From contig JABMLH010000006.1 of the NCBI GenBank assembly GCA_013205085.1, forward strand, positions 1-64,000: a stretch of 64,000 bases of DNA, given 5' to 3'. The stretch's first letter is position 1, and the number at the start of each line of letters is the position of its first letter. The position numbers and the translations under genes are program-made. The stretch comes from Microbacteriaceae bacterium VKM Ac-2854 (GTDB taxonomy: Bacteria > Actinomycetota > Actinomycetes > Actinomycetales > Microbacteriaceae). This document shows, piece by piece, positions 1 through 64,000 of this stretch. The notes beneath the pieces are model-generated. The model ran no database searches, was not told the origin of the DNA, and saw nothing but the letters and a program-made list of their open reading frames with translations.

Positions 1-75
1 AGATTCAAGCCGGGGTTATAAATTTGGCATTGAACATAGTGCACGCTGTTGAGTTCTCAAGGATCGGACACACCC
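1..75 (-). other. pre-rRNA leader upstream of a 16S rRNA gene (outside window)
   Basis: Read on the minus strand, positions 62-41 give TTGAGAACTCAACAGCGTGC, followed by an AT-richer stretch containing AATGCCAAATTTATAA. A GAGAACTCAACAGYGTGC segment followed by such a stretch is the recognised leader just upstream of 16S rRNA in many actinobacteria, where it acts in antitermination and RNase III processing. The 16S gene itself should lie immediately left of position 1. The match is from memory of the leader, not an alignment. Confidence 0.75.
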
Positions 76-192
76 GGATTCATGACCCATAGACGGGCCA
101 CTCGCTCCGGAGTGACTGAAGTTTGTTATTGTTGCAAGCTATCCGCTAAGCTCGAGAAGTTCTTCTCTCTCAGCCGCCGTGGCAACTTGACT

Positions 193-220
193 AACTTAGC
201 ACATCCGCAGACCCTGTCAA
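193..220 (-). promoter_or_regulatory. rRNA operon promoter, proximal (P2)
   Basis: On the minus strand a perfect -35 TTGACA (220-215) is followed after 16 nt by a -10-like TAAGTT (198-193). It points toward the pre-rRNA leader at the left edge, about 130 nt away. A perfect -35 close upstream of an rRNA leader fits a strong growth-regulated promoter. Confidence 0.7.
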
Positions 221-418
221 ATCCGCGCCCCGCAACCCGAAAGCAGCGGAAGAACACGGAGCAGACACACTCCTGCGAAGGCTTTACATCCCCAACCACA
301 CACCCGCCCGAACCGCACCGCGGTGGACTTCAGTGAAGAAGAGATGGTCCCGATTGAGGCCGGGGCGGAAGAGCTGAGCTCATCCCGTATCCCTGCGGCC
401 TTTGTGGCGACTCGGGAT

Positions 419-447
419 AATTTACGCACAACCCCGACCCCTGTCAA
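419..447 (-). promoter_or_regulatory. rRNA operon promoter, distal (P1)
   Basis: On the minus strand TTGACA (447-442) is followed after 17 nt by TAAATT (424-419). It lies about 225 nt upstream of the proximal promoter and has the same orientation, so the two look like tandem rrn promoters. The stretch 1-541 has no other supported gene. The open frame across it on the plus strand is not believable as coding because it runs through these promoters. Confidence 0.7.
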
Positions 448-541
448 ACCCACCCCCACTCGGATGCATCCCGGGCGTGTCGAGCACGGAGTGAGCTGTC
501 GGCGCAGCCGACCGATGGGGTGCGCCGGTAGCCTGGCGGCC

Positions 542-997
542 ATGACGACGGATCCGCCACTGAGGCACGACGCGGCGGCCATCGACGCCGTCGAAGCGGA
601 GTTCACCACGCTGTTCAATCGGGTCCGCGCTGCGATGAAGGACTATGCGGCCCAACTGGCGCCCGGCCTGACCGTGGCGAACTATCGGATCATCTCCACG
701 TTGGATCGTGTGGGTCCGGTTCATGCGGGCCGTCTCGCCGAGCTCGTGGAGATGGACAAGTCGGTTCTCAGCCGTCAGCTCGCCACGTTAGGAGGGATGG
801 GGCTGGTGACACGCCGGCCGGATCCCAGCGATGGTCGCTCGAGCGTGCTCTCCGTCACCGCCTCGACGTCGGCTCGGTTGCGGGAGATCGGCGGCGCGAG
901 CACGGCGACGATGCACGAAGCGTTGCGTGGCTGGCCGGACGGCGACGTCGCCACCCTCGCCGAACTCCTGCACCGGGTGAACGCTCTGCGGCTCTGA
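542..997 (+). CDS. MarR-family transcriptional regulator
   Basis: The 151-residue product has the length and layout of a MarR winged-helix repressor. It has an N-terminal helix, then a winged helix-turn-helix around LVEMDKSVLSRQLATLGGMG and a wing with RRPDPSDGRSS, the DxRxx signature of the family. The ATG at 542 is chosen because the longer frame upstream runs through the divergent rRNA promoters. No ligand can be predicted. It is divergent from the rRNA operon, and an LtrA-family membrane protein gene follows 54 nt downstream and may be its target. Confidence 0.85.
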   Translation: MTTDPPLRHDAAAIDAVEAEFTTLFNRVRAAMKDYAAQLAPGLTVANYRIISTLDRVGPVHAGRLAELVEMDKSVLSRQLATLGGMGLVTRRPDPSDGRSSVLSVTASTSARLREIGGASTATMHEALRGWPDGDVATLAELLHRVNALRL

Positions 998-1051
998 CCG
1001 ACGGTCCCCTGGCATCCGATGTCGGTGCGGGGCCCTATTGTGACGTCTAAC

Positions 1052-2221
1052 ATGAGCGATCCCCGGAAATTCTTCGACCACCACGAGCCGCGCGACCCAC
1101 GTCGCGTGCACTGGATGGAGCTGTTCTTCGATCTCGTCTTCGTCGCATTCGTCGGCCAACTCGCGCACGGACTTCACGATGATCCCGGCTGGGCCGAGTT
1201 CGGGACCTTCGTCGCTCTCGCGTTCCCGGCTTGGTGGGGCTGGATGAACATCACGGCGACCGTGAACCTCTCGCCGGAGCTGAGTTCGCGCCGATTGGGA
1301 CTGGCCATGCTCGCCGCGATGGCGGGAGCCGGCGTGATGGCCGTGGCCGCACCGGATGGGCTGGGCGAACGAGCGTGGGCGTTCTCGCTCGGCAACGCAG
1401 CACTGCGGATCGTGCTGCTCGCACTCTGGTTGCGTCGACACCGCACCGGCAGCCAGACGGCGTTGGTACGCATCCTCGTCTACAACGGCGGCACCGCCGC
1501 GCTCTGGACCGTCGCTGCTTTCCTTCCTGCTCCCGAGAACTTCGTGCTCTGGGCCGTCGCGATCCTGATCGAGGTCGTATCGATCACAACGAGTCGGGAA
1601 GGCTGGCGGAACCTCGTAGCTTCCGGGTTCATCGTCGAGCACCTCGCCGAGCGACTCGGCTTGTTCGTGGTGATCGTCCTGGGCGAATCGGTGCTGACGA
1701 TCGTCGCCGAGGTGGCCGATGACTGGGAGCCGGCGGCCGGGCTGTCCGGCGCTCTGGGCTTCCTGGTCGCGGCGCTGCTGGGGTGGGCCTTCTTCCAGTA
1801 CGGCACCGGCACGATGGAGCAAGGACTGCGTCGCCTTCAAACGAGCGGGAGTTACGCGGGACTGCGTGACACGGTGATGCTGCTGCCGTTCCTGCTCGTG
1901 GTCGGCATCACCGCGGTGTCGGGCGGCATCGCCGCGGCGATCGCCCATCCGGAGGGGCCGCTCCCCCTCGGTTCCGCGGTCGCCCTCGGCGGCGGAATCG
2001 CCCTCTTCTACGCGGCGAATACGGCGATCGTTCTCCGGTACGGGCAGCCCTGGCGCGCCGTATTGAGCTGGTCGCCCCTCTCGATCGCGCTCGCCCTCAC
2101 GATCGTCCCCCTCGCGACGGCGGTTCCCGCTCCGGCTGGCCTCGCGATCGCGGCCGCCGTACTCCTGATCGTCACCGGCTTCGTCGAGGCGCGCCGCCGC
2201 ATCGCGGTCCGCCCGGAATAG
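1052..2221 (+). CDS. LtrA-family (low temperature requirement A) membrane protein
   Basis: The 389-residue product starts MSDPRKFFDHH and carries the hallmark VHWMELFFDLVFVAF near its N-terminus, typical of LtrA proteins, which were first linked to growth of Listeria at low temperature. Many hydrophobic segments run to the C-terminus, about ten predicted membrane helices. The molecular function of the family is not established. The ATG at 1052 was chosen over one at 1019 because the family normally begins just before the acidic/aromatic first segment. A TATTGT about 14 nt upstream could be the -10 of a nearly leaderless transcript. Confidence 0.85.
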   Translation: MSDPRKFFDHHEPRDPRRVHWMELFFDLVFVAFVGQLAHGLHDDPGWAEFGTFVALAFPAWWGWMNITATVNLSPELSSRRLGLAMLAAMAGAGVMAVAAPDGLGERAWAFSLGNAALRIVLLALWLRRHRTGSQTALVRILVYNGGTAALWTVAAFLPAPENFVLWAVAILIEVVSITTSREGWRNLVASGFIVEHLAERLGLFVVIVLGESVLTIVAEVADDWEPAAGLSGALGFLVAALLGWAFFQYGTGTMEQGLRRLQTSGSYAGLRDTVMLLPFLLVVGITAVSGGIAAAIAHPEGPLPLGSAVALGGGIALFYAANTAIVLRYGQPWRAVLSWSPLSIALALTIVPLATAVPAPAGLAIAAAVLLIVTGFVEARRRIAVRPE

Positions 2222-2243
2222 CGTCCCAGCTGCATACGTTCGC

Positions 2244-3269
2244 ATGAACATGAAACGCATCGGCTTCCTCTCCTTCGGTCACTGGCAGGACATTCCGGGC
2301 TCGCAGGCACGCTCGGCCCGCGACGCGCTCGTGCAGACGATCGAGTTAGCGGAGGCCGCCGAGGAGATCGGGATCGACGGAGCGTACGTGCGCGTGCACC
2401 ACTTCGCGACCCAGCTGGCGTCGCCCTTCCCGCTCCTCGCCGCGATCGGGGCGCGGACCTCGCGAATCGAGATCGGTACCGGCGTGATCGACATGCGCTA
2501 CGAGAATCCGCTCTACATGGCGGAGGAGGCGGCCGCGGCCGACCTCATCAGCGCGGGCCGGCTGCAGCTCGGTGTCAGTCGGGGGTCGCCGGAGACCGCG
2601 CTGCGCGGCTCCGAATCCTTCGGCTACGTGCCGGGCGACGGCGAAACGGATGCCGACAGCGCTCGCCAGCGCACCGCCGTGTTCCGCGCGGCGATAGCGG
2701 GCGCCGGCTTCGCTCAGCCGAACCCGCAGATGAGTCGATCGACCTCGCCGCTGAATGTCCAGCCGCAATCGCCGGGGCTGGAGGATCGGATCTGGTGGGG
2801 TTCCGGCACGCGGGCCACGGCGGTGTGGGTCGCCGAACAGGGCATGAACCTGCAGAGTTCGACGCTGCTCACGGAGGACACCGGTGTGCCGTTCGACGAG
2901 TTGCAGGCGGAGCAGATCCAGCTGTACCGCGACGCCTGGGCCGCGGCCGGCTGGCAGCGCGAGCCGCGTGTCTCGGTGTCGCGCAGCGTGCTCCCGATCA
3001 CCTCCGATATCGACCGCGCCTACTTCGGCGGGCGTGGCGACGGCGACCAGGTGGGCATCCTGGACGGGGCGCGTTCCCGCTTCGGGCGCAGCTACACCGG
3101 GGAGCCCGATGCGATCGCGCGTGAACTCGCGGCGGATGCGGCGGTCGCAGCGGCCGATACCGTCCTGCTCACCGTTCCGAACCAGCTGGGTGTCGAATAC
3201 AACGCTCGGATGCTCGAGACGATCGCCGAGCACATCGCCCCCGCGATCGGCTGGCAGCGCAACCGCTAG
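2244..3269 (+). CDS. LLM class flavin-dependent oxidoreductase
   Basis: This 341-residue protein belongs to the bacterial luciferase-like monooxygenase superfamily (TIM barrel, FMN/F420-dependent). Visible features are the first strand IGFLSFGHW, EAAEEIGIDGAYVRVHHF, and the mid-protein GTGVIDMRYENPLYMAEEAAAADLISAGRLQLGVSRGS-type region that lines the flavin phosphate site. Substrate cannot be inferred. It starts 22 nt after the LtrA gene and may be cotranscribed. A second ATG two codons later is equally possible. Confidence 0.85.
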   Translation: MNMKRIGFLSFGHWQDIPGSQARSARDALVQTIELAEAAEEIGIDGAYVRVHHFATQLASPFPLLAAIGARTSRIEIGTGVIDMRYENPLYMAEEAAAADLISAGRLQLGVSRGSPETALRGSESFGYVPGDGETDADSARQRTAVFRAAIAGAGFAQPNPQMSRSTSPLNVQPQSPGLEDRIWWGSGTRATAVWVAEQGMNLQSSTLLTEDTGVPFDELQAEQIQLYRDAWAAAGWQREPRVSVSRSVLPITSDIDRAYFGGRGDGDQVGILDGARSRFGRSYTGEPDAIARELAADAAVAAADTVLLTVPNQLGVEYNARMLETIAEHIAPAIGWQRNR

Positions 3270-3323
3270 CGCGCCTTCGGCGTCGGGTCAAGCCGCTGGC
3301 ATTCCGCTGCCGGGTTCGCAGAA

Positions 3324-3367
3324 TCAGAAGGGCCGCGCCTCGGAGCCGTTCCGGGCGCGGCCTCTGA
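3324..3367. terminator. hairpin after the LLM oxidoreductase gene
   Basis: GGCCGCGCC (3331-3339) pairs with GGCGCGGCC (3354-3362), extended by TCAGA (3324-3328) with TCTGA (3363-3367). No long T run follows. It is a plausible terminator between the LLM gene and the next small gene. Confidence 0.45.
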
Positions 3368-3496
3368 TATCACGCGCACGACACGGCTCGACCCGGCGTG
3401 TCAATGGTCAGGGGACGATTCGCGAGATCCCGTGCTCGGGAGTGAAATGGAATGCGGGCTTATTCGCCCGGAACCGATTCGGGAGAAGGGAACCGC

Positions 3497-3721
3497 ATGA
3501 ACCCACGACTCGTTCTGCTCGTGATCGTCGCCGCTGCCGCCTACGTGCTCGGCGCCAAAGCCGGCCGCGGCCGCTTCGAAGAGATCAAGCACCTCGCGCT
3601 CGGCGTCTGGAACGACCCGGCCACCAAGAAGACCCGCAAGAAGATCAAGAAGGCTTCGAAGAAAGAAGCCCGCCAGTTCGGTGCCATCGCCAAGAAGGCT
3701 CGCGCCCGTCTGTCGCACTGA
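3497..3721 (+). CDS. small membrane-anchored basic protein
   Basis: The product has 74 residues. An N-terminal hydrophobic helix (about residues 4-20, LVLLVIVAAAAYVLGAKAG) is followed by a strongly basic tail with many Lys-Lys pairs (KKTRKKIKKASKK). It resembles YtxH-like or similar small stress proteins in layout, but I do not recognise a named family. The start at 3497 is supported by AGAAGGGA 7 nt upstream; an in-frame start 15 codons earlier lacks a ribosome site. The next gene encodes a small stress-type membrane protein. Confidence 0.7.
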   Translation: MNPRLVLLVIVAAAAYVLGAKAGRGRFEEIKHLALGVWNDPATKKTRKKIKKASKKEARQFGAIAKKARARLSH

Positions 3722-3803
3722 CCATCACGCTTCGGTCGTCATCCACACAACGGGTGCGGCCTCCGATCGGATATCCCCGATCAAACACACAAGGAGATAA
3801 ACA

Positions 3804-4070
3804 ATGGGCATCATCGGATTCCTGCTTCTCGGCCTCATCGCCGGCGCCATCGCGAAGGCCATTCTGCCTGGCAAGCAGGGCGGCGGATGGATCGCCACCC
3901 TGGTCCTCGGCGTCATCGGCGCGCTGCTCGGCGGATTCATCGGTAGCGCCGTCTTCGGCGTCGGCATCGACGGCTTCTTCGACCTCGGCAGCTGGGTCCT
4001 CGCGATCGTCGGTGCCCTCATCGTGCTCGTGATCTACGGCGCGATCGTCGGTCGTCGCAGCCGCGCGTAG
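3804..4070 (+). CDS. GlsB/YeaQ/YmgE-family stress response membrane protein
   Basis: This is an 88-residue protein with three hydrophobic segments and the family pattern GxxxGxxAGxxAK near the N-terminus (GLIAGAIAKAILPGKQGGGW), followed by a glycine-rich second helix (GVIGALLGGFIGS). GlsB/YeaQ proteins are small inner-membrane proteins associated with general stress; their mechanism is unknown. A strong ribosome site (AAGGAGA) lies 7 nt before ATG. A clear hairpin terminator follows 20 nt after the stop. Confidence 0.88.
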   Translation: MGIIGFLLLGLIAGAIAKAILPGKQGGGWIATLVLGVIGALLGGFIGSAVFGVGIDGFFDLGSWVLAIVGALIVLVIYGAIVGRRSRA

Positions 4071-4090
4071 TCAGCAGCCGCACACGGAAG

Positions 4091-4130
4091 GATCCGCCCG
4101 TCGCCTCGCGCGACGGGCGGATCTTTCTTT
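4091..4130 (+). terminator. rho-independent terminator after the GlsB-type gene
   Basis: A perfect 14-bp stem GATCCGCCCGTCGC (4091-4104) with its complement at 4110-4123, loop CTCGC, is followed directly by TTTCTTT. It is the best intrinsic terminator in the window. Confidence 0.88.
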
Positions 4131-4134
4131 CGTC

Positions 4135-4164
4135 TTGCGCGGTCGCCGTCGACCACGCTACATT
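4135..4164 (+). promoter_or_regulatory. promoter of the alpha/beta hydrolase gene
   Basis: TTGCGC (4135-4140) and TACATT (4159-4164) are 18 nt apart, about 43 nt upstream of the hydrolase start. CAGTT occurs twice 11 nt apart (4170-4174 and 4181-4185), framed by ACCGA and TCGGT. This could be a TetR- or MarR-type operator, but no regulator gene is adjacent. Confidence 0.4.
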
Positions 4165-4206
4165 ACCGATCAGTTCTGAAACAGTTCGGTTATGAAAGGC
4201 GCGCGC

Positions 4207-5010
4207 ATGGCGACCACGACTCTTCCGACCACCGTCACCTCGGCGGACGGTACCGCCATCGCGATCGAGACGGTCGGTACCGGACCGGCGCTGGTGCTGG
4301 TCGACGGCGCAATGTGCCGCCGTGGCTTCGGCCCGGCGCGCAAGCTCGCGGAGGCACTCGCCGACCGCTACACGGTCTCGTTCTACGACCGGCGCGGACG
4401 AGACGACAGCGGCGACACCGCGCCCTACTCCGTCGCCCGCGAAGTCGAGGACCTCGCGGCGGTGCTGGAGGTGGCGGACGGGTCGGCTTTCGTCTACGGA
4501 ACCTCCTCCGGCGGAGCGCTCGCGCTCGAGGCCGCGATCGCGGGCGTGCCGATGCGACGACTCGCGGTCTATGAGACGCCCTACATCTACGAGGCCGGCA
4601 GCGCCGACGCGCGCGTCGACCACCGTGCTGCGCTGCAGACCTTGATCACGGCCGGCGACCGAGCCGCTGCGATCCGCTATTTCCTGGTCGACATGGTGGG
4701 CGCGCCGGCCTTCGTGCCGCTGATGATGCGTGTGATTCCCGGGGTATGGCCGAAGGTCGTGGCCGTCGCGCACACCCTGCCGAACGACGCCGCGGTGATG
4801 GGGGATTTCACCGTGCCCGGCGATCGGCTCGGGTCCATCTCCGTGCCGACTCTCGTGCTGGGTGGCGGAAAGGGCAAGGCGAACATGAAGCGCGCCGTGC
4901 GCGCCGTCGCTGCGGCCGTGCCGGGTGCCTCCTTCCGCGAGCTGCCCGGCCAGACGCACGAGGTGTCCGCGAAGGCGATGGCTCCGGCGCTGGCGGAGTT
5001 CTTCGTCTGA
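4207..5010 (+). CDS. alpha/beta hydrolase
   Basis: The 267-residue product follows the alpha/beta-hydrolase plan. VLVDGAMC gives the HG-like oxyanion strand, FYDRRGRDDSG the strand-4 region, and VYGTSSGGALALEAA the nucleophile elbow (GTSSGG, Ser nucleophile). LPGQTHEVS near the C-terminus holds the catalytic His. GTSSGG replaces the usual GxSxG by its spacing variant. Substrate is unknown. The start at 4207 has GAAAGG upstream; an ATG five codons earlier is possible but poorly spaced. Confidence 0.85.
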   Translation: MATTTLPTTVTSADGTAIAIETVGTGPALVLVDGAMCRRGFGPARKLAEALADRYTVSFYDRRGRDDSGDTAPYSVAREVEDLAAVLEVADGSAFVYGTSSGGALALEAAIAGVPMRRLAVYETPYIYEAGSADARVDHRAALQTLITAGDRAAAIRYFLVDMVGAPAFVPLMMRVIPGVWPKVVAVAHTLPNDAAVMGDFTVPGDRLGSISVPTLVLGGGKGKANMKRAVRAVAAAVPGASFRELPGQTHEVSAKAMAPALAEFFV

Positions 5011-5035
5011 GCCGCTGAGTCCGAGGCACCCGTGG

Positions 5036-5084
5036 GTTCGACGTTCGCGGCTCGCGTAAGCGGGTTGCCCGACGAGCGTCGAAC
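5036..5084. repeat. intergenic inverted repeat
   Basis: GTTCGACGTTCG (5036-5047) pairs with CGAGCGTCGAAC (5073-5084), a 12-bp stem with one G-U pair, between the hydrolase and aldo/keto reductase genes. It has no T run. Confidence 0.5.
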
Positions 5085-5099
5085 GAGTTGGCTCGAGTT

Positions 5100-5948
5100 A
5101 TGACAACGGCAACCACTGTCCCCACGATCACCCTCAACAACGGCGTCGAGATCCCCCAGCTGGGTTTCGGCGTCTTCCAGATCGAGCCGGACAAGACCGA
5201 GGCGGCGACCCTCACCGCGCTCGAGGTCGGCTATCGACACATCGACACGGCGGAGATGTACGGGAACGAGGCCGGCGTCGGTGCCGCACTGCGTGCATCC
5301 GGCCTCGACCGCAGCGAGGTCTTCGTCACCAGCAAGCTGAACAACGGCTTCCACGCCCGTGCCGACGCGCTGGCCGCGATCGACCGGACGCTGGCGGAGC
5401 TCGATTCGGCCTACGTCGACCTGTTCCTGATCCACTGGCCGCTGCCGGAGGTCGGTGACTACGTCGAGACCTGGCAGGCGATGGAGGAGATCTATCGCAG
5501 CGGCAAGGCGAAGGCGATCGGTGTCTCCAACTTCCAGGCGCACCACCTGCGCCGACTGCACGCAGAGACCACGATCACGCCGGCGGTCAACCAGATCGAG
5601 GTGCACCCGTACCTCACGCAGAACGAACTGCGCGCGTTCGGTGCCGAGCACGGCATCGTGACGGAGGCGTGGTCGCCGATCGCGCAGGGCCTGGTGCTGG
5701 ATGACGAGGCGATCGTCCGTGTGGCCCGACTGGTCGGGCGCACTCCCGCCCAGGTGGTGCTGCGCTGGCACATCCAGCGCGGCGACGTGGTCTTCCCGAA
5801 GTCGGTGACGCGCGAGCGGGTCGAGGAGAACTTCGCGCTGTTCGACTTCGAGCTGGACGAGGAGTCGATGGCCGCGATCGACGGGCTGAACCGCGACCAC
5901 CGCACGGGTCCGGACCCGGACACCTTCAACTACGTGCCGAAGGCGTAA
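5100..5948 (+). CDS. aldo/keto reductase
   Basis: This 282-residue NADPH-dependent oxidoreductase is of the AKR TIM-barrel type (2,5-diketo-D-gluconate reductase-like branch). Residues of the catalytic tetrad are visible: Asp and Tyr in HIDTAEMYGNE, Lys in VTSKLNN and His in FLIHWPLP. The cofactor region shows GVSNFQAHHL and VFPKSVTRERVEEN. The physiological substrate cannot be called. The ATG at 5100 is preferred to an in-frame TTG at 5088. Confidence 0.9.
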   Translation: MTTATTVPTITLNNGVEIPQLGFGVFQIEPDKTEAATLTALEVGYRHIDTAEMYGNEAGVGAALRASGLDRSEVFVTSKLNNGFHARADALAAIDRTLAELDSAYVDLFLIHWPLPEVGDYVETWQAMEEIYRSGKAKAIGVSNFQAHHLRRLHAETTITPAVNQIEVHPYLTQNELRAFGAEHGIVTEAWSPIAQGLVLDDEAIVRVARLVGRTPAQVVLRWHIQRGDVVFPKSVTRERVEENFALFDFELDEESMAAIDGLNRDHRTGPDPDTFNYVPKA

Positions 5949-5954
5949 GCCTCT

Positions 5955-6020
5955 CCCCGCGAGATGCCTCTTTGTACGCCCCGCCCGGCGTGTCGCGTAC
6001 GAAAGAGGCATCTCGCGGGG
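5955..6020. repeat. palindromic repeat family A, copy 1
   Basis: A 66-nt element with outer arms CCCCGCGAGATGCCTCTTT and its complement, and an inner GTACGC...GCGTAC repeat. It sits between two convergent genes (aldo/keto reductase and epimerase). Related copies lie at 38933-38999 and 55693-55758. The right inner half CGGCGTGTCGCGTAC is identical in all three. Confidence 0.85.
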
Positions 6021-6022
6021 TT

Positions 6023-6865
6023 CTAGGCGCCGTCGCGCCAGGAGTGCTCGGGAGCGAAGCCGAGGATGCGACGGGCTTTGTCGATCGAGAGCAGCGTCTC
6101 GGTGTCGGAGAACGGGCGCTTGATCGGCGCGTTCGGGAACACCTCGGCCACCAGTTCGGCGTTCGGCCGCGTCATCACGGTGTCCGCGGCCGCGATGATG
6201 AAGCGGTCGAAGCCGAGGGCGTCAAGTTCGAGAGCCTTCTGCACGGCCTGGGCGCCGTCGCGACCGTCGATGTATCCCCAGAGGTTCCACTTGCGCGTGC
6301 GCGCATCCGCGTCGAACGGGAACTCGGCGTAGTCGGCCGGATCCATCACGTTCGAGAAGCGCAGGCCGATGATCTTGAGCTCGGGATGCCAGCGGCACAG
6401 CTCGATCGCGAGCTGCTCCTCCAGGTGCTTGGTCAGCGAATAGACGGACTCGGGCCGAGCCGGATAGTCCTCGTCGACCGGGATGTACGGCGGATCGACG
6501 TCGAACGGCAGACCGAGCACCGTCTCGCTGGAGGCGTAGACGATGTTGGTGATGCCGAGACGGATCGCGGCGTGGAAGACGTTGAAGGTCGCGAGCATGT
6601 TGTTGTGGAAGGTCGCGATGTCGGGCAGGATGCCCGGCGCGGGGATCGCCGCGAGGTGCACCAGCGCATCCACTCCGCTGTGCTGGTCGTTCACCGACTG
6701 CAGCGCGTCGACGACCTCGCCGTAGTTCGTGATGTCGATCCGCACGAATCCCGGCCCGCGCTCGCCCGCCCGATCGAGGTTCACCACCTCATGCCCCTGA
6801 TCGCGGAGCCGCGTGACGACGCTCCTACCCAACTTGCCCGACCCGCCGGTGACCGCAATACGCAT
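6023..6865 (-). CDS. NAD-dependent epimerase/dehydratase (extended SDR)
   Basis: The 280-residue product begins MRIAVTGGSGKLGRSVV, with the GxxGxxG dinucleotide motif of extended short-chain dehydrogenases. The catalytic pair is visible as YSLTK (YxxxK) in the middle, and ASSETVLG carries the active-site Ser/Thr region. The family includes sugar-nucleotide epimerases and uronate dehydrogenases; the substrate is not resolved. The internal ATG at 6865 is chosen because the Rossmann strand starts right there. A family-B palindrome lies 22 nt upstream. Confidence 0.87.
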   Translation of the reverse strand: MRIAVTGGSGKLGRSVVTRLRDQGHEVVNLDRAGERGPGFVRIDITNYGEVVDALQSVNDQHSGVDALVHLAAIPAPGILPDIATFHNNMLATFNVFHAAIRLGITNIVYASSETVLGLPFDVDPPYIPVDEDYPARPESVYSLTKHLEEQLAIELCRWHPELKIIGLRFSNVMDPADYAEFPFDADARTRKWNLWGYIDGRDGAQAVQKALELDALGFDRFIIAAADTVMTRPNAELVAEVFPNAPIKRPFSDTETLLSIDKARRILGFAPEHSWRDGA

Positions 6866-6886
6866 AAAGCCCACGCTACGGCGAAA

Positions 6887-6918
6887 AGTTGCAGGCCGAC
6901 GCGGGTTGACCTGCAACT
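6887..6918. repeat. 32-bp palindrome family B, copy 1
   Basis: AGTTGCAGG and CCTGCAACT arms enclose a 14-nt GC-rich centre. It lies just upstream of the epimerase start. Its reverse complement matches the copies at 7934 and 16451. Confidence 0.8.
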
Positions 6919-6969
6919 CTTAGGTCGGGCGAGGGCGGCGGGTCGGGCGAGGGCGGCCTGGGCGGCGGG

Positions 6970-7890
6970 TCAGGCCTCGGAGATGCCGTCGCCGAGCTCG
7001 GGCGCCGACGGGTCGGAGAGGCGGGCGACCCAGCGGGAGAGGAAGACCGCGCCGGCGTCGTCGTGGATGAGTTCGTTGTGCACCAGCACGGGGTAGGGCT
7101 TGGCGAGCACGCCGTCCGACGGTCGGACGTCGACGTGCGCGACCTCGTAGTCGTGCTCGTGCAGCCAATCGGCCATCGCGTAGTCGCTGCGGGAATCGCC
7201 CACGGTGCGCCAGACGGTCGGCACTGCACCGGTCGCCGCGAGCAGCTCGATCGCGCGGCGAGCGCCGAGATCCTTGCCGAGCTGGTTCGACTCGATGTCG
7301 GTCGAGATGACCGTCGGGTCGATCCGATAGCCGATCTCGCCGGCGTCGTTGGGGTAGCGGATGCCGCGGCGCTCGACGCCGAGGCCGGCGGCGGTCATGA
7401 TCTGCAGCGCATCCGCGTCGAAGACCAGCTGGCGGCCGAGGTACTCCTCGCTGGAGACCTCGAGCAACTGCTCCGCGGAGACCATCGCGCGCTTGGTCTC
7501 GTCGAAGAAGACGAGATCGGCGTAATCGCGCTTGATCATGGTCTCGAGTTCGCTCGCGACCGCAGCGGGGATCGCCAGGCTCTCATCGACGATCGGCTCG
7601 GAGGTGCCGCGATCGTCGACCGTGAACCAGACGGCGCCCTTCTCGCAGATGCAGACGAAGCGGGCGTCGTGCGAGACGCCGCGCTCGAGGAGCTTGGGCA
7701 GCACGCGCTCGGTGAGGAACGCATCCGACCGCCCGGTGTTGAACACGATCGGCACGCCCGCGTTGGCGAGGGTGACCAGGTCGTCGGCGATCGAGTCGAT
7801 GGCGAGGGTGCGGGTGACGGGACTGGCGATCGGGCCGTCGACGTCGAGGAGGAGGCCGAACGGCGGGGCTGCGTGAGTCATCGCATCCAT
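6970..7890 (-). CDS. HAD-superfamily hydrolase
   Basis: This 306-residue protein has the haloacid-dehalogenase motif I DVDGPI near the N-terminus (Asp nucleophile and acid/base Asp) and motif II NTGRS. The C-terminal GDSRSDYAMADWL corresponds to the motif IV Asp pair of Cof/sucrose-phosphatase-like members. A large middle cap fits a C2-type HAD phosphatase. Substrate is unknown. The start at 7890 is uncertain; an ATG three codons later (7881) also fits. Confidence 0.8.
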   Translation of the reverse strand: MDAMTHAAPPFGLLLDVDGPIASPVTRTLAIDSIADDLVTLANAGVPIVFNTGRSDAFLTERVLPKLLERGVSHDARFVCICEKGAVWFTVDDRGTSEPIVDESLAIPAAVASELETMIKRDYADLVFFDETKRAMVSAEQLLEVSSEEYLGRQLVFDADALQIMTAAGLGVERRGIRYPNDAGEIGYRIDPTVISTDIESNQLGKDLGARRAIELLAATGAVPTVWRTVGDSRSDYAMADWLHEHDYEVAHVDVRPSDGVLAKPYPVLVHNELIHDDAGAVFLSRWVARLSDPSAPELGDGISEA

Positions 7891-7933
7891 TCTGCCGTGC
7901 CGGCTGGGGGCCTCCGCCGATCCTCCGCCGAAG

Positions 7934-7965
7934 AGTTGCAGGACAACTCGCGTAGACCTGCAACT
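7934..7965. repeat. 32-bp palindrome family B, copy 2
   Basis: AGTTGCAGG/CCTGCAACT arms with CTTCGG-like flanks on both sides. It sits between the divergent HAD hydrolase and Gfo/Idh genes, 20 nt from one start and 44 nt from the other. It therefore cannot be a terminator for either. Confidence 0.8.
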
Positions 7966-7984
7966 TTTCGGGAAGAGTGGGGGC

Positions 7985-9007
7985 ATGACGACGATGCCGG
8001 AGCCCCGAACGCCCTCCCTGCGCGATGCGCCGATCCTGAAGTGGGGAATCCTGGCACCGGGCGGGATCGCCACCAGCTTCGCCACGGCGCTGCGCGGGCA
8101 CACCGATCAGCGGATCGTGGCGGTCGGCTCGCGCTCGGGAGAGCGCAGCGCGACGTTCGCCGAGCGCTTCGACGTCGAGCGGAGCTACGACTCCTACGAG
8201 GCCGTGGTGCACGACGCGGACGTCGACGTCGTCTACATCGCGTCTCCGCACTCGGAGCACGCTCGGCAGGCGCTGCTCGCCATCGCGGCCGGCAAGCACG
8301 TACTGGTGGAGAAGCCGATCGCGCCCACGGCGGCGGAGGCGGAGATGATCGTCGCCGCAGCGCGGGCAGCGGGGGTCTTCGCGATGGAGGCGATGTGGAC
8401 GCGGTACCTGCCGCACATCGACGTGCTGCGGCAGCTGCTCGCCGACGGCGCGATCGGTGACCCGGTGCTGGTATCGGCCGACTTCGGCGGCGCGTTCCCC
8501 GTCGATCCGAGCAGTCGCGCTTACGCGCCCGAGCTGGCCGGCGGCGGGCTGCTCGACGTGGGGGTGTACGCGTCGAACTTCGTCAGCCTCGTGGCGGGCA
8601 CTCCGCTCTCCGTCTCGGTGACCGGCGCGCTGACCCACACCGGAGTCGACGGGGTGGCGACGATCGTCGGCCGGCACGCCGGTGGGGTGCAGTCGGTCGC
8701 GAGTTCGACGATCTGGTCCGAGACGGCGCAAGCCGCGAGCGTCAGCGGACGCGAAGGGCGGCTCGATGCGGTCGGGCCGTTCTGGAAGCCCGGCGGGGTC
8801 GCGCTCATCCGCGGTGACGATCGGGCGGAGTGGATCGACCGCTCAGGGGTCAGCGGTGGGGACGGGCTCGCGTACGAGGCGGTCGCGCTGGCGCGGTATG
8901 TGACCGAGGGGCGGACGGAGTCGCCGCTGCAGTCGCTCGATGAGACGGTGTCGATCATCCGGACGCTGGACGAGGCGCGGCGGACGCTCGGGGTCGTCGG
9001 AGTGTAG
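7985..9007 (+). CDS. Gfo/Idh/MocA-family oxidoreductase
   Basis: This is a 340-residue NAD(P)-dependent sugar-type dehydrogenase. The N-terminal Rossmann domain shows WGILAPGGIATSFATAL. VYIASPHSEHARQALLAIAAGKHVLVEKP contains the family EKP motif with the catalytic Lys. The C-terminal alpha/beta domain includes GGGLLDVGVYASNFV. GGGLLDVGVY is typical of dihydrodiol-dehydrogenase-like members. The ATG at 7985 is preceded by a purine-rich GGGAAGAG. Confidence 0.88.
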   Translation: MTTMPEPRTPSLRDAPILKWGILAPGGIATSFATALRGHTDQRIVAVGSRSGERSATFAERFDVERSYDSYEAVVHDADVDVVYIASPHSEHARQALLAIAAGKHVLVEKPIAPTAAEAEMIVAAARAAGVFAMEAMWTRYLPHIDVLRQLLADGAIGDPVLVSADFGGAFPVDPSSRAYAPELAGGGLLDVGVYASNFVSLVAGTPLSVSVTGALTHTGVDGVATIVGRHAGGVQSVASSTIWSETAQAASVSGREGRLDAVGPFWKPGGVALIRGDDRAEWIDRSGVSGGDGLAYEAVALARYVTEGRTESPLQSLDETVSIIRTLDEARRTLGVVGV

Positions 9008-9015
9008 GACGCGGA

Positions 9016-9083
9016 CACAACCTCGGCTGAGAGTGGTCGTCAGCCCTGATGGGCGCTGAGGAACGGTCTCAGCCGAAGTTGTG
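9016..9083. repeat. intergenic inverted repeat, probable bidirectional terminator
   Basis: CACAACCTCGGCTGAGA (9016-9032) pairs with TCTCAGCCGAAGTTGTG (9067-9083), 16 of 17 bp. It lies between convergent genes (Gfo/Idh oxidoreductase and histidine kinase). Confidence 0.65.
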
Positions 9084-9087
9084 CTCG

Positions 9088-10560
9088 TCAGGACACGGGC
9101 AGTTCAACGCGGAACGCGGTGCGGCCGGGCTCCGAGGCGACGGAGACCGAGCCGTGGTGCGCCTCCACGACGGCGGCGACGATCGCGAGGCCGAGGCCCG
9201 TCGAGCCGGTGCTCCGGGCGCGGGACGAGTCGCCGCGGGCGAAGCGCTCGAACAGCACGGGCACGAGGGCGGGATCGATGCCCGGGCCGTCATCGGTCAC
9301 CGTGACGACCGCGACCGGCACGCCCGTGGCGTTCACCTCGCTGTGCAGCGCGGCGACGACGCGGGTGCCCGCCGGGGTGTGCACGTTCGCGTTGCGCAGC
9401 AGGTTGGCGACCACCTGGTGCAGCCGGAAGCCGTCGCCGACGATCTCGATCGGCTCGTCCGGCAGCTCCAGATCCCACTCGTGGTCGGATCCGGCGACGT
9501 GCGCATCCGAGACCGCCTCGATCAGCACCATGGTGAGGTCGACGGATTCGCGCTCCAGGTCGCGGCCCTCGTCGAGTCGGGCGAGCAGCAGGAGGTCCTC
9601 GACGAGCGAGGTCATCCGGGTCGCGGCCGATTCGATCCGGTCGAGCGAGTAGACGGCGTCCTCGCTGAGTTCGGTGCCGCCGCGGCGGGGCAGCTCGGCG
9701 TAACCGCGGATCGCCGCGAGCGGCGTGCGCAATTCGTGCGAGGCATCCGCCACGAACTGGCGCACCTTGTTCTCGCTGGCCTGGCGCGACTCGAGCGCGC
9801 CACCGACGTGATCGAGCATCCGGTTGAACGCTGCACCCACGCGGCCGATCTCGGTGCGGGTGTCGGCATCCGCCTCCGGCACGCGCTCGGCGAGTTCGAC
9901 CTCGCCGCGCTCCAGCTGCAGCTGCGCAACCCGGGTGGCCGTGGACTCGACGCGGTCGAGGGGGCGCAGGGCGACGCGGATGAACCAGGTAGCCGCGAAG
10001 GCGGCGGCGAGCATGCCGAGGACGGAGACGATCAGGATGATCCAGATCAGGGTGGTGACGACATCGGTCACGTCGCTCATCGGGATGCCGACGACCTCGG
10101 TGGTGCTGCCGTCGGTCGTCGCGACGACGCGATAGAGGCCGAGGGAACCACCGAGGTCGACGGTCTGGACCTCGCCCGCGCGCGAGCCGACGCCGGTGGG
10201 GACGGCGAAGAGGGTCGCTGCCTGCTGCACCGTGAGCGTCTCGGTGGATCCGCCGTAGCAGAGCGTGGCGGTTCCGTCCTCGATCGTGGCGGTGATCGCG
10301 TCGTTCGATCCGGGTCCGTTGCCGTAGCGGCACCGTTCGGCCGCGCTGAGGTCGAGGTTGCGGAATCCGCCCGGCCCGCCCGGACCGTTCGCGGCCTCCG
10401 CTACTTGGCTGTCCAACCGATCCATCAGGAACGACTGCAGGGAGATGACACTCACGACCCCCACGATCGCGGAGACGACGGCGACCATCGCGACGACGGC
10501 GGCGACCATCCGGCGGCGCAGAGTCCAGGGCGCGCGACGGTGGGTGGAGGAACTCTTCAT
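9088..10560 (-). CDS. sensor histidine kinase
   Basis: The 490-residue protein has an N-terminal membrane helix (RRRMVAAVVAMVAVVSAIVGVV), an extracellular sensor loop with a Cys pair, and a second helix (IIWIILIVSVLGMLAAAFAATW). HAMP, a HisKA H-box ASHELRTPLAAI and an HATPase with LLRNANVHTPAG (N box), DDGPGID (G1) and GLGLAI (G2) follow. It is the partner of the OmpR-type regulator encoded 64 nt upstream in the same operon. The signal is unknown. The ATG at 10560 was chosen; an upstream TTG at 10605 is an alternative. Confidence 0.9.
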   Translation of the reverse strand: MKSSSTHRRAPWTLRRRMVAAVVAMVAVVSAIVGVVSVISLQSFLMDRLDSQVAEAANGPGGPGGFRNLDLSAAERCRYGNGPGSNDAITATIEDGTATLCYGGSTETLTVQQAATLFAVPTGVGSRAGEVQTVDLGGSLGLYRVVATTDGSTTEVVGIPMSDVTDVVTTLIWIILIVSVLGMLAAAFAATWFIRVALRPLDRVESTATRVAQLQLERGEVELAERVPEADADTRTEIGRVGAAFNRMLDHVGGALESRQASENKVRQFVADASHELRTPLAAIRGYAELPRRGGTELSEDAVYSLDRIESAATRMTSLVEDLLLLARLDEGRDLERESVDLTMVLIEAVSDAHVAGSDHEWDLELPDEPIEIVGDGFRLHQVVANLLRNANVHTPAGTRVVAALHSEVNATGVPVAVVTVTDDGPGIDPALVPVLFERFARGDSSRARSTGSTGLGLAIVAAVVEAHHGSVSVASEPGRTAFRVELPVS

Positions 10561-10624
10561 GGCGGAGCGGGTGGCGAAATCGGCGAGGGCGGTGCGGGGC
10601 GACAAGGATCGTTGCTCGGCGGAC

Positions 10625-11389
10625 TTATTCGGCGGGCTTGAGCATGTAGCCGGCGCCGCGGACCGTGTGGATCATCGGGTTGCGGCCGGCGTCGATCTTC
10701 TTGCGCAGGTAGGAGATGTAGATCTCGACCACGCTGGACTTGCCGCCGAAATCGTACGACCAGACGCGGTCCAGGATCTGCGCCTTGCTCAGCACCCGGC
10801 GCGGGTTGCGCATCAGGAAGCGCAGCAGCTCGAACTCGGTCGCGGTCAGCTCGATCTCCGTGTCGCCGCGACGTACCTCGTGGCTGTCCTCATCGAGCAC
10901 GAGGTCGCCGACGACGACCTGCGGGTCGTTCACGTCGGCGGAGAGCAGGGTGGAGCGGCGGATCAGGCCGCGCAGGCGGGCGACGAGCTCCTCCAGCGAG
11001 AACGGCTTGGTGACGTAGTCGTCGCCGCCGGCGGTGAGGCCCGCGATCCGGTCGTCCAGAGCATCCTTCGCCGTCAGGAAGAGCACCGGGGTCTCGCTGC
11101 CGTCGGCGCGGACCCGCTGCAGCACCTGCAGGCCGTCGATGTCGGGCAGCATCACGTCGAGCACGATCACGTCAGGGCGGAACTCGCGGGCCAGCGAGAT
11201 CGCGGTGCGGCCCTCTGCGGCGGTCTTGACCTCCCAGCCCTCGTAACGCAGGGCCATCTGCAGCAGATCGGTGAGGGTGTTCTCGTCGTCGACGACGAGC
11301 ACGCGGATGGGGGTGCCGTCCGCTCGCTTCAGCTTGGTGCGCTGAGCGGGCGCGAGGTGCTTGGAGGGGGCAGCGGGTGTCGTCGTCAT
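10625..11389 (-). CDS. OmpR/PhoB-family response regulator
   Basis: The product has 254 residues. The receiver domain shows VLVVDDE, phospho-acceptor Asp in VIVLDVMLPDIDG, Thr/Ser in FLTAKD and Lys in VTKPFSLEEL. The C-terminal winged helix has LTATEFELLRFL and KAQILDRVWSYDFGG, typical of OmpR/PhoB DNA binding. An extra basic 28-residue N-terminus precedes the receiver. It likely controls itself and the divergent ABC exporter through the phased CTATG/CATAG sites in the shared upstream region. Confidence 0.93.
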   Translation of the reverse strand: MTTTPAAPSKHLAPAQRTKLKRADGTPIRVLVVDDENTLTDLLQMALRYEGWEVKTAAEGRTAISLAREFRPDVIVLDVMLPDIDGLQVLQRVRADGSETPVLFLTAKDALDDRIAGLTAGGDDYVTKPFSLEELVARLRGLIRRSTLLSADVNDPQVVVGDLVLDEDSHEVRRGDTEIELTATEFELLRFLMRNPRRVLSKAQILDRVWSYDFGGKSSVVEIYISYLRKKIDAGRNPMIHTVRGAGYMLKPAE

Positions 11390-11411
11390 GCGCTTATGCT
11401 GCCGCTGCTTC

Positions 11412-11547
11412 CTATGAACCGTCTATGCGGCTCCGATGCGCTCGCTGTGCCTCGTGGTGGCGAGCCCGGTCGGGGACTCGAGGCGGTCCGCCGACCGTCG
11501 CCCGCGACTCATAGCGAGCGCATAGACGCGGGCGACGCAGCGCATAG
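11412..11547. promoter_or_regulatory. phased response-regulator half-sites between two divergent operons
   Basis: CTATG occurs at 11412 and 11423, exactly 11 nt apart, near the response-regulator start. The reverse complement CATAG occurs at 11510, 11521 and 11543 (spacings 11 and 22 nt) near the exporter gene. Tandem half-sites one helical turn apart are the known binding mode of OmpR/PhoB regulators. The two arrays face each other, one for each divergent operon. Confidence 0.65.
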
Positions 11548-11611
11548 GGGGCGGCGGTGGACTGCGGATGCACGGCGAGCACGCCCGTGCCCCATCCACT
11601 CGAAGGACAGC

Positions 11612-13108
11612 ATGTTCGCCACCTATCTCCGGCGCGAGCTCACGAACCGCAAGCGGCAGACGGCCATCATCGCCGTCGGCATGGCGCTCGCGATCGCTCT
11701 CGTCATCCTCGTCAACTCGTTCGCCGCCGGCGTCACCAACGCGCAGGCGGCCGTGCTGCAGTCCGTGTACGGCGTCGGCACCGACATCACGGTCACCAAG
11801 GCCGCGGAGGCGCCGACGGACGGCGCGGAAGGCGGACAGCGCTTCGACTTCGGCTCGGCCGACGGCACCACCGGCACCGACGGCACCACCGACGTCAGCC
11901 AGTCGCGCCTGGAGGCCGGCCGCGGCACCACCACCTTCGACGCCACCTCGGTGGACACCGTGGCCGGTTTGAGCAACGTCTCCGCCGCGATCGGGGTGCT
12001 CTCGCTCTCCAACACGACCTTCGACGGTTCGCTACCGACGCAGGCCGAGGGTACGACCGGCACCGACACTCAGGCGCAGGGCCAGATGCCCAGCGGCGAC
12101 GCCACGGCGGCGCCCGGAGGCGGCGGCGGCTTCGGCGGCGGCAACTTCAACGTCGACTCCTTCACCGTGCTGGGCCTGGACCCGGCCGGCTCGGCCATCG
12201 GCCCCCTCGCCGACGTGACGCTCAGCGACGGACGTACCTTCACGGCCGACGACGCCGGCCAGAACGTCGTCGTCGTCGACTCGAACTACGCGACCACCGC
12301 CTCCCTCTCGGTCGGGTCCACGCTGAACATCGGCGGCACCGACTTCTCGGTGATCGGCATCGTCACCTCGGACTCGACGGATTCGACCACCGCGTCGAAC
12401 ACGTACATCCCGCTGGACGTCGCGCAGACGCTGTCCGGCGAGACCGGCATGATCTCCTCCATCTACGTGCAGGCCGCCTCGTCGAACGACATCGCCCAGG
12501 TGCAGGCCGACATCGAGACCGCGCTGCCGGACAACACGGTTTCGACGCAGGCGGATCTCGCCTCGACCGTCTCGGGTTCGCTCTCGACCGCGGGCGACCT
12601 CGTCGCCAACCTCGGCACCTGGCTGTCGCTGCTGGTGCTGGCGGCGGCGTTCCTGATCGCGATCCTGTTCACCATCTCGGGCGTCACCCGTCGTACCCGT
12701 GAGTTCGGCACTCTGAAGGCGATCGGCTGGTCCAACGGCAAGATCGTGCGCCAGGTCGCCGGCGAGTCGATCGTGCAGGGCCTGATCGGTGGCGCGGCGG
12801 GCATCGTGCTGGGACTGGCCGGCATCGTGATCGTCAACCTGATCGCACCGACCCTCTCGGGCTCCTCCACGGGTACCGCCTCCGCTGCGGGTGCCGGCGG
12901 ACCGGGCGGAGGTGCGGGCTTCGGCGGCGGACCGGGCGCCGCGGCGACCACGACCGCGACCGACGTCGCGCTGAACCTGCCCGTCACGGTCCCCGTGATC
13001 CTGATCGCCGTCGGCCTCGCCGTGCTCGGCGGCCTGCTCGCCGGCGCGATCGGCGGCTGGCGCGCCTCCCGCCTGCGCCCCGCCGCGGCCCTGCGCTCGG
13101 TCGGCTAG
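11612..13108 (+). CDS. ABC transporter permease, MacB/FtsX-like
   Basis: This 498-residue membrane protein has one N-terminal helix (about residues 17-36), a large extracytoplasmic domain and three C-terminal helices of the FtsX type, including the TRRTREFGTLKAIGW coupling loop. The MacB-like periplasmic domain carries a Gly-rich insert (GGGGGFGGGN) and a second one lies between the last helices. MacB-type systems export peptides or lipids or act as stress transducers. The ATG at 11612 has GAAGGA upstream. The ATPase gene follows 85 nt downstream, past a hairpin. Confidence 0.9.
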   Translation: MFATYLRRELTNRKRQTAIIAVGMALAIALVILVNSFAAGVTNAQAAVLQSVYGVGTDITVTKAAEAPTDGAEGGQRFDFGSADGTTGTDGTTDVSQSRLEAGRGTTTFDATSVDTVAGLSNVSAAIGVLSLSNTTFDGSLPTQAEGTTGTDTQAQGQMPSGDATAAPGGGGGFGGGNFNVDSFTVLGLDPAGSAIGPLADVTLSDGRTFTADDAGQNVVVVDSNYATTASLSVGSTLNIGGTDFSVIGIVTSDSTDSTTASNTYIPLDVAQTLSGETGMISSIYVQAASSNDIAQVQADIETALPDNTVSTQADLASTVSGSLSTAGDLVANLGTWLSLLVLAAAFLIAILFTISGVTRRTREFGTLKAIGWSNGKIVRQVAGESIVQGLIGGAAGIVLGLAGIVIVNLIAPTLSGSSTGTASAAGAGGPGGGAGFGGGPGAAATTTATDVALNLPVTVPVILIAVGLAVLGGLLAGAIGGWRASRLRPAAALRSVG

Positions 13109-13122
13109 CTCCCCCTCCTCCA

Positions 13123-13166
13123 GCGGGTCGTCGACTCTTCGACCTGTCGAAGAATCGACGACCCGC
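13123..13166. repeat. intergenic inverted repeat between permease and ATPase genes
   Basis: GCGGGTCGTCGA-C-TCTTCGA pairs with TCGAAGA-A-TCGACGACCCGC, about 19 bp with a 5-nt loop. It lies inside what should be one operon, so it may be an attenuator or an mRNA-stabilising element. Confidence 0.6.
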
Positions 13167-13193
13167 TCCCCCACACACTGCGAAAGGTCGGAC

Positions 13194-13868
13194 ATGTACG
13201 TCCTGAAGAACGTCACCAAGAGCTACGACGGCGCGAAGAACAAGGTCACCGCACTGAACAACGTCTCGCTCACCATCCCGGACGGCCAGATGGTCGCCAT
13301 CCAAGGCCCGACCGGCGGCGGCAAGTCGACGCTGCTGCAGATGCTCGGCGCGCTGGATCGCCCGACCTCGGGCACCGTCACACTGGGCGAATCCGAGATC
13401 TCGAAGGTCGGTGACACGAAGCTCGCCGACATCCGCGCGCACGACGTGGGCATCGTCTTCCAGAGCTTCAACCTGATCCCGACGCTGAACGCGCTGGAGA
13501 ACGTGGAGACGGCGCTCGCGCCGCAGAAGAAGGTCGGCGCGACCGAGCGGACCAAGCGGGCGAAGGAGGCGCTGGAGTCGGTCGGACTCGGCGAACGACT
13601 CGATCACCTGCCGAGCGAGCTCTCGGGCGGCCAGCAGCAGCGCGTCGCGATCGCTCGCGCCCTGGTGAAGAACCCGAAGGTGCTGCTGGCGGATGAGCCG
13701 ACCGGAGCGCTGGACGAGGAGACCCGCGACGAGATCATGGCGCTGCTGGAGACGCTGTGGAAGGATCTCGGCCTCACGCTGGTGATCGTGACGCACGACT
13801 CCGCCGTGGCCAAGCGTGCGCAGCGCCGACTGCACATCAAGGGCGGGCACGTGAAGGACGTCGCGTAG
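13194..13868 (+). CDS. ABC transporter ATP-binding protein, MacB/LolD-like
   Basis: The product is a 224-residue cytoplasmic ATPase. Walker A is GPTGGGKST, the Q-loop is in VFQSFNLIPTL, the signature LSGGQQQRVAIARAL and Walker B VLLADEPTGAL, with the H-loop in IVTHD. One oddity is GPTGGGKST, where Gly replaces the usual Ser of GPSGSGKST. Size and sequence fit the MacB/LolD class that pairs with FtsX-like permeases such as the upstream gene. CGAAAGG lies upstream of the ATG. Confidence 0.93.
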   Translation: MYVLKNVTKSYDGAKNKVTALNNVSLTIPDGQMVAIQGPTGGGKSTLLQMLGALDRPTSGTVTLGESEISKVGDTKLADIRAHDVGIVFQSFNLIPTLNALENVETALAPQKKVGATERTKRAKEALESVGLGERLDHLPSELSGGQQQRVAIARALVKNPKVLLADEPTGALDEETRDEIMALLETLWKDLGLTLVIVTHDSAVAKRAQRRLHIKGGHVKDVA

Positions 13869-13954
13869 TGACCCCTGCGCGACACCGACCGTTCAGCGCA
13901 AGCCCACATGAGACGGCGGTGTCGCGGCAGGGTCGGAGTCGTACACTGGCGAAC

Positions 13955-14668
13955 ATGGAGCACGAGCCTTCGACGCATCCCCTCCGTGTGATCTCGTACA
14001 ACCTGCGAGAGCATCGCGCGCATCACGAACTGGCGAGCCTCGCGGCGCGGCACGACGTGGACGTGCTGTGCCTGCAGGAGTGCGACACCACCAAGCTGCC
14101 GGAGCAGATCGGCGATCTGCGGCTCGCGGCGGTGACGGCGCGCAATAGGCTCGGGCTCGCGGTGTACTACGGATCCGAACGCTTCGACCTGGTGGACAGC
14201 GCGGCGTTCGAACTGAGCAAGTCGATGCACGACCGCGTGATGTCGCCGGCGCACGAGCGGCTGCTCGCGGTTCGGCTCGACGACCACAACGGCGGCCGCA
14301 TCGTGGTGGGCTCGTTCCACGCGGCGCCCCTGTCGGCCGCCAACTCGGTGCGGCGCAAGCAGATCAACGAGGCGCTGGAGTCGATGCGCGAATACGCACC
14401 GGAGGCGCCGACGCTGATGGTCGGCGACTACAACTATCCGTGGTTCTTCAAGGGGCTCGATCGCCGGATGACCGCGAGCGGCTATGCGGTGACCCGGAGC
14501 GATGCGCCCACCTACGCGCGCTACCGCTACTTCAGCGGTCACTTCGACTTCGCGATCTCCGACCTGATGAACATCGAGCGCATCTCGACGCTGCCGCAGG
14601 GCACCAGCGACCACCTGCCGGTGCTGATCGACGCGGACTACGCGACGCCGTCGCGCCAGGCCGCGTAG
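13955..14668 (+). CDS. endonuclease/exonuclease/phosphatase-family protein
   Basis: The 237-residue product has EEP-fold motifs in order: VISYNLRE (Asn), LCLQEC (catalytic Glu), VGDYNYP (Asp/Asn) and TSDHLPVL (Asp-His). This fold covers metal-dependent DNases and phosphodiesterases such as exonuclease III and sphingomyelinases. There is no signal peptide, so it is probably cytoplasmic. Substrate is not predictable. The ATG at 13955 was chosen because the domain begins about 11 residues later. Confidence 0.82.
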   Translation: MEHEPSTHPLRVISYNLREHRAHHELASLAARHDVDVLCLQECDTTKLPEQIGDLRLAAVTARNRLGLAVYYGSERFDLVDSAAFELSKSMHDRVMSPAHERLLAVRLDDHNGGRIVVGSFHAAPLSAANSVRRKQINEALESMREYAPEAPTLMVGDYNYPWFFKGLDRRMTASGYAVTRSDAPTYARYRYFSGHFDFAISDLMNIERISTLPQGTSDHLPVLIDADYATPSRQAA

Positions 14669-14695
14669 GCGCGGGCTCGGGGCGCGCTCGCGTTA

Positions 14696-14854
14696 TCTCG
14701 CGAAATTTCGCGAGATTCGATGTTGCGGGCGAGATGGCACGCCGCGGCGTCGCATCTCGTCCGCGACGGGGGATCTCACCAGCGGGGCCGACGTCGTGGG
14801 CTGGAGAATGCGCGGAAGTGGCGCCGAACGACCGAATCTCGCGAAATTTCGCGG
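14696..14854. repeat. composite palindromic element family D, copy 1
   Basis: It starts with the perfect 20-bp palindrome TCTCGCGAAATTTCGCGAGA (14696-14715). A 40-nt hairpin follows (14725-14764) with GCGGGCGAGATG and CATCTCGTCCGC ends and a CCGCGG core. A near-copy of the palindrome closes it (14837-14854). The same arrangement recurs at 18299-18386. No gene lies in 14669-14942. Confidence 0.8.
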
Positions 14855-14942
14855 AGGGGCGGGGCGGGCGGGCAGAGCGGGCGTGGGCCGCGGCGTACCA
14901 GAGCGCGGGCGGGCGCACAGCCGCTGTCGATAGGCTCGACGC

Positions 14943-15569
14943 GTGACCACCCTCATCCTCGCGCGCCACGGTGAAACCGTTTGGCACGCCGAGAACCGGT
15001 ACGCCGGCTCCTCCGATATCGCTCTGACCGCCGCCGGGCACGACCAGGCCGCGACCCTCGCCGCCTGGGCCGTGGACGCCGAGCTCGACGCGGTGTTCTC
15101 CTCGACGCTCGTACGCGCCGTGCGCACGGCGGTGCCGGCCGCCCGCGCGGCGCACCTCGAGCTGCAGCAGGACGCCGACCTGGTGGAAGTCGACTTCGGC
15201 CAGGGCGAGGGACTCACCACGACCGAGATGGCGCAGCGCTTCCCGGACGCGTACGCGGCGTGGACGGCGGCGCCGGCGATCCAGCCGCTGCCCGGCGGCG
15301 AATCGGGGCTGGATGCGGTGGCGCGCGCGAACACGGCGCTGGCGCGGATCCGCCGTCAGTATCCCGACGGCCGAGTCCTGATCGTGGCGCACGGCACGCT
15401 GATCCGACTGCTGTTGTGCGCCTACCTCGGCATCAACCCGGAGACCTACCGACACACCTTCCCCGTGGTCGACAACGTGTCGCTGACCACGCTGCGGTGG
15501 GACGCCACCGGCGTCGGCCTGCTCGGATACAACACGCAGCCGGTTCAGAAGCAGCGCCGGGTCAGTTGA
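14943..15569 (+). CDS. histidine phosphatase (phosphoglycerate mutase-like)
   Basis: This 208-residue protein starts at GTG and carries the family RHG motif as LARHGETVWHAENRY near the N-terminus. The second catalytic His is in VAHGTLIRLLL. YAGSSDIALTAAGHDQA matches the substrate loop of cobalamin-phosphatase/PGM-like members. The precise substrate is unknown. Its stop codon overlaps the start of the next gene (TTGA), so the two are translationally coupled. Confidence 0.87.
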   Translation: MTTLILARHGETVWHAENRYAGSSDIALTAAGHDQAATLAAWAVDAELDAVFSSTLVRAVRTAVPAARAAHLELQQDADLVEVDFGQGEGLTTTEMAQRFPDAYAAWTAAPAIQPLPGGESGLDAVARANTALARIRRQYPDGRVLIVAHGTLIRLLLCAYLGINPETYRHTFPVVDNVSLTTLRWDATGVGLLGYNTQPVQKQRRVS

Positions 15570-16414
15570 GCCCCAGAGGCTCCTCCAGCGCACCCGCGAT
15601 CGGGCTGGTGCTCGGCTCCGTCGCGAGTGTGCAACTCGGTGCCTCGTTCGCGGTGCTGCTGTTCCCGACGGCCGGGCCGATCGGCACCGTGACGTTGCGG
15701 CTGGTGCTCTCGGCGGCGGCGCTGCTGGTCGTCTGCCGCCCCCGCATCCGCGGCTACTCGCGGGCCGACTGGGGAACGGTGCTGCTGTACGGGCTCGCCC
15801 TGGGCGGGATGAACGCGGCCTACTACGAAGCGATCGCGCGGATCCCGCAAGGGGCGGCGGTCACTCTCGAGGTGCTCGGGCCGCTCGCGCTCTCGGTGAT
15901 CGCGGGACGCAGCTGGCTCAGTGCGCTGTGGGCGGTGCTGGCGCTGGGCGGGGTGGCGGTGCTGTCGCTCGGCGGCGTCGGCGGGCTGGATCCCGTCGGC
16001 GTCGGATTCGCGTTGCTCGCGGCCGTGCTCTGGGCGACCTACATCGTGTTCGCCGGGCGGACGGGCGGGCGGTTCCCCAAACTGGACGGACTGGCGCTCG
16101 CGCTGACGGCCGGGGCGATCGTTTCGCTACCGTTCGGGATCGCGGCCGCCGGCCCGGCGCTGATCCTGCCGCCCGTGCTGCTGCTCGGCCTCGCGGTCGC
16201 CGTGCTCTCCTCCGCCGTGCCCTACGCGCTGGAACTGCTCGCGCTGCGACGCATCCGCTCGTCGACGTTCAGCATCCTGATGTCGCTCTCCCCCGCTGCC
16301 GCTGCGCTGAGCGGGTTCCTCGTGCTGGGTCAGCGCCTGACCTGGCTCGAGGCGGTCGGCATCGCGCTGGTCGTCGCCGCGTCGGTCGGCGCCGTCCGCA
16401 CGGCGTCGCGCTGA
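15566..16414 (+). CDS. EamA/DMT-family transporter
   Basis: The roughly 282-residue product has about ten hydrophobic helices in two repeats, as in drug/metabolite transporters of the RhtA/EamA type (GAAVTLEVLGPLALSV and the second-half LELLALRRIRSSTFSILMSLSPAAAALSG). RhtA-like members export threonine and homoserine; this is suggestive only. The TTG at 15566 overlaps the TGA of the phosphatase gene. A GTG at 15608 would cut the first helix. Confidence 0.8.
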   Translation: MSPRGSSSAPAIGLVLGSVASVQLGASFAVLLFPTAGPIGTVTLRLVLSAAALLVVCRPRIRGYSRADWGTVLLYGLALGGMNAAYYEAIARIPQGAAVTLEVLGPLALSVIAGRSWLSALWAVLALGGVAVLSLGGVGGLDPVGVGFALLAAVLWATYIVFAGRTGGRFPKLDGLALALTAGAIVSLPFGIAAAGPALILPPVLLLGLAVAVLSSAVPYALELLALRRIRSSTFSILMSLSPAAAALSGFLVLGQRLTWLEAVGIALVVAASVGAVRTASR

Positions 16415-16450
16415 CGGCGGGCCCGACGCGCTGCCGCACCCTTGGCGAAT

Positions 16451-16482
16451 AGTTGCAGGTCAACTCGCGCCGACCTGCAACT
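16451..16482. repeat. 32-bp palindrome family B, copy 3
   Basis: AGTTGCAGG/CCTGCAACT arms with the same TTTTCGG right flank as copy 2. It lies 70 nt upstream of the MarR-type gene and 37 nt after the EamA gene. Confidence 0.8.
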
Positions 16483-16510
16483 TTTCGGAAGAGGAGGTTC
16501 GCGAGCGGAT

Positions 16511-16540
16511 AGTTAGCGTGGGTAATGAGTTAGGCTAACT
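16511..16540 (+). promoter_or_regulatory. probable MarR operator
   Basis: AGTTAG-G-CTAACT (16528-16540) is a perfect palindrome ending 11 nt before the MarR start. An additional AGTTAG half-site lies at 16511. The position fits autoregulation of the MarR-MFS operon. Confidence 0.6.
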
Positions 16541-16551
16541 ATGTGGAGACG

Positions 16552-16965
16552 ATGAACAGCACGCTCGCGACCGAGGTGCGGGTGGCCGTGGGCCGGCTGG
16601 CGCGGCGGCTGCGCAAGGAGAAGGCGCAGCACGAACTGAGCGACACGATGTTCGCGGTGCTGGCGTACCTCTATCGCGACGGTGCGCGCACGCTCGGCGA
16701 ACTCGCCGACTACGAGCAGGTCAAGCCGCCGTCGATGACGCGCACCGTGAACTGCCTGGTCGACGACGCGCTGGTCGAACGGCTACCGGATGCGCGGGAC
16801 GGCCGGATCACCCGCATCCGCTGCACCGACAAGGGCGCCGCTCTGGTGCTCGAAGTCCGCGAGTCGCGTAACGCCTGGCTCAGCGCCCAGCTGGACGCCC
16901 TCCCCGCCGACGAACGCGCCACGCTCGCCGACGCCGCCGCGATCTTGAGGAGGCTCACCGACTGA
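16552..16965 (+). CDS. MarR-family transcriptional regulator
   Basis: The product is a 137-residue winged-helix protein. It shows LGELADYEQVKPPSMTRTVNCLVDDALVERLPDARDGR-type features: a recognition helix followed by a wing with DxRxx. It is fused in an operon to an MFS exporter whose ATG overlaps its TGA, the classical arrangement for a repressor that senses an exported compound. The start at 16552 is backed by GGAG 5 nt upstream; a GTG three codons earlier is less likely. Confidence 0.9.
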   Translation: MNSTLATEVRVAVGRLARRLRKEKAQHELSDTMFAVLAYLYRDGARTLGELADYEQVKPPSMTRTVNCLVDDALVERLPDARDGRITRIRCTDKGAALVLEVRESRNAWLSAQLDALPADERATLADAAAILRRLTD

Positions 16966-18284
16966 TGAGTGCCATGTTCCGATCCCTATCCGTCGTCAAC
17001 TACCGCATCTGGTTCGCCGGGGCGATGGTGTCCAACATCGGTACCTGGATGCAGCGCACCGCCCAGGACTGGATCGTGATCAACGATCTGACCGACCACG
17101 ACGCGACGGCCCTCGGAATCACCATGGCCCTGCAGTTCGGTCCGCAGCTGGTGATGGTGCCGTTCTCGGGACTGATCGCCGACCGCTTCGACCGCCGCAA
17201 GCTCTTGATGGCGACGCAGGCGGCGATGGGACTGCTGGGCCTGGGCCTCGGCCTGATCGTGGTCACGGGCGTCGTGCAGCTGTGGATGGTGTACCTCTTC
17301 GCCCTGCTGCTCGGCTTCGTGGCGGCGGTGGACGCGCCGGTGCGGCAGACCTTCGTCTCGGCGATGGTGGACGAGAAGAACCTCTCGAACGCGGTCTCGC
17401 TGAACTCGGCCTCCTTCAACCTGGCGCGGATGATCGGGCCGGCCGTCGCGGGCATCCTGATCGCCGCGATCGGCACCGGGTGGGTGTTCCTGCTGAACGC
17501 GGTGAGCTTCGCGGGGGTGCTGATCTCGCTGCGGTACATGCGGGTCGGCGAACTGCGTCCGGCACCGCGGGCGTCGAAGGGCAAGGGAGCGCTGCTGGAG
17601 GGCTTCCGCTACGTGTCCAAACGCGGCGACATCCTCGTGATCATGACGATCGTGGCGATCATCGGCATGTTCGGCCTGAACTTCCCGATCTTCGCGTCCA
17701 CCATGGCGACGGTGGAGTTCGGGATGGGGGCGAGCGAGTTCGGCTTCCTCTCCTCGGCCATCGCCGTCGGTTCGGTCGTGGGGGCGCTGCTCTCCGCTCG
17801 GCGCGATCGCCCGCGCATCCGACTGATCTTCGGTGCGGCCGCGGGTTTCGGCCTGGCGCTGCTCGCCGCGGCGGTGATGCCGAGTGTGTGGACCTTCGCC
17901 CTGGTGCTGCCATTCGTCGGCATCGCGGCGCAGACCCTGATGACCAGCGCGAACGGCTTCGTGCAGCTCTCGACCGACCCGGCGATGCGCGGCCGGGTGA
18001 TGGCGCTGTACATGGCGATCTTCATGGGCGGCACCCCGATCGGTGCGCCGCTGATCGGCTGGGTCGCGGATGCGTTCGGCCCGCGCTGGGCGCTGGGTGT
18101 GGGCGCGGCGTCCGGCTTCGCCGCCGCGTTGGTGGGCGTGGTGTGGCTGGTGCGGACGCAGCATCTGCGGGTCCACTACCGGGTGCGCGAGACGCCGCAC
18201 CTGGTGGTGCGGCACGACGGCATGCGCGCCGCGGCGCGCCAGGCGTTGGCTGCGGACGAGGCGGTCGCGGCGCGCTCGGTGTAG
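16965..18284 (+). CDS. MFS transporter (EntS/MFS_3-like)
   Basis: This 439-residue protein has twelve predicted helices. FRSLSVVNYRIWFAGAMVSNIGTWMQRTAQDW at the N-terminus and the loop DRFDRRKLL after helix 2 are typical of the enterobactin-exporter-like MFS branch. It likely exports a toxic or signalling compound sensed by the MarR protein encoded just upstream. Confidence 0.9.
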   Translation: MSAMFRSLSVVNYRIWFAGAMVSNIGTWMQRTAQDWIVINDLTDHDATALGITMALQFGPQLVMVPFSGLIADRFDRRKLLMATQAAMGLLGLGLGLIVVTGVVQLWMVYLFALLLGFVAAVDAPVRQTFVSAMVDEKNLSNAVSLNSASFNLARMIGPAVAGILIAAIGTGWVFLLNAVSFAGVLISLRYMRVGELRPAPRASKGKGALLEGFRYVSKRGDILVIMTIVAIIGMFGLNFPIFASTMATVEFGMGASEFGFLSSAIAVGSVVGALLSARRDRPRIRLIFGAAAGFGLALLAAAVMPSVWTFALVLPFVGIAAQTLMTSANGFVQLSTDPAMRGRVMALYMAIFMGGTPIGAPLIGWVADAFGPRWALGVGAASGFAAALVGVVWLVRTQHLRVHYRVRETPHLVVRHDGMRAAARQALAADEAVAARSV

Positions 18285-18298
18285 GGCGGGGCGCGGCG

Positions 18299-18386
18299 TC
18301 TCGCGAGATCGCGCATCGCGGACGAGGTGCGCTGCCGCGGCAGGGCACCTCGTCCGCAGGTGCGAATCTCGCGAAATTTCGCGAGA
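18299..18386. repeat. composite palindromic element family D, copy 2
   Basis: A short TCTCGCGAGA (18299-18308) is followed by a 40-nt hairpin (18318-18357) with perfect 13-bp arms GCGGACGAGGTGC/GCACCTCGTCCGC. The 20-bp palindrome TCTCGCGAAATTTCGCGAGA (18367-18386) closes it. It lies between convergent genes (MFS transporter and transglutaminase) and is homologous to 14696-14854. Confidence 0.8.
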
Positions 18387-18398
18387 TTTCGCGGGGCG

Positions 18399-19247
18399 TC
18401 AGGCCTCGCGGGTGATCTCGACGGTGACGAAGAGCTTCGAGGAGAAGGGGCCGGCGTAGACGCCGCGCAGCGGGGCGATGTCGTTGTAGTCGCGGCCGCG
18501 ACCGACGATGACGTGGCGGTCGCCGATGTCGATCAGGTTGGTCGGATCGTAGCCGCGCCAGGTGCCGCCGCAGAACCACTCCACCCAGGCGTGACTCTCC
18601 CCCACGACCGTCTCGCCGATGGGCGCGTCGGGCTTGGGGTGCAGGTAGCCCGAGACGTACCGCGCCGGGATGCCGATCGAGCGCAGCGCGCCGAGCGTGA
18701 TGTGCGTGATGTCCTGGCAGACACCCTGCTTGGCCGCCCAGGACTCGGAGGCCGTGGAGTGCACCCCGGTCACGCCCTGCATGTACTTGACCTGCCGGCC
18801 GACCTCCTCGGCGATCGCGAGGGCCGCGTCGCACGGGCCCTCCGACTCGTCCGCGATCCTCTTCGCCAGCTCGACGAGATCCTCCGGCGGATCCGTTCGC
18901 ACGGTCTGCTTCGACTGCTCGACGTACTCCGTCAGCGTCTCGACCTGCTGGGCCAACTGCTCCCAGCCGACCGGATGCTGCGGGTGCGGCTTGGGCCGGA
19001 TCTCCACGAGCGACGTCGCGGTGAGCGAGAGCTCCTGGTGCGCGTTCAGCACATCGAACGACGACACCCGGGTGCCCCAGTAGTCGGTGTAGTTGTGCGC
19101 CGAGGTGACCGGCTTGATGTCGAGGTTCGAGAACAGCACGAGCTGTCCGTCCGACGAGGCCGGAAGCATCCGCGCCTCGTTGTAGGACGCGACGACGTCG
19201 CCTTCGTACTTGAAGCCCGTCGTGTGCTTGATACGTAGCCGGCTCAC
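18399..19247 (-). CDS. transglutaminase-like protein
   Basis: The 282-residue product has an N-terminal beta domain (LRIKHTTGFKYEGDVVASYNEARMLP) typical of bacterial transglutaminase-N proteins. A papain-like core follows with catalytic Cys in GVCQDITH, His in SHAWVEWF and Asp in GYDPTN. It starts with GTG overlapping the TGA of the alpha-E gene upstream. Members occur with alpha-E and circularly permuted ATP-grasp proteins in predicted peptide-like ligation systems, as here; the product is not known. Confidence 0.9.
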   Translation of the reverse strand: MSRLRIKHTTGFKYEGDVVASYNEARMLPASSDGQLVLFSNLDIKPVTSAHNYTDYWGTRVSSFDVLNAHQELSLTATSLVEIRPKPHPQHPVGWEQLAQQVETLTEYVEQSKQTVRTDPPEDLVELAKRIADESEGPCDAALAIAEEVGRQVKYMQGVTGVHSTASESWAAKQGVCQDITHITLGALRSIGIPARYVSGYLHPKPDAPIGETVVGESHAWVEWFCGGTWRGYDPTNLIDIGDRHVIVGRGRDYNDIAPLRGVYAGPFSSKLFVTVEITREA

Positions 19248-20176
19248 AGCGCCTCCCCGATCCAGTTGGGCATAACGTTCGTGGGGAAGTACCGCTGGCG
19301 GATCGCTTCGGAGGCGGCCGAGGTCGCGTCCTGCACGTTGTCCATGTGCAGCGGCAGGTCGTCGAGGATCGACGCGATCGGCCGGAACTCGAGCTCCGAG
19401 CGGATCTGACCGAGCAGACGCAGCGCGTCGCTGGTGACGCCGAGGCGGCCGGTGCGCGGCTCGATGTCGCGCATGCAGTTCTCGGCGCGGGACACCGAGA
19501 ACATGATGGAGCGCGGGAACAGGCGGTCCAGGAGCAGGAACTCGGCCGCGTTGCGGGCACTCGGCACGCCGCGGTAGGTGCGCAGGTACGCCTCGTAGGC
19601 GCCGCAGGAGCGCAGGATGGTGGTCCAGGACGGACCGGACGCCTCCGTCAGCGATCGCGTGGCGAGCAGGCGGGCCGTCATGTCGGCGCGCTCGATGGAG
19701 CGGCCGAGCGTGAAGAACTGCCAGGCCTCGTCGCGGCTGGTGGCGGATTCGATGATGCCGACGGCCAGGGCGCTGCGCTCGCGGACCCAGCTGAAGAACT
19801 CGGCGACCCGCTCCCCCGAGACGCGGCGCGGCATCCGGGTGCGGGTCGTGTTCAGGCACTCCCACAGCTCGGTCGACACGATCTCGCGGGCGCGGCGAGC
19901 GTTCTCGCGAGCAGCGCCGAGCGAGTAGGCGATCGAGGCCGGGTTGCTGCGGTCGATCGCGAGAATCGCGAGCACGTCGGCGCGGGTGAGCTGCTCCATG
20001 TCGTCGGGGGCGGTGGAGCCCATCACGGAGAGCAAGGAGCGGCAGGCGGTGTCCTCATCGATCCACGGATCCTCGAGGAGGAGCTGCAGGTGCACGTCGA
20101 GGATGCGGGCCGTGCCGTCGGAGCGCTCGATGTAGCGCCCGATCCAGAACAGGGATTCGGCGATGCGGGAGAGCAT
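19244..20176 (-). CDS. alpha-E domain-containing protein (DUF403)
   Basis: The 310-residue all-helical protein begins MLSRIAESLFWIGRYIERSDGTARILDVH, the DUF403 hallmark, and has FFTLGRSIERADMTARLL in the middle. Family members are always near circularly permuted ATP-grasp enzymes and transglutaminases; their biochemical role is unproven. Its ATG overlaps the stop of the ATP-grasp gene and its TGA overlaps the start of the transglutaminase gene, so the three form one coupled operon. Confidence 0.92.
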   Translation of the reverse strand: MLSRIAESLFWIGRYIERSDGTARILDVHLQLLLEDPWIDEDTACRSLLSVMGSTAPDDMEQLTRADVLAILAIDRSNPASIAYSLGAARENARRAREIVSTELWECLNTTRTRMPRRVSGERVAEFFSWVRERSALAVGIIESATSRDEAWQFFTLGRSIERADMTARLLATRSLTEASGPSWTTILRSCGAYEAYLRTYRGVPSARNAAEFLLLDRLFPRSIMFSVSRAENCMRDIEPRTGRLGVTSDALRLLGQIRSELEFRPIASILDDLPLHMDNVQDATSAASEAIRQRYFPTNVMPNWIGEAL

Positions 20177-21957
20177 TAGAGCGTCGCCTCCGAGGTGGTC
20201 GTGGTCCGAGTGGTTTCGGCAGGCTCAACCAGCGAAGTGGATTCGGTTTCGGCAGGCTCAACCAGCGAAGCGGATTCGGTTTCGGTGGTTGAGCCTGCCG
20301 AAACCACCAGCGTCTGCTGTTGCTGCTGCTGCTGGTCGTTGTTGCTCGGCGCATCGTGCGGCGAGTGATCCGGCGTGTGGTTCTTGCCGTAGATGATCGG
20401 GATGGACTGCGTCACCGCGGCCTGGTCGGCGACCAGACCCTGGATGTTGTGCGCATCCGACTCGGCCGCACCGAACTGGGTCTCGTTGCCGATCACCCAG
20501 GTGTCCTTCGAGCCGCCGCCCTGCGAGGAGTTCACCACGAGCTGACCCTCGGGCAGCGCGACCCGGGTCAGACCGCCGGGCAGCACCCACACGTCGTCGC
20601 CGTCGTTGACCGCGAACGGGCGCAGGTCCGCGTGCCGCGGGCGCATCCCGTCATCCACGAGGGTCGGGATGGTGGACAGCTGCACGACCGGCTGCGCGAT
20701 CCAGCCGCGCGGATCCTTCAGCAGCCGGGTACGCAACTCGTCGAGCTCCTTCGCCGAGGCATCCGGACCCACGACGAGCCCCTTGCCTCCGGAGCCGTCG
20801 ACCGGCTTGACCACGAGCTCGTCGAGGCGGTCGAGCACCTCCTCCAGCGCTCCCGGATCCTCCAGACGCCAGGTGTCGACGTTCTTGATGATCGCGTCCT
20901 CACCCAGGTAGTAGCGGATGAGCTCGGGCATGTAGGTGTAGACGAGCTTGTCGTCGGCGACGCCGTTGCCGACCGCGTTGGCGATCGTGACGTTGCCCAG
21001 GCGCGAGGCGAGCATCAGGCCCGGAGAGCCGAGCATCGAATCCGCGCGGAACTGCAGCGGGTCGAGGAACTCGTCGTCCACGCGGCGGTAGATCACATCG
21101 ACCCGGGTGGGGCCGGAGGTGGTGCGCATAAAGACCTTGCCGCCGGAGCAGAACAGGTCGCGGCCCTCGACGAGCTCGATGCCCATCAGACGGGCGAGCA
21201 GGGTGTGCTCGAAGTAGGCGGAGTTGTAGACGCCGGGGGTGAGCACCACGACGGTGGGGTCGTCGACACCCTCGGGGGCCGACTTGCGCAGCGCCTGCAG
21301 CAGCCGGTTCGGGTAGTCGCCGACGGGGCGGACCCGCATCGAGACGAACAGCTCGGGCAGGGTCTGCGCCATCACGCGGCGGTTCGAGATGACGTAGGAG
21401 ACGCCGGAAGGTACTCGGACGTTGTCCTCCAGCACCCGCCACGCGCCGACCTCGTCGCGGATCAGGTCGATGCCCGAGACCTGGATCCGCACGCCGTTCG
21501 CGCTGGTGATACCGGCGGCCTGGCGGTGGAAGTGCGAGGAGCTGGAGATGAGCCCGGCAGGGATCACGCCGTCCTTGACCGCGTTCTGCGGGCCGTAGAC
21601 ATCGGCGAGGAAGGCCTCCAGAGCCTTCACCCGCTGCTTGACGCCGGTCGAGACGTCGCGCCAGTCGTCCGCCTCGATCACCCGCGGCACCGCATCCAGC
21701 GGGAAGGGTCGCTCCTCACCGGCGAAGTCGAAGGTGACACCCTGCGCGAGGTAGGAGGAGGCGAGCGCATCCGTGCGGCCGCGCAACTCTTCCTGGGTCA
21801 TCTTGGCCAGCGAGGAGTAGACGTCGCGGTACGTCGCGCGCACTGCCTCTGCGTCGCTCGTATTGCTGATTCCAGCGAACATCTCGTCCCAGGGGGGCGC
21901 GCCTTTTCGACGTCGCTGTACCTTCTGGGACCCATAGCCATCGAACAGGTCACCCAT
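20176..21957 (-). CDS. circularly permuted type 2 ATP-grasp protein with repeat-derived tail
   Basis: The 593-residue enzyme contains the CP-ATP-grasp features QAAGITSANGVRIQVSGIDLIRD, LTPGVYNSAYFEHTLLARLMGIELVEG and VVKPVDGSGGKGLVVG (ATP-binding Lys and Gly loop). These enzymes are predicted to form peptide or amide bonds with ATP. The last roughly 45 residues are low-complexity (TETESASLVEPAETEST...). They are encoded by a dispersed repeat, so the tail is probably a recent addition. First gene of a three-gene operon. Confidence 0.92.
   Translation of the reverse strand: MGDLFDGYGSQKVQRRRKGAPPWDEMFAGISNTSDAEAVRATYRDVYSSLAKMTQEELRGRTDALASSYLAQGVTFDFAGEERPFPLDAVPRVIEADDWRDVSTGVKQRVKALEAFLADVYGPQNAVKDGVIPAGLISSSSHFHRQAAGITSANGVRIQVSGIDLIRDEVGAWRVLEDNVRVPSGVSYVISNRRVMAQTLPELFVSMRVRPVGDYPNRLLQALRKSAPEGVDDPTVVVLTPGVYNSAYFEHTLLARLMGIELVEGRDLFCSGGKVFMRTTSGPTRVDVIYRRVDDEFLDPLQFRADSMLGSPGLMLASRLGNVTIANAVGNGVADDKLVYTYMPELIRYYLGEDAIIKNVDTWRLEDPGALEEVLDRLDELVVKPVDGSGGKGLVVGPDASAKELDELRTRLLKDPRGWIAQPVVQLSTIPTLVDDGMRPRHADLRPFAVNDGDDVWVLPGGLTRVALPEGQLVVNSSQGGGSKDTWVIGNETQFGAAESDAHNIQGLVADQAAVTQSIPIIYGKNHTPDHSPHDAPSNNDQQQQQQQTLVVSAGSTTETESASLVEPAETESTSLVEPAETTRTTTTSEATL
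20212..20305. repeat. GGTTGAGCCTGCCGAAACC repeats within coding sequence
   Basis: Two direct copies of GGTTTCGGCAGGCTCAACCA (20212, 20245; 33-nt period) and one inverted copy (20286-20305) lie in the 3' end of the ATP-grasp gene. I recall this motif as a common intergenic palindrome in Microbacteriaceae. Here the 33-nt period adds whole codons and keeps the frame open. Confidence 0.8.
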
Positions 21958-22153
21958 GGCTCGACTCTAGTGGTGGGCATGTTGCCGGGGTGTTTCACAG
22001 ATGTCGGGGAGGAGACGGGGGCGGGCGGGGCATCGCATCGGCGCCGAACGAAGTTCGCGGCGCCGGTCCGTCGGAAAGCGGTAACCCCGCCGACATCCGT
22101 TGTTCAAAGTGCGCGTTCTGTTTCGCCGGATAACGGTTGTGATAATTCAGGAT

Positions 22154-22178
22154 CGAAGAAACGGGAAACGTTTCTTCG
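22154..22178 (+). promoter_or_regulatory. probable operator of the sugar ABC/ROK operon
   Basis: CGAAGAAAC (22154-22162) and GTTTCTTCG (22170-22178) form a perfect 9-bp inverted repeat around GGGAAAC, 80 nt upstream of the first transporter gene. A GATAAT (22141-22146) just upstream could be the -10. The ROK-family repressor encoded in this operon is the natural candidate to bind. The rest of 21958-22258 holds no gene. Confidence 0.55.
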
Positions 22179-22258
22179 ATGACCTCCTTCGGTGTTCTAG
22201 TGGCTGCTGTGCCGGGCGACAGCGACCGGCTCCCCTTTACGAATGAGGAGTAACTCCG

Positions 22259-23551
22259 ATGGTTCAACTGTCTCGGCGCACGGCGCTCGGCCTGGGTGGG
22301 GCCCTGGGCATGACCGCTCTGCTCGCCGCGTGCTCGTCCACCGCTTCGAGCGGCACCAGCTCCGCCAGCACCGCCGACCTGCGGGTCTGGTTCATGCAGG
22401 ACTCCGTGTCCGACACCGCGATGGAGTGGCTGAAGACCACGTTCGAGGCGAACAACCCCGGCTCCACGCTCACCTACGAGCTGCAGGTGTGGGACGGCAT
22501 CGTCTCGAAGCTGCAGACCGCGCTCGCCTCCGCCGACTCCACCCCCGACATCATCGAACTCGGCAACACGCAGGCGCCGACGTTCTGCTCCGTCGGCGCG
22601 CTGCTGGACCTCTCGGACATGAAGGAGGAGCTGGGCGGCGACAACCTGACCGAGTCGCTGGTGACCCTGGGCAGCTTCGACGACAAGATGTACGCCGCTC
22701 CCTTCTACGCCGGCAGCCGCATCTTCTTCTACCGCAAGGACTGGTTCGACCAGCTCGGCCTGGCCATCCCGACCACCATCGACGAGCTGACCGACGTCGC
22801 CACCAAGCTGCAGGCAGCGAACCCCGGCGGCAACGCCAACTTCTCCGCGCTGTACCTGCCCGGCATCGCTTGGCAGTCCGAGATCGCCTGGCTGTTCACC
22901 AACGGCGGCCGCATCGCCAAGCAGGACGGCGACAAGTGGGTCGCCGACCTCTCCTCCGACGACTCGCAGGCCGCGTTCACGCAGCTGCAGGCCCTGTGGG
23001 CCAGCGGCTCGACGTCCGGCACGGTGACGGATGCGACCACGGCGAGCGCCGCCTACGTTCCGTTCAACGCGGGCGAGACCGGCATGTTCTTCGGCTTCAA
23101 CTGGCACCTCTCCTCCGTCGACCCGCAGCTGGTCGCCGACGGCAAGGTCGGCTACTTCGGCTTCCCGGGCGTCGAGGCCGGCGAGCCGGGCAACCCGTTC
23201 GCGGGCGGCTCGAACGTGGCGATCTCGGGCAAGTCGAAGTCGCAGAACCTCGCGAAGGAGGCGATGAAGCTGATCTTCGCGAAGGAGTTCCAGGAGTACT
23301 TCGCCACCGAGGGCGGCTGGGTGCCCGGCAACCTCGAGTACGCGACCGCGCTCGGCGACGACGACCTCGCCACGCTCACCACCGAGGCCGTGAAGAACTC
23401 CGTGGGCACGCCCGCCGCGAAGAACTGGGCCCTCGTCGAATCCGCCAAGACCGTCGACGACTTCTTCGTCGCCCTCGGCGCCGGCGGCGACCCCGTCGCG
23501 CTGGCCAAGGCGGCGGACGAGAAGATCAACACCATCCTCAACCAGAGCTAG
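22259..23551 (+). CDS. sugar ABC transporter substrate-binding lipoprotein
   Basis: The product has 430 residues. The N-terminus MVQLSRRTALGLGG...LLAAC combines a twin-arginine pair with a lipobox, so it may be a Tat-exported lipoprotein. The body matches family-1 carbohydrate-binding proteins (LRVWFMQDS, DIIELGNTQAPTF, SRIFFYRKDWFDQLGLAIPTTIDEL). GAGGAG precedes ATG. Two permeases follow, and the operon-encoded ROK kinase and repressor point to an amino sugar or other hexose derivative. Family-1 importers in actinobacteria usually share a distant MsiK-type ATPase, and no ATPase gene is present here. Confidence 0.93.
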   Translation: MVQLSRRTALGLGGALGMTALLAACSSTASSGTSSASTADLRVWFMQDSVSDTAMEWLKTTFEANNPGSTLTYELQVWDGIVSKLQTALASADSTPDIIELGNTQAPTFCSVGALLDLSDMKEELGGDNLTESLVTLGSFDDKMYAAPFYAGSRIFFYRKDWFDQLGLAIPTTIDELTDVATKLQAANPGGNANFSALYLPGIAWQSEIAWLFTNGGRIAKQDGDKWVADLSSDDSQAAFTQLQALWASGSTSGTVTDATTASAAYVPFNAGETGMFFGFNWHLSSVDPQLVADGKVGYFGFPGVEAGEPGNPFAGGSNVAISGKSKSQNLAKEAMKLIFAKEFQEYFATEGGWVPGNLEYATALGDDDLATLTTEAVKNSVGTPAAKNWALVESAKTVDDFFVALGAGGDPVALAKAADEKINTILNQS

Positions 23552-23604
23552 GAACGGAGGGCGGGGCCACGGTCCCGCCCTCTCGCCTGGGAGGGCAGAA
23601 TCCC

Positions 23605-24546
23605 ATGACACTCGCGGTCAAACAGAAGAAGATCAAGCAGGCCGTTGTGCTCAGCCGGCCGACGGAGCGGCGGCTCGCGCTGATCCTGGTGCTGCCGGCG
23701 GTGGCCATCGTGCTGCTGGCGCTGGGCTATCCGCTGGTGCGGCAGATCATCATGTCGTTCCAGAAGTTCGGCCTGGAGCAGCAGTTCGGCGTCGAGCCCG
23801 CCTTCGTCGGCTTCGCCAACTACGTCTCGGTGCTCACCGACGGCGGATTCTGGCTGGTGCTGGTGCGCTCGCTGGCGTTCTGCCTGATCACCGCCGCGGT
23901 GACCATGGTGATCGGCACCCTCGCGGCGCTGCTGCTGACCAAGATCAGCCGCCCCATCGCCGTGTTCGTGCAGATCGTGATGCTGCTCGCCTGGGCGATG
24001 CCGGTGCTGAGCTCGCTGCAGGTGTTCCAGTGGATGTTCGACGCGCGATCCGGCGTGGTCGACTACGCGCTGGGCAGCCTCGGCTTCACCGACATGATCG
24101 GCTTCAACTGGTTCGCCCAGCCCGAGACCTTCTTCCTGATCGCGGGTGGCCTGGTGACCTGGATGTCCGTGCCGCTGGTGGTCTTTATGGTCTACGCCTC
24201 CGTGACCCAACTCGACGAATCGATGATGGAGGCGGCGGCCCTCGACGGCGCCAGCGGATGGAAGACCTTCCGGCACATCATCGCCCCGTCGATCGCGCCC
24301 GTCCTGCTGCTGGTCAGCCTGCTGCAGATCATCTGGGACATCCGCGTGTTCACGCAGATCCACGTGCTGCAGGCCAACGGCGGCATCACCGAGCAGACCA
24401 ACGTGCTCGGCACCTACGTCTACCAGATCGGCCTCGCCGGCGGTAACTACGGCCTCGCCTCCGCCGCCGCGATGATCATGCTCGCGATCACCCTGCTGCT
24501 GACCTGGCGCTACATCTCGATGCTGCTGAAGGACACCTCCTCATGA
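23605..24546 (+). CDS. sugar ABC transporter permease (MalF-like)
   Basis: This is a 313-residue inner-membrane protein with six predicted helices. The EAA loop that contacts the ATPase is visible as EAAALDGASGWKTFRHIIAPSIAP. A basic N-terminal cytoplasmic tail (KQKKIKQ) precedes the first helix. The ATG at 23605 was chosen for family length. Its TGA overlaps the start of the second permease. Confidence 0.92.
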   Translation: MTLAVKQKKIKQAVVLSRPTERRLALILVLPAVAIVLLALGYPLVRQIIMSFQKFGLEQQFGVEPAFVGFANYVSVLTDGGFWLVLVRSLAFCLITAAVTMVIGTLAALLLTKISRPIAVFVQIVMLLAWAMPVLSSLQVFQWMFDARSGVVDYALGSLGFTDMIGFNWFAQPETFFLIAGGLVTWMSVPLVVFMVYASVTQLDESMMEAAALDGASGWKTFRHIIAPSIAPVLLLVSLLQIIWDIRVFTQIHVLQANGGITEQTNVLGTYVYQIGLAGGNYGLASAAAMIMLAITLLLTWRYISMLLKDTSS

Positions 24547-25460
24547 GTGTTATGACCACCCCGGCCACCGCCACCGCGCCGCAGTCGGCGACCACGGCGA
24601 TCGTGATGCCGAAGAAGCAGTTCCTGAAGAAGCCGGGGCGCACCAGCATCCGGATGATCGGCAACGTCGTCGCTATCGTGTTCGGCCTGCTCTGGATCTT
24701 CCCGCTGTACTGGATGCTGAACACGGCGTTCCTCACGCCGGATCAGATCCAGGCGCGGGTGCCCTCGCTCTTCCCGGTCAACGGCACCTTCGCCAACTTC
24801 GGCACGGTGCTGACGGATCCGAACTTCTGGTCGGCGCTGCGGATGAGCCTCTCGATCGCGCTGATCGTGGTGGTCGCCGCCCTGATCTTCGGCTTCTTCG
24901 CCGCCCTCGCGCTGAGCCGGTTCCGCTTCCGCGGCCGTGGCTCCCTGATCGTGGCCGTGCTGATCATCCAGATGATCCCGGCCGAGGCGCTGTTCATCTC
25001 GCAGTACAAGATGCTCGACGGCTGGGGCCTGCTGAACTCGGTGCTCGGCATGAGCATCCTCTACCTCGGCGCGAACGTGCCGTTCACGATCTGGATGCTC
25101 AAGGGCTTCGTCGACGGCGTGCCGATCGAGCTCGAAGAGGCGGCGATGCTGGACGGCTGCTCGCGGATGGGCGCGTTCTTCCGGATCACGTTCCCGCTGC
25201 TGGGCTCTGGACTGGTCGCCTCCTCGATCTTCTCCTTCCTGGCGTCCTGGAACGAGTACACGCTCGCCCTGGTCTCGCTCACCTCGGACAGCTCGCGCAC
25301 CCTGCCGATCTGGCTCACCGGATTCAGCGGCATGAACACCGTCACCGACTGGGGCGGGGTGATGGCCGGCTCCACCCTGATGGCCATCCCCGTGATCGTG
25401 CTCTTTATGTTCGTGCAGAACCGCATGGCGACCGGCCTCACCGCCGGCGCCGTCAAGTAG
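24543..25460 (+). CDS. sugar ABC transporter permease (MalG-like)
   Basis: The 305-residue protein has six predicted helices with the EAA motif EEAAMLDGCSRMGAFFRITFPLLG. PLYWMLNTAF near the N-terminus is typical of MalG-type subunits. The ATG lies in a 4-nt overlap (ATGA) with the first permease, which implies tight stoichiometric coupling. A ROK kinase gene follows after 6 nt. Confidence 0.92.
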   Translation: MSVMTTPATATAPQSATTAIVMPKKQFLKKPGRTSIRMIGNVVAIVFGLLWIFPLYWMLNTAFLTPDQIQARVPSLFPVNGTFANFGTVLTDPNFWSALRMSLSIALIVVVAALIFGFFAALALSRFRFRGRGSLIVAVLIIQMIPAEALFISQYKMLDGWGLLNSVLGMSILYLGANVPFTIWMLKGFVDGVPIELEEAAMLDGCSRMGAFFRITFPLLGSGLVASSIFSFLASWNEYTLALVSLTSDSSRTLPIWLTGFSGMNTVTDWGGVMAGSTLMAIPVIVLFMFVQNRMATGLTAGAVK

Positions 25461-25466
25461 GGAACC

Positions 25467-26438
25467 ATGCCTGAAACACCAGAGGCCCGTACGCAGTCGT
25501 ACCCCCGCCTCGACCTGGTCGCCGGCCACCCGGTGATCGGCTTCGACATCGGCGGTACCGAGACCAAGATCGGCCTGATCGCGGCCGACGGCGAGGCGAT
25601 CGACGTGCGCAGCGAACCCACGGCGATCGGCTCGGAGCAGCTGCTGCTCGATCAGCTCGTCGGGGCGGTCGAGGATGCGCGCGAGCGCTTCCCGGAGACG
25701 GCGCCGGCCGCGATCGGCGTGCACGTGCCGGGGCTGGTCGACGACGCGCACGGCGTTGTGATCCGCGCCGAGAACCTGTACCTGCAGAACGTGCCGATGC
25801 GCGAGCAGCTGGAGCGGCGCACCGGGCTGCCGGTCGCTTTCGGCAACGACGCCCGTGGGGCCGGCTTCGCGGAGTTCCGGATGGGAGCGGCGCGCGGGTA
25901 CCACAACGCCCTCGTGGTGGCGATCGGCACGGGCATCGGCGCGGCCGTGTTCGTGGACGGACGCTCCTACGACGCGGACGGCTTCGGCTGCGAGCTCGGG
26001 CACATGCGGATGATCCCGCCGGGCGACTCGTCGGATGTGGTCTGCGCGTGCGGCGGCATCGGCTGCTTGGAGACCTACTCCTCGGCGGGCGGCATCGCCC
26101 GGGCCTACGAGCGGGTCACCGGCCGATCGGTCGACGGCGCGAAGGAGGTCTTCGACGCCGCGCGCAGCGGCGACGTCGCGGCGATCGCGGTGCGCGAGAA
26201 CGCGATCGACATGCTCGCGCTGGCGTTCGCGCAGATCGCGACCGTGCTCGCTCCGCAGGTGATCGTGGTCGCGGGCGGGCTCTCGCACGCGGGCGAGGAG
26301 TTCTTCCGACCGCTGCGCGAGCGGATCGACGCGATGCTGACCTTCCACCGGCGCCCGCGCATCCTCACCGCCCGCTTCGGCGGCCAGGCCGGCGTGATCG
26401 CGTCGGCGCTCCGGGCCGACGAGCTGCTCGCCCGATAG
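25467..26438 (+). CDS. ROK-family sugar kinase
   Basis: The product is a 323-residue kinase. The N-terminal phosphate loop is GFDIGGTETKIGLI, with the ATP-binding GTGIGAAVFVDG. The zinc motif of the ROK family is CACGGIGCLE following the ligand His of GCELGHMRM. GNDARGAGFAEF holds the catalytic Asp. It has no helix-turn-helix. It probably phosphorylates the imported sugar (glucose, N-acetylglucosamine or N-acetylmannosamine class). Confidence 0.9.
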   Translation: MPETPEARTQSYPRLDLVAGHPVIGFDIGGTETKIGLIAADGEAIDVRSEPTAIGSEQLLLDQLVGAVEDARERFPETAPAAIGVHVPGLVDDAHGVVIRAENLYLQNVPMREQLERRTGLPVAFGNDARGAGFAEFRMGAARGYHNALVVAIGTGIGAAVFVDGRSYDADGFGCELGHMRMIPPGDSSDVVCACGGIGCLETYSSAGGIARAYERVTGRSVDGAKEVFDAARSGDVAAIAVRENAIDMLALAFAQIATVLAPQVIVVAGGLSHAGEEFFRPLRERIDAMLTFHRRPRILTARFGGQAGVIASALRADELLAR

Positions 26439-26439
26439 C

Positions 26440-26485
26440 GGGTTGTCACTCCGTCCCGCCGCGGGGTGGGACGGAGTGACAACCC
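26440..26485. repeat. palindromic repeat family C, copy 1
   Basis: GGGTTGTCACTCCGTCCC pairs perfectly with GGGACGGAGTGACAACCC, loop GCCGCGGGGT. It lies between the ROK kinase and ROK regulator genes of the same operon. It is the only family member not between convergent genes. Confidence 0.8.
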
Positions 26486-26504
26486 CCTTCATCGAAAGGC
26501 GAAC

Positions 26505-27764
26505 ATGATCGAGACGACGATGCTGCGCGGCGCGCACAATGGGGGGATGACAGCAGGATCGCGTGCGCCCCTCCGCCCGGGCTTCCGCCGCGTGACGCGG
26601 GACAACGAGATCGCGAACGAGGCGTCCAGCTCGATCCTCGCGTGCATCGCGAGCGGACTCGCGACGAACCGTGCCGACCTTGCGCGGCACCTGGGGCTCG
26701 CGCCGTCGACGGTGACGGTCAAGGTCGCCGAGCTGATCGCCTCCGGCCTGCTGGAGGATGCCGGCAACGGCGATCCGACCGGCGGGCGTCGCGCGCGCAT
26801 CCTGCGGCTGATGCCCGGCGCCGGACACATCCTCTCCGCGGCGCTCGGCCGGCACCACGCCCGGCTCGCGCTGCTCGATCTCTCGGGCGCGCTGATCGAG
26901 GCGCGGCAGATCCGGATCGACGTGGCCGACGGGCCGGAGCCGGTGCTGGAGGCGCTGACCCAGGGCTGGTACGAGCTGCTCGGTCCGATCTCGCCCTCGT
27001 CGGTGCACGGCATCGGCGTCAGCCTGCCGGGCCCGGTCTCGACGGCGACCGGCGCCGTCGACTCCCCCGCCGCGATGCCCGGCTGGCACCGCTACAGCGT
27101 GACCGCGTGGCTGTCCGAGCGCTGGGGCGTGCCCGCGGTGGCCGACAACGACGCGAACGCGATGGCCTTGGGCGAATACGCGCTGATCAGCGCGCGCGAA
27201 GCATCCGGGCACGACCACAAGAAGCCGCAGAGCCTGCTGTTCCTGAAGGCGGGCAGCGGAGTCGGCTGCGGGCTCATCCTGCACGGCCAGCTCTACCGCG
27301 GCGCGACCGCGCTGGCGGGCGACATCTCGCACACCCGCGTCAGCGCGGCGGGCGAGAACCCGTGCAACTGCGGCAACACCGGCTGCCTGGAGACCATCTC
27401 GGGCGCGGCCAGCATCATCGTCGAGCTGAACCGGATGGGCATCAAGGCGGAACAGACGGCCGACATCGTTCGGCTGGTGCACGACGCGGATGCGCACGCC
27501 ACCACGCGGGTGCGCGCGGCCGGGCGGCTGCTGGGCGAGACGATGTCGGCGGTGATCAACTTCGTGAATCCGGAGATCGTGGTGCTGGGCGGGCTGCTCT
27601 CGACCATGGAGCCGTTCGTCGCAGCGGTGCGCTCGCAGCTGTACGAGAGCTGCCATCCGCTGGCGACGCGCTCGCTGCGGATCGAGCAGAGCGAGGCCGG
27701 GATCGACGCGGGGGTACTCGGGGCGGGGCAGCTGGCGCTGCGGCACGTGCTGTCGGCGCTGTGA
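26505..27764 (+). CDS. ROK-family transcriptional regulator
   Basis: The 419-residue protein has an N-terminal winged helix (TNRADLARHLGLAPSTVTVKVAELIASGL) fused to a ROK sugar-binding domain (ADNDANAMALGEY; zinc motif CNCGNTGCLE). It is of the NagC/XylR type and most likely represses this import operon until the sugar or its phosphate binds. The ATG at 26505 has GAAAGG upstream; a later ATG at 26547 is also possible. The stop overlaps the start of the next gene. Confidence 0.9.
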   Translation: MIETTMLRGAHNGGMTAGSRAPLRPGFRRVTRDNEIANEASSSILACIASGLATNRADLARHLGLAPSTVTVKVAELIASGLLEDAGNGDPTGGRRARILRLMPGAGHILSAALGRHHARLALLDLSGALIEARQIRIDVADGPEPVLEALTQGWYELLGPISPSSVHGIGVSLPGPVSTATGAVDSPAAMPGWHRYSVTAWLSERWGVPAVADNDANAMALGEYALISAREASGHDHKKPQSLLFLKAGSGVGCGLILHGQLYRGATALAGDISHTRVSAAGENPCNCGNTGCLETISGAASIIVELNRMGIKAEQTADIVRLVHDADAHATTRVRAAGRLLGETMSAVINFVNPEIVVLGGLLSTMEPFVAAVRSQLYESCHPLATRSLRIEQSEAGIDAGVLGAGQLALRHVLSAL

Positions 27765-28867
27765 TGGTCGGCGCTGTCGAGGTTTTCGAGCTGGAGACGC
27801 CGCTGCTGACGGTGGACCCGGCGGTGCTGCAGGCGAACATCGACACCATGGCTGCGTGGTGCGCCGAGCGCGGGGTGCTGCTGGCCCCGCACGGCAAGAC
27901 GACGATGGCGCCCGAGATCTGGCGCGCGCAGCTCGACGCCGGAGCCTGGGGCATCACCGTCGCGAACGCGCAGCAGCTCGCCGTCGCGGTGGATGCCGGC
28001 ATCGAGCGGATCGTCGTCGCCAACCAATTGCTGTCGGCGGAGGGATTGCGGCTCGCGGCCGCCTCGGGCGCGATCTGCTGGGTGGACTCACTCGCCGGCG
28101 TGCGGCTGATGGCCGAGCGCGCAGTCGGCGTCGTCGACGTCTGCGTCGAACTCGGTGCGGTGGGCGCGCGCACCGGCGTTCGCGATGACGCGGTCGCGCT
28201 GGAGATCTGCCGGGCGGTGGTCGCGGAGCCATCGCTGCGGTTGCGCGGCGTCTCCGGCTACGAGGGCAGCGTGCCCGGGGCGGATCGGGTCGCCGCGGTG
28301 CGCGAGTTCCTGCGGCGGATGCGGGCGGTGTACGAGGACGGGCTCGAGCTGTTCGAGGATCCGCTGATCACGGCGGGCGGCTCGGCGTTCTTCGACCTGG
28401 TGGTCGAGGAGTTCGCCGGCCTGCCGCTGGTGCTGCGCTCGGGCGCGTACGTGTTGCATGACGACGTGCTCTACGCGGGATCGACGCCGTCGGCGACGCG
28501 GAGCGGGCCGGTGTTCCAGGCGGCCTCGACGTTGTGGGCGCGGGTGGTCTCGGTGCCGGAGCCGGGGCTAGCGATCGTGGATGCGGGCAAGCGCGACGTG
28601 GCGTACGACGCCGGGCTGCCGGTGCTGCGGGCGGTGTTCCGCGGCGACGACATCGTGCCGGGCGTGGTCGCGGAGATGACCAACACCAACGACCAGCACG
28701 GTTACCTCGCGGTGTCGTCGGGCGAGCTCCGGGTGGGCGACGTGCTGGAGCTCGGTCAGTCGCATCCGTGCACCATCGCGGACAAGCGGCGGGTGCTCAC
28801 CCTGGCGTCGCGGCTCTCGCCGACCGAGCTGACCATGGTGGGCTCGGTGCCCACCTTCTTCGAGTGA
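27764..28867 (+). CDS. D-serine dehydratase/D-threonine aldolase-like PLP enzyme
   Basis: This 367-residue protein has fold-type III (alanine-racemase-like) PLP architecture. The PLP Lys is K45 in APHGKTTMAP. The C-terminal beta domain ends with GQSHPCTIADK, whose H334 and C336 match the zinc ligands of DSD1-type D-serine dehydratases. These features fit D-serine dehydratase, D-threonine aldolase or related D-amino-acid deaminases, which sequence alone cannot separate. It overlaps the next gene, an N-acyl-D-amino-acid deacylase, by 4 nt. RidA, which clears the enamine product of such dehydratases, is encoded in the same operon. Confidence 0.85.
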   Translation: MVGAVEVFELETPLLTVDPAVLQANIDTMAAWCAERGVLLAPHGKTTMAPEIWRAQLDAGAWGITVANAQQLAVAVDAGIERIVVANQLLSAEGLRLAAASGAICWVDSLAGVRLMAERAVGVVDVCVELGAVGARTGVRDDAVALEICRAVVAEPSLRLRGVSGYEGSVPGADRVAAVREFLRRMRAVYEDGLELFEDPLITAGGSAFFDLVVEEFAGLPLVLRSGAYVLHDDVLYAGSTPSATRSGPVFQAASTLWARVVSVPEPGLAIVDAGKRDVAYDAGLPVLRAVFRGDDIVPGVVAEMTNTNDQHGYLAVSSGELRVGDVLELGQSHPCTIADKRRVLTLASRLSPTELTMVGSVPTFFE

Positions 28868-30195
28868 GCACGCTGCTGCGCGGCGGCACCGTCGTGGATC
28901 CGGTCGACGGGATGCGGCTCGCCGACGTGATCGTGGACGCGGCGGGCATCCGCTTCGACGGCGCGTTCGACGAGGTGCGCGACGTGACCGGGATGTACCT
29001 CCTGCCCGGCTCGATCGACGCGCACTCGCACGCGGATGCGCGGATTCTGGATGACGACGTGCAGCTCGCGCTGCTGCGGCAGGGGGTGACCACCGTGATC
29101 GTCGGGCAGGACGGTGTGGGCTTCACGCCAGGCAGCGGCGACTACGCCCGCTCGTATTTCGGCTCCCTGAACGGCGTGCTGCGCTGCGGGCCGCGCGTGC
29201 GCGACCAGCTCGCGGCGTACGACGGTGCGACGCGGCTCGGGGTCGGCGTGCTGGTGCCGGCGGGCACGCTTCGGGCAGAGACGGGCGGTGTGCTGCCGGA
29301 GATGCGGCGGCTGGTCGCGGAGGGCATGGCCGACGGCGCCCTGGGACTCTCGAGCGGGCTCGACTACACGCCGGGGCGATTCGCGGACGCGGCCGAACTG
29401 ACCGCGCTGTGCGCGGTGCTCGACGGCGGGGTGTACGTCAGCCACGTGCGCGGCTACGAGGCGGAGCTGCCGCGCGGCTTCGCGGAGTTCGCGCAGATCG
29501 TGCGCGGGGCCGGCGTGCGCGGGCACGTCTCGCACCTGCACGCGGTGGAGTCGGTGCTGGCGGAGGTGCTGGCGAGCGACGTCGACTTCAGCTTCGACGC
29601 GTATCCGTACGACCGCGGCTTCACGCTGCTGTCGATGATGATGTCGAATCCGGCGGACGTAGCGGCGCGGGCCGCGGCCATCACGGTCGCTTCGGGGCCG
29701 TCCTGGGCGGAGGGGCGCGACCTGGTCGGCGTCGACGTCGCCGCGCTGCTGGCCGAGGATCCGAACACCTCCGTCGTCGCCGCCTTCCCGACGCCGCGCG
29801 ACGACGCGGAACTCGAGCGGTTGTTCGCCGATCCGCGGGCGATGGGCGGCTCGGACGGGATCTTCCTCGGCGGGGCGCCGCATCCGCGGGCCTACGGCTG
29901 CTTCGCGCGCATGTACTCGCGGTTCGCGCCGCGGCTCGGCTGGGTCGAACTGGCGCGGATGCTCGCGCTGCGGCCCGCGGAGCGCTTCGGCCTCGGCGCG
30001 CGCGGGCGCATCGCCGCGGGCTTCATCGCCGACGTTGTGGTGGCGGATCCCGCGGCGTTCACCGATCGCGCGAGCTACGCCGAGCCGCGGCTGCTGGCGG
30101 AGGGTGTGCGCGAGGTCTACGTCGACGGTGTCGCTGTGCTGCGCGACGGCGCACTGACCGCGGCGCTGCCCGGCGGCGGGGTGCGCTGGTGCTGA
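28864..30195 (+). CDS. N-acyl-D-amino-acid deacylase (D-aminoacylase family)
   Basis: The 443-residue metal-dependent amidohydrolase starts at GTG. The HxH zinc motif is at H54/H56 (DAHSHAD). Further ligands are probably in YVSHVRGYE and HVSHLHAVES, and the late catalytic region is GSDGIFLGGAPHPRAYG. In classical D-aminoacylase a Cys bridges the metals in GNCG; here the equivalent is GQDG with D83, as in a subset of the family. It should release D-amino acids from N-acyl precursors, feeding the PLP enzyme encoded upstream. Confidence 0.88.
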   Translation: MSTLLRGGTVVDPVDGMRLADVIVDAAGIRFDGAFDEVRDVTGMYLLPGSIDAHSHADARILDDDVQLALLRQGVTTVIVGQDGVGFTPGSGDYARSYFGSLNGVLRCGPRVRDQLAAYDGATRLGVGVLVPAGTLRAETGGVLPEMRRLVAEGMADGALGLSSGLDYTPGRFADAAELTALCAVLDGGVYVSHVRGYEAELPRGFAEFAQIVRGAGVRGHVSHLHAVESVLAEVLASDVDFSFDAYPYDRGFTLLSMMMSNPADVAARAAAITVASGPSWAEGRDLVGVDVAALLAEDPNTSVVAAFPTPRDDAELERLFADPRAMGGSDGIFLGGAPHPRAYGCFARMYSRFAPRLGWVELARMLALRPAERFGLGARGRIAAGFIADVVVADPAAFTDRASYAEPRLLAEGVREVYVDGVAVLRDGALTAALPGGGVRWC

Positions 30196-31121
30196 TCGCG
30201 GGGGCCGAGGGTGTCTACCGCGAGGACGGCTCGCTGCTGGCGGCGGAGTCGGGGTTGATGTGGCTCGCGTGGCGGGCGCCGTGCCTGTACGGAATCTCGG
30301 AGCGCGTCTCCGTGTGGCTGGCAGACGGCACGCGAGTGGCGAGCTGGGAGTACGACGGAGTCGAGGGCTGCCACCTCGCGGCCGGCGCCGACGCGGTGTT
30401 CGTGGCCGGCTACGGCTCGGGCACGATGCACCGGTACGGGCTCGACGGCGCGGTATCGTCGGTGCAGCTGCGCGGATCCGGGCCGGACCCGGAGCGGCAG
30501 GAGGCCGCGCATCCGCACCACCTTCTCGTCGAGGGCGACACCGTGCTGGTGACCGACCTCGGCAGCGATGCGCTGGTGACACTCGATGCTGTGACGTTGG
30601 CCGAGCGTGGCCGAGTGTCGCTGCCGGCCGGCAGCGGGCCGCGGCACAGCCTCCGCCTCGACGATCGCACGATCGCGGTCACCGGCGAGCTCGACGCGAG
30701 CGTGATGCTGGTCCGCGACGGGGTGGCTCGGGCGGTTCGTGTACGAAACGAAGGACCGGACGACAGGCCACCGAAATCGCGCTGGCACAATCCGCGTGAT
30801 TCCAGGGGTCTTTCGACGGCCGGCGACGTGGCCCCCGCTGCCGTCCTTCGTTTCACACCCGACTACCCCTCCGACCTCGCACTGCACCGCGGCGAACTCG
30901 TCGTCGCCGTGCGCGGCGGCGGATATCTGGCGCAATTCGACCCGGTCACCCTCGAATCCCGCGGCGCGACCGACGCCGACGGGCCGTGGCCGCAGGCGCT
31001 CGCCGTCGAGAACGAGCTGCTCTTCTGCGCGAACCGCGACTCCGACACCGTCACGGTGTCGGACGGTCGCGTGCTGCGCATCCCCCGACCCACCGCACTG
31101 ATCAGAACGGAAACAGAATGA
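30189..31121 (+). CDS. beta-propeller lactonase-like protein
   Basis: The 310-residue product shows repeating blade-like segments (VSVWLADGTRVASWEYDG, VFVAGYGSGTMHRYGLDGAVSSV, LLVEGDTVLVTDLGSDALVTLDAVTL, GSGPRHSLRLDDRTIAVTGELDASVML). The pattern is that of seven-bladed 6-phosphogluconolactonase-like proteins. No signal peptide is visible. It starts at a GTG that overlaps the deacylase stop by 7 nt. The function is inferred only from fold and context: it may open a lactone made by the sugar dehydrogenase encoded downstream. Residues near RNEGPDDRPPKSRWHNPRD form a polar insertion. Confidence 0.65.
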   Translation: MLIAGAEGVYREDGSLLAAESGLMWLAWRAPCLYGISERVSVWLADGTRVASWEYDGVEGCHLAAGADAVFVAGYGSGTMHRYGLDGAVSSVQLRGSGPDPERQEAAHPHHLLVEGDTVLVTDLGSDALVTLDAVTLAERGRVSLPAGSGPRHSLRLDDRTIAVTGELDASVMLVRDGVARAVRVRNEGPDDRPPKSRWHNPRDSRGLSTAGDVAPAAVLRFTPDYPSDLALHRGELVVAVRGGGYLAQFDPVTLESRGATDADGPWPQALAVENELLFCANRDSDTVTVSDGRVLRIPRPTALIRTETE

Positions 31122-31492
31122 AGACCGCCGTCTCCACCCCCGACGCCCCGAATCCCGCCGGCGCCTACAGCCAGGGCATCGTCGCGAACGGGTTCCTCTA
31201 CACCGCGGGCTTCGGCCCGCAGAACGTGCACACCGGCGAGACAGCCGAGGGCATCGAGGCGCAGACCCGGCAGTGTCTGGCGAACGTCGCCGCGGTGCTC
31301 GCCACCCAGGGCCTGGACTTCTCCGACGTGGTGAAGTCGACCGTGCACCTGCAGAACCTGGCCGAGGACTTTCCCGGCTTCAACGCGGTCTACCGCGAGA
31401 TCGTGCCGGAGCCGCTGCCGGTGCGCACGACGGTCGGCTCGCAGCTGGCGAACATCCTCGTCGAGATCGACGTGGTCGCCGCCCTGCGCTGA
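31118..31492 (+). CDS. RidA-family protein (reactive enamine/imine deaminase)
   Basis: This is a 124-residue YjgF/YER057c/UK114 protein. Visible family landmarks are APNPAGAYSQGI at the start, YTAGFGPQNVHTGE, the later VKSTVHLQNLAEDFPGFNAVY, and VRTTVGSQLANILVEIDVVA with the conserved Arg. RidA hydrolyses 2-aminoacrylate-type intermediates made by PLP dehydratases, so its position at the end of this operon supports a D-serine-type dehydratase upstream. Its ATG overlaps the preceding stop. Confidence 0.93.
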   Translation: MKTAVSTPDAPNPAGAYSQGIVANGFLYTAGFGPQNVHTGETAEGIEAQTRQCLANVAAVLATQGLDFSDVVKSTVHLQNLAEDFPGFNAVYREIVPEPLPVRTTVGSQLANILVEIDVVAALR

Positions 31493-31505
31493 GCGCCCTC
31501 GTCAC

Positions 31506-31556
31506 AAGGGTTGTCACTTTGTCGGCAGGTAACCGACAAAGTGACAACCCTTTTCA
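31506..31556. repeat. palindromic repeat family C, copy 2 (bidirectional terminator)
   Basis: AAGGGTTGTCACTTTGTCGG pairs with CCGACAAAGTGACAACCCTT, followed by TT. It lies between the convergent RidA and Gfo/Idh genes and overlaps the stop of the latter. Confidence 0.8.
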
Positions 31557-32609
31557 GACGAGGACCTCGCGGCCGGTCGCGGCGGATTCGTAGATCGCGG
31601 CGAGGATGCGGGTCAGCTCGAGGCCGTGGCTGGCGGGGGCGATCGATTCGCGGCGGCCGAGGGCGGCGTCGACGAAGCCGTCGATCTCGTTCTGGAAGCC
31701 GGCCTCCATCTCGAAGGTCAGTGAGTCGATCTGCGGCGCGAGTTCGACGATGGTGTCGTGCACCTCGGTGAACACGCGCAGCTCGGGCTCCAGCTCGGCG
31801 CCACCCGCGGTGCCGAAGAGCTTCACACCCACCTCGTCGCGCCCGTGCACGGAGTAGGACGTGTCGAAGCTCAGCACCGCGCCGTTCTCGAAGCGCACCA
31901 GGGCGCCGGCGAGATCCTCGACGGTGTTCTTCGACGCGTCGTAGTCGGCCGACTTCCAGCGCGTCAGCGTCTCGATGTTGCCGCGGTTGCCCAGCTTCTC
32001 GAAGGTGAAGCCGCTCACCGAGACCACCTTCGGCGCTCCCATCAGCCACCAGACGATGTCGAGGAAGTGCACGCCGAGGTCGATCAGCGGCCCGCCGCCC
32101 GAGATCTCCTTGTCGGCGAACCAGCCGCCCGGATTGCCGGCGCGGCGGATGCACGTCGCCTTCGCGTAGTAGATCTCGCCCAGGTCATCGGCCTCGATGA
32201 AGGTCTTCAGGATCTGCGCGTTCGGCGACCAGCGCCGCACGTAGCCGACCTGGACGATGCCCTCGGACGCGGCCTCCGCGGCGGCGAGCGCCTCCGCATC
32301 CGCCACCGTGCGCGCCATCGGCTTCTCGACCAGCACGCTCTTGCCAGCCTCGAGCGCCTGCACCGATAGCGAGACGTGGGTGTCGTTGCGGGTGCAGATC
32401 GAGACCGCGTCGATCTCCGGATCCGCCAGCAGCTCCTCGACCGAGGTGTAGCTGCGCTTCGCGCCGAACTGCGCGGCGCGATCGACGGCGCGGTCGGGGT
32501 CGATGTCGCAGATCGCGACGATCTCCACATCCGGGTTCTTGGCGTACGCCAGCAGGTGGAACTCGGCGATGGTGCCGCCGCCGATGATTCCGATTCCGAG
32601 CTTGCTCAT
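31554..32609 (-). CDS. Gfo/Idh/MocA-family oxidoreductase
   Basis: The 351-residue NAD(P)-dependent dehydrogenase shows GIIGGGTIAEFHLLAY (Rossmann), AICDIDPDRA, the catalytic EKPMART and, in the C-terminal domain, GGGPLIDLGVHFLDIVWWLMG, where DxxxH is typical of inositol or sugar dehydrogenases. It overlaps the preceding sugar-isomerase gene by 4 nt. The pair probably oxidises and isomerises a sugar acid or cyclitol. It is divergent from the M81 peptidase gene. Confidence 0.92.
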   Translation of the reverse strand: MSKLGIGIIGGGTIAEFHLLAYAKNPDVEIVAICDIDPDRAVDRAAQFGAKRSYTSVEELLADPEIDAVSICTRNDTHVSLSVQALEAGKSVLVEKPMARTVADAEALAAAEAASEGIVQVGYVRRWSPNAQILKTFIEADDLGEIYYAKATCIRRAGNPGGWFADKEISGGGPLIDLGVHFLDIVWWLMGAPKVVSVSGFTFEKLGNRGNIETLTRWKSADYDASKNTVEDLAGALVRFENGAVLSFDTSYSVHGRDEVGVKLFGTAGGAELEPELRVFTEVHDTIVELAPQIDSLTFEMEAGFQNEIDGFVDAALGRRESIAPASHGLELTRILAAIYESAATGREVLV

Positions 32610-33493
32610 CCGAGCACCACCGTTCCGTCGACCACCTCGGTGGATTCGTGCCAGTACCGGCGCGCGTTCGCGAGCCCGGTCGTCACCGCCAGCGTCTCCT
32701 CCTCGAGGCCCTCGAATTCGATCGAGATCGGGCCGTCGAAGCCGCTGGCCTTGATCAGGCCCAGGATGCGCTGCATCGGCAGGTCGCCGAAGCCCACGAT
32801 CGAGCCCAGGATCGCGTGCCCGCCGAGAGTGCGCAGCCAGCCGTCGCCCGGGGCGGATTCGCGGATGTAGAAGTCCTTCAGGTGCACGACCGCCGCGTAC
32901 GGGAGCGTGAACTGCACGGCCGAGAGCGGCTGCTCGTCGACGCAGAGGAAGTTGCCGATGTCGAGCAGGGTGCGGAAGTTCGGTCGATCGACCGCGTAGA
33001 CCAGGCGGCGGACCCGCTCGGAGTTGTTGGCGAAGAAACCGTGGTTCTCGATCGTGGTGGTGATGCCGAGCGCAGCCGCGTAGTCGGCGAGTTCCTGGCA
33101 GATCGGGATCACCGCGGCGAGCGTCTGCTCGTACTCGGCCTGATCCGCGTCGCGCCAGGCCCACTCCACGACGTCGTGGCGGAACAGCGTGATGCCGAGC
33201 TCGTGCGCCACGTCGATGTGGGCCTTCACCGTGGCGATCTGGGCGGCCACGTCGTCCGCGCGGAAGTTCGCGCCGACCACGTAGTTGGCAAGCGGCACGC
33301 CCTTCTCCGCGGCGCGCTGCTTGATCGCGGCCACCAGCTCCGGGTTCTGCGTCAGGTCGGTGCCGAGTCCGGCGATCGAGATCTCGAGGTGATCGGCGTC
33401 GCTCTCGGCGACCCAGTCGATCACGTCCAGGATGGTCTTCCGGCCCGATTCCAGGGACGGGGCGAAGCTGTACGAGCTGACGCCGAGTTGCAT
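32606..33493 (-). CDS. sugar phosphate isomerase/epimerase (xylose isomerase-like TIM barrel)
   Basis: The 295-residue AP-endonuclease-2/IolE-like TIM barrel shows conserved metal-binding strands GITTTIENHGFF (Glu), LLDIGNFLCVDEQP (Asp) and HLKDFYIRES (His/Asp), plus a final PISIEFEGLEEE (Glu). It begins MQLGVSSYSF. The partner dehydrogenase gene overlaps it. It probably isomerises the ketose product. Confidence 0.88.
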   Translation of the reverse strand: MQLGVSSYSFAPSLESGRKTILDVIDWVAESDADHLEISIAGLGTDLTQNPELVAAIKQRAAEKGVPLANYVVGANFRADDVAAQIATVKAHIDVAHELGITLFRHDVVEWAWRDADQAEYEQTLAAVIPICQELADYAAALGITTTIENHGFFANNSERVRRLVYAVDRPNFRTLLDIGNFLCVDEQPLSAVQFTLPYAAVVHLKDFYIRESAPGDGWLRTLGGHAILGSIVGFGDLPMQRILGLIKASGFDGPISIEFEGLEEETLAVTTGLANARRYWHESTEVVDGTVVLG

Positions 33494-33641
33494 GGGAGTG
33501 CCCTCTTTCCGGTTGTCCTCCCTCGACCGTAGGGCCAGGTCGGGGCCGAAAAAACGACGCCCCGATTCTTCGACGGCGAATTAACCGAAGCGTTACCGCG
33601 CACCGATCGGGCGCATGGAAAGGCTGCCTAGCGTGGGAGTC

Positions 33642-35102
33642 ATGACCCTCCCCCGCATCGCCGTCGCCGGTATCGCCATCGAGTCCAGCGTCTACTCCCC
33701 CGCCCTGTCGCCGATCGAGAACTTCGTGCACTTCACCGGCGACGGTTACTTCGAGCATTACCCGTTCTTCGCCGCGGGTGGCGCGCTGCGGGCCCGCGCC
33801 GAGTGGCTGCCGCTGCACTACTACCGCTCCATTCCGGGCGGCCCGGTGCCGCAGGCGGACTGGCAGCGGATGAAGGCCTCCATCCTCGACGACCTCGCCG
33901 CGCTCGGGCCGGTCGACGGGGTGCTCTACGACATCCACGGCGCGATGAGCGTGGTCGGCACCGACGACCCGGAGGGCGAGCTGGCGGCCGCGATCCGCGC
34001 GATCGTGGGGCCGGAGGCGCTGATCTCGACGGGCATGGACCTGCACGGCAACGTCTCGCCACGCCTGGCGACCGAGGTGGATCTGCTCACCGCCTACCGG
34101 ATGGCGCCGCACGAGGACTGGCTGGAGACGAAGGAGCGCGCGGCGGTGAACCTGCTCGACCGGTTGGCGAGCGGCATCCGCCCGCTGAAGGCGTGGATCC
34201 CGGTGCCGATCCTGCTGCCGGGCGAGAAGACCTCGACGCGGATCGAACCGGCCAAGAGCCTGTACGCCCGGGTGCCGGAGGTCGAGGCGCGGGACGGGGT
34301 GCTCGACGCGGCGATCTGGATCGGCTACGCCTGGGCGGATGAGCCGCGCAATCACGCGGTCGTGATGGTGACCGGCGACGACGCCGCGGCCGTCGCGGCC
34401 GGCGCCGAGGAACTCGCCGAGCGGATGTGGGCGGTGCGCGACGAGTTCGCCTTCGTCGCGCCCACGGGCAGCTTCACCGAGTGCTTCGACGCCGCGGTCG
34501 CGAGCGAGCAGGGGCCGTTCTTCCTCAGCGACTCCGGGGACAATCCGACCGCCGGAGGGGCCGGGGATGTGACGTGGACGCTGGCGCGGCTGCTGGAGCG
34601 CGAGGAGATCGTGAGCGGATCCGTGCAGGCGGTCTACGCCTCCATCCCGGGTGCCGAGGCGGTAGCGACCGCGGTGGAGGCGGGGGTCGGCGCGACGGTG
34701 ACCGTCACGGTCGGCGCCCTGGTGGACGACATCCACGAGCCGCCGGTGACGCTGACCGGGGTGGTCGAGCACATCCTGCACGGCGACCCGGCGGCCGACA
34801 CCGAGGTGGTGCTGCGGGTCGGCGGGCTGCGCGTGATCGTGACCGCACGGCGCAAGCCGTACCACCTCGAGCGCGACTTCACCTCGAACGGCATCGACGC
34901 TCGTGCGGCCGACATCGTGATCGTGAAGATCGGCTACCTCGAGCCCGAACTGTTCGACATGTCGGCCGACTGGCTTCTGATGCTCACCCCGGGAGGCGTC
35001 GACCAGGACCTCGCGAACCTGCCGCACCACCGCATCCTGCGCCCAATGGTCCCGTTCGACGTGGTGACGGAGACCCCCGATCTCTCGGCCCGCTGGATGT
35101 AA
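33642..35102 (+). CDS. M81-family metallopeptidase (MlrC-like)
   Basis: The 486-residue protein matches the microcystinase C (MlrC) family. It starts with RIAVAGIAIESSVYSP, with YDIHGAMSVVG and STGMDLHGNVSPRL as the conserved zinc-site motifs, and ends in an MlrC C-terminal domain (GLRVIVTARRKPYHLERDFTSNGIDARAADIVIVKIGYLEPE-type region). Family members cleave linear or D-amino-acid-containing peptides and amides, which suits the D-amino-acid operon nearby. The ATG at 33642 is preferred for its GTGGGA site; an ATG nine codons earlier exists. The divergent spacer 33494-33641 shows no gene. Confidence 0.88.
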   Translation: MTLPRIAVAGIAIESSVYSPALSPIENFVHFTGDGYFEHYPFFAAGGALRARAEWLPLHYYRSIPGGPVPQADWQRMKASILDDLAALGPVDGVLYDIHGAMSVVGTDDPEGELAAAIRAIVGPEALISTGMDLHGNVSPRLATEVDLLTAYRMAPHEDWLETKERAAVNLLDRLASGIRPLKAWIPVPILLPGEKTSTRIEPAKSLYARVPEVEARDGVLDAAIWIGYAWADEPRNHAVVMVTGDDAAAVAAGAEELAERMWAVRDEFAFVAPTGSFTECFDAAVASEQGPFFLSDSGDNPTAGGAGDVTWTLARLLEREEIVSGSVQAVYASIPGAEAVATAVEAGVGATVTVTVGALVDDIHEPPVTLTGVVEHILHGDPAADTEVVLRVGGLRVIVTARRKPYHLERDFTSNGIDARAADIVIVKIGYLEPELFDMSADWLLMLTPGGVDQDLANLPHHRILRPMVPFDVVTETPDLSARWM

Positions 35103-35106
35103 GACA

Positions 35107-35155
35107 AGGGTTGTCACTTTGTCGGTCGGTAGCGGACAAAGTGACAACCCTTTTA
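35107..35155. repeat. palindromic repeat family C, copy 3
   Basis: AAGGGTTGTCACTTTGTC pairs with GACAAAGTGACAACCCTT, followed by TT. It directly follows the M81 gene and overlaps the stop of the minus-strand ABC remnant. Confidence 0.8.
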
Positions 35156-35357
35156 CGAGGAGCGGCGCTGGGCAGACCACAGGGCGGCGTAACGGCCGCC
35201 GGCCGACAGGAGGGCGGCGTGTGCGCCCTCCTCGACAACGCGGCCGTGCTCGAGCACCAGCACGCGGTCGCAGGCGGCGGCCTGGTCGAGGCGGTGCGCC
35301 ACCACCAACGCGGTGCGGCCGGCGATGGCGGAGGCGGCCGCCGACGCGAGCCGTGCG
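35154..35357 (-). pseudogene. 3' remnant of an ABC exporter ATP-binding gene
   Basis: Minus-strand frame ending at 35154 encodes only the tail of an ABC ATPase: RTALVVAHRLDQAAACDR (H-loop His in AHR), VLVLEHGRVVEEGAHAALL and a short tail RYAALWSAQRRSS. It resembles fused exporter subunits of the CydC/CydD or lipid-A exporter type. Walker A, Walker B and all membrane helices are missing, and there is no start codon. The upstream end runs into a plus-strand AraC fragment, so most of the gene has been deleted. Confidence 0.75.
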
Positions 35358-35700
35358 GCACGACGTGGTGGCGCTGCCGCAGGATCCGCGCGCCCGCGAA
35401 GTGGCGGCGACCCTGCTGCAGAACCCCGCGGATCCCCGCGAGCTCTCGGACTGGGCGGCCGAGCTCGGCGTCAGCGGCAAGACCATCGCGCGGGCGTTCG
35501 CGGCGCCGGGCTTCCGCGAGTGGCGCATCCAGGCCCGGCTGCACGCGGCGGCCGGGATGCTCGCGCAGGGCGAGGACGTGCAGCACGTCGCCACCGCGGT
35601 CGGCTACCTGACTCCGAGCAGCTTCATCGCCGCGTTCAAGGCGCGCTTCGGCACGACTCCGGCCCGCTACGCGGCGCAGGGGCGGTACCGTCGAGCATGA
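35350..35700 (+). pseudogene. 3' remnant of an AraC-family regulator gene
   Basis: From about 35350 the plus frame encodes HDVVALPQDPRAREVAATLL followed by a complete AraC-type double helix-turn-helix (LSDWAAELGVSGKTIARAF and VQHVATAVGYLTPSSFIAAFKARFGTTPARY). The N-terminal sensor or cupin domain is missing and the open frame continues backward only through antisense of the ABC remnant. Translation from an in-frame start inside the junction would give a DNA-binding domain alone; expression cannot be excluded. It overlaps the next gene's ATG. Confidence 0.7.
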
Positions 35701-36167
35701 CCGCTGATGAAGACCGGCTCCGCCGCGCCGTCGAGATCTCCGTTTCCGCCGTCGAGCACGGCAACCATCCGTTCGGTTCACTCCTGACGGACGCGTCGGG
35801 CGCGATCGTGCTGGAGGCCGAGAACACGGTGACCACGGGCCGAGACGTGACCGGCCACGCCGAGACGAACCTGGTGCGCCTCGCCTCCGGAAGGTTCACG
35901 CCGGAGCAGCTGCGCACGATGACGCTCTACACCTCGTGCGAGCCGTGCGCGATGTGCTCGGGCGCGATCTACTGGGCCGGCATCGGCCGGGTCGTCTACG
36001 CGCTCTCGGAGGAGGGCCTGCTCGGCCTCACCGGCAGCCACCCCGAGAACCCGACGCTGAACCTGCCGTGCCGCACGGTCTTCGCCGCCGGCCAGGGCAC
36101 CGTCGAGGTCTCGGGTCCGCAGCTGGAGGACGAGGCGGCGGTGCCGCACCGCGGCTTCTGGGCGTGA
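35697..36167 (+). CDS. nucleoside deaminase (guanine/cytosine deaminase-like)
   Basis: The product is a 156-residue zinc deaminase. The HxE motif is GHAETNLVRLA and the PCxxC motif is SCEPCAMCSGAIYWAGI. FGSLLTDASG and the NPTLNLPC loop resemble guanine deaminase and tRNA-adenosine-deaminase-like proteins. The substrate is probably a free base. The ATG overlaps the stop of the AraC remnant, so the two were once coupled. Confidence 0.88.
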   Translation: MTADEDRLRRAVEISVSAVEHGNHPFGSLLTDASGAIVLEAENTVTTGRDVTGHAETNLVRLASGRFTPEQLRTMTLYTSCEPCAMCSGAIYWAGIGRVVYALSEEGLLGLTGSHPENPTLNLPCRTVFAAGQGTVEVSGPQLEDEAAVPHRGFWA

Positions 36168-36180
36168 GGCCATTGGTGAG

Positions 36181-36222
36181 GAGGGATGTCACTCCGTCCC
36201 GCGGGACGGAGTGACAACCCTC
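36181..36222. repeat. palindromic repeat family C, copy 4
   Basis: GAGGG(A)TGTCACTCCGTCCC pairs with GGGACGGAGTGACAACCCTC with almost no loop, followed by TTTCTC. It lies between the convergent deaminase and phosphatase genes. Confidence 0.8.
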
Positions 36223-36226
36223 TTTC

Positions 36227-36871
36227 TCAAGCCGACGCGCAGCTCGCGTCGATCTCGCCGATCACGCCGTCGCGCACCGTGACGACGCCGCAGTTCGGGA
36301 AGCCGGGCACCACGGCGTGGGTCGGCACGAGGTGGCGCAGGATGCTGCCGAGCACGGAGCCGTGGGTCACCACGAGCACGTCGCCGTGGCGGGCGGCCTC
36401 GGTGATCCGTGCGAGGCCGCGGGTAAGCCGGCCGCGCACATCCGCCGCGTTCTCGGCCCGGCCGGTCGGGTCGTGCCGGTGGATCGCGTCGAGCACCGAG
36501 TCGGTGCCGTCGATCGTGATCCGCGGCCAGTCCGGCGAGCCGTGCCGGTAGGCGTAGCCGTGATCGGCGAAGACCTTCTCCCAGAGCGATGAGTTCGGCT
36601 GGCCCTCGTAGCTGCCGTAGTTCCACTCGCGCAGCTCCGTCATCGGCTCCGGCGTCAGCTGCGGATGACCGACCAGCGCCGCCGCCATCGTGGTGCGGGT
36701 GCGGGTGAGATCGCTCATGAACGCCGCGACCAGCGGCACGCCGCGCATCCGCTCGCCGAGCGCCGCGATCTGTCGCTCACCGCGCTCGGTCAGCGGGGCG
36801 TCGCACCAGCCCTGCAGCTGGCGGGTGACGTTGAAGTGCGTCTCGGCGTGACGGACGAAATGGATCGTCAT
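36227..36871 (-). CDS. histidine phosphatase
   Basis: The 214-residue protein carries the RHA/RHG-type motif HFVRHAETHFN at the N-terminus. QLQGWCDAPLTERGERQ matches the substrate loop and the second His is in VVTHGSVLGSIL. The RHAE variant instead of RHGE is seen in a subset of PGM-like phosphatases. Substrate is unknown. Confidence 0.87.
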   Translation of the reverse strand: MTIHFVRHAETHFNVTRQLQGWCDAPLTERGERQIAALGERMRGVPLVAAFMSDLTRTRTTMAAALVGHPQLTPEPMTELREWNYGSYEGQPNSSLWEKVFADHGYAYRHGSPDWPRITIDGTDSVLDAIHRHDPTGRAENAADVRGRLTRGLARITEAARHGDVLVVTHGSVLGSILRHLVPTHAVVPGFPNCGVVTVRDGVIGEIDASCASA

Positions 36872-37017
36872 GGCGGCCTTTCGGAAGTCGGCGGGGATAC
36901 CTCCATGGTTTCACGGGTCCGCAATCGGGACATCGTGTCCCGCGAAGGGGGAGGCGCGGATGCCCATCGCTCGCTGCGAGGCTGTGGCGCCCCCTCCCCG
37001 GATCCGGAAGGATCGAC

Positions 37018-37629
37018 GTGCCCCGTCACCGCGCAACGCTGCCCTGGACGATCCTCGCCCTCACCCTGCTCCTCGGCGCATCCACGGGATGCTCCGCGAG
37101 CACACCCGCGGCGGAGCCCGTCGCGTTCGCGGCGGTGGCGAGCGGCACGCCGAAGGCCACGCCGACCCCGACGCCGACCCCGACGGTGGTGATGACGACG
37201 GAGACCGTGATCGAGACGGCGCCGATCGGGCACAACTCGAGCACCGCTGATGACGCGAACCTGGATCAGGGATCGTCTGCGGTGGTCGTGCCCGGCAGCG
37301 ACGGTGTTCTCACGCGCACGATCGAGATCACGAAGCAGAACGGCGTCGAGGTGTCGCGCACGACGACATCCGAAGTCGTGACCACCGCCCCTGTCGATGA
37401 GGTGGTCCACGTGGGCACCCGCGCTCCCGAGCCGATCGCCCCCATCGCCGCCCCGGCCGACGGCGGCTGCGACTCGAACTACTCCGGAGCCTGCGTGCCG
37501 ATCGCCTCGGATGTGGACTGCGCAGGCGGCAGCGGCAACGGTCCGGCCTACGTTTCCGGCCCCGTGACGGTGGTCGGCAGCGATGTCTACGACCTCGACC
37601 GCGACGGCGACGGGATCGCCTGCGACTGA
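37018..37629 (+). CDS. secreted G5- and Excalibur-domain lipoprotein
   Basis: The 203-residue product starts at GTG. It has a signal sequence ending in a lipobox-like LLLGASTGC, a Thr/Pro-rich spacer, then a G5-like beta module (TRTIEITKQNGVEVSRTTTSEVV) and a C-terminal Excalibur calcium-binding motif DLDRDGDGIACD preceded by conserved Cys residues. Such proteins are cell-wall or surface associated; G5 is thought to bind glycans. GGAAGGA precedes the start. Confidence 0.85.
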   Translation: MPRHRATLPWTILALTLLLGASTGCSASTPAAEPVAFAAVASGTPKATPTPTPTPTVVMTTETVIETAPIGHNSSTADDANLDQGSSAVVVPGSDGVLTRTIEITKQNGVEVSRTTTSEVVTTAPVDEVVHVGTRAPEPIAPIAAPADGGCDSNYSGACVPIASDVDCAGGSGNGPAYVSGPVTVVGSDVYDLDRDGDGIACD

Positions 37630-37635
37630 GGGGCC

Positions 37636-37707
37636 GCACGAACGGCGGCTCAGACGGCCTCATGAACGTGATGACGTTCGCGGCCCGCTCTCAACCGCCG
37701 TTCGTGC
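37636..37707. repeat. nested intergenic palindrome
   Basis: GCACGAACGGCGGCTCAGA (37636-37654) pairs with TCTCAACCGCCGTTCGTGC (37689-37707), with one mismatch. Inside it is a second hairpin GAACGT-GATG-ACGTTC (37664-37679). It follows the Excalibur gene. Confidence 0.65.
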
Positions 37708-37750
37708 AAGCAACCCACCGGGAATAGATCCGACGCCCTCGCGTTGGAGC

Positions 37751-37773
37751 TATTATTCATGCAAACGCATGAA
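37751..37773 (+). promoter_or_regulatory. promoter and operator of the LLM/flavin reductase operon
   Basis: A -10-like TATTAT (37751-37756) runs into a perfect 7-bp inverted repeat TTCATGC-AAAC-GCATGAA (37756-37773). Overlap of the palindrome with the -10 and start region implies repression. No regulator is encoded next to it. Confidence 0.55.
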
Positions 37774-37815
37774 ACCCCAGCCGGGAACCCAGCCCAGGAG
37801 CCAGGAGCGCACACG

Positions 37816-38919
37816 ATGCAATTCGGAATCTTCACGGTCAGCGACATCACGACCGACCCCACGAACGGGACCACCCCCACCGAGGCCGAGCGCATCCAGG
37901 CGACCCTGACCATCGCCAAGCACGCCGAAGAGGTCGGCCTCGACGTCTTCGCGCTCGGCGAGCACCACAACCCGCCGTTCTGGTCCTCCTCCCCGACCAC
38001 CACGCTCGCGTACATCGCGGCGCAGACGAGCACCCTGCAGCTGTCCACCGCGACCACGCTGATCACCACGAACGACCCGGTGAAGATCGCCGAGGACTTC
38101 GCGATGCTTCAGCACCTCGCCGGCGGCCGCGTCGACCTCACGCTCGGCCGCGGCAACACCGGCCCCGTGTACCCGTGGTTCGGCAAGGACATCCGCGCCG
38201 GCATCGAGCTCGCGCTGGAGAACTACAACCTGCTGCACCGGCTCTGGCGCGAGGACTTCGTCGACTGGCAGGGCCAGTACCGCACGCCGCTGCAGGGCTT
38301 CCAGTCCACCCCGCGTCCGCTGGACGGCGTCGCCCCGTTCGTCTGGCACGGCAGCATCCGCTCGCCGCAGATCGCCGAACAGGCCGCTTACTACGGCGAC
38401 GGCTTCTTCGCGAACCACATCTTCTGGCCCGCCTCGCACACCCAGCAGATGGTGCAGCTCTACCGTCAGCGCTTCGAGCACTATGGCCACGGCTCCGCCG
38501 ATCAGGCGATCGTCGGCCTCGGCGGTCAGGTCTTTATGGCCAAGAACTCGCAGGACGCGGTCAAGCAGTTCCGCCCGTACTTCGACAACGCCCCGGTCTA
38601 CGGCCACGGCCCCTCGCTCGAGGACTTCACCTCGCAGACCCCGCTCACCGTGGGCTCGCCGCAGGAGGTCATCGACCGCACCCTCGGCTTCCGCGACTAC
38701 GTCGGCGACTACCAGCGCCAGCTGTTCCTGATGGACCACGCCGGCCTGCCGCTGAAGACGGTGCTCGAGCAGCTCGACATCCTCGGCTCCGAGGTCGTGC
38801 CCGTGCTGCGCCGCGAATTCGCCGCCCTCAAGCCGGCCCACGTGCCGGACGCCCCGACGCACGCCTCCCTCGTCGCGGCGGCTCAGGCTCCCGCGGTCGC
38901 CGAGTCCGTCTCCGCGTAG
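37816..38919 (+). CDS. LLM class flavin-dependent oxidoreductase, CE1758-like
   Basis: This is a 367-residue luciferase-like monooxygenase. Family marks are EEVGLDVFALGEHHNPPFWSSSP, LSTATTLITTNDPVKIAEDFAMLQHLAGGRVDLTLGRGN-type strands and VWHGSIRSP. It is followed after an intergenic palindrome by a flavin reductase of the CE1759 type, a pairing known in actinobacteria as an LLM duo. It is probably a two-component monooxygenase; substrate unknown. The ATG at 37816 is used, since CCAGGAG lies 10 nt upstream. Confidence 0.88.
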   Translation: MQFGIFTVSDITTDPTNGTTPTEAERIQATLTIAKHAEEVGLDVFALGEHHNPPFWSSSPTTTLAYIAAQTSTLQLSTATTLITTNDPVKIAEDFAMLQHLAGGRVDLTLGRGNTGPVYPWFGKDIRAGIELALENYNLLHRLWREDFVDWQGQYRTPLQGFQSTPRPLDGVAPFVWHGSIRSPQIAEQAAYYGDGFFANHIFWPASHTQQMVQLYRQRFEHYGHGSADQAIVGLGGQVFMAKNSQDAVKQFRPYFDNAPVYGHGPSLEDFTSQTPLTVGSPQEVIDRTLGFRDYVGDYQRQLFLMDHAGLPLKTVLEQLDILGSEVVPVLRREFAALKPAHVPDAPTHASLVAAAQAPAVAESVSA

Positions 38920-38932
38920 CCCCACTGACCAT

Positions 38933-38999
38933 CCCCGCGAGATGCCTCTTGCGTACGCCGCGTCCGGCGTGTCGCGTACAGAAGAGGCACCTCGCGGGG
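38933..38999. repeat. palindromic repeat family A, copy 2
   Basis: The arms CCCCGCGAGATGCCTCTT and AAGAGGCACCTCGCGGGG differ by one base from perfect pairing. The right inner half CGGCGTGTCGCGTAC is identical to copies 1 and 3. Unlike copy 1, it lies inside a probable operon between the LLM and flavin reductase genes. Confidence 0.85.
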
Positions 39000-39037
39000 C
39001 GGACAGCAGCACCCCACACGCTCCAGGAAGAAGCATC

Positions 39038-39676
39038 ATGACCACCCGCACCCTCGCGGTCGTCTCCGCGGGACTCAGCCAGCCCTCCTCCACCCGGATG
39101 CTCGCCGACCGGCTCACGGAGGCGACCGTGCGTCGCCTGCACGAGCAGGGCTTCGAGACCGACGTCACCGTGATCGAGCTGCGCGACCTCGCGCACGACA
39201 TCACGAACAACCTGCTCACCGGATTCGCGGCGCCCGCGCTGCAGACCGCGCTCGACGCGGTCGCGGGAGCGGACGGCCTGATCGCCGTGACCCCGATCTT
39301 CACCACCAGCTACAGCGGCCTGTTCAAGTCGTTCATTGACGTGATCGACACCGAATCCGTGCGCGAGCTGCCGGTGCTGCTCGCCGCGACCGGCGGATCC
39401 CCGCGGCACTCGCTCGCGGTCGACTACGCGATGCGCCCGCTGTTCACCTACCTGCACACGCACCCGCTGTCCACCACGGTCTTCGCCGCGACGGACGACT
39501 GGGGCGGCAGCAGCGACGACGCGCGGGCACTGCCGGGACGGATCGAGCGGGCCGCGGAGGAACTCGCGGCGGAGGCGGCGCGCAGCGAGCGCTCCACGAA
39601 CATCCGCGATCCGTTCGCCCTCGAGACCGACTTCGCCGCGATGCTCGGCACCCCTCGTTCGGGGGACGTACACTGA
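39038..39676 (+). CDS. NAD(P)H-dependent FMN reductase, CE1759-like (LLM partner)
   Basis: The 212-residue flavodoxin-like protein shows VVSAGLSQPSSTRMLADRL (FMN phosphate loop with Ser/Thr), VTPIFTTSYSGLFKSFIDVI and LLAATGGSPRHSLAVDYAMRPLF. It should supply reduced FMN to the luciferase-like monooxygenase encoded before it. CAGGAAGAAG precedes ATG. A monooxygenase gene of Baeyer-Villiger type follows after 4 nt. Confidence 0.9.
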   Translation: MTTRTLAVVSAGLSQPSSTRMLADRLTEATVRRLHEQGFETDVTVIELRDLAHDITNNLLTGFAAPALQTALDAVAGADGLIAVTPIFTTSYSGLFKSFIDVIDTESVRELPVLLAATGGSPRHSLAVDYAMRPLFTYLHTHPLSTTVFAATDDWGGSSDDARALPGRIERAAEELAAEAARSERSTNIRDPFALETDFAAMLGTPRSGDVH

Positions 39677-39680
39677 TCGC

Positions 39681-41135
39681 GTGATCGAGACCCGCACCGA
39701 TGTCCTCATCGTCGGTGCGGGCTTCGCCGGTCTCGGGATGGCGGCGGCACTGCAGCGCGCCGGGCGATGCTTCCTGATCCTCGAGGCCGCCGACGGCGTC
39801 GGCGGTGTCTGGCGAGAGAACACGTACCCCGGCGTCGCCTGCGATGTGCCCAGCCCGGTGTACGCGTTCTCGTTCCGGCCGGAGCCGGGCTTCGCTCGGC
39901 TCTTCGGCACGGGGGAAGAGATCGAGCGGTACCTGCAGGCCGTGACCGCCGAGTTCGGCTTGGCTCCGCGGCTCCGACGCGGTGAGACCCTGACGGCCGC
40001 CGAGTGGGACGACGCTGCCCAACTCTGGCGCGTCACGACGGCGCGCGGGCACCGCTACGCGGCGAACTCCCTGGTGCTCGCCACCGGCCAATTCCGTCGC
40101 CCGCGCGAGGCGGATCCGCCCGGCCGCTTCGCCGGGCCGAGCTTCCACTGCGCGCGGTGGGACGCCTCCGTCGATCTCGCCGGCCGCCGGGTCGCCGTGA
40201 TCGGCACGGGCGCGAGCGCGGTGCAGTTCCTGCCGCGGATCGCGCCGACGGTGGCGACGCTGACGATCTTCCAGCGCCATCCGTCGTGGCTGCTGGCCCG
40301 GCCCGACGTCGCGGTGCCGGCCCTCGCGCAGGAGGCGTTCGCCCGCGTCCCGCCGCTGCACCGGGCGGTGCGCGGCGCCCTTCTGGACGCACTGGAGGCG
40401 CGCGGCGCGCTCTTCGACGCGCCGGATCTCGTGCGGTCAGCGGTGGAGCGCCTCGCCCGGCGTCGCCTGCGGCGCGCGGTCGCCGATCCGCTGCTGCGCG
40501 CCGCGCTCACGCCGACCGATCGGATCGGATGCCGCCGGGTACTGCTCTCGAACGACTACCTGCCGATGTTCGCCCGCCCGAACGTCCGCTTGGTCGCGAG
40601 CGGCGCCCGCGCCGTGACAGAAGGCGGCGTCCTGGACGGCTCGGGGATGCACCATCCGGTCGACGTGGTAATCCGAGCGACCGGCTTCGATGTGCTCGGC
40701 GCCTGGGAGGAGATGCGCATCGTCGGGCGCGCGGGCACCGATCTCGCCGAACGCTTCCGCACCTCGGGTCTGGCCGCGTGGCACGGCATCGCGGTGCCTG
40801 GCTTCCCGAACCTGTACCTGATGCAGGGGCCGAACACAGCCGCGCAGAGCTCGCACCTGCGGATGATCGAGCACCAGGCGGAGCACGTGCTGTGGATGCT
40901 CGCGGTGCAGCGCAGCCGCGGGTCGAGCAGCAGCGAGATCCGCGAGGAGGCGCTGGAGCGGGCGGATGCGCGGCTGCGGCACCGCCTCGCCTCCGGGGTC
41001 TGGGGCGACGCCGCTTGTGCGGCGTTGCGCGACGCGCGTGGGGTGAACCGGCACGTGCATCCGGGGTCCACCGCGAGCTACGGGCGCGCGGTGCGCCGCA
41101 TCGAGGTCGCCGACTACCTGTGGCGGCGACGCTGA
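39681..41135 (+). CDS. flavin-containing monooxygenase with Baeyer-Villiger fingerprint
   Basis: The 484-residue FAD/NADPH enzyme starts at GTG. The FAD loop is VGAGFAGLGMAAAL. The fingerprint FAGPSFHCARWD at residues 150-161 matches FxGxxxHxxxWD of Baeyer-Villiger monooxygenases rather than the ordinary FMO form. The NADPH loop is GTGASA (175-180). GPNTAAQSSHLRMIEHQAEHV lies near the C-terminus. Substrate is unknown; it may tailor the product of the convergent NRPS/PKS pair. The stop overlaps the next ATG. Confidence 0.87.
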   Translation: MIETRTDVLIVGAGFAGLGMAAALQRAGRCFLILEAADGVGGVWRENTYPGVACDVPSPVYAFSFRPEPGFARLFGTGEEIERYLQAVTAEFGLAPRLRRGETLTAAEWDDAAQLWRVTTARGHRYAANSLVLATGQFRRPREADPPGRFAGPSFHCARWDASVDLAGRRVAVIGTGASAVQFLPRIAPTVATLTIFQRHPSWLLARPDVAVPALAQEAFARVPPLHRAVRGALLDALEARGALFDAPDLVRSAVERLARRRLRRAVADPLLRAALTPTDRIGCRRVLLSNDYLPMFARPNVRLVASGARAVTEGGVLDGSGMHHPVDVVIRATGFDVLGAWEEMRIVGRAGTDLAERFRTSGLAAWHGIAVPGFPNLYLMQGPNTAAQSSHLRMIEHQAEHVLWMLAVQRSRGSSSSEIREEALERADARLRHRLASGVWGDAACAALRDARGVNRHVHPGSTASYGRAVRRIEVADYLWRRR

Positions 41136-41464
41136 TGCACCGGATGGCGGCTGCCTTCGCGCTCGCCGGTGCCGCGAAACTGCGACGGATGCCCTCGCGC
41201 CGGCTGATGCCGTGGGTCGACGGTTACAGCCTCCGCACGGTGCGGCTGATCGGGGTGGCCGAGCTGGCCGGTGCGGCCGGGCTGCTGCTTGCGCCGCTCG
41301 CCGCGCCGGCCGCCGCCGGCCTGGGGCTGCTGATGCTCGGCGGGGTCGGCGTGCACCTGCGGCGGCGCGAGCTGCTCCGGGCGGTGCCCGCCGCCGTGCT
41401 GCTGGGCGGATGCATCGCGGTCCTCCGGGATCGCCGAGCGGCCGGCGCTACGCGAGCGCGATGA
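41135..41464 (+). CDS. small DoxX-like membrane protein
   Basis: The 109-residue product has three or four hydrophobic helices (AAAFALAGAAKL, LIGVAELAGAAGLLLAPLAAPAAAGLGLLMLGGVG, VPAAVLLGGCIAVL). FALAGAAKL and GVAELAGAAGLL are typical of DoxX-like proteins. Function is unknown. It is coupled to the monooxygenase (TGATG overlap). Its 3' end overlaps the convergent PKS gene by 17 nt. Confidence 0.7.
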   Translation: MHRMAAAFALAGAAKLRRMPSRRLMPWVDGYSLRTVRLIGVAELAGAAGLLLAPLAAPAAAGLGLLMLGGVGVHLRRRELLRAVPAAVLLGGCIAVLRDRRAAGATRAR

Positions 41465-44144
41465 GCGCCTCCTCGATCGCGACGCCGATGCCCGGGTCAC
41501 GCAGCATCGAGTAGTGCGTTCCCGGCACGTCGATCGCGCGCAGCTCGGGGAGCACGCTCGCCCAGCCGCCGCGCGCCGCGAGGTCGACGCCGAGCAACGC
41601 GAGCACGCGAGGATTCTCGGGCTCGCTCGCCCGCAGCAGCACCGTCGGGGCCAGCGGGACCGCATCGGGATACCAGCGCTGCAGCGCGCGATGATCCTGC
41701 CGCCAGTTGTCGAACATCCCGTCGAATCCGCCGCGGTCACCGGCATCGGGGAACAGCTCGGGCAGCAGCGCGGCGTAGGCCTCGGCGTGATGCTCCGGGG
41801 CCCCGACGGCCGCGAGGTAGGCGCTGGGCGGATGCGCGTCCAGCAGCAGCACGCCGCGGACGTCACCGCCGGACGCCTCCTCCTGCAGCGCGGCCTCCAG
41901 GGCCACGGATCCGCCGAAGCTGTAGCCGGCGAGCAGCAGCGGGCCCGAGGGCTGCCGCTCGCGGGCCTGCGCGCGATAGTGCGAGGCCGCCGCGCGGATA
42001 CTGCACGCGCCGATCGGGCGAGCGAGCGGAAGCAGCGTCCGAGAGGTCAGACTGCGCGCGACGGGGGCGTAGACCGCCGCCGAGCCGCCGGCGGGCGGCA
42101 GCAGGAAGAGCGGCGTGTCCTGCCGCACGGGCGGGGCGGCACGCGCGGCGTGCATCCGGCGCACGGTGCGCTCGCGGAGGATGTCCTCGACGCCCAGCCG
42201 CAGGTCGAGCCGATCCCGCAGCGCGGTCGCGAGCTCGACCACTCCGAGCGAGTCGAGGCCGAGCGCGAGGAGATCGTCGTCGGGGGCGAGCGGCGGATGC
42301 TCGAGGATGTCGGCGGCCACGGTGCGGATCGCCTCCAGGGGGTCGTCCGCCGCGCGGAAATGCAGGGTGGGCGGCGAAGTTACCGTGCGCATCCGCAGGT
42401 TCTCGCCCGATTTCCGTCCTGGCCCTGTATTTCCGTCCCCATCCTGCATTTCCGAAGGGGCGGATCCGGACCCAGCGGATCCGGACGGGGCGGATCCGGA
42501 CCCAGCGGATCCGGACCCAGCGGATCCGGACCCAGCGGATCCGAACCCGGCGGCGGCCTCGAAGCGCGACTCGCGGAGGGGGTGCGGCGGCAGCGGGGTG
42601 CGGCGGGCGTGCCGCAGCTCGCCGAGGGCGGATGGGGTGGGCAGCGGGTCGCTCGGGGCGAGGATGCGCAGCCCCGGGTCGGCGCGGCCCTCGGCGAGGG
42701 CGGCGAGGGCCGCGATCGCGGCGGCGTGATCGGGGGCGACGATCTCCGCGCGTTCGGCGAGCAGGCGCCGGCCGAGCCGCAGGGTCGCGGCCGTGTCGTC
42801 CAGGCGCGGCGGCAGCGCGGCGCCCAGTGCGCTCGCCAAACCCGACGCCGCGGCCGCGAGGTCGGCGCGGTCGCGTCCGGTGACGAGGAGGCGGAAGGGT
42901 CCGCGCGGTTCGGGCCGTGGCGCCGCGGATCCGGGCAGCAGCACCGCGTGCACGTTGGTGCCGCCGAGGCCGAAGGAACTCACGCCCGCCGCGCGGAGGG
43001 GCCGCGCGAGCGCGTTCGCGCTGACGCGCATCCGCCCGCGCAGCTCCAACTCCGGATTCGGCACCTCGAAGCCGCGCTGGGCCGGCACCTGCTGCGCCGC
43101 CAGCGCCTGGATCGCGACGATCATCCCGGTCACCCCCGCCGCGGCGTCCAGGTGCCCGATGTTCGCCTTCACGCTGTGCAGGTGCAGCGGCGGCCCCTCC
43201 GCGGCGGCACCGTAGACCTCGGCCAGCGCGCGCACCTCGATCGGATCGCCGAGCCGGGTGCCCGTGCCGTGCGCCTCCACCAGGTCCACCACGTCGGCGG
43301 CCACGTCCGCGGCGGCGAGCGCCTCCGCGATCACCTCGCGCTGGCCCGCGACGCTGGGCGCGGTGAATCCCGAACGGTCGGCGCCGTCGTTGTTCATCGC
43401 GGTGCCGGCGAGCACGGCGTGCACCCGGTCGCGATCGAGCACCGCGTCATCCAGGCGGCGCAGCACCACCGCGGCGACCCCGCTGCCCGGCACGGTTCCG
43501 GCGGCGCGCGCATCGAAGGGTCGACACGCGCCGTCGGGCGAGAGGATTCCGCCCTCGCGGTAGCGGTAGCCGACGCCCTGCGGCTGCACAACGCTGACCC
43601 CGCCGACCACGGCCAGGTCGCAGTCGCCGGCGAGCAGCGCCGACCGTGCGAGGTGCACGGCCGCGAGCGAGCCGGAGCAGGCGGATGAGACGGTGACGGC
43701 CGGGCCCGTCAGCGCGAGCAGATAGGCGGCCCGGGTGGCGAGGAAGCCGGGATCGTGGCCGATCAATGCGGCGTAGTCCGGAGCGCCGTCCACCAGGCCG
43801 GTCGGCCGCGTGCTCGTCGTCGTCGCGCCGAACACACCGATGCGCAGCCGGTCCTGGCCCGCGTGCCCGGCGTGCTCCAGCGCCCGGAAGACGGTCGCGA
43901 CGAAGAGCCGCTGCTGCGGATCCGTCGCGCGCGCCTCCCGCTCCGAGAGCCCGAAGAAATCGGCGTCGAAGAGCTCGGCGCCGGCGAGGTCCGCTGTCGC
44001 GCCGACCCCGTGCTCGTGGGTCGGCGGCACCGATCGGATGCCCGTGCCGCCGTCGCGGGTCAGCCGCCAGAGCGCCTCCGGGTCGGCCGCGCCGGGGAAA
44101 CGCCCGGCCAGGCCGATCACGGCGAGGTCCTCCGCGCGACTCAC
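41448..44144 (-). CDS. AT-less polyketide synthase: KS-ACP-TE
   Basis: This is an 898-residue megasynthase module. The ketosynthase (residues 1-400) has its full triad: C156 in SSACSGS, H292 in EAHGTGT and H331 in NIGH. The usual KS-to-AT linker follows (GPFRLLVTGRDR...), but no acyltransferase with GHSxG appears. The post-AT motif RRTPLPPHPLRESRFE (514-529) comes next. A 15-nt-repeat-coded GSAGSGS linker (534-564), an ACP (S632 in LGLDSLG) and a thioesterase (S742 in GYSFGG, H877 in GTHYS) complete it. Malonyl must be loaded in trans. The GTG start overlaps the NRPS stop. Confidence 0.93.
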   Translation of the reverse strand: MSRAEDLAVIGLAGRFPGAADPEALWRLTRDGGTGIRSVPPTHEHGVGATADLAGAELFDADFFGLSEREARATDPQQRLFVATVFRALEHAGHAGQDRLRIGVFGATTTSTRPTGLVDGAPDYAALIGHDPGFLATRAAYLLALTGPAVTVSSACSGSLAAVHLARSALLAGDCDLAVVGGVSVVQPQGVGYRYREGGILSPDGACRPFDARAAGTVPGSGVAAVVLRRLDDAVLDRDRVHAVLAGTAMNNDGADRSGFTAPSVAGQREVIAEALAAADVAADVVDLVEAHGTGTRLGDPIEVRALAEVYGAAAEGPPLHLHSVKANIGHLDAAAGVTGMIVAIQALAAQQVPAQRGFEVPNPELELRGRMRVSANALARPLRAAGVSSFGLGGTNVHAVLLPGSAAPRPEPRGPFRLLVTGRDRADLAAAASGLASALGAALPPRLDDTAATLRLGRRLLAERAEIVAPDHAAAIAALAALAEGRADPGLRILAPSDPLPTPSALGELRHARRTPLPPHPLRESRFEAAAGFGSAGSGSAGSGSAGSGSAPSGSAGSGSAPSEMQDGDGNTGPGRKSGENLRMRTVTSPPTLHFRAADDPLEAIRTVAADILEHPPLAPDDDLLALGLDSLGVVELATALRDRLDLRLGVEDILRERTVRRMHAARAAPPVRQDTPLFLLPPAGGSAAVYAPVARSLTSRTLLPLARPIGACSIRAAASHYRAQARERQPSGPLLLAGYSFGGSVALEAALQEEASGGDVRGVLLLDAHPPSAYLAAVGAPEHHAEAYAALLPELFPDAGDRGGFDGMFDNWRQDHRALQRWYPDAVPLAPTVLLRASEPENPRVLALLGVDLAARGGWASVLPELRAIDVPGTHYSMLRDPGIGVAIEEALIALA
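42465..42548. repeat. tandem CAGCGGATCCGGACC repeats coding a Gly-Ser linker
   Basis: About five 15-nt units built around GGATCCGGACCCAGC encode (GSAGS)n between the KS remnant and ACP of the PKS. In-frame expansion or contraction would only change linker length. Confidence 0.8.
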
Positions 44145-47065
44145 TCCAGCGCCGACCAGAACGCGCCGAGGTCGCTCGCCCGTCGGGCGGGGCGCGCGGG
44201 AGCCGACCAGGCCGCGAGCGAGCGCGGCGACGGATGCTCGAACAGGTCGACCATCCGCGTCTCGATCCCGAGTTCCGCGCGCAGGGCGCGGCTCAGCTCG
44301 ACCAGGTGCATCGAGGTTCCACCGGCGTCGAAGAACGCGGAGTCGACGTTCACGGACGGCACGCCGATCACCCGCGCGAACACGTCGGCGATCCGCTCGG
44401 CGGCGGTGCCGGGCGCGGTCGTCGCTCGGCGCAGGCCCGAAAACAGTGCCGCCAGCAGCGCCGCCTCGTCGACCTTGCCGTTGGCGGTCAGGGGCACCGC
44501 GTCGATCCGCTCGATCACCGCCGGCACCATCACCGCGGGCAGCCGAGCCGCCAGCGCCGACCGGGCCGCGCTCGGATCCGCATCGCCCGCGAGCCACGCC
44601 GCGAGGAACGGCTGCCGACCGCTCGGCTCGGCCAGCGCCACCACCGCGTCGCGCACCCCGGGCAGCGCGCGCAGCGCCGCCTCCACCTCGCCCGGCTCGA
44701 CGCGGTGTCCGCGGAGCCGGCGCTGCCGGTCCAGCCGGCCGAGGTACTCCAGGGTGCCGTCGAGACGCATCCGCACCCGATCTCCCGTGCGGAGCACCCG
44801 CTCGGCGAACGACGTGTCGGTGCGGAAGCGCTCGGCGGTCGCTTCGGGTCGCGCCAGGTAGCCGAGCGCCAGCCCGTCCCCCCACACCAGCAGTTCACCG
44901 CTCACCCCGCGCGGCACCGAGCGCAGCCGGGCGTCGACGACCGCGACACCCAGGTCGGCCAGCGGCCGCCCGATGCTGCGCGTTCCGTCCACGGCGTGAG
45001 CGGTGACGTGCACGGTCGCTTCGGTGATCCCGTAGAGGTCGACGAAGCGGGCGCCGCCGGGCATCCGCTGCACCAGCCGCGGCTCCAGCTCCTCGCCGCC
45101 GAACAGCACGAGCCGCACCGCGGGCAGCTCCGCTCCCGCGTCGAGTTGCCGACGGAACGCGGACGGCGTCTGGTTCAGCACGCTCACGTCGTGCTCGCGG
45201 AGGAAGCGCGCCGTGGCGAGCGGATCCGCCACTGTCGCGCGATCCGGGATGCACAGCCGGGCGCCCGCCGCGAGGGAGCCGAACAGCTCCCAGACGCTGA
45301 AGTCGAAGGCGGCGGAGTGGAACAGGCACCACCGATCCGACGGACGCGGGTCGACGAGTTCGCGGGTCGCCGCCAGCAGGCGCAGCACAGCGCGATGGCT
45401 CACCTCGACACCTTTCGGCTCGCCGGTGGAACCGGAGGTGAAGATCACGTAGGCCGGGTCGTCGGGCTGCGCGCGCGCCGCCAGGGCCCCCGGCGACCAC
45501 GGCGCCGCACGCAGCACCCGCAGTTCGGCACCCTGCGCGTCAGCCACCACCGAGCGGATGCGCCGGCCCCGCTCCGGCGGCCCGTCGGGGTCGAGCGGCA
45601 CGTACGCGCGCCCCGCCCGCAGGATGCCCAGCACGGTGATGACGAGGTCGATTCCGGGCGGCATCGCGACCCCGAGGTAGCGATCGGCGCCCATCCGCTC
45701 GATCGCCGCGGCGGCGGCCTCGACCCGCGCGGCCAGCTCGGCGGCCGTGATCGAGCCGCGCTCGTCCGCCACGGCGATGCGGTGCGGATCCGCTGCACCG
45801 GCCGCGAGCACCGCCTCCGCGATGCCGCCGAGGACTGGGTAGCGCCGCCGGACCGGCGTGACGCTCGGCTCGGCCGCGAGCGCGGCGGCGACCCCGGCCG
45901 GCGCGCTGTCGCGATCCGCGCGCAGAGCGGCCGCGAACATCGTCCCGACCCCGTGCCCCGCGAGCCGATCCGGCACCGCGACGACGACGTCGAGCGCGCC
46001 CGCCGCCGGAGTGACCGAGAGCTGCACCGCGGCGGCGAGCGTGCGCCGCGGCAGCGGCAGCGCGACCGCAGCACCGAGCGGGAGCGCGAGCGGTCGCCGG
46101 TACACCGTGATGGTGTTGTCGAAGCCCCCGAAGGAGCCGACATCGGCGTCCTGATGCCGGAGCAGGCCGGTCAGGCGGAGCTCGAGCCAGGACTGCAACT
46201 CGGCGATCGAGGCGTGCGCGCCGAGACGGATCGGCAGCGGCACCGTGCGGACGAAGCAGCCCAGCGCCTCCCGCGCCGCGCGGGTGGAGCGACCCGCGAT
46301 CGGCACGCCGACCACCACATCATCCCGCCCGCTCAGCGCCGCGATCACGATCGCGTGCGCCGCCGTGAGCTGCGCGGTGAGCGAGGCGTCGCCGTCCGGT
46401 CGAGCCAGCCGGAGCCGGGTCTCGTGCCGCACGTCTGTGGGTTCGACCGCGAGTACCGACTCCGGCGGCGAGGCGAGGGACGCGGCGAAGAACGCCTGCG
46501 CGCGCACGGAATCGACCCGGCGTGGCACGGTCGCGGGATGCGCGTCCAGCCCGGCCGGCAACGACGCGCCCCGATACGCCGCCGCCACCGCCGCCCTGAA
46601 CCGCTCGTGCGTGGTCGCGTCGGCGACCAGGTGCGAGGTGACCACCCCGAGCCACGCGCCGTCGGCCGAGGTGTACACGGTGCAGCGCGGCTGCGGCCAG
46701 GCCTCGGGGGCGATCGGCGAATCCGCCTCGCGGGCCACCGATGCCGCGACGGCGTCGTCCGACCCGGGCGAAACCAGCAGCGGCACCTCGTGCCGGCGGT
46801 GCCCGGGGCGGAACACCCGCGCGACCGGCCCCTCCGCCGTCTCCACGAACACCGTCGAGAGCGCGGCCGACGCCGCCAGCACGGTGCGGATGCTCGCGGC
46901 GAGCCGCTCCGGATCGGTGCCGGGATCGAGTCGGTACGCGAACCCGAGATTCAGGCTCGCGTCGCCGGGATGGGTCCTGGCGTGCAGGTAGAGCGCGAGT
47001 TGCGCCGGCGTGAGTGGATGATCGTCGGCGCGGGCAGTGCCGTCATCATCGGGGATGGGAGTCAT
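44141..47065 (-). CDS. nonribosomal peptide synthetase: C-A-PCP, threonine-like code
   Basis: This is a 974-residue single module. In the condensation domain (about 15-400) the HHxxxDG motif reads SHLVADA: catalytic H145 and D149 are kept, Gly is Ala. In the adenylation domain (about 420-870), TSGSTGEPKG, YGITEAT, RTGD and K864 in NGK are intact. Aligning to the GrsA pocket gives D588-F589-W592-N631-L654-G656-L677-V685-H686, close to the threonine code DFWNIGMVH. The PCP Ser is S918 (GGTSMH). A leading C domain suggests the amino acid is first N-acylated. The PKS follows by 4-nt overlap. Confidence 0.93.
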   Translation of the reverse strand: MTPIPDDDGTARADDHPLTPAQLALYLHARTHPGDASLNLGFAYRLDPGTDPERLAASIRTVLAASAALSTVFVETAEGPVARVFRPGHRRHEVPLLVSPGSDDAVAASVAREADSPIAPEAWPQPRCTVYTSADGAWLGVVTSHLVADATTHERFRAAVAAAYRGASLPAGLDAHPATVPRRVDSVRAQAFFAASLASPPESVLAVEPTDVRHETRLRLARPDGDASLTAQLTAAHAIVIAALSGRDDVVVGVPIAGRSTRAAREALGCFVRTVPLPIRLGAHASIAELQSWLELRLTGLLRHQDADVGSFGGFDNTITVYRRPLALPLGAAVALPLPRRTLAAAVQLSVTPAAGALDVVVAVPDRLAGHGVGTMFAAALRADRDSAPAGVAAALAAEPSVTPVRRRYPVLGGIAEAVLAAGAADPHRIAVADERGSITAAELAARVEAAAAAIERMGADRYLGVAMPPGIDLVITVLGILRAGRAYVPLDPDGPPERGRRIRSVVADAQGAELRVLRAAPWSPGALAARAQPDDPAYVIFTSGSTGEPKGVEVSHRAVLRLLAATRELVDPRPSDRWCLFHSAAFDFSVWELFGSLAAGARLCIPDRATVADPLATARFLREHDVSVLNQTPSAFRRQLDAGAELPAVRLVLFGGEELEPRLVQRMPGGARFVDLYGITEATVHVTAHAVDGTRSIGRPLADLGVAVVDARLRSVPRGVSGELLVWGDGLALGYLARPEATAERFRTDTSFAERVLRTGDRVRMRLDGTLEYLGRLDRQRRLRGHRVEPGEVEAALRALPGVRDAVVALAEPSGRQPFLAAWLAGDADPSAARSALAARLPAVMVPAVIERIDAVPLTANGKVDEAALLAALFSGLRRATTAPGTAAERIADVFARVIGVPSVNVDSAFFDAGGTSMHLVELSRALRAELGIETRMVDLFEHPSPRSLAAWSAPARPARRASDLGAFWSALE

Positions 47066-47172
47066 CGGATTCCGATCGGGGCCGGGCTGGTCCGGCCGGG
47101 CCGAACGTAACTCGAACGAGGCACACGACGCAACGTCGACTGTCGCCGGATCGACGCCTGGGGCCGGCGCAT

Positions 47173-47186
47173 CCTCCGATCGGAGG
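47173..47186. promoter_or_regulatory. 14-bp palindrome in the NRPS/kinase divergent spacer
   Basis: CCTCCGATCGGAGG is a perfect palindrome 108 nt from the NRPS start and 132 nt from the kinase start. It is a candidate operator for either gene. Confidence 0.4.
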
Positions 47187-47317
47187 AGTGTCAATCCCCG
47201 TTCGGGTTGAGGCGCCGCGACAGGCCCCCGGGGTATTCTTGGACCGAGCGCACCGGGGCGTGCGACAGAGACGCTCGGCCCGACGCTGCGCGGGGCCCGC
47301 GGGGAAGGCGGTTGCAG

Positions 47318-48316
47318 ATGAGCACCGTCGCCGCGAATGCGACGAGCCACCGGGTCGCCGGGCGCTACTTCCTGATCGAGCGGATCGGATCCGGCGGCAT
47401 GGGTTCCGTCTACCGGGCCCGCGACGAGAGCGTCGGGCGCGATGTGGCCGTGAAGGTGTTCCGCGCGGAGGCGTCCAGCGCCGAGGACATCGCCCGCCAG
47501 GAGCGGGAGATCCGGATGCTCTCCTCGTTCGCGCATCCGGGCATCATCAGCCTGTTCGACGCCGGCCTGCACAATTTCGACGGCGAGGTGCGCCGGTACG
47601 TCGTGATGGAGCTGATGCCCGATCCGACGTTGGAGGCGCGACTGCAGGAAGGCCCGCTCTCGAGCGCGGAGACCGCCGCGATCGGCGCCCAGCTCGCCGA
47701 GGCCCTGGTCTACCTGCACGAACGCGGCATCGTGCACCGCGATGTGAAGCCGGCCAACATCCTGATCAGCGACGTGGGGTCGAGCGGCTTCGGTCAGACG
47801 GCGAAACTCTCCGACTTCGGCGTCGCCCACGTGATGGACGGCTCCCGGCTCACCAGCGACGGCATCGTGATCGGCACGGCGAGCTTCGTCAGTCCAGAGC
47901 AGGTCGCCGGCGAGCCGATCAGTGGCGCGAGCGACGTCTACTCGCTCGGGCTCGTGCTGCTCGAAGTGCTCAGCGGGCACCGCGAGTACACCGGAACGGT
48001 GGTCGAGGCCGCAGTGTCGCGGCTGTACCGCAGCCCGGTCATCCCGGAGACGCTCTCTCGCGAGTGGCAGCTGTTGCTGGCCGCGATGACCGCCCGCGAG
48101 CCCGGCGATCGCCCCACCGCCGCCGAGGTCGCCGAGACGCTGCGCGGCCGCCCCGTGGACGAACTGCCGGTGCAGCACCGCGGCACGCACCGCTCCGAGA
48201 TCGTCACGCGGCGATCGCGCTGGCGCACGGCCGTGATCGTGGGCTCGGGCACCGTCATCGTCGGCTCGATCGCGGCGATGGCGTGGATGCTCGGGGCGCT
48301 CGTCTCCGCGCGGTGA
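47318..48316 (+). CDS. membrane-anchored serine/threonine protein kinase (Pkn-type)
   Basis: The 332-residue product has a eukaryotic-like kinase domain. The Gly loop is IGSGGMGSVY, the Lys is in VAVKVF, the catalytic loop is VHRDVKPANIL, DFG is in LSDFGVAHV, and the APE equivalent is SPEQVAGE. A single C-terminal membrane helix (VIVGSGTVIVGSIAAMAWMLGALV) ends the protein with almost no external part, so it lacks a PASTA sensor. GGGAAGG lies 8 nt upstream of ATG. It is divergent from the NRPS gene and next to the signalling cluster on the other strand. Confidence 0.92.
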   Translation: MSTVAANATSHRVAGRYFLIERIGSGGMGSVYRARDESVGRDVAVKVFRAEASSAEDIARQEREIRMLSSFAHPGIISLFDAGLHNFDGEVRRYVVMELMPDPTLEARLQEGPLSSAETAAIGAQLAEALVYLHERGIVHRDVKPANILISDVGSSGFGQTAKLSDFGVAHVMDGSRLTSDGIVIGTASFVSPEQVAGEPISGASDVYSLGLVLLEVLSGHREYTGTVVEAAVSRLYRSPVIPETLSREWQLLLAAMTAREPGDRPTAAEVAETLRGRPVDELPVQHRGTHRSEIVTRRSRWRTAVIVGSGTVIVGSIAAMAWMLGALVSAR

Positions 48317-48376
48317 GCCTCCGCGCGCTGAGTCTCCGCGCGCTGAGCCTGCGGGCCGCTGAGGCTCGGGCTCACC
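48312..48376. repeat. tandem and inverted repeat at two convergent stops
   Basis: Two imperfect 15-nt units of CTCCGCGCGCTGAG plus a diverged third lie between GGTGAGCC (48312-48319) and GGCTCACC (48369-48376). The arms include the stop codons of the kinase and of the convergent membrane-protein gene, and may end both transcripts. Confidence 0.55.
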
Positions 48377-49055
48377 GCCGCCGTCGGTCCAACAGAGTCT
48401 GCAGCGCGAGCGCCACAACGGCACCGATCGCGGCGGCGACCATAAGGAGTCCGGAAGCAGCGGGCACGGCGCCGCCGACGAGGATGGGCGCGATGCCGAC
48501 GAGGCCGAAAAGGGCCAACGCAACCGAGACGACGGCGACGACGCGGGTCGCCGTGCCCAGGCGGTGGCCGGGCGGCCGGTACGTCGAGACGCGGGTCGAG
48601 GCGGCCACGGGCGGAACCGGCACCGGCGGCACAAGCGCGAGCAGAGCGCGCATCCGTTCCACCACCTGCTCGAGTGGTTCGGTCGCGCCGCGCGGCTCCG
48701 GGATGTCGAGCGGCACCAGAGCCTGCGCACCGTCGACGTCGACGTCGAGGACGATTCGGCCGACGCGCCGACCGAGCACCATGCCCTCATCCGGTCGGTA
48801 GCCGGGTTCCGGCGCGTAGGGGCTCGCGTCGATCCATCGGATGCGGGCCTGTGGGAACCAGGCGTTATCGCCGATCGAGACTCGCTGCGTCGTCACCGTC
48901 ACCGCGAACAGCGTCGGGTTCCGAGAGTTCTCCAGGCCGAGGAAATCCGCCGCGACCTCCGGCCAGGCCGTGCGCAGAGCCGCGACGGTCCGCCCTTCCC
49001 CGAACACGGCCGGAGGCGTCTCGGCGCGTAGCGAGATCGATGACGCCGGGGTCAT
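48372..49055 (-). CDS. conserved membrane protein of the signalling locus, unknown function
   Basis: The 227-residue product has a soluble N-terminal part with several aromatic/acidic strands (ADFLGLENSRNPTLFAVTVTTQRVSIGDNAWFPQARIRWID, YRPDEGMVLGRRVGRIVLDVDVDGAQALVPLDIPEP-type region) and two C-terminal membrane helices (VVAVVSVALALFGLVGIAPILV, LLMVAAAIGAVVALALQTLL). I recognise no named family. It starts directly after the FHA gene's stop and is the last gene of the operon, so it may anchor the complex to the membrane. Confidence 0.7.
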   Translation of the reverse strand: MTPASSISLRAETPPAVFGEGRTVAALRTAWPEVAADFLGLENSRNPTLFAVTVTTQRVSIGDNAWFPQARIRWIDASPYAPEPGYRPDEGMVLGRRVGRIVLDVDVDGAQALVPLDIPEPRGATEPLEQVVERMRALLALVPPVPVPPVAASTRVSTYRPPGHRLGTATRVVAVVSVALALFGLVGIAPILVGGAVPAASGLLMVAAAIGAVVALALQTLLDRRRR

Positions 49056-49982
49056 CTACGCCTCGCCGGGCAGCGCCTTCCGGATCACGATGCGGGTCCA
49101 GGCGCCGATGAAGATCCGGTCGCCCTCCTGCACCTCGCGGCGCTGCCCCGGCGGGATCGGCGTGGTCGGGATGGGGGTACCGGCCGGGCTGAGGTAGGTG
49201 CCGTTCGAGGACTGCAGGTCCTCCACCCACCAGCGCGATCCGTCGGTGTTCAGCTGGGCGTGCCGCCGCGAGACCCCGGAGTCGGTGCCGCAGTCGATCT
49301 GCGGGATGATGCCGCGTGAGGCCGACGGCCGACCGATCAGCAGGGTGCGCTGGCGCAGCACCACGATCGCGGGCGGGCCACCGGAGGGCAGCGGATCGTC
49401 GGCCTTCTGATCGGCGTACCATTCGGGGTCGACCCAGACCTCGGCGACCCACGGCTTGCCGCCGGCGGCGGGCACGTCGGGTGCGGGCGGCTGCACGGGG
49501 GTGGTGGTGCTGACGGGCAGCTTCTCCGTTGCGGGAGCCGCCGCGGGCGGGGTGGACGCCACCGGCGTGCCGATCGCGCCGAACTCCTCCGGAAGCAACT
49601 CGGTGGCCGGATGCGCCGCTGGATCACTCGTGGCGGCCGCGGGCACGGCGCCGGGATGCAGGGCCGGGTCACCGCCGGGAGTGCCGGATCCGCCGATCTC
49701 GGCCGGTGCGCGCACGGCACCGGAGGCGGTGAACGGGTCGGACTCGGGCAGCGAACCCGTGGTGAAGTCGTAGCCGCAGTTCTCGCAGAACAGCGCCCCC
49801 TCCTCGTTCGGGAAGGAGCAGTTGGGGCAGACGGCCGGCCCGGTCGGCACCGCGGTCGTCGGCGGGGCGGCCTGCTTCGACGAGGCGCCGAGGTCGAGCG
49901 GATTCGCGGCGATCGGCGCGCCGCAGACGTCGCAGTAGTCGCCCGATTGCGAGGTGTGACCCTCGGGGCAGGTGTAGCTCAC
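49056..49982 (-). CDS. FHA-domain protein with two N-terminal zinc ribbons
   Basis: The 308-residue product starts at GTG. Two zinc-ribbon modules come first (C5...C17xxC20 and CPNCSFPNEEGALFCENCG near residue 52). A Pro/Ala-rich spacer of about 120 residues and a C-terminal forkhead-associated domain follow, the latter with LLIGRPSASRGIIPQID, GVSRRHAQL and DLQSSNGTYLSPAG, the phosphothreonine-binding signature. It is the likely phospho-reader for PknG or the other kinase, in the role GarA plays in mycobacteria, though GarA lacks zinc ribbons. It overlaps the VWA gene by 4 nt. Confidence 0.92.
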   Translation of the reverse strand: MSYTCPEGHTSQSGDYCDVCGAPIAANPLDLGASSKQAAPPTTAVPTGPAVCPNCSFPNEEGALFCENCGYDFTTGSLPESDPFTASGAVRAPAEIGGSGTPGGDPALHPGAVPAAATSDPAAHPATELLPEEFGAIGTPVASTPPAAAPATEKLPVSTTTPVQPPAPDVPAAGGKPWVAEVWVDPEWYADQKADDPLPSGGPPAIVVLRQRTLLIGRPSASRGIIPQIDCGTDSGVSRRHAQLNTDGSRWWVEDLQSSNGTYLSPAGTPIPTTPIPPGQRREVQEGDRIFIGAWTRIVIRKALPGEA

Positions 49983-51256
49983 TTGCGCACCCGAGTGGTC
50001 TTGGTGGAGGCGGTATCCAGGGCCATCTCATCCAATTTGTCCACGCCGCGCTTGAGTCGCACCGTGCCCTCGTTCGGGTTCTCGATCTCGACCACCTTGC
50101 GCAGCTTCGCGGTCGCCTCCTCGTTGCCGGTCACGGCGGCGAGTTGCACGGCGCGGCCGAGCTTCACCGTCGCCGTCGCCTCGTCGCCCGCGGCCTTGGC
50201 CGCGAGGCCGTCCTGGATGGCGGAGGCGAGCTCGGTCTGGCCGGTGTAGTGCGCGACCGCCGGGTCGATCCGGGCGGTGAGGGCGGAATCGTCGGTCCAG
50301 CGGGCCTTGACCAGGCCGGAGGCGACCACCTCGTCGCGCACGAGCAGCTGCACGCGCGCGGCCAGCTGCTCAGCGCCGACGGGCTTCGACGAGACGCGGA
50401 CGGCGACGTGGTAGTCACGCGACTCGTCGCCCCAGGCGCCGGTCGGGTAACCGCCGGTCAGCGGATTGATCGCCACGCGCCGGGCGGTGAGGTCTTCCAG
50501 CTGCGGGGCGACCTGGCGCACGAAGAGCAGTTCGGAGGATTGCGGAGTCCACACCCGCAACTCGGCGGTGGCGACACCGCGCGCCATCGAGGCCTGGATG
50601 ATCTGCTCGAAGTCGGCGGCCATGTCGGCGGGCTTGGCGATCAGGTCGACGGTACCCAGCAGGGCGGAGGAGATCTTGCGCGCCTCCTCGACGACCCAGC
50701 GCGAGCCGACGCCGCGCACGTCGCACTGGAAGACGCCCTCGCAGGACCGGATCGACTGCTCGAGCGCGTTCTTGGTCTCGTGCTCGTTCTTGCCGTCGGT
50801 CAGCAGGATCGCGTGCCGCTGGGTGGCCTGCGGGGCGCCTCGACCGAACAGGTCGCGCGCCATCACCAGCCAGGTGCCCATCGCGGTGCCGCCGTTGGCC
50901 TGCACGTAGGAGATCGCCTCCTTCGCCGCGGCGCGAGCGCCGGGCTCCATCTTGACCATTGCGGCGGTGGCGTTCGGATACGGGAACGCGCGGTCGGCGC
51001 GCTCCGATCCGGCGATGATCGCGAACCAGGTGCCGTCGAGGATCTGGTCGATCGCCACGGTCGCGGCCTGCTTGGCGGCGGCCATGTTCTCGCCGGTCAT
51101 CGAGCCGGAGCAGTCGATGATCACGATCTCGGCGGCCTCGCCGTCGCTGCCGGCACTGCCGGTGCCAGACGCGGTGACGGTGACGATCGCGTGCACATCC
51201 GTCGCGCCGTCGGACAGGTACTCGTTCTGGAAAACACTCGCGCTGAACTCGGCCAC
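49979..51256 (-). CDS. von Willebrand factor A domain protein
   Basis: The 425-residue protein has a VWA fold with the MIDAS motif DCSGS (IIDCSGSMTGENM), GGTAMGTWL and LLTDGKNEHE completing the metal site. The C-terminal half (residues about 240-425) is a beta-rich region with RVSSKPVGAEQLAARVQLLVRDE, then a helical tail. VWA proteins of this type occur with TelA, PP2C and FHA proteins in Ter-like stress systems. The GTG at 51256 is used (GAGGGG upstream). The next gene overlaps it. Confidence 0.9.
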   Translation of the reverse strand: MAEFSASVFQNEYLSDGATDVHAIVTVTASGTGSAGSDGEAAEIVIIDCSGSMTGENMAAAKQAATVAIDQILDGTWFAIIAGSERADRAFPYPNATAAMVKMEPGARAAAKEAISYVQANGGTAMGTWLVMARDLFGRGAPQATQRHAILLTDGKNEHETKNALEQSIRSCEGVFQCDVRGVGSRWVVEEARKISSALLGTVDLIAKPADMAADFEQIIQASMARGVATAELRVWTPQSSELLFVRQVAPQLEDLTARRVAINPLTGGYPTGAWGDESRDYHVAVRVSSKPVGAEQLAARVQLLVRDEVVASGLVKARWTDDSALTARIDPAVAHYTGQTELASAIQDGLAAKAAGDEATATVKLGRAVQLAAVTGNEEATAKLRKVVEIENPNEGTVRLKRGVDKLDEMALDTASTKTTRVRK

Positions 51257-51374
51257 GGCGTCCGCCCCTCTTCCGGTAGATCCTCGCTCCACGCTAGCGG
51301 TTCGCGGCTGGATGCAGGCCGCCGTTCGCTCACGGAGTGCGCGGGATCAGGCGGCGGGAACCTCGAGCGTTCCG

Positions 51375-51398
51375 GGGAACCCGCTCGAACGGGTTCCC
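51375..51398. terminator. hairpin between the toxin-antitoxin-like pair and the VWA gene
   Basis: GGGAACCCG (51375-51383) pairs perfectly with CGGGTTCCC (51390-51398), loop CTCGAA. On the minus strand it follows the antitoxin stop. No T run. Confidence 0.5.
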
Positions 51399-51415
51399 GT
51401 GCGCGCTCCGGGTTC

Positions 51416-51784
51416 CTATGCCGCCCGGTGCTTCGCCAGCAGCAGCGCGATGCCTTCGCGGACGAGGTCGCTCTGCGAGCGGCCCGTGTCCGCCATCACG
51501 CCGCGCAGCTCGGCGAGCTGGTCATCGGTGATCCGACCGCGGACGGTCGAAGACGCACCCCGCCTGGTCGGCTCGTCGCCGAGGCGCGGCCGGCCCGAAC
51601 GAATGAACTCCTCGACGGCCTCCTCGGAGCCGAAGGACTCGATGAGGAGTGCGCGGCCGTGCGCGGCGGCCTCGGCGCCGACGAGCGGCGTACCCGCCCC
51701 GACGATCGGCTCGGCGCCGGACGACAGCCGTTCGGCGAACGCCGCGTAGTCCTCATCATCCTTCTCAGCGCCATCGATCATCAT
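51416..51784 (-). CDS. ribbon-helix-helix antitoxin-like protein
   Basis: The 122-residue product has an acidic N-terminal two-thirds and a C-terminal segment STVRGRITDDQLAELRGVMADTGRSQSDLVREGIALLLAKH that reads as a CopG/Arc ribbon-helix-helix DNA-binding unit. GAGAGGAG lies just upstream. The ATG overlaps the stop of the toxin-like gene before it by 4 nt. An RHH domain at the C-terminus with a long acidic N-terminus is unusual; normally the DNA-binding part comes first. Confidence 0.65.
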   Translation of the reverse strand: MMIDGAEKDDEDYAAFAERLSSGAEPIVGAGTPLVGAEAAAHGRALLIESFGSEEAVEEFIRSGRPRLGDEPTRRGASSTVRGRITDDQLAELRGVMADTGRSQSDLVREGIALLLAKHRAA

Positions 51785-51999
51785 CGATTCTCCTCTCTGA
51801 ACCGCCGGAACTTCGGACCCAGCGGCATCACGTGGAAGACGGATATTTCCCCGCCCGGTTTTCGCGGCGCCCTCGTCAAGACCTCGAGTTCTCTCTCGGT
51901 CTGGGCGTGCTCGGGACCAATGTAGAGCCTGACGTCACCGACGAGATCGTAGATGAACGTCGCGTGCAGGATGGCGTACACAGCGTCCGCTCTCGGCAC
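51781..51999 (-). CDS. small toxin-like protein
   Basis: The annotated frame gives 72 residues from a GTG. AVYAILHATFIYDLVGDVRLYIGPEHA... and SVFHVMPLGPKFRRFREE match a family of about 90-residue proteins (pattern SARKHGI...LYLGPDRAGN...IHAMxxRxKF) usually paired with RHH antitoxins; the match is from memory. The 14 codons before the GTG still read like the family (RWADSADKHG) but contain no start and end at a TAG, so the N-terminus may be damaged or the true start unusual. Confidence 0.5.
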   Translation of the reverse strand: MPRADAVYAILHATFIYDLVGDVRLYIGPEHAQTERELEVLTRAPRKPGGEISVFHVMPLGPKFRRFREENR

Positions 52000-52159
52000 C
52001 CCGTGCTTGTCGGCCGAGTCGGCCCACCGGGGCGCCGTCGCAGCACTCTACTCTCTCGCCGAGCAATTGTGTAGCCGTTTATCGCGTTTCGAATCATGGG
52101 AGCACCGTAACCCGAACGGGTGACACTGAGTTCGTCGCCCGTCCGGTCGTCCGCCGGGA

Positions 52160-53338
52160 CTACTCCGTCGGCGTCATGGGCGCTGTCACGGCCTCCGGCT
52201 CGACCACGGGCACGGCGCCCGGCTCGAAGCGGGCCAGGGCGACGGTGATGTTGTCGTGGCCGCCCTGCTCGTTCGCCCAGGCGACCAGCGCCTCCGCCAG
52301 CACGGCGGGGTCGGTGCCGACGCGCTCCGAGGTGGCGTGCACCAGGGCGCCCAGCTCCGCCGCGGCCGAGGAGTAGTTCCACAGCCCGTCCGAGCAGGCC
52401 AGCACCCAGCCCGGCTCGCTCAGGAACGTCGGCACCACCCGCGGCACCTCGTCGTGCGCATCCGCCCCGAGCCAGCGCGTGATCGCGTGCGCCTGCTTGG
52501 CCGATTCGGCCTGGGCGCGCGGCATCCCCTCGGCGATCTGCTGCTGCGCCCACGAGTCATCCGTGGTCAGCTGGCGGGCGTCGCCCGCATCCGGCACCCA
52601 GTACGAGCGGCTGTCGCCGACGTTCGCGGTGATCAGCACGGATCCGTCCAGCACCGCCGCGGTGAAGGTGCACGAAGGCGGATTCGGGCGGGTCGCGATG
52701 TCGGGAATGGCCGCGTCGATCGCGTCCGACGCCTTCGACACCGCCTCCTGCAGCCGGTGCGACCAGCGCGAGACGATCGCGGCGCCGTCGAGATCGTTCG
52801 GGTCGGACATGTCGGTGGCGTGCCCGGCGACGAGCACCTCGCGGGCGGCGCGGGCCGCGGCGAGCGAGGCGGTGTCGGAGTCGGGGGTCGAGGAGACCCC
52901 GTCGCAGACCACCAGCAGCGCCGTGCCGACGCCGCCGCTCGGCGAGGGGAAGGCGGCGAGGGCCATCGCGTCCTCGTTGGCGGCGTGCCGCAGGCCGCGG
53001 TCGCAGACGCCCGCGACGAGCGGGATGGGCTGCTCCACCCAGTGCTCGCGCTCGGTCGGCGCACGCTGCCCGCACTGCTCGCAATAGCCGTCGTCGGCCA
53101 CCACACCGCCGCAGTAGACGCAGGGGCGCGCGATCGGAGCGGCCTCGGCGGCCGCGACCGCCGGCACCGCGTCGGGAGCCGGATCGACCGCGACGGGCGC
53201 CGGCCCGAGCGCGAAGCCGCACGCCTCGCAGAAGGCCTCGCCCTCGTGGATCGGCTCGCCGCAGTTCGGGCAGGTGGCCGAGACAGCCGTGGTCACCTCG
53301 GCGCTCGTGTCAGCGTCGCTCATGTCGCCGTCGCTCAT
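52160..53338 (-). CDS. PP2C-family Ser/Thr phosphatase with N-terminal zinc ribbons
   Basis: The product has 392 residues. Two zinc ribbons (CPNCGEPIHEGEAFCEACG; CVYCGGVVADDGYCEQCG) lead into a PP2C domain. Its motifs are CDRGLRHAANEDAMAL (metal Asp), VVCDGVSS, ANVGDSRSYW, CSDGLWNY and GGHDNITVAL. It is the antagonist of PknG, whose gene overlaps it by ATGA. Zinc ribbons may tether it to the other ribbon proteins of the locus. The ATG at 53338 is set by the overlap with the pknG stop. Confidence 0.93.
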   Translation of the reverse strand: MSDGDMSDADTSAEVTTAVSATCPNCGEPIHEGEAFCEACGFALGPAPVAVDPAPDAVPAVAAAEAAPIARPCVYCGGVVADDGYCEQCGQRAPTEREHWVEQPIPLVAGVCDRGLRHAANEDAMALAAFPSPSGGVGTALLVVCDGVSSTPDSDTASLAAARAAREVLVAGHATDMSDPNDLDGAAIVSRWSHRLQEAVSKASDAIDAAIPDIATRPNPPSCTFTAAVLDGSVLITANVGDSRSYWVPDAGDARQLTTDDSWAQQQIAEGMPRAQAESAKQAHAITRWLGADAHDEVPRVVPTFLSEPGWVLACSDGLWNYSSAAAELGALVHATSERVGTDPAVLAEALVAWANEQGGHDNITVALARFEPGAVPVVEPEAVTAPMTPTE

Positions 53339-55659
53339 GTCAGCGTCCACCGCCGCACCGCGTTCGCCTCGTCGACGTAGCGGATGCGCTCCTCGTGCTC
53401 ATCCGAGGCTGCGGCCAGCGAGCGGTAGGCGCGCTCGAGGCCGTCGCGGATCGCCTCCTCCTTCGCGTCCACTCCGCCGAGCTTGACGCCCTTCGCCTCG
53501 CCGTCCTTCTGCACCAGCGCGAGCGCCGACTGCAGCACCCCGGCGGTGAGGCCGAGCCGTGTGGTCTGGTCGATCGCGACGGATTCGACGCTGGCCAACG
53601 CATCCGACAGCGCCGCCATCCCCCGGCCGGACGCGGCGAGCAGCTCGGCGCGACGGCGGCGGGCATCGACGTAGGAGGACCGCGTGGGCGTGACGATGTC
53701 GAGGGCGTCCAGTGCGCCGTCGAGATCTGTGCGCGCCTCGCGGACCCGGGCCAGCCCGAAAGCGGCGGGCGCCGTGTAGTTCGAGTCGGAGCGGGCGCAG
53801 ATCACATAGAGCGACTCCGCGACCTCGGGCTCGCCGCTGGCCTCGCAGGCCGCGGCGAGCGCCAGCTTGGGCGCGAGCTCGCCGGGCACCTGACCGTAGA
53901 CGGTGTTGAACGAGGCGCGGGCGCTGATGTCGTCGTTGCGGGCCAGCTGCGCGAGGCCGCCCACCCAGACGGCGCGCCACTCCCACGGATCCTCGGCGAG
54001 GATCTCGGCGCAGGTCGCAGTGACCAGATTCCAGTCCGCCGCCTCGATCGCGGCCTTGGCCCGCGCCAGGCGCACCTCGACGGTGACGGTCGGCGCGGTC
54101 GCGAGCGCTTCGAGGCGGGCGCGCGGATCGGCCACGTTCACGCCCGCGAGCCAGCTCTTCGCGGCATCCGAGTCGTCCACCTTGAGCGCCGGCAGCGCGT
54201 CCCACGGCAGCGGCTTGTCGACCACGTCCGCCACGGGCGCCTCGAACAGGGCCGATTCGGTCGAGTGCAGCGCCGGGTGGCCGGGGCCGCGATCGGTCGC
54301 GACGACCTCGCGCAGCACGCCGAGCAGCTGGCCGCGCATCTCGTCGACCGAGGCGAAGCGGTCCTGCGGATCCGGCGCGCAGGCCTTGGCGATCAGGCGG
54401 TAGAAGGAGTCGTAGATCTGGAAGACCGGCGTCTGCGAGACCGGCGGGAACGACGCGACGTAGGTGGACTGGTTGCCCTTGAAGTCGAGCACCAGAGCGG
54501 CGATCGTGCGGCCGATCGTATAGATGTCGGAAGCGATCGAGGGGCCGACATCCGGCACCTCGGGCGCCTGGTAGCCGACGGTGCCGTAGATCGCGGAGGT
54601 GTCGTCGTCCATCCGGCGCACACCACCCATGTCGATCAGCTTGACCTGGTCGCCCACCTGGATCATGTTGTCGGGCTTGAAGTCGCAGTAGAGCAGGCCG
54701 CGGTCGTGCAGGTAGGCGAAGGCGGGCATCACCTCGAGCACGAAGGCGAGCGCCTGGTCGACCGGCATCGGATTCGGGACGTTGTTGTTCGCCTCCATCC
54801 GCTCTTTCAGGATGTCCTTCAGCGAGGGGCCGCCGACGTACTCCATCACGATGTAGCCGGCGCCCTCGTGCATCACGAAGTTGTAGATCTCGACGATCAG
54901 CGGATGCTCGACCTCGGCCAGGAACTGGCGCTCGGCGATCGCGGCGGCGTACGCGTCAGGGTCGCCGGAGTTCAGCAGACCCTTGAGCACGACCCACCGA
55001 CCGGAGACGTTCTGGTCGCGGGCGAGGTAGATCCAGCCGAGGCCGCCGTAGGCCAGGCAGCCGACCACCTCGTACTGCCCGCCGACCACGTCGCCGGCCT
55101 TCAGCTGCGGGGTGAACGAGAACGGGGTGCGGCAGTTGGGGCAGAAGCCCTCGGTGCGACCGGGCTTGCCGTCGCGGCCGCGGCCGACGGCGTTGCCGCA
55201 GACGGAGCAGAAGCGCTTACGCTCCGGCAGCACCGCCTCCTTCATCAGTGCGGAGAGCGGATCCGTGGACGGCCGCGTGGGCACAACGGTGAGCCCGGCG
55301 CCCAGGCGCGGGCCGCGCAGCCGGGTCGAGACCGTACCGACGCGACGGGTCACCTTCGACCCGGAGGCGGCGGTGCGCGCCGAGCCGAGGGCCGCCGTCG
55401 CAAGGCGCGCACTGGAGGTACGGCCGGAGCGGGAGGTGCCGGCCGATTCGACGCTGCCACCGACCGGCGCGGCCGCGGGGTCGGGCACGCCCTCAACGAA
55501 GCCGGTGCCGAGCCGCTCGGAGGCGGTGGCGCTCACGACCGGGCCGCTTGCGGGCCGGTTCGTGGCGCCGCTCGCCGGCGGCAGGCCGCAAACGTTGCAG
55601 TAGCCGTCCTCGATCGTGCCGGTGCAGCCCGGGGTGGAGGCGCAGGGGTCGCCGTTCAT
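53335..55659 (-). CDS. pknG: serine/threonine protein kinase PknG
   Basis: The 774-residue soluble kinase has the full PknG architecture. An N-terminal zinc-ribbon-like CxxxxxC...CxxC lies at residues 6-24. A rubredoxin-like domain follows (C151, C154, C173, C176), with an atypical Gly loop AYGGLGWIY, K226, catalytic D326 in LYCDFKPDN (HRD replaced by YCD) and D343 in LIDMGG. TPR helices reach the C-terminus. In mycobacteria PknG phosphorylates the FHA regulator GarA to control glutamate metabolism, downstream of GlnH/GlnX. GGAAGGA precedes ATG 55659. Confidence 0.95.
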   Translation of the reverse strand: MNGDPCASTPGCTGTIEDGYCNVCGLPPASGATNRPASGPVVSATASERLGTGFVEGVPDPAAAPVGGSVESAGTSRSGRTSSARLATAALGSARTAASGSKVTRRVGTVSTRLRGPRLGAGLTVVPTRPSTDPLSALMKEAVLPERKRFCSVCGNAVGRGRDGKPGRTEGFCPNCRTPFSFTPQLKAGDVVGGQYEVVGCLAYGGLGWIYLARDQNVSGRWVVLKGLLNSGDPDAYAAAIAERQFLAEVEHPLIVEIYNFVMHEGAGYIVMEYVGGPSLKDILKERMEANNNVPNPMPVDQALAFVLEVMPAFAYLHDRGLLYCDFKPDNMIQVGDQVKLIDMGGVRRMDDDTSAIYGTVGYQAPEVPDVGPSIASDIYTIGRTIAALVLDFKGNQSTYVASFPPVSQTPVFQIYDSFYRLIAKACAPDPQDRFASVDEMRGQLLGVLREVVATDRGPGHPALHSTESALFEAPVADVVDKPLPWDALPALKVDDSDAAKSWLAGVNVADPRARLEALATAPTVTVEVRLARAKAAIEAADWNLVTATCAEILAEDPWEWRAVWVGGLAQLARNDDISARASFNTVYGQVPGELAPKLALAAACEASGEPEVAESLYVICARSDSNYTAPAAFGLARVREARTDLDGALDALDIVTPTRSSYVDARRRRAELLAASGRGMAALSDALASVESVAIDQTTRLGLTAGVLQSALALVQKDGEAKGVKLGGVDAKEEAIRDGLERAYRSLAAASDEHEERIRYVDEANAVRRWTLT

Positions 55660-55692
55660 CAGCGCGATCCTTCCTTGGTGGTCGTGGTGACT

Positions 55693-55758
55693 CCCGCGAG
55701 ATGCCTCTTGTGTACAGCGCGCGCGGCGTGTCGCGTACACAAGAGGCATCTCGCGGGG
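55693..55758. repeat. palindromic repeat family A, copy 3
   Basis: CCCGCGAGATGCCTCTTGTGTAC pairs with GTACACAAGAGGCATCTCGCGGG around GCGCG. It lies inside the signalling operon between pknG and the upstream unknown gene, which are otherwise tightly packed. Confidence 0.85.
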
Positions 55759-55774
55759 ATGAGGGTGCGGCGGC

Positions 55775-56932
55775 TCACGAGGGCACTCCCGGGAGGTCGC
55801 GGGTCACGGCGTCGTAGGCCTCGACGAAGTAGCGGGCCAGCGGGACGGAGCACGGTACGGTGCCGAGCGCCTGCTCGGCCTCGGCGCGGGCGGCCACGGC
55901 GGTGGCGGATGCGGCTCGGCCATTCGACTCCGCCCGGGAATGCAGCGAGCGCATCCGGAAGCCCAGGGCCGCCTTCTCTCGCAGCGGCGCGGTGTACGCG
56001 TTCTCGACCGCGTCGAAGGCGCGGCCCACGGCGGTGAGTCGCTGCAGGTACGCGTCGAGCCCGGCCCGATCGGTGGGCGGCTCGCCGAGGCGGGACACAT
56101 CCGGTACGGCCAGCCGCGGCGGATCCGCGATCTCGCGGCGGCAGCGCACGACCAGTTCGCGCAGCGGATCCTCGCGACGCTCCGCCATCGCCGCCAGCTC
56201 CTGCGCGCGGCGCCGGTCGCGCTCCAGCCCGCGTCGCTGCGAGGCGGCGATGATCAGGTCGCGCTCCAGGTGCGCCGCGTCCGTCTCCAACTGGCCTAGC
56301 GGGCCGCTGACATCCGCGCCTCGGCCGGCCTTCTCGGCCAGTCCGTCCAACCGCGAGCGCAGCGTGTCGACGCGCAGTCCCGCCGTCATCCCCTCCGAGC
56401 TGCCGCGATCGGACAGCAGGTCGCGCGAGCGCTCGATCTCCGCGCGGACGCCGACCAAGCGGCCCGCCACATCCGTGCCGCTCGGGTCCAGTTCGAGCCG
56501 GGTGCGCAGCTGACCGACGACCGCGTCGCACAGGCGCACCGCCTCGACCAGCGACACCGCAGCGCTGGCACCGCCGCCGCCCGTGCCGCCGACAGCGCTG
56601 TCGAGCCGGCCCCAGATCAACTGCGACATCCGCTCGCGGCCCACCGCATCGACCCGGCCGGAGTCCCAGACCGCCTCGAGGTCGGCGAGCCGGCGCGTCA
56701 CCGACTGCCGCAGCGACTGCGCCAGCACGATGTCGGAGGTGTAGCTGTCGGACTTCGGGGAGGCCAGCGCCGCCGCATCCAGTCGCGCCAACTCGCGCGC
56801 GGTGCGGTCGACCCAGCGCGTCAGACCCGCGAGGTACTCGAACAGCGCGCGCTGATCGATCGCCTCCCCGAGCCGACCCGGCGCGACGGGCGTGACATCG
56901 CCCACGCCGGGAGCGGCCCCTGTCATCGTCAT
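55775..56932 (-). CDS. helical protein between glnH and pknG, unknown function
   Basis: The 385-residue protein is almost entirely helical, rich in Ala, Arg and Glu, with coiled-coil-like stretches (RTARELARLDAAAL, AHLERDLIIAASQRRGLERDRRRAQELAAMAERREDPLRE-type region) and a conserved-looking end LGTVPCSVPLARYFVEAYDAV. No signal peptide or membrane helix is present. I do not recognise a family. Its ATG overlaps the glnH stop (ATGA), so it is made together with the sensor genes. It is a good candidate for an adaptor between GlnX and PknG. Confidence 0.75.
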   Translation of the reverse strand: MTMTGAAPGVGDVTPVAPGRLGEAIDQRALFEYLAGLTRWVDRTARELARLDAAALASPKSDSYTSDIVLAQSLRQSVTRRLADLEAVWDSGRVDAVGRERMSQLIWGRLDSAVGGTGGGGASAAVSLVEAVRLCDAVVGQLRTRLELDPSGTDVAGRLVGVRAEIERSRDLLSDRGSSEGMTAGLRVDTLRSRLDGLAEKAGRGADVSGPLGQLETDAAHLERDLIIAASQRRGLERDRRRAQELAAMAERREDPLRELVVRCRREIADPPRLAVPDVSRLGEPPTDRAGLDAYLQRLTAVGRAFDAVENAYTAPLREKAALGFRMRSLHSRAESNGRAASATAVAARAEAEQALGTVPCSVPLARYFVEAYDAVTRDLPGVPS

Positions 56933-57891
56933 CGCCCGTACAACGCGGGCGGCGGCGTCGCCGCGCCGAGCTCGCCGAGCCACTTCTGGTAGATCGACTG
57001 CCAGCGGCCGTCGCTGCGCATCGCGTCGAGCACACCGTTGACGTAGCGCACGAGATCCCGCTGGTCCGCGTTCATGCCGAGGCCGTAGGGCTCGCTGCTC
57101 AGCTGCTCGCCGATCACCTTGGCGTACGGATCCTGGGCGACGAAGCCCGCGAGGATCGTGTCGTCACCGGCGATGGCGTCGACCTGCCCCTGCTGGAACA
57201 GCACCAGGCAGCCGGTGTGCGTGGCCGCAGAGACCGGCTCGACGTCGAAGGCGTCCAGCGCCGCGAGCGTAGTGGTGCTGGCGGGCGCGCAGACCTTCGT
57301 CTTCGGGTCCTTGCCCTCGAGCGCCTGCATGCTATCGGCCGTGTTGTTGCTCGCGACCAGCACTTTCAGGCCCGCCGCGTAGTACTCGGTCGAGAAGGCG
57401 ATCTGCTGCCACCGGTCGCAGTTGATCGTCATCGTCCGCGCCACGATGTCCACCGTGCCGTCCTGCAGCACGGGGATGCGCTGGGCGGAGGTGATCACAA
57501 CGAACTGCAGCCGATTCGGGTCACCGAAGATCGCACGCGACACCTCGTGCAGCACGTCGATGTCGAAACCTTCGATCTCGCCGGTCAGCGGATTGCGGGA
57601 CCCCATCTGCAGGGTGTCTGCCGAGACGCCGACCCGCAGCACGCCGTTCTCGCGAATCGCCTGAACCGTGGGGCCGTCCGTGCCGTCCGGCGCGAAAGAC
57701 GCCAGCTGGGAGCCGTCGTTCGTGCACGCGTTGGTGGTCGGGCTCGGCGACGCCGTCGCGGTCGCGGTGGGCTCCGGCGACGCAGCCAGACCCGCGTCCA
57801 GGTCGACGGATCCGGAGCTCGCGCAGCCTGAGAGCAGCAGGGCCGCCGAGGCGGCGATCGAGACCAGCGCGAGGCGCAGACGGTGCTTCAT
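56929..57891 (-). CDS. glnH: GlnH-like amino-acid-binding lipoprotein
   Basis: The product is a 320-residue lipoprotein (ALLLSGC lipobox) with a family-3 solute-binding domain: LRVGVSADTLQMGSRNP, EIEGFDIDVLHEVSRAIFG, VDIVARTMTINCDRWQQIAFSTEYYAAG and YGLGMNADQRDLVRYVNGVL. A Thr/Ser/Pro spacer follows the lipid anchor. No ABC permease accompanies it. It is encoded with GlnX and PknG as in mycobacteria, where GlnH binds extracellular Asp/Glu and signals rather than imports. GGAGGAG precedes ATG. Confidence 0.92.
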   Translation of the reverse strand: MKHRLRLALVSIAASAALLLSGCASSGSVDLDAGLAASPEPTATATASPSPTTNACTNDGSQLASFAPDGTDGPTVQAIRENGVLRVGVSADTLQMGSRNPLTGEIEGFDIDVLHEVSRAIFGDPNRLQFVVITSAQRIPVLQDGTVDIVARTMTINCDRWQQIAFSTEYYAAGLKVLVASNNTADSMQALEGKDPKTKVCAPASTTTLAALDAFDVEPVSAATHTGCLVLFQQGQVDAIAGDDTILAGFVAQDPYAKVIGEQLSSEPYGLGMNADQRDLVRYVNGVLDAMRSDGRWQSIYQKWLGELGAATPPPALYGR

Positions 57892-59243
57892 CGGTACTCC
57901 TCCAGTCGCAACGAGACCCCTCGCCACGCGAATGCGGCGCCGACGAGCCCCGCGGCCAGCAACAGCCAGCACAGGATCGACGTGGTGATGCCGTAGCCCG
58001 ACAGCGTGTTCTCGGTCGCCTTCGCATCCGCGGTGATCGCCGTGTCCGCGGCCTTCTTGAACGTGTCGAACGCAGCGTTCGCTGTGCCGTCGCCGGTCTT
58101 CGTCGCCGCCTCGACGGCGGCGTCCCAGTTGCCGCCGACATCGAGTTGGCGGATCGCGTCGTGCTGGGCCGACCACGCGTTCAGCTGGTCGAGGAGGGAC
58201 TGATCGACCGTGCCCTCGCCGACCGCGTATTCGAGCCGTGTGCGCGCCTGCGCGATCGACGTCTGCACGCCGGCCTCGATCGACGCACCGGAGCCGCGCT
58301 TGATCAACGTGAACGATTCCTGCGACTTCGCATCCGTCGCCGACGTCAGCGCCTGCGACACCGCGAGGGTGGCGGCGTAGCTGTTCTGCCGCACCGAGCT
58401 CGCCTGCGACGCGGTCACGAAGAACAGCACCGTCGCCACGATTCCGAGCAGAGTCAGGATGGCCGTGCCCGTGACCAGCGGACGGTTCAGGTAGCGGCGC
58501 GTCTTCCGCGCGAGCCAGACCTGGCACAGGATCAGCAGCACCAGCGCGAGGGCCGCCCCGACGAGCAGGAACAACGCGTTCTGCAGCGCGGCGAACGCCG
58601 ACGCGACGCGATCGGCGCCGTTCTTCACCAGAGTGTTCAGCTCGGAGAGCATCTCGCCGCGCAGCAGCGTCGACGCCTGGTCGAGGTACGCGGAGCCGAC
58701 CGGGAAGCCCTGACGGTTGTTCGCCCTCGCCTGCTCGACCAGCCCGGTGTAGCGGGTCAGCGCATCCGAAACCTTCGCCAAGCCCGCCGCATCCGCCGAT
58801 TCGCTGCCTGAGAGGTTCGCGATCTGCTGGGAGACGGTGGCGATCGTGTCGTCGTAGTCGGCGCGCTGAGCGATCGGCTCGAGCCCACCGACGAGGAAGG
58901 CGTTGGAGGCGATCGCGTCGGCACTGACCAGCGCGTTGCGCACCTCCTGCACCGCGACCAGCTGCGCGGCCTGTCGCCGCGCCTCCCCCGCCGCGTTGGC
59001 CTGGAGCGAGCCGGCCTGCATCCCGAACACCCCGATCAGGATGCTCGCCACGACGCTGAGCACCAGCAGGATGCGCAGCTGCGCTGGTGTGGACCGCCGA
59101 CGCTGTTGCGGGTTCGGCGCCGGAGCCGGAGCCGGAGCCGGCGCCCCCGGTGCGGTCTGGGCCGGCAGCGGCGCCGCGCCCGGCGACGTCGCGGGGGTCA
59201 CGTGGTGTCCGCCGGGAACGGCGGCAGCGGCGGTGGTGCTCAT
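57888..59243 (-). CDS. glnX: GlnX-like transmembrane sensor protein
   Basis: The 451-residue protein has a Pro/Ala-rich cytoplasmic N-terminus (PAPAPAPAP) and four membrane helices (about residues 57-76, 197-218, 235-255 and 420-440). Two helical extracytoplasmic regions between them resemble chemoreceptor sensor domains. This is the layout reported for GlnX of mycobacteria, the partner that passes the GlnH signal to PknG. Both ends overlap neighbours by ATGA (the AAA ATPase and glnH genes). Confidence 0.85.
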   Translation of the reverse strand: MSTTAAAAVPGGHHVTPATSPGAAPLPAQTAPGAPAPAPAPAPNPQQRRRSTPAQLRILLVLSVVASILIGVFGMQAGSLQANAAGEARRQAAQLVAVQEVRNALVSADAIASNAFLVGGLEPIAQRADYDDTIATVSQQIANLSGSESADAAGLAKVSDALTRYTGLVEQARANNRQGFPVGSAYLDQASTLLRGEMLSELNTLVKNGADRVASAFAALQNALFLLVGAALALVLLILCQVWLARKTRRYLNRPLVTGTAILTLLGIVATVLFFVTASQASSVRQNSYAATLAVSQALTSATDAKSQESFTLIKRGSGASIEAGVQTSIAQARTRLEYAVGEGTVDQSLLDQLNAWSAQHDAIRQLDVGGNWDAAVEAATKTGDGTANAAFDTFKKAADTAITADAKATENTLSGYGITTSILCWLLLAAGLVGAAFAWRGVSLRLEEYR

Positions 59244-60865
59244 GCGCTGCTCTCCTTGCTCGGATCTTCGAGGACGTCGTCGGTGGCGGGGATGGCGGTG
59301 GGGGCGGAGGCGGGGGCTATGGGGGCTGCCTCGTCGGCGGGAGCCGCCTCGTCGGCGGTCGGAGCCGATTGCAGGCCGCGATCGATCGCGTCCGCGACCC
59401 GGGCGGGGTCGGCGGGCTCGGCCAGATCCTCCGGCTCGATCGTGCGCAGCTGCTCGATGCTCGGCTCGCTCACATCGCGCAACCGCCACGCGTGCCGGGC
59501 GATCGCTGCGTCGAGCACGTTGCGCACCCAACGACCGTTTCCGAACGCCTCCGTGCGGGCCTGCTGCGAGGCGAGCTCGTCGAAGGCGGCGAGCGTCGCC
59601 GGAGTCGGATCGAAATCGGCCTTCGTCGCCGTGAGCTCGAAGATCCGGCGCAGCTCCTCGTCGCTGTAGTCCGCGAAGTCGATCGTGGTGGAGAACCGAC
59701 TCGCCAGCCCGGGGTTGGTGTCGAGGAAGTCCTGCATCGGGCCCGAGTAGCCCGCCACGATCACGACAAGGTCGCCGCGGTGATCCTCCATGTCCTTCAC
59801 CAGAGTGGTCACCGCCTCGGCGCCGTACTGGTCGGACGCCAGAGCATAGGCCTCGTCGATGAAGAGCACGCCGCCGCGCGCCGAGGCGATCACGTCCGAG
59901 GTCTTGCTCGCGGTCTGGCCGAGATAGCCCGCCACCAGCTCGGAGCGGTCGACCTCGACCAGCTTGCCGGCGCTGAGGATGCCCAGCGCCCGGTAGATCC
60001 GCGAGACCAGGCGCGCGACCGTCGTTTTGCCCGTGCCGGGATTGCCCGTGAACACGAGGTGTCGCGTCAGCGTCGGGGTCGCCATTCCGGCCTCCGCGCG
60101 CAGCTTGTCGATCCGCAGCAGCTGGGCCTGACGCTTGATCTCGCTCTTCACCCGGCCGAGGCCGATCAGGCCGTCGAGCTCGGCGAGCAGGTCGTCGAGA
60201 CTCTCCTCCGGCAGGCTCTCCGCCACGGATTCAGCGGGCTTCTCCAGCTCGGCCGCCGGCTGGGTGCCCGTCGGCCCGGAGCCCGTCGGCGCGGTGCCCA
60301 AGGGCTCGGTGCCCGCGGATTCCGGCCCGCGCCCCAGCTTCGCCAGGATCTCGTCGACGCTCGGCACCCCCTCGGGCATCCCGCGCAGGTTCGTCAGATC
60401 GAATGCATCCGGCCGGACGATCCGGGTCTGATCCGGCGCGGTCGGTCGCGCCCCCGGCCTCGACGCTGCGAACGGTCCGACCGCCGCCAGCTGCGCGGCG
60501 GCCGTCGCCGAGGCGCCGCCGATCACGCTCATCCCGGGTGCACCCAGTGCACTCGCTGAGGAGATCACCTCCGTCAGCCCCTTCGCGTAGGCGCCGGCCT
60601 GCGGCGAACGCTCCGCAACCAGTCTCGTCAGCAGTTCCGTCGGCGCATTGCGCCAGCGCCGCGCACTCGCCGCCGCGGAGTAGAAGCTCTCCAGATCCGC
60701 GTCGGGTCCGCCGAGCTCGGCGATCCATTCGGCGCCCGCGCCGGGAGCCGATTCGCACACCGCTGCCGCCAGTCGCGACGCCTCGGCGCGCACCGCCGTC
60801 GCATCCAACCCCGCCCCCGTGCCGATCGACGCCAACGCGTCCACGGCCTGACCCAGACCGCTCAT
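59240..60865 (-). CDS. AAA ATPase (CbxX/CfqX-like)
   Basis: The product has 541 residues. An N-terminal helical part and a low-complexity spacer (PLGTAPTGSGPTGTQPAAE) precede an AAA domain with GLIGLGRVKSEIKR, Walker A GNPGTGKTTVA, Walker B GGVLFIDEAYAL, and sensor/arginine-finger region NPGLASRFSTTIDF. This is the CbxX/EccA class. A Pro/Ala/Glu-rich tail follows. It may remodel or assemble the signalling complex; no ESX genes are present. ATGA overlaps with both neighbours. Confidence 0.9.
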   Translation of the reverse strand: MSGLGQAVDALASIGTGAGLDATAVRAEASRLAAAVCESAPGAGAEWIAELGGPDADLESFYSAAASARRWRNAPTELLTRLVAERSPQAGAYAKGLTEVISSASALGAPGMSVIGGASATAAAQLAAVGPFAASRPGARPTAPDQTRIVRPDAFDLTNLRGMPEGVPSVDEILAKLGRGPESAGTEPLGTAPTGSGPTGTQPAAELEKPAESVAESLPEESLDDLLAELDGLIGLGRVKSEIKRQAQLLRIDKLRAEAGMATPTLTRHLVFTGNPGTGKTTVARLVSRIYRALGILSAGKLVEVDRSELVAGYLGQTASKTSDVIASARGGVLFIDEAYALASDQYGAEAVTTLVKDMEDHRGDLVVIVAGYSGPMQDFLDTNPGLASRFSTTIDFADYSDEELRRIFELTATKADFDPTPATLAAFDELASQQARTEAFGNGRWVRNVLDAAIARHAWRLRDVSEPSIEQLRTIEPEDLAEPADPARVADAIDRGLQSAPTADEAAPADEAAPIAPASAPTAIPATDDVLEDPSKESSA

Positions 60866-61407
60866 GTCGCGCTCGGCGGGGAGAGAGTGCCCAGAGTCCC
60901 GGGCTCGGCGGGGGCACTCAACGTGCTCTCGGTGAACTTCTCCGCCAGGAACTGACCGTGCGCGATCAGGGCGTTCGCGTCGGCGCGAGAGACTGCATCC
61001 GAGATCTTGTCCAGCGTCGCCCCGAGCAGGTCCAGCTGATCGCACAGGATCATCAGCGACGTCTTGCCCTTGTACACGGCTCGCCGGTCGGCGAAGTCGC
61101 GCGGCAGCCGGAGGTAGCCCTCGACCGCCTCCGGCAGGTAGCTCGTCGCCGTCGCGACGACCGTGTGCCCCTGCTGACTCATCCCGCCCAGCCGGTCCAG
61201 GCGCGGCACCATCTCGCGCACCGTCTCGTCGACCCGGCGGATCCGCGCGGTCACGATGCCCGGCACTTCACCGTTCGACGTCTCCGCGAGCACGCGGTCC
61301 AGAGCCGTCAGGATGTCGGCGCTGGTCGGAGCGGCGGGCAGCGCGACGGGCTCCGGCGCGGCGGGCTGCCCCGCCGTGCCGTCGAAGAGTCGCGACCACC
61401 AGCCCAT
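60862..61407 (-). CDS. XpaC-like protein, TelA partner
   Basis: This 181-residue soluble helical protein starts MGWWSRLFDG. The second half (SYLPEAVEGYLRLP...GKTSLMILCDQLDLLGATLDKI...ALIAHGQFLAEKF) resembles the C-terminal region of XpaC, the 5-bromo-4-chloroindolyl phosphate hydrolysis family, which in Bacillus is encoded next to a TelA homologue. The likeness is from memory of that pattern and should be tested by profile search. It sits 10 nt after the TelA gene. The ATG at 61407 is chosen because the conserved start begins there. Confidence 0.6.
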   Translation of the reverse strand: MGWWSRLFDGTAGQPAAPEPVALPAAPTSADILTALDRVLAETSNGEVPGIVTARIRRVDETVREMVPRLDRLGGMSQQGHTVVATATSYLPEAVEGYLRLPRDFADRRAVYKGKTSLMILCDQLDLLGATLDKISDAVSRADANALIAHGQFLAEKFTESTLSAPAEPGTLGTLSPPSAT

Positions 61408-61417
61408 CCGCGTGCTG

Positions 61418-62629
61418 CTAGCGGCCGAGATCGAGCGAGGAGGCGGCATCCAGCTCGGAGTTCGACCGGCGGGCGCGCTCGACGTAGTCGCCGGCCTTCT
61501 CGGTCTCGACCTGCAGCACGCCGATGGTCTGCGCCATGCTGTCCAGCGCCTTGATCTTGAAGTCCGAGATCGAGTCCATCGTCTGGTAGATGTTCGCGAA
61601 CGCAGCCTGCAGCTGCGGCAGTCCCACCGTCGCCGAGGCGGCCTGAGCTTGGATGTTCGCCGACTGGTCCGCGAGCATCCGCGACGTCGACTCGATCATG
61701 TTCGACGTCGTGGTGTTCAGCGCCGTGATCTGGTCGAGCACCAGCTTCTGGTTCGCCAGCGCCTGGGCCACGATCACCGCGGTGCGCAGCGCGGACACGG
61801 TCGTGGTCGTCGCGCGGTCGACGCCCTTGATCAGCTCCAGGTTGTTCTTGATGATCACGTCGATCGCCAGGTAACCCTGGATCGACACGGCCAGCTGGGT
61901 GAGCAGGTCCTGGTGCTTCTGGCGCACGTAGAACAGCACGTCTTCGCGCAGCGCGCGGGCGCGATCAGGGTCGGTCGTGTCGAGCTGGGCCAACGTCGCG
62001 GAGAGTTTCACGTCGAGACGCTCGGCGAGGTAGATGTACTCGTTGAGACGCGTCATCGTCTCCCACAGGTGCTGCTTCTCGAGGTTGAGCGCCGCGTTGT
62101 CCTTGCGGAGTTCGTCCTGTCCGTCGTAGAGCGCCTTGATGATCGCGTTCAGGTGCGACTGCGCGCTCTCGTACCGGCGGAAGTAGTCGGCGATCTTGTT
62201 GCCGAACGGGATGATCCCGAGGAACTTCTTGCCGATGTTGTCCTCGGACGGGTCGAGGTCTTCGACCGTGCGGCGCAGATCGAGCAGGGTCTGCCCGATC
62301 TTCGACCCCTCGGAGAGGCCGCCCTCCTTCAGGGCGCGCACCGGCGTGGCCAACAGGCGATTCGACGAGTCGGCGGCCGTGCGGATGTCGGCGTCACCCA
62401 TCGTGCGGATGTCGTTGGCCTTCGCCGCGAACTCGGGGCTCTTCGCCTCAACGCTCATCAGCGAAGCGAGGTAGCCGTCGACCTTGGCCTCGAGTCCGGG
62501 CAGCGCCGCCTCGGGCACCTTCGGCGCGATCGACGGCGCCGATGTGGTCGGCACGGCCGCGACCGGCTCGGGCGGAGTGAGCGACAGCGCGCTGGCAGCG
62601 GGCGGCGTCAAAGGAGTTGCCTCGGTCAT
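61418..62629 (-). CDS. toxic anion resistance protein (TelA family)
   Basis: This is a 403-residue TelA/KlaA-like cytoplasmic coiled-coil protein. Recognisable segments are NDIRTMGDADIRTAADSSNRLL, GIIPFGNKIADYFRRYESAQSHLNAIIKAL, YLAERLD, QLAVSIQGYLAIDVIIKNNLELIKGVDRATTTTVSALRTAV-type core and TALNTTTSNMIESTSRML. TelA is linked to tellurite and other stress in Ter-type systems, but its mechanism is unknown. It is the first gene of the long minus-strand signalling operon, with a weak -10 TATGAT at 62708-62703 upstream. Confidence 0.92.
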   Translation of the reverse strand: MTEATPLTPPAASALSLTPPEPVAAVPTTSAPSIAPKVPEAALPGLEAKVDGYLASLMSVEAKSPEFAAKANDIRTMGDADIRTAADSSNRLLATPVRALKEGGLSEGSKIGQTLLDLRRTVEDLDPSEDNIGKKFLGIIPFGNKIADYFRRYESAQSHLNAIIKALYDGQDELRKDNAALNLEKQHLWETMTRLNEYIYLAERLDVKLSATLAQLDTTDPDRARALREDVLFYVRQKHQDLLTQLAVSIQGYLAIDVIIKNNLELIKGVDRATTTTVSALRTAVIVAQALANQKLVLDQITALNTTTSNMIESTSRMLADQSANIQAQAASATVGLPQLQAAFANIYQTMDSISDFKIKALDSMAQTIGVLQVETEKAGDYVERARRSNSELDAASSLDLGR

Positions 62630-62863
62630 CGGGGTGTCCTCACGGGTTTTCGACTGGACCCCGTGCGTGCGGGGCGCCGATTGCGAACGAACGTCACCCC
62701 ACATCATAGCTCCGCGCACCCCGAGAGAGGGTGGCCGGCGCTGCCGGCGGGATACGGTGTTTCGTGGTGGTTCGTCGCGTTCGCCGCGGGATCTTTCGCG
62801 CTGTGGAGTTGTCAAGGTGCGGGCTCGGATGAGCGGGGTGGCGGTGCTTGTGCGGTCGGCTCG

Positions 62864-64000
62864 TCAGCCGGTGGGTCTGTCGCGTTGTGGGATCGTGCCG
62901 TCCAGCGGATTCTTGCTGATCAGTTCCGTGAGCCTCCTTTCCGGATCTGATTCCCTCGGCCGGTACAGGTAGTACCGGGAGCCTTTCCGGAGGATGCGCC
63001 AGTGCTGGTTGTGCAGCAGCAGGTGATGGGCCCGGCAGAGCAAGACCCCTTCTTGCAGGTCGGTCTTGCCGCCGTCCTTCTGCCATTCGTTAATGTGGTG
63101 CGCGTCGCACCAGGACGCGGGCCGGTCGCAGCCGCCCCAGAGGCAGCCGCCGTCACGGGCGGTCATCGCGAGGCGCTGCTTCACCGTGAACAGTCGCTGG
63201 GTGCGGCCGAGGTTCAACACGACACCGTCGTCGGTCATGGTGATCGGCGCGATACCGTCCGCGCACGCGGCGGTACGCACGAACGCCGCGGACACCACAG
63301 CCCGGGAGGTGCCGAGCAAACCCAGTCCGTCATCGGCGGCATCGGCCGCAGGGCCATCGAGCTGGTCGAACCCCTCAGCGTCGACAGTCGCCCCGTCGGG
63401 ACCGGCCGGAGCGAGTTCAGCGGCCCGGATGATCACCGCGACCGGTGCGCCCTGGCGCGGCAGCGCATTCTTGTCCGCAGCGACCGCGATCCGCAGCGCC
63501 GCACCGAACGCGTCGTGCCACAACTGCGGCACCGTCGGCGCATCCTCCGCAGCGGGCTCGTCAGTGAACCGCGGCTGACGCAGGGACGCGGCGACGACGC
63601 CGTCGCAGAGGGTGCGCAGGTTCTCCGCGACATCCGCCGTCAAGAACCCAGACACGCGGTGCATCCCATCCTCGGACGGCCCGACCGTGAGGGAGCGGCG
63701 GGCGAGGTTGCGGCGCTCGCGCGAGAGCACGAGGGTGCGATCCAGGCCGTCGCGACGGTACTTCGCCTCCCGGAACAAGGTCTCCGGTGTCATCGCGCCG
63801 CGGTCGCGGACCTGAAGCAGCAGGTCCCGGAGCGCGCGGGCTAGCGCGTGCCCTGCGACGTCCCGGGTAGGGGCGCCGATCCCGCGGATGATCGCCGCGG
63901 CTCCCGCGGAGGACAGCAGCCCCGCCTCCACGAAGCGCGAGAGCGCAGCGTTCCACCCGGATCCACACGCGCAGAAAGCGCCGCCCGAGCACGCTTCACC
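62864..64000 (-). CDS. DUF222/HNH endonuclease family protein (13E12-type), 5' end outside window
   Basis: The frame remains open to the window edge, so this is a partial gene of at least 378 codons. The C-terminal HNH nuclease reads LWGGCDRPASWCDAHHINEWQKDGGKTDLQEGVLLCRAHH, with the two Cys-containing zinc pairs and the His-His-Asn core. The upstream DUF222 part (GAMTPETLFREAKYRRDGLD; VSGFLTADVAENLRTLCDG) is helical. Such proteins are multicopy 13E12-repeat genes in actinobacteria, perhaps group I intron-like homing or housekeeping nucleases of unknown role. The spacer 62630-62863 shows no gene. Confidence 0.9.
   Translation of the reverse strand, partial: GEACSGGAFCACGSGWNAALSRFVEAGLLSSAGAAAIIRGIGAPTRDVAGHALARALRDLLLQVRDRGAMTPETLFREAKYRRDGLDRTLVLSRERRNLARRSLTVGPSEDGMHRVSGFLTADVAENLRTLCDGVVAASLRQPRFTDEPAAEDAPTVPQLWHDAFGAALRIAVAADKNALPRQGAPVAVIIRAAELAPAGPDGATVDAEGFDQLDGPAADAADDGLGLLGTSRAVVSAAFVRTAACADGIAPITMTDDGVVLNLGRTQRLFTVKQRLAMTARDGGCLWGGCDRPASWCDAHHINEWQKDGGKTDLQEGVLLCRAHHLLLHNQHWRILRKGSRYYLYRPRESDPERRLTELISKNPLDGTIPQRDRPTG

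Follow-up and report, generated by a model that had tools for sequence, protein, structure and literature searches.

Known assembly lines of similar composition

The closest characterised counterparts of the gene pair described here come from the biosynthesis of mutanocyclin and reutericyclin, in which MucD comprises condensation, adenylation and peptidyl carrier domains (C-A-PCP) and MucE a ketosynthase, an acyl carrier domain and a thioesterase (KS-ACP-TE), and in which MucE closes the tetramate by lactam formation (PMC10161427). In that study, the evidence from deletion mutants, point mutants, feeding and an in vitro assay of MucE supports acylation, extension by malonyl when an acyltransferase (AT) is added, and lactam closure; MucE accepted the D-configured chain only (PMC10161427). 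A survey in the same work, based on the core genes mucA-E, yielded 60 strains of Firmicutes and three of Actinobacteria (PMC10161427). MucD/MucE and their reutericyclin equivalents share with our locus the split C-A-PCP / KS-ACP-TE arrangement, the leading C domain, the small cluster and the lack of an AT. An epimerisation domain is absent from both MucD/MucE and the line analysed here.

Tenuazonic acid, also a tetramate, is the product of TAS1, reportedly a single fungal protein of the order C-A-PCP-KS with the KS at its end. Its NRPS part precedes the PKS part (PMC4640141), as at our locus, and its ring is closed by a Dieckmann reaction (PMC10161427).

The gene pair and its genomic setting

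The window, by which we mean the whole 64-kb stretch of DNA analysed, contains an NRPS and a PKS gene (Table 1) that overlap by 4 nt, the GTG start of the latter with the TGA stop of the former. Our own GC3-based gene caller, which is not a standard program, favoured these frames over long open frames on the opposite strand. The Pfam matches of the NRPS (AMP-binding 5.9e-67, Condensation 3.1e-18, PP-binding 3.5e-15) and of the PKS (ketoacyl-synt 7.3e-58, Ketoacyl-synt_C 6.7e-36, PP-binding 7.6e-13, Thioesterase 3e-18) lie far beyond chance. No AT was found in the window PKS, either as Acyl_transf_1 in Pfam or with our own AT profile. The catalytic residues of both proteins, assigned by alignment with relatives, are kept (NRPS: C-domain H145/D149, A-domain K864, PCP GGTS; PKS: as listed in Table 1).

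An earlier note on this DNA had reported overlapping C-A-PCP and KS-ACP-TE genes with intact catalytic residues and no AT. Pfam and alignment bear this out, with exact coordinates and one divergent motif, SHLVADA, in the C domain. Its suggestion that a pathway of exactly this composition might be undescribed is not supported, since MucD and MucE have exactly this composition (PMC10161427). The window pair differs from the TAS1 type in consisting of two proteins instead of a single one ending in a KS, and in having ACP and TE behind the KS.

Table 1. Features of the locus, in window coordinates
Feature	Position	Strand	Basis
NRPS gene, C-A-PCP, 974 aa	44141..47065	-	Pfam, own gene calls
Condensation domain, residues 1-420, motif SHLVADA with H145, D149	45806..47065	-	Pfam, alignment
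Adenylation domain, about residues 425-871, pocket DFWNLGLVHK	44453..45793	-	Pfam, alignment
PCP, residues 890-953, GGTS	44207..44398	-	Pfam, alignment
PKS gene, KS-ACP-TE without AT, 898 aa, GTG start	41448..44144	-	Pfam, own gene calls
Ketosynthase, about residues 1-402, C156 H292 H331	42939..44144	-	Pfam, alignment
ACP, residues 604-664, S632	42153..42335	-	Pfam, alignment
Thioesterase, residue 678 to end, S742 D769 H877	41451..42113	-	Pfam, alignment
15-bp tandem repeats (approximate ends) that encode the GSAGS/GSAPS linker and immediately precede the palindromic element	42455..42542	-	direct reading
100-bp palindromic repeat, in frame inside the KS-ACP linker; the family's in-frame TGA is TCG here	42355..42454	-	repeat comparison
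Flavin-dependent monooxygenase gene, FMO/Baeyer-Villiger like, convergent, same inserted block	39681..41135	+	Pfam, genome comparison
DoxX-like membrane protein gene, same block; 3' end overlaps PKS 3' end by 17 bp	41189..41464	+	Pfam, own gene calls
Stretch with no counterpart at the equivalent site in relative G010, except for a single 27-bp match	39637..47163	.	genome comparison

The block carrying the pair is missing from all 13 genus relatives read. When the genus was searched for close orthologues, 14 of 15 genomes gave some match at 1e-3, the sole full-length one being the window's own. The pair also stands alone in its genome, where a genome-wide profile search found condensation-domain matches only at this locus. 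Among the window neighbours scanned with Pfam there was neither an MFS transporter nor a LuxR-type regulator; three PF01648 matches in this genome are candidate PPTases.

Related pairs

We found related pairs in G033, which belongs to the same family as the window genome, and in G745, from another family. Both have the same domain order, the 4-nt overlap, a Thr-like pocket and no AT; the window NRPS is 38% and 41% identical to those of G033 and G745, respectively, and the window PKS 42% and 45%. Unlike the window pair, both lie near LuxR-type STAND regulators, with an MFS gene also present near the G745 pair and an HXXEE gene near the G033 pair. Their KS-ACP linkers are shorter than the window's and lack its repeat element, and G033 has an additional KS-TE whose active residues are gone. 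In each of the three pairs, an ACP and a TE with their active residues come after the KS. This makes a TAS1-like route, in which the C domain would add acetoacetyl and the KS would close the ring by a Dieckmann reaction, very improbable, even though TAS1 likewise has an NRPS part followed by a PKS part (PMC4640141).

Both window proteins show homology along their sequence to the MucD/E-like proteins of L. plantarum pLQ801 (PKS 30%, NRPS 26% identity), which have the same Pfam domains; over the two muc-like pairs compared, the identities are 27-30% (PKS) and 22-26% (NRPS). In L. plantarum, mucABC-type genes and a PPTase gene adjoin the pair, whereas none were found beside the window pair. Tblastn with the three L. 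plantarum MucABC-type proteins (E 1e-5) gave no match in the 64-kb window or in L129-L131, L179 and L180, and such genes were found near none of the three pairs; in the positive control, L190, all three queries matched. L190 is a muc-like cluster of type IV layout, carried by a Priestia megaterium plasmid, which resembles the window pair in its KS-ACP-TE protein and Thr-like pocket (DFWNIGMIHK) but has its NRPS in two genes and carries HMGS-like, thiolase and zinc-ribbon genes. The hybrid of a Sinorhizobium garamanticum plasmid (L193) has the order C-A-PCP-KS...ACP-TE, as in the window, but as a single 2356-aa protein with its own AT. The domain set is known, but a Thr version of it that lacks the customary companion genes may not have been described.

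No plasmid record had one place covering 80% of the window PKS or NRPS. With the G033 PKS as query, ten plasmid records had one place covering at least 80%, and the places listed were all below 60% identity. Annotation was read for four of the listed places (H25, H33, H39 and H44) and for H21, whose protein contains an AT; the list also includes further places from Sinorhizobium, Serratia and Methylosinus.

Adenylation and condensation domains

The pocket letters D-F-W-N-L-G-L-V-H, which the earlier note had placed near the Thr code, were confirmed, with K at position 517. A Thr-like pocket occurs in all three pairs (DFWNVGMVHK in both G033 and G745), L299 and L322 of the window A domain being departures from the relatives' codes. 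MucD/MucE, on the other hand, use leucine, and the L. plantarum pocket reads DYFTLGLVVK. The nearest solved A core is 5n9w, identical in sequence to 5n9x, which is described as the L-Thr-activating domain Thr1 (PMC6668435). These Thr-like features suggest that the window A domain selects threonine rather than leucine. CytC1 was also among the best solved-structure matches, which makes 2-aminobutyrate or a similar residue a possible alternative.

Divergence of the C domain is evident from its scores (66 bits with Condensation; 50 bits for the best match of the domain alone to solved structures). Compared with HHxxxDG, its motif has Ser in place of the first His and Ala in place of Gly. The corresponding motifs are SHLVVDA and AHIIGDA in the two sister pairs and SHEICDV in a MucD-like protein of L. 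plantarum, and the window residues H145/D149 share the H-x3-D spacing of H135 and D139, the residues mutated in MucD.

Ketosynthase and malonyl loading

The best PDB match of the KS is 7zma, a trans-AT KS, and this suggested a classical trans-AT KS; in the KS trees, however, the pair KSs instead form a clade of their own among KSs that are mostly followed by an AT. Within a sample that is not a reference set, this starred clade received 99/98 in one tree and 97/93 in a later one. In the later tree a 93/89 split, which is below the starred level, places the four pair KSs on one side together with two Muc-like ones, and the Priestia row is long. L057 and L059 were left out of the first tree and L171 and L172 of the second (99/98), all being shorter than 300 aa; both later trees (99/98 and 97/93) combine 24 of the 46 first-tree rows with new rows. 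In the contig search, an AT followed the KS in 29 of 37 loci, none was detected in five, and three were too short. Given the place of the pair KSs in the trees, a cis-AT ancestor that lost its AT is as likely as a classical trans-AT one. A RhiE-like_linker match in the window PKS (the KS-flanking AT-docking/linker region) scored 21.8 bits, under its 27-bit cut-off.

The same tree position would suit a non-functional leftover of what was once a larger or a cis-AT system, one that has lost its AT and its tailoring, transport and LuxR-type regulatory genes and whose linker has been invaded by a repeat. The Sinorhizobium protein with the same order and an AT, the repeat element in the linker and the isolation of the pair in its genome agree with such decay. 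Nevertheless, the catalytic residues and the 4-nt overlap are kept, the absence of the AT is common to the G033 and G745 pairs, and the element has no TGA, so that we give decay a low probability.

The genome has no AT dedicated to the PKS. Its sole PF00698 (Acyl_transf_1) match, at C12:393946-394779, lies 1.5 kb before a FabF-like KS gene and scores 167 bits with TIGR00128 (FabD), under the cut-off of 261, and equally well (168 bits, also under cut-off) with the malonate-decarboxylase epsilon model. The missing AT is not strange, because FabD provides the trans-AT activity for pseudotetraivprolide, and evidence points to the same role for barnesin (PMC12828459, PMC13096860). PipC and BrnF are, like the window PKS, AT-less, combined with an NRPS and without a dedicated AT; the PipC module contains a KR and the BrnF module a KR and a DH, and their products are unlike the one proposed below.

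Predicted product

We propose, with a probability of roughly 55% on sequence grounds, that the pair is a Thr-selective, AT-less line of the MucD/MucE kind with FabD-like loading, which gives an N-acyl 5-(1-hydroxyethyl)tetramate. The genes, their domains and residues, the pocket letters, the relatives and the lack of an AT in the pair are direct observations, and substrate, acyl donor, malonyl loader and ring type are predictions. The A domain would put L-threonine onto the PCP, and the leading C domain would N-acylate it, probably from a fatty acyl-CoA, because the genome has no other condensation domain. The KS of the second protein would receive the acyl-threonyl chain and join to it the malonyl unit held on its own ACP, presumably charged by the product of the one AT-family gene, the FabD-like housekeeping enzyme. 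The amide nitrogen would then attack, and the TE would free the beta-keto chain as N-acyl 5-(1-hydroxyethyl)pyrrolidine-2,4-dione, probably without C-3 acetylation, since MucABC-type genes are missing nearby. N-acylation by the leading C domain, a single malonyl extension and TE release with cyclisation, with a tetramic acid as candidate, had already been suggested in the earlier note and gain support by analogy with MucD and MucE (PMC10161427).

As threonine has a hydroxyl group and leucine has none, the TE could alternatively use this hydroxyl of the same chain and form a lactone with a six-membered ring, 5-acylamino-6-methyl-dihydropyran-2,4-dione, which is isomeric with the tetramate. Thioesterases often form lactones, and with the Thr-like pocket kept in all three pairs the hydroxyl would be conserved, within six-ring reach. 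The closest characterised line nonetheless yields a lactam, the amide nitrogen closing a five-membered ring in the MucE reaction (PMC10161427), and we consider the lactone rather unlikely. The TE might also do no more than hydrolyse the chain, and the beta-keto acid would then decarboxylate to an alpha-acylamino hydroxyketone. This ketone might act as a signal or as the substrate of the flavin monooxygenase encoded in the same inserted block, which could oxidise it. That gene is convergent to the pair, however, no flavin monooxygenase was present among the scanned neighbours of the G033 and G745 pairs, and no precedent was found in the literature searched; this outcome seems improbable.

If the tetramate reading is correct, the lactam route published for leucine extends to threonine, and it covers pairs without mucABC, which a survey based on mucA-E would miss. 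More broadly, and at slightly less than even odds, Actinobacteria may make an undescribed family of Thr-derived N-acyl tetramates or isomeric lactones without C-3 acetylation, on a two-gene line with a malonyl loader borrowed from fatty acid synthesis, the window line having in addition a linker with a stop-free repeat. The size of two genes makes the choice of the TE between lactam and lactone directly testable in vitro.

A palindromic repeat in the KS-ACP linker

Counting the copy in the window, the genome has 39 matches to the palindromic element of the linker. A TGA stands in the linker's frame in 35 of the 37 copies compared, and the two copies without it are the two located in open coding frames, one in the PKS linker and one in a monooxygenase gene on C13. 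The loss of this TGA from the linker copy argues that the PKS frame is kept open; should the linker copy derive from the one in the C13 gene, its lack of a TGA would not count as a separate event. Rfam gave no window match at gathering score; at the element region there were seven sub-threshold matches to miRNA families.

Rickettsia palindromic elements are short palindromic repeats that occur intergenically as well as in frame inside genes (PMC2229807). Judged by its copies, the window element is likewise a dispersed palindromic repeat found both in intergenic regions and in frame in genes, as are other protein-coding bacterial MITEs. It differs from the Rickettsia elements in sequence and host, and also in that its family has a stop in the used frame, which is absent from its two coding copies. 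The linker is a neat example of a dispersed repeat serving as predicted coding sequence, with the family stop codon as an internal control.

Domain composition and predicted specificity of the gene pair

The two genes share 4 nt (GTGA) where they overlap, and all domains of the encoded proteins are backed by Pfam, which revealed no acyltransferase (AT) domain in the pair. Alignment with relatives showed that the KS Cys and both His residues, the Ser residues of ACP and PCP, the TE Ser/Asp/His, the A-domain Lys and the C-domain His and Asp are all present; the C-domain motif reads SHLVADA, versus HHxxxDG. The pocket letters proposed for the A domain in the earlier note, DFWNLGLVH, were recovered unchanged in our alignment, plus K. 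The best match of the A core among solved structures is 5n9w (137.8 bits, runner-up 114.5), identical in sequence to 5n9x, which is described as the L-Thr-activating domain Thr1 (PMC6668435). In our best reading, a predicted Thr substrate would be N-acylated by a presumed acyl donor, extended once with malonyl on an ACP loaded by a putative FabD, and released as an N-acyl 5-(1-hydroxyethyl)tetramate, the ring type being likewise a prediction.

Coordinates of the gene pair in the window and of its sister pairs in genomes G033 and G745
Feature	Location	Strand	Source
Window NRPS gene, C-A-PCP, 974 aa	44141-47065	-	Pfam
Window PKS gene, KS-ACP-TE, 898 aa	41448-44144	-	Pfam
G033 NRPS	L130:10790-13978		
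G033 PKS	L130:13975-16665		
G745 NRPS	L179:10503-13619		
G745 PKS	L179:8050-10506		

Comparison with MucD/MucE and related lines

The earlier note named no described pathway of this composition, but the mutanocyclin/reutericyclin enzymes have it: MucD is C-A-PCP and MucE is KS-ACP-TE, so the composition itself is known. According to the report on these enzymes, Leu receives a decenoyl group through a starter C domain, MucE carries out the malonyl extension with malonyl from an added AT and accepts only the D-configured chain, and the C-3 acetyl group is proposed to be added by MucABC; its mucA-E search lists 63 strains (PMC10161427). Ring closure in that line is lactam formation (PMC10161427), as it would be in the tetramate that we favor; the main rival is that the Thr hydroxyl closes the ring, with release as a delta-lactone. 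What appears new is the predicted Thr selectivity, the occurrence of actinobacterial pairs and the missing acetylation genes. In searches confined to open-access papers, we found no description of such a variant.

Our comparison set consisted of plasmid-borne muc-like clusters. Compared with the window proteins, those of the Lactiplantibacillus plantarum pair show 30% identity for the PKS and 26% for the NRPS; their C-domain motif is SHEICDV, and their pocket, DYFTLGLVVK, is not Thr-like. In plasmid pLP315 of this species, an IS256-like element splits the KS-ACP-TE gene (L191:8989-13126), which in pLQ801 is a single open frame. The Priestia megaterium plasmid CP109765.1 (L190:7283-8989) has a type IV muc-like layout with a split NRPS and the pocket DFWNIGMIHK, and retains HMGS-like, thiolase and zinc-ribbon genes; thus, a Thr-like pocket also exists in a cluster that keeps these genes. 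Type IV clusters may produce reutericyclins (PMC10161427). The same Priestia stretch also bears HXXEE, LuxR-type and DoxX genes. Searches of the window and of 53 kb (G033) and 27 kb (G745) around the sister pairs gave no HMGS-like, thiolase or zinc-ribbon gene. The KSs of the pairs share one side of a 93/89 split with the muc-like KSs in the KS tree, below the starred level, a suggestive grouping. A Sinorhizobium garamanticum plasmid encodes a single 2356-aa protein (L193:1761-8831) with the same domain order plus an AT (C-A-PCP-KS-AT-ACP-TE). It may be a cis-AT counterpart of the pair, and hence the AT-less form may have had a cis-AT ancestor.

Sister pairs in other genomes

A KS-ACP-TE profile matched 6 genomes among 398 of the family (at 1e-60) and 25 among 396 of the order (at 1e-40), both counts being lower bounds, as two candidates were scored per genome. 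Among the candidates scored, the KS and ACP-TE parts were both matched only in the host genome and G033 (family set), and only in the host genome and G745, a member of another family (order set). Both sister pairs have 4-nt gene overlaps, lack an AT and share the pocket DFWNVGMVHK. Identity to the window proteins is 42% (G033) and 45% (G745) for the PKS, and 38% and 41% for the NRPS; in the tree, the KSs of the pairs group together with starred support (99/98). Neighbors of the G745 pair include genes for an MFS protein, an ACPS-superfamily protein and a STAND-LuxR regulator; those of the G033 pair include a gene of the HXXEE family and two for STAND-LuxR regulators.

Close to the active G033 pair we also observed an intact 867-aa KS-TE paralogue (L130:4042-6645). 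Its KS Cys is replaced by Asp and both KS His residues are lost, the ACP match is absent with His at the Ser position, and in the TE Ser is changed to Asp and Asp to Ser. It is a full-length megasynthase without its active residues, perhaps serving as a scaffold or decoy.

Candidate partners in the host genome

The host genome is a 4.75-Mb draft in 18 contigs, and the window comprises the initial 64 kb of contig C15. It has three ketoacyl-synthase matches (the window PKS, one on contig C12 and one farther along C15) and a single Acyl_transf_1 match (C12:393946-394779). The latter scores 167 bits against the FabD model (cut-off 261) and 168 bits against the malonate decarboxylase epsilon model (cut-off 298), below both cut-offs. 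We read it as FabD because of its place 1.5 kb ahead of a FabF-like KS gene (478 bits, cut-off 494). If the line works, the ACP would therefore be loaded by this FabD-like enzyme or be self-loading. For pseudotetraivprolide, kinetic data support a trans-AT role of FabD (PMC12828459), and such a role is indicated for barnesin (PMC13096860). Condensation-domain matches are confined to the window NRPS, so no other NRPS module would feed a working line. Among three PF01648 matches, L150:1360-2082 and L149:1420-1953 weakly resemble small Sfp-like transferases (24–27 bits).

A palindromic element within the PKS frame

A palindromic element of 100 bp (consensus ends CGGAAATGCAGGG...CCCTGCATTTCCG) with a strong hairpin has one of its copies at window positions 42355-42454, in frame within the KS-ACP linker. 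The host genome has 39 matches, some partial, including this one; of 29 further copies initially compared, 25 are outside predicted genes and four partly overlap one. Of the 37 copies spanning the place, 35 have TGA in the frame in which the PKS is read; the window copy has TCG there, and that at C13:116125-116253 has TGC. That the window copy lacks the family's stop suggests that an open PKS frame is of importance to the cell. Palindromic repeats lying in frame have been described in Rickettsia and others (PMC2229807).

The C13 copy is part of an open frame that continues into a flavin monooxygenase gene (L187:2502-4229) related to the one near the window pair. In our reading, translation from C13:116001, where the start would overlap the preceding gene's stop by 4 nt, would place the element inside the monooxygenase protein; the element may thus encode the N-terminal region of this protein, following a PPxxEPP-like repeat. 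Low-complexity repeats precede both coding copies, whose right flanks are similar, and hence one may be derived from the other.

Genomic setting

Window positions 39637-47163, which also carry plus-strand genes for a flavin monooxygenase and a DoxX-like protein, look like an acquired block at an insertion hot spot. This region has no match, save one of 27 bp, in G010, the nearest genus relative by DNA identity, and GC content is 0.75–0.76 over 40001-46000, versus 0.65–0.735 in the remaining 2-kb bins. In the genus, the site is flanked by FMN reductase and Ser/Thr kinase genes. Among 13 relatives compared (L114-L126; a fourteenth, G014, was left out), these two genes are directly adjacent in five, separated by a small ORF in one and by a set of three ABC-transporter-like genes in seven; none has the pair there.

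Between the kinase and FHA genes lies a 212-codon ORF (48372-49007) with no Pfam or NCBIfam match, where G010 has only ~200 bp. Lying between the genes for the LLM monooxygenase and the FMN reductase, a short repeat of ~67 bp (38932-39000) matches many sites across genomes of the genus and is possibly a terminator-like element.
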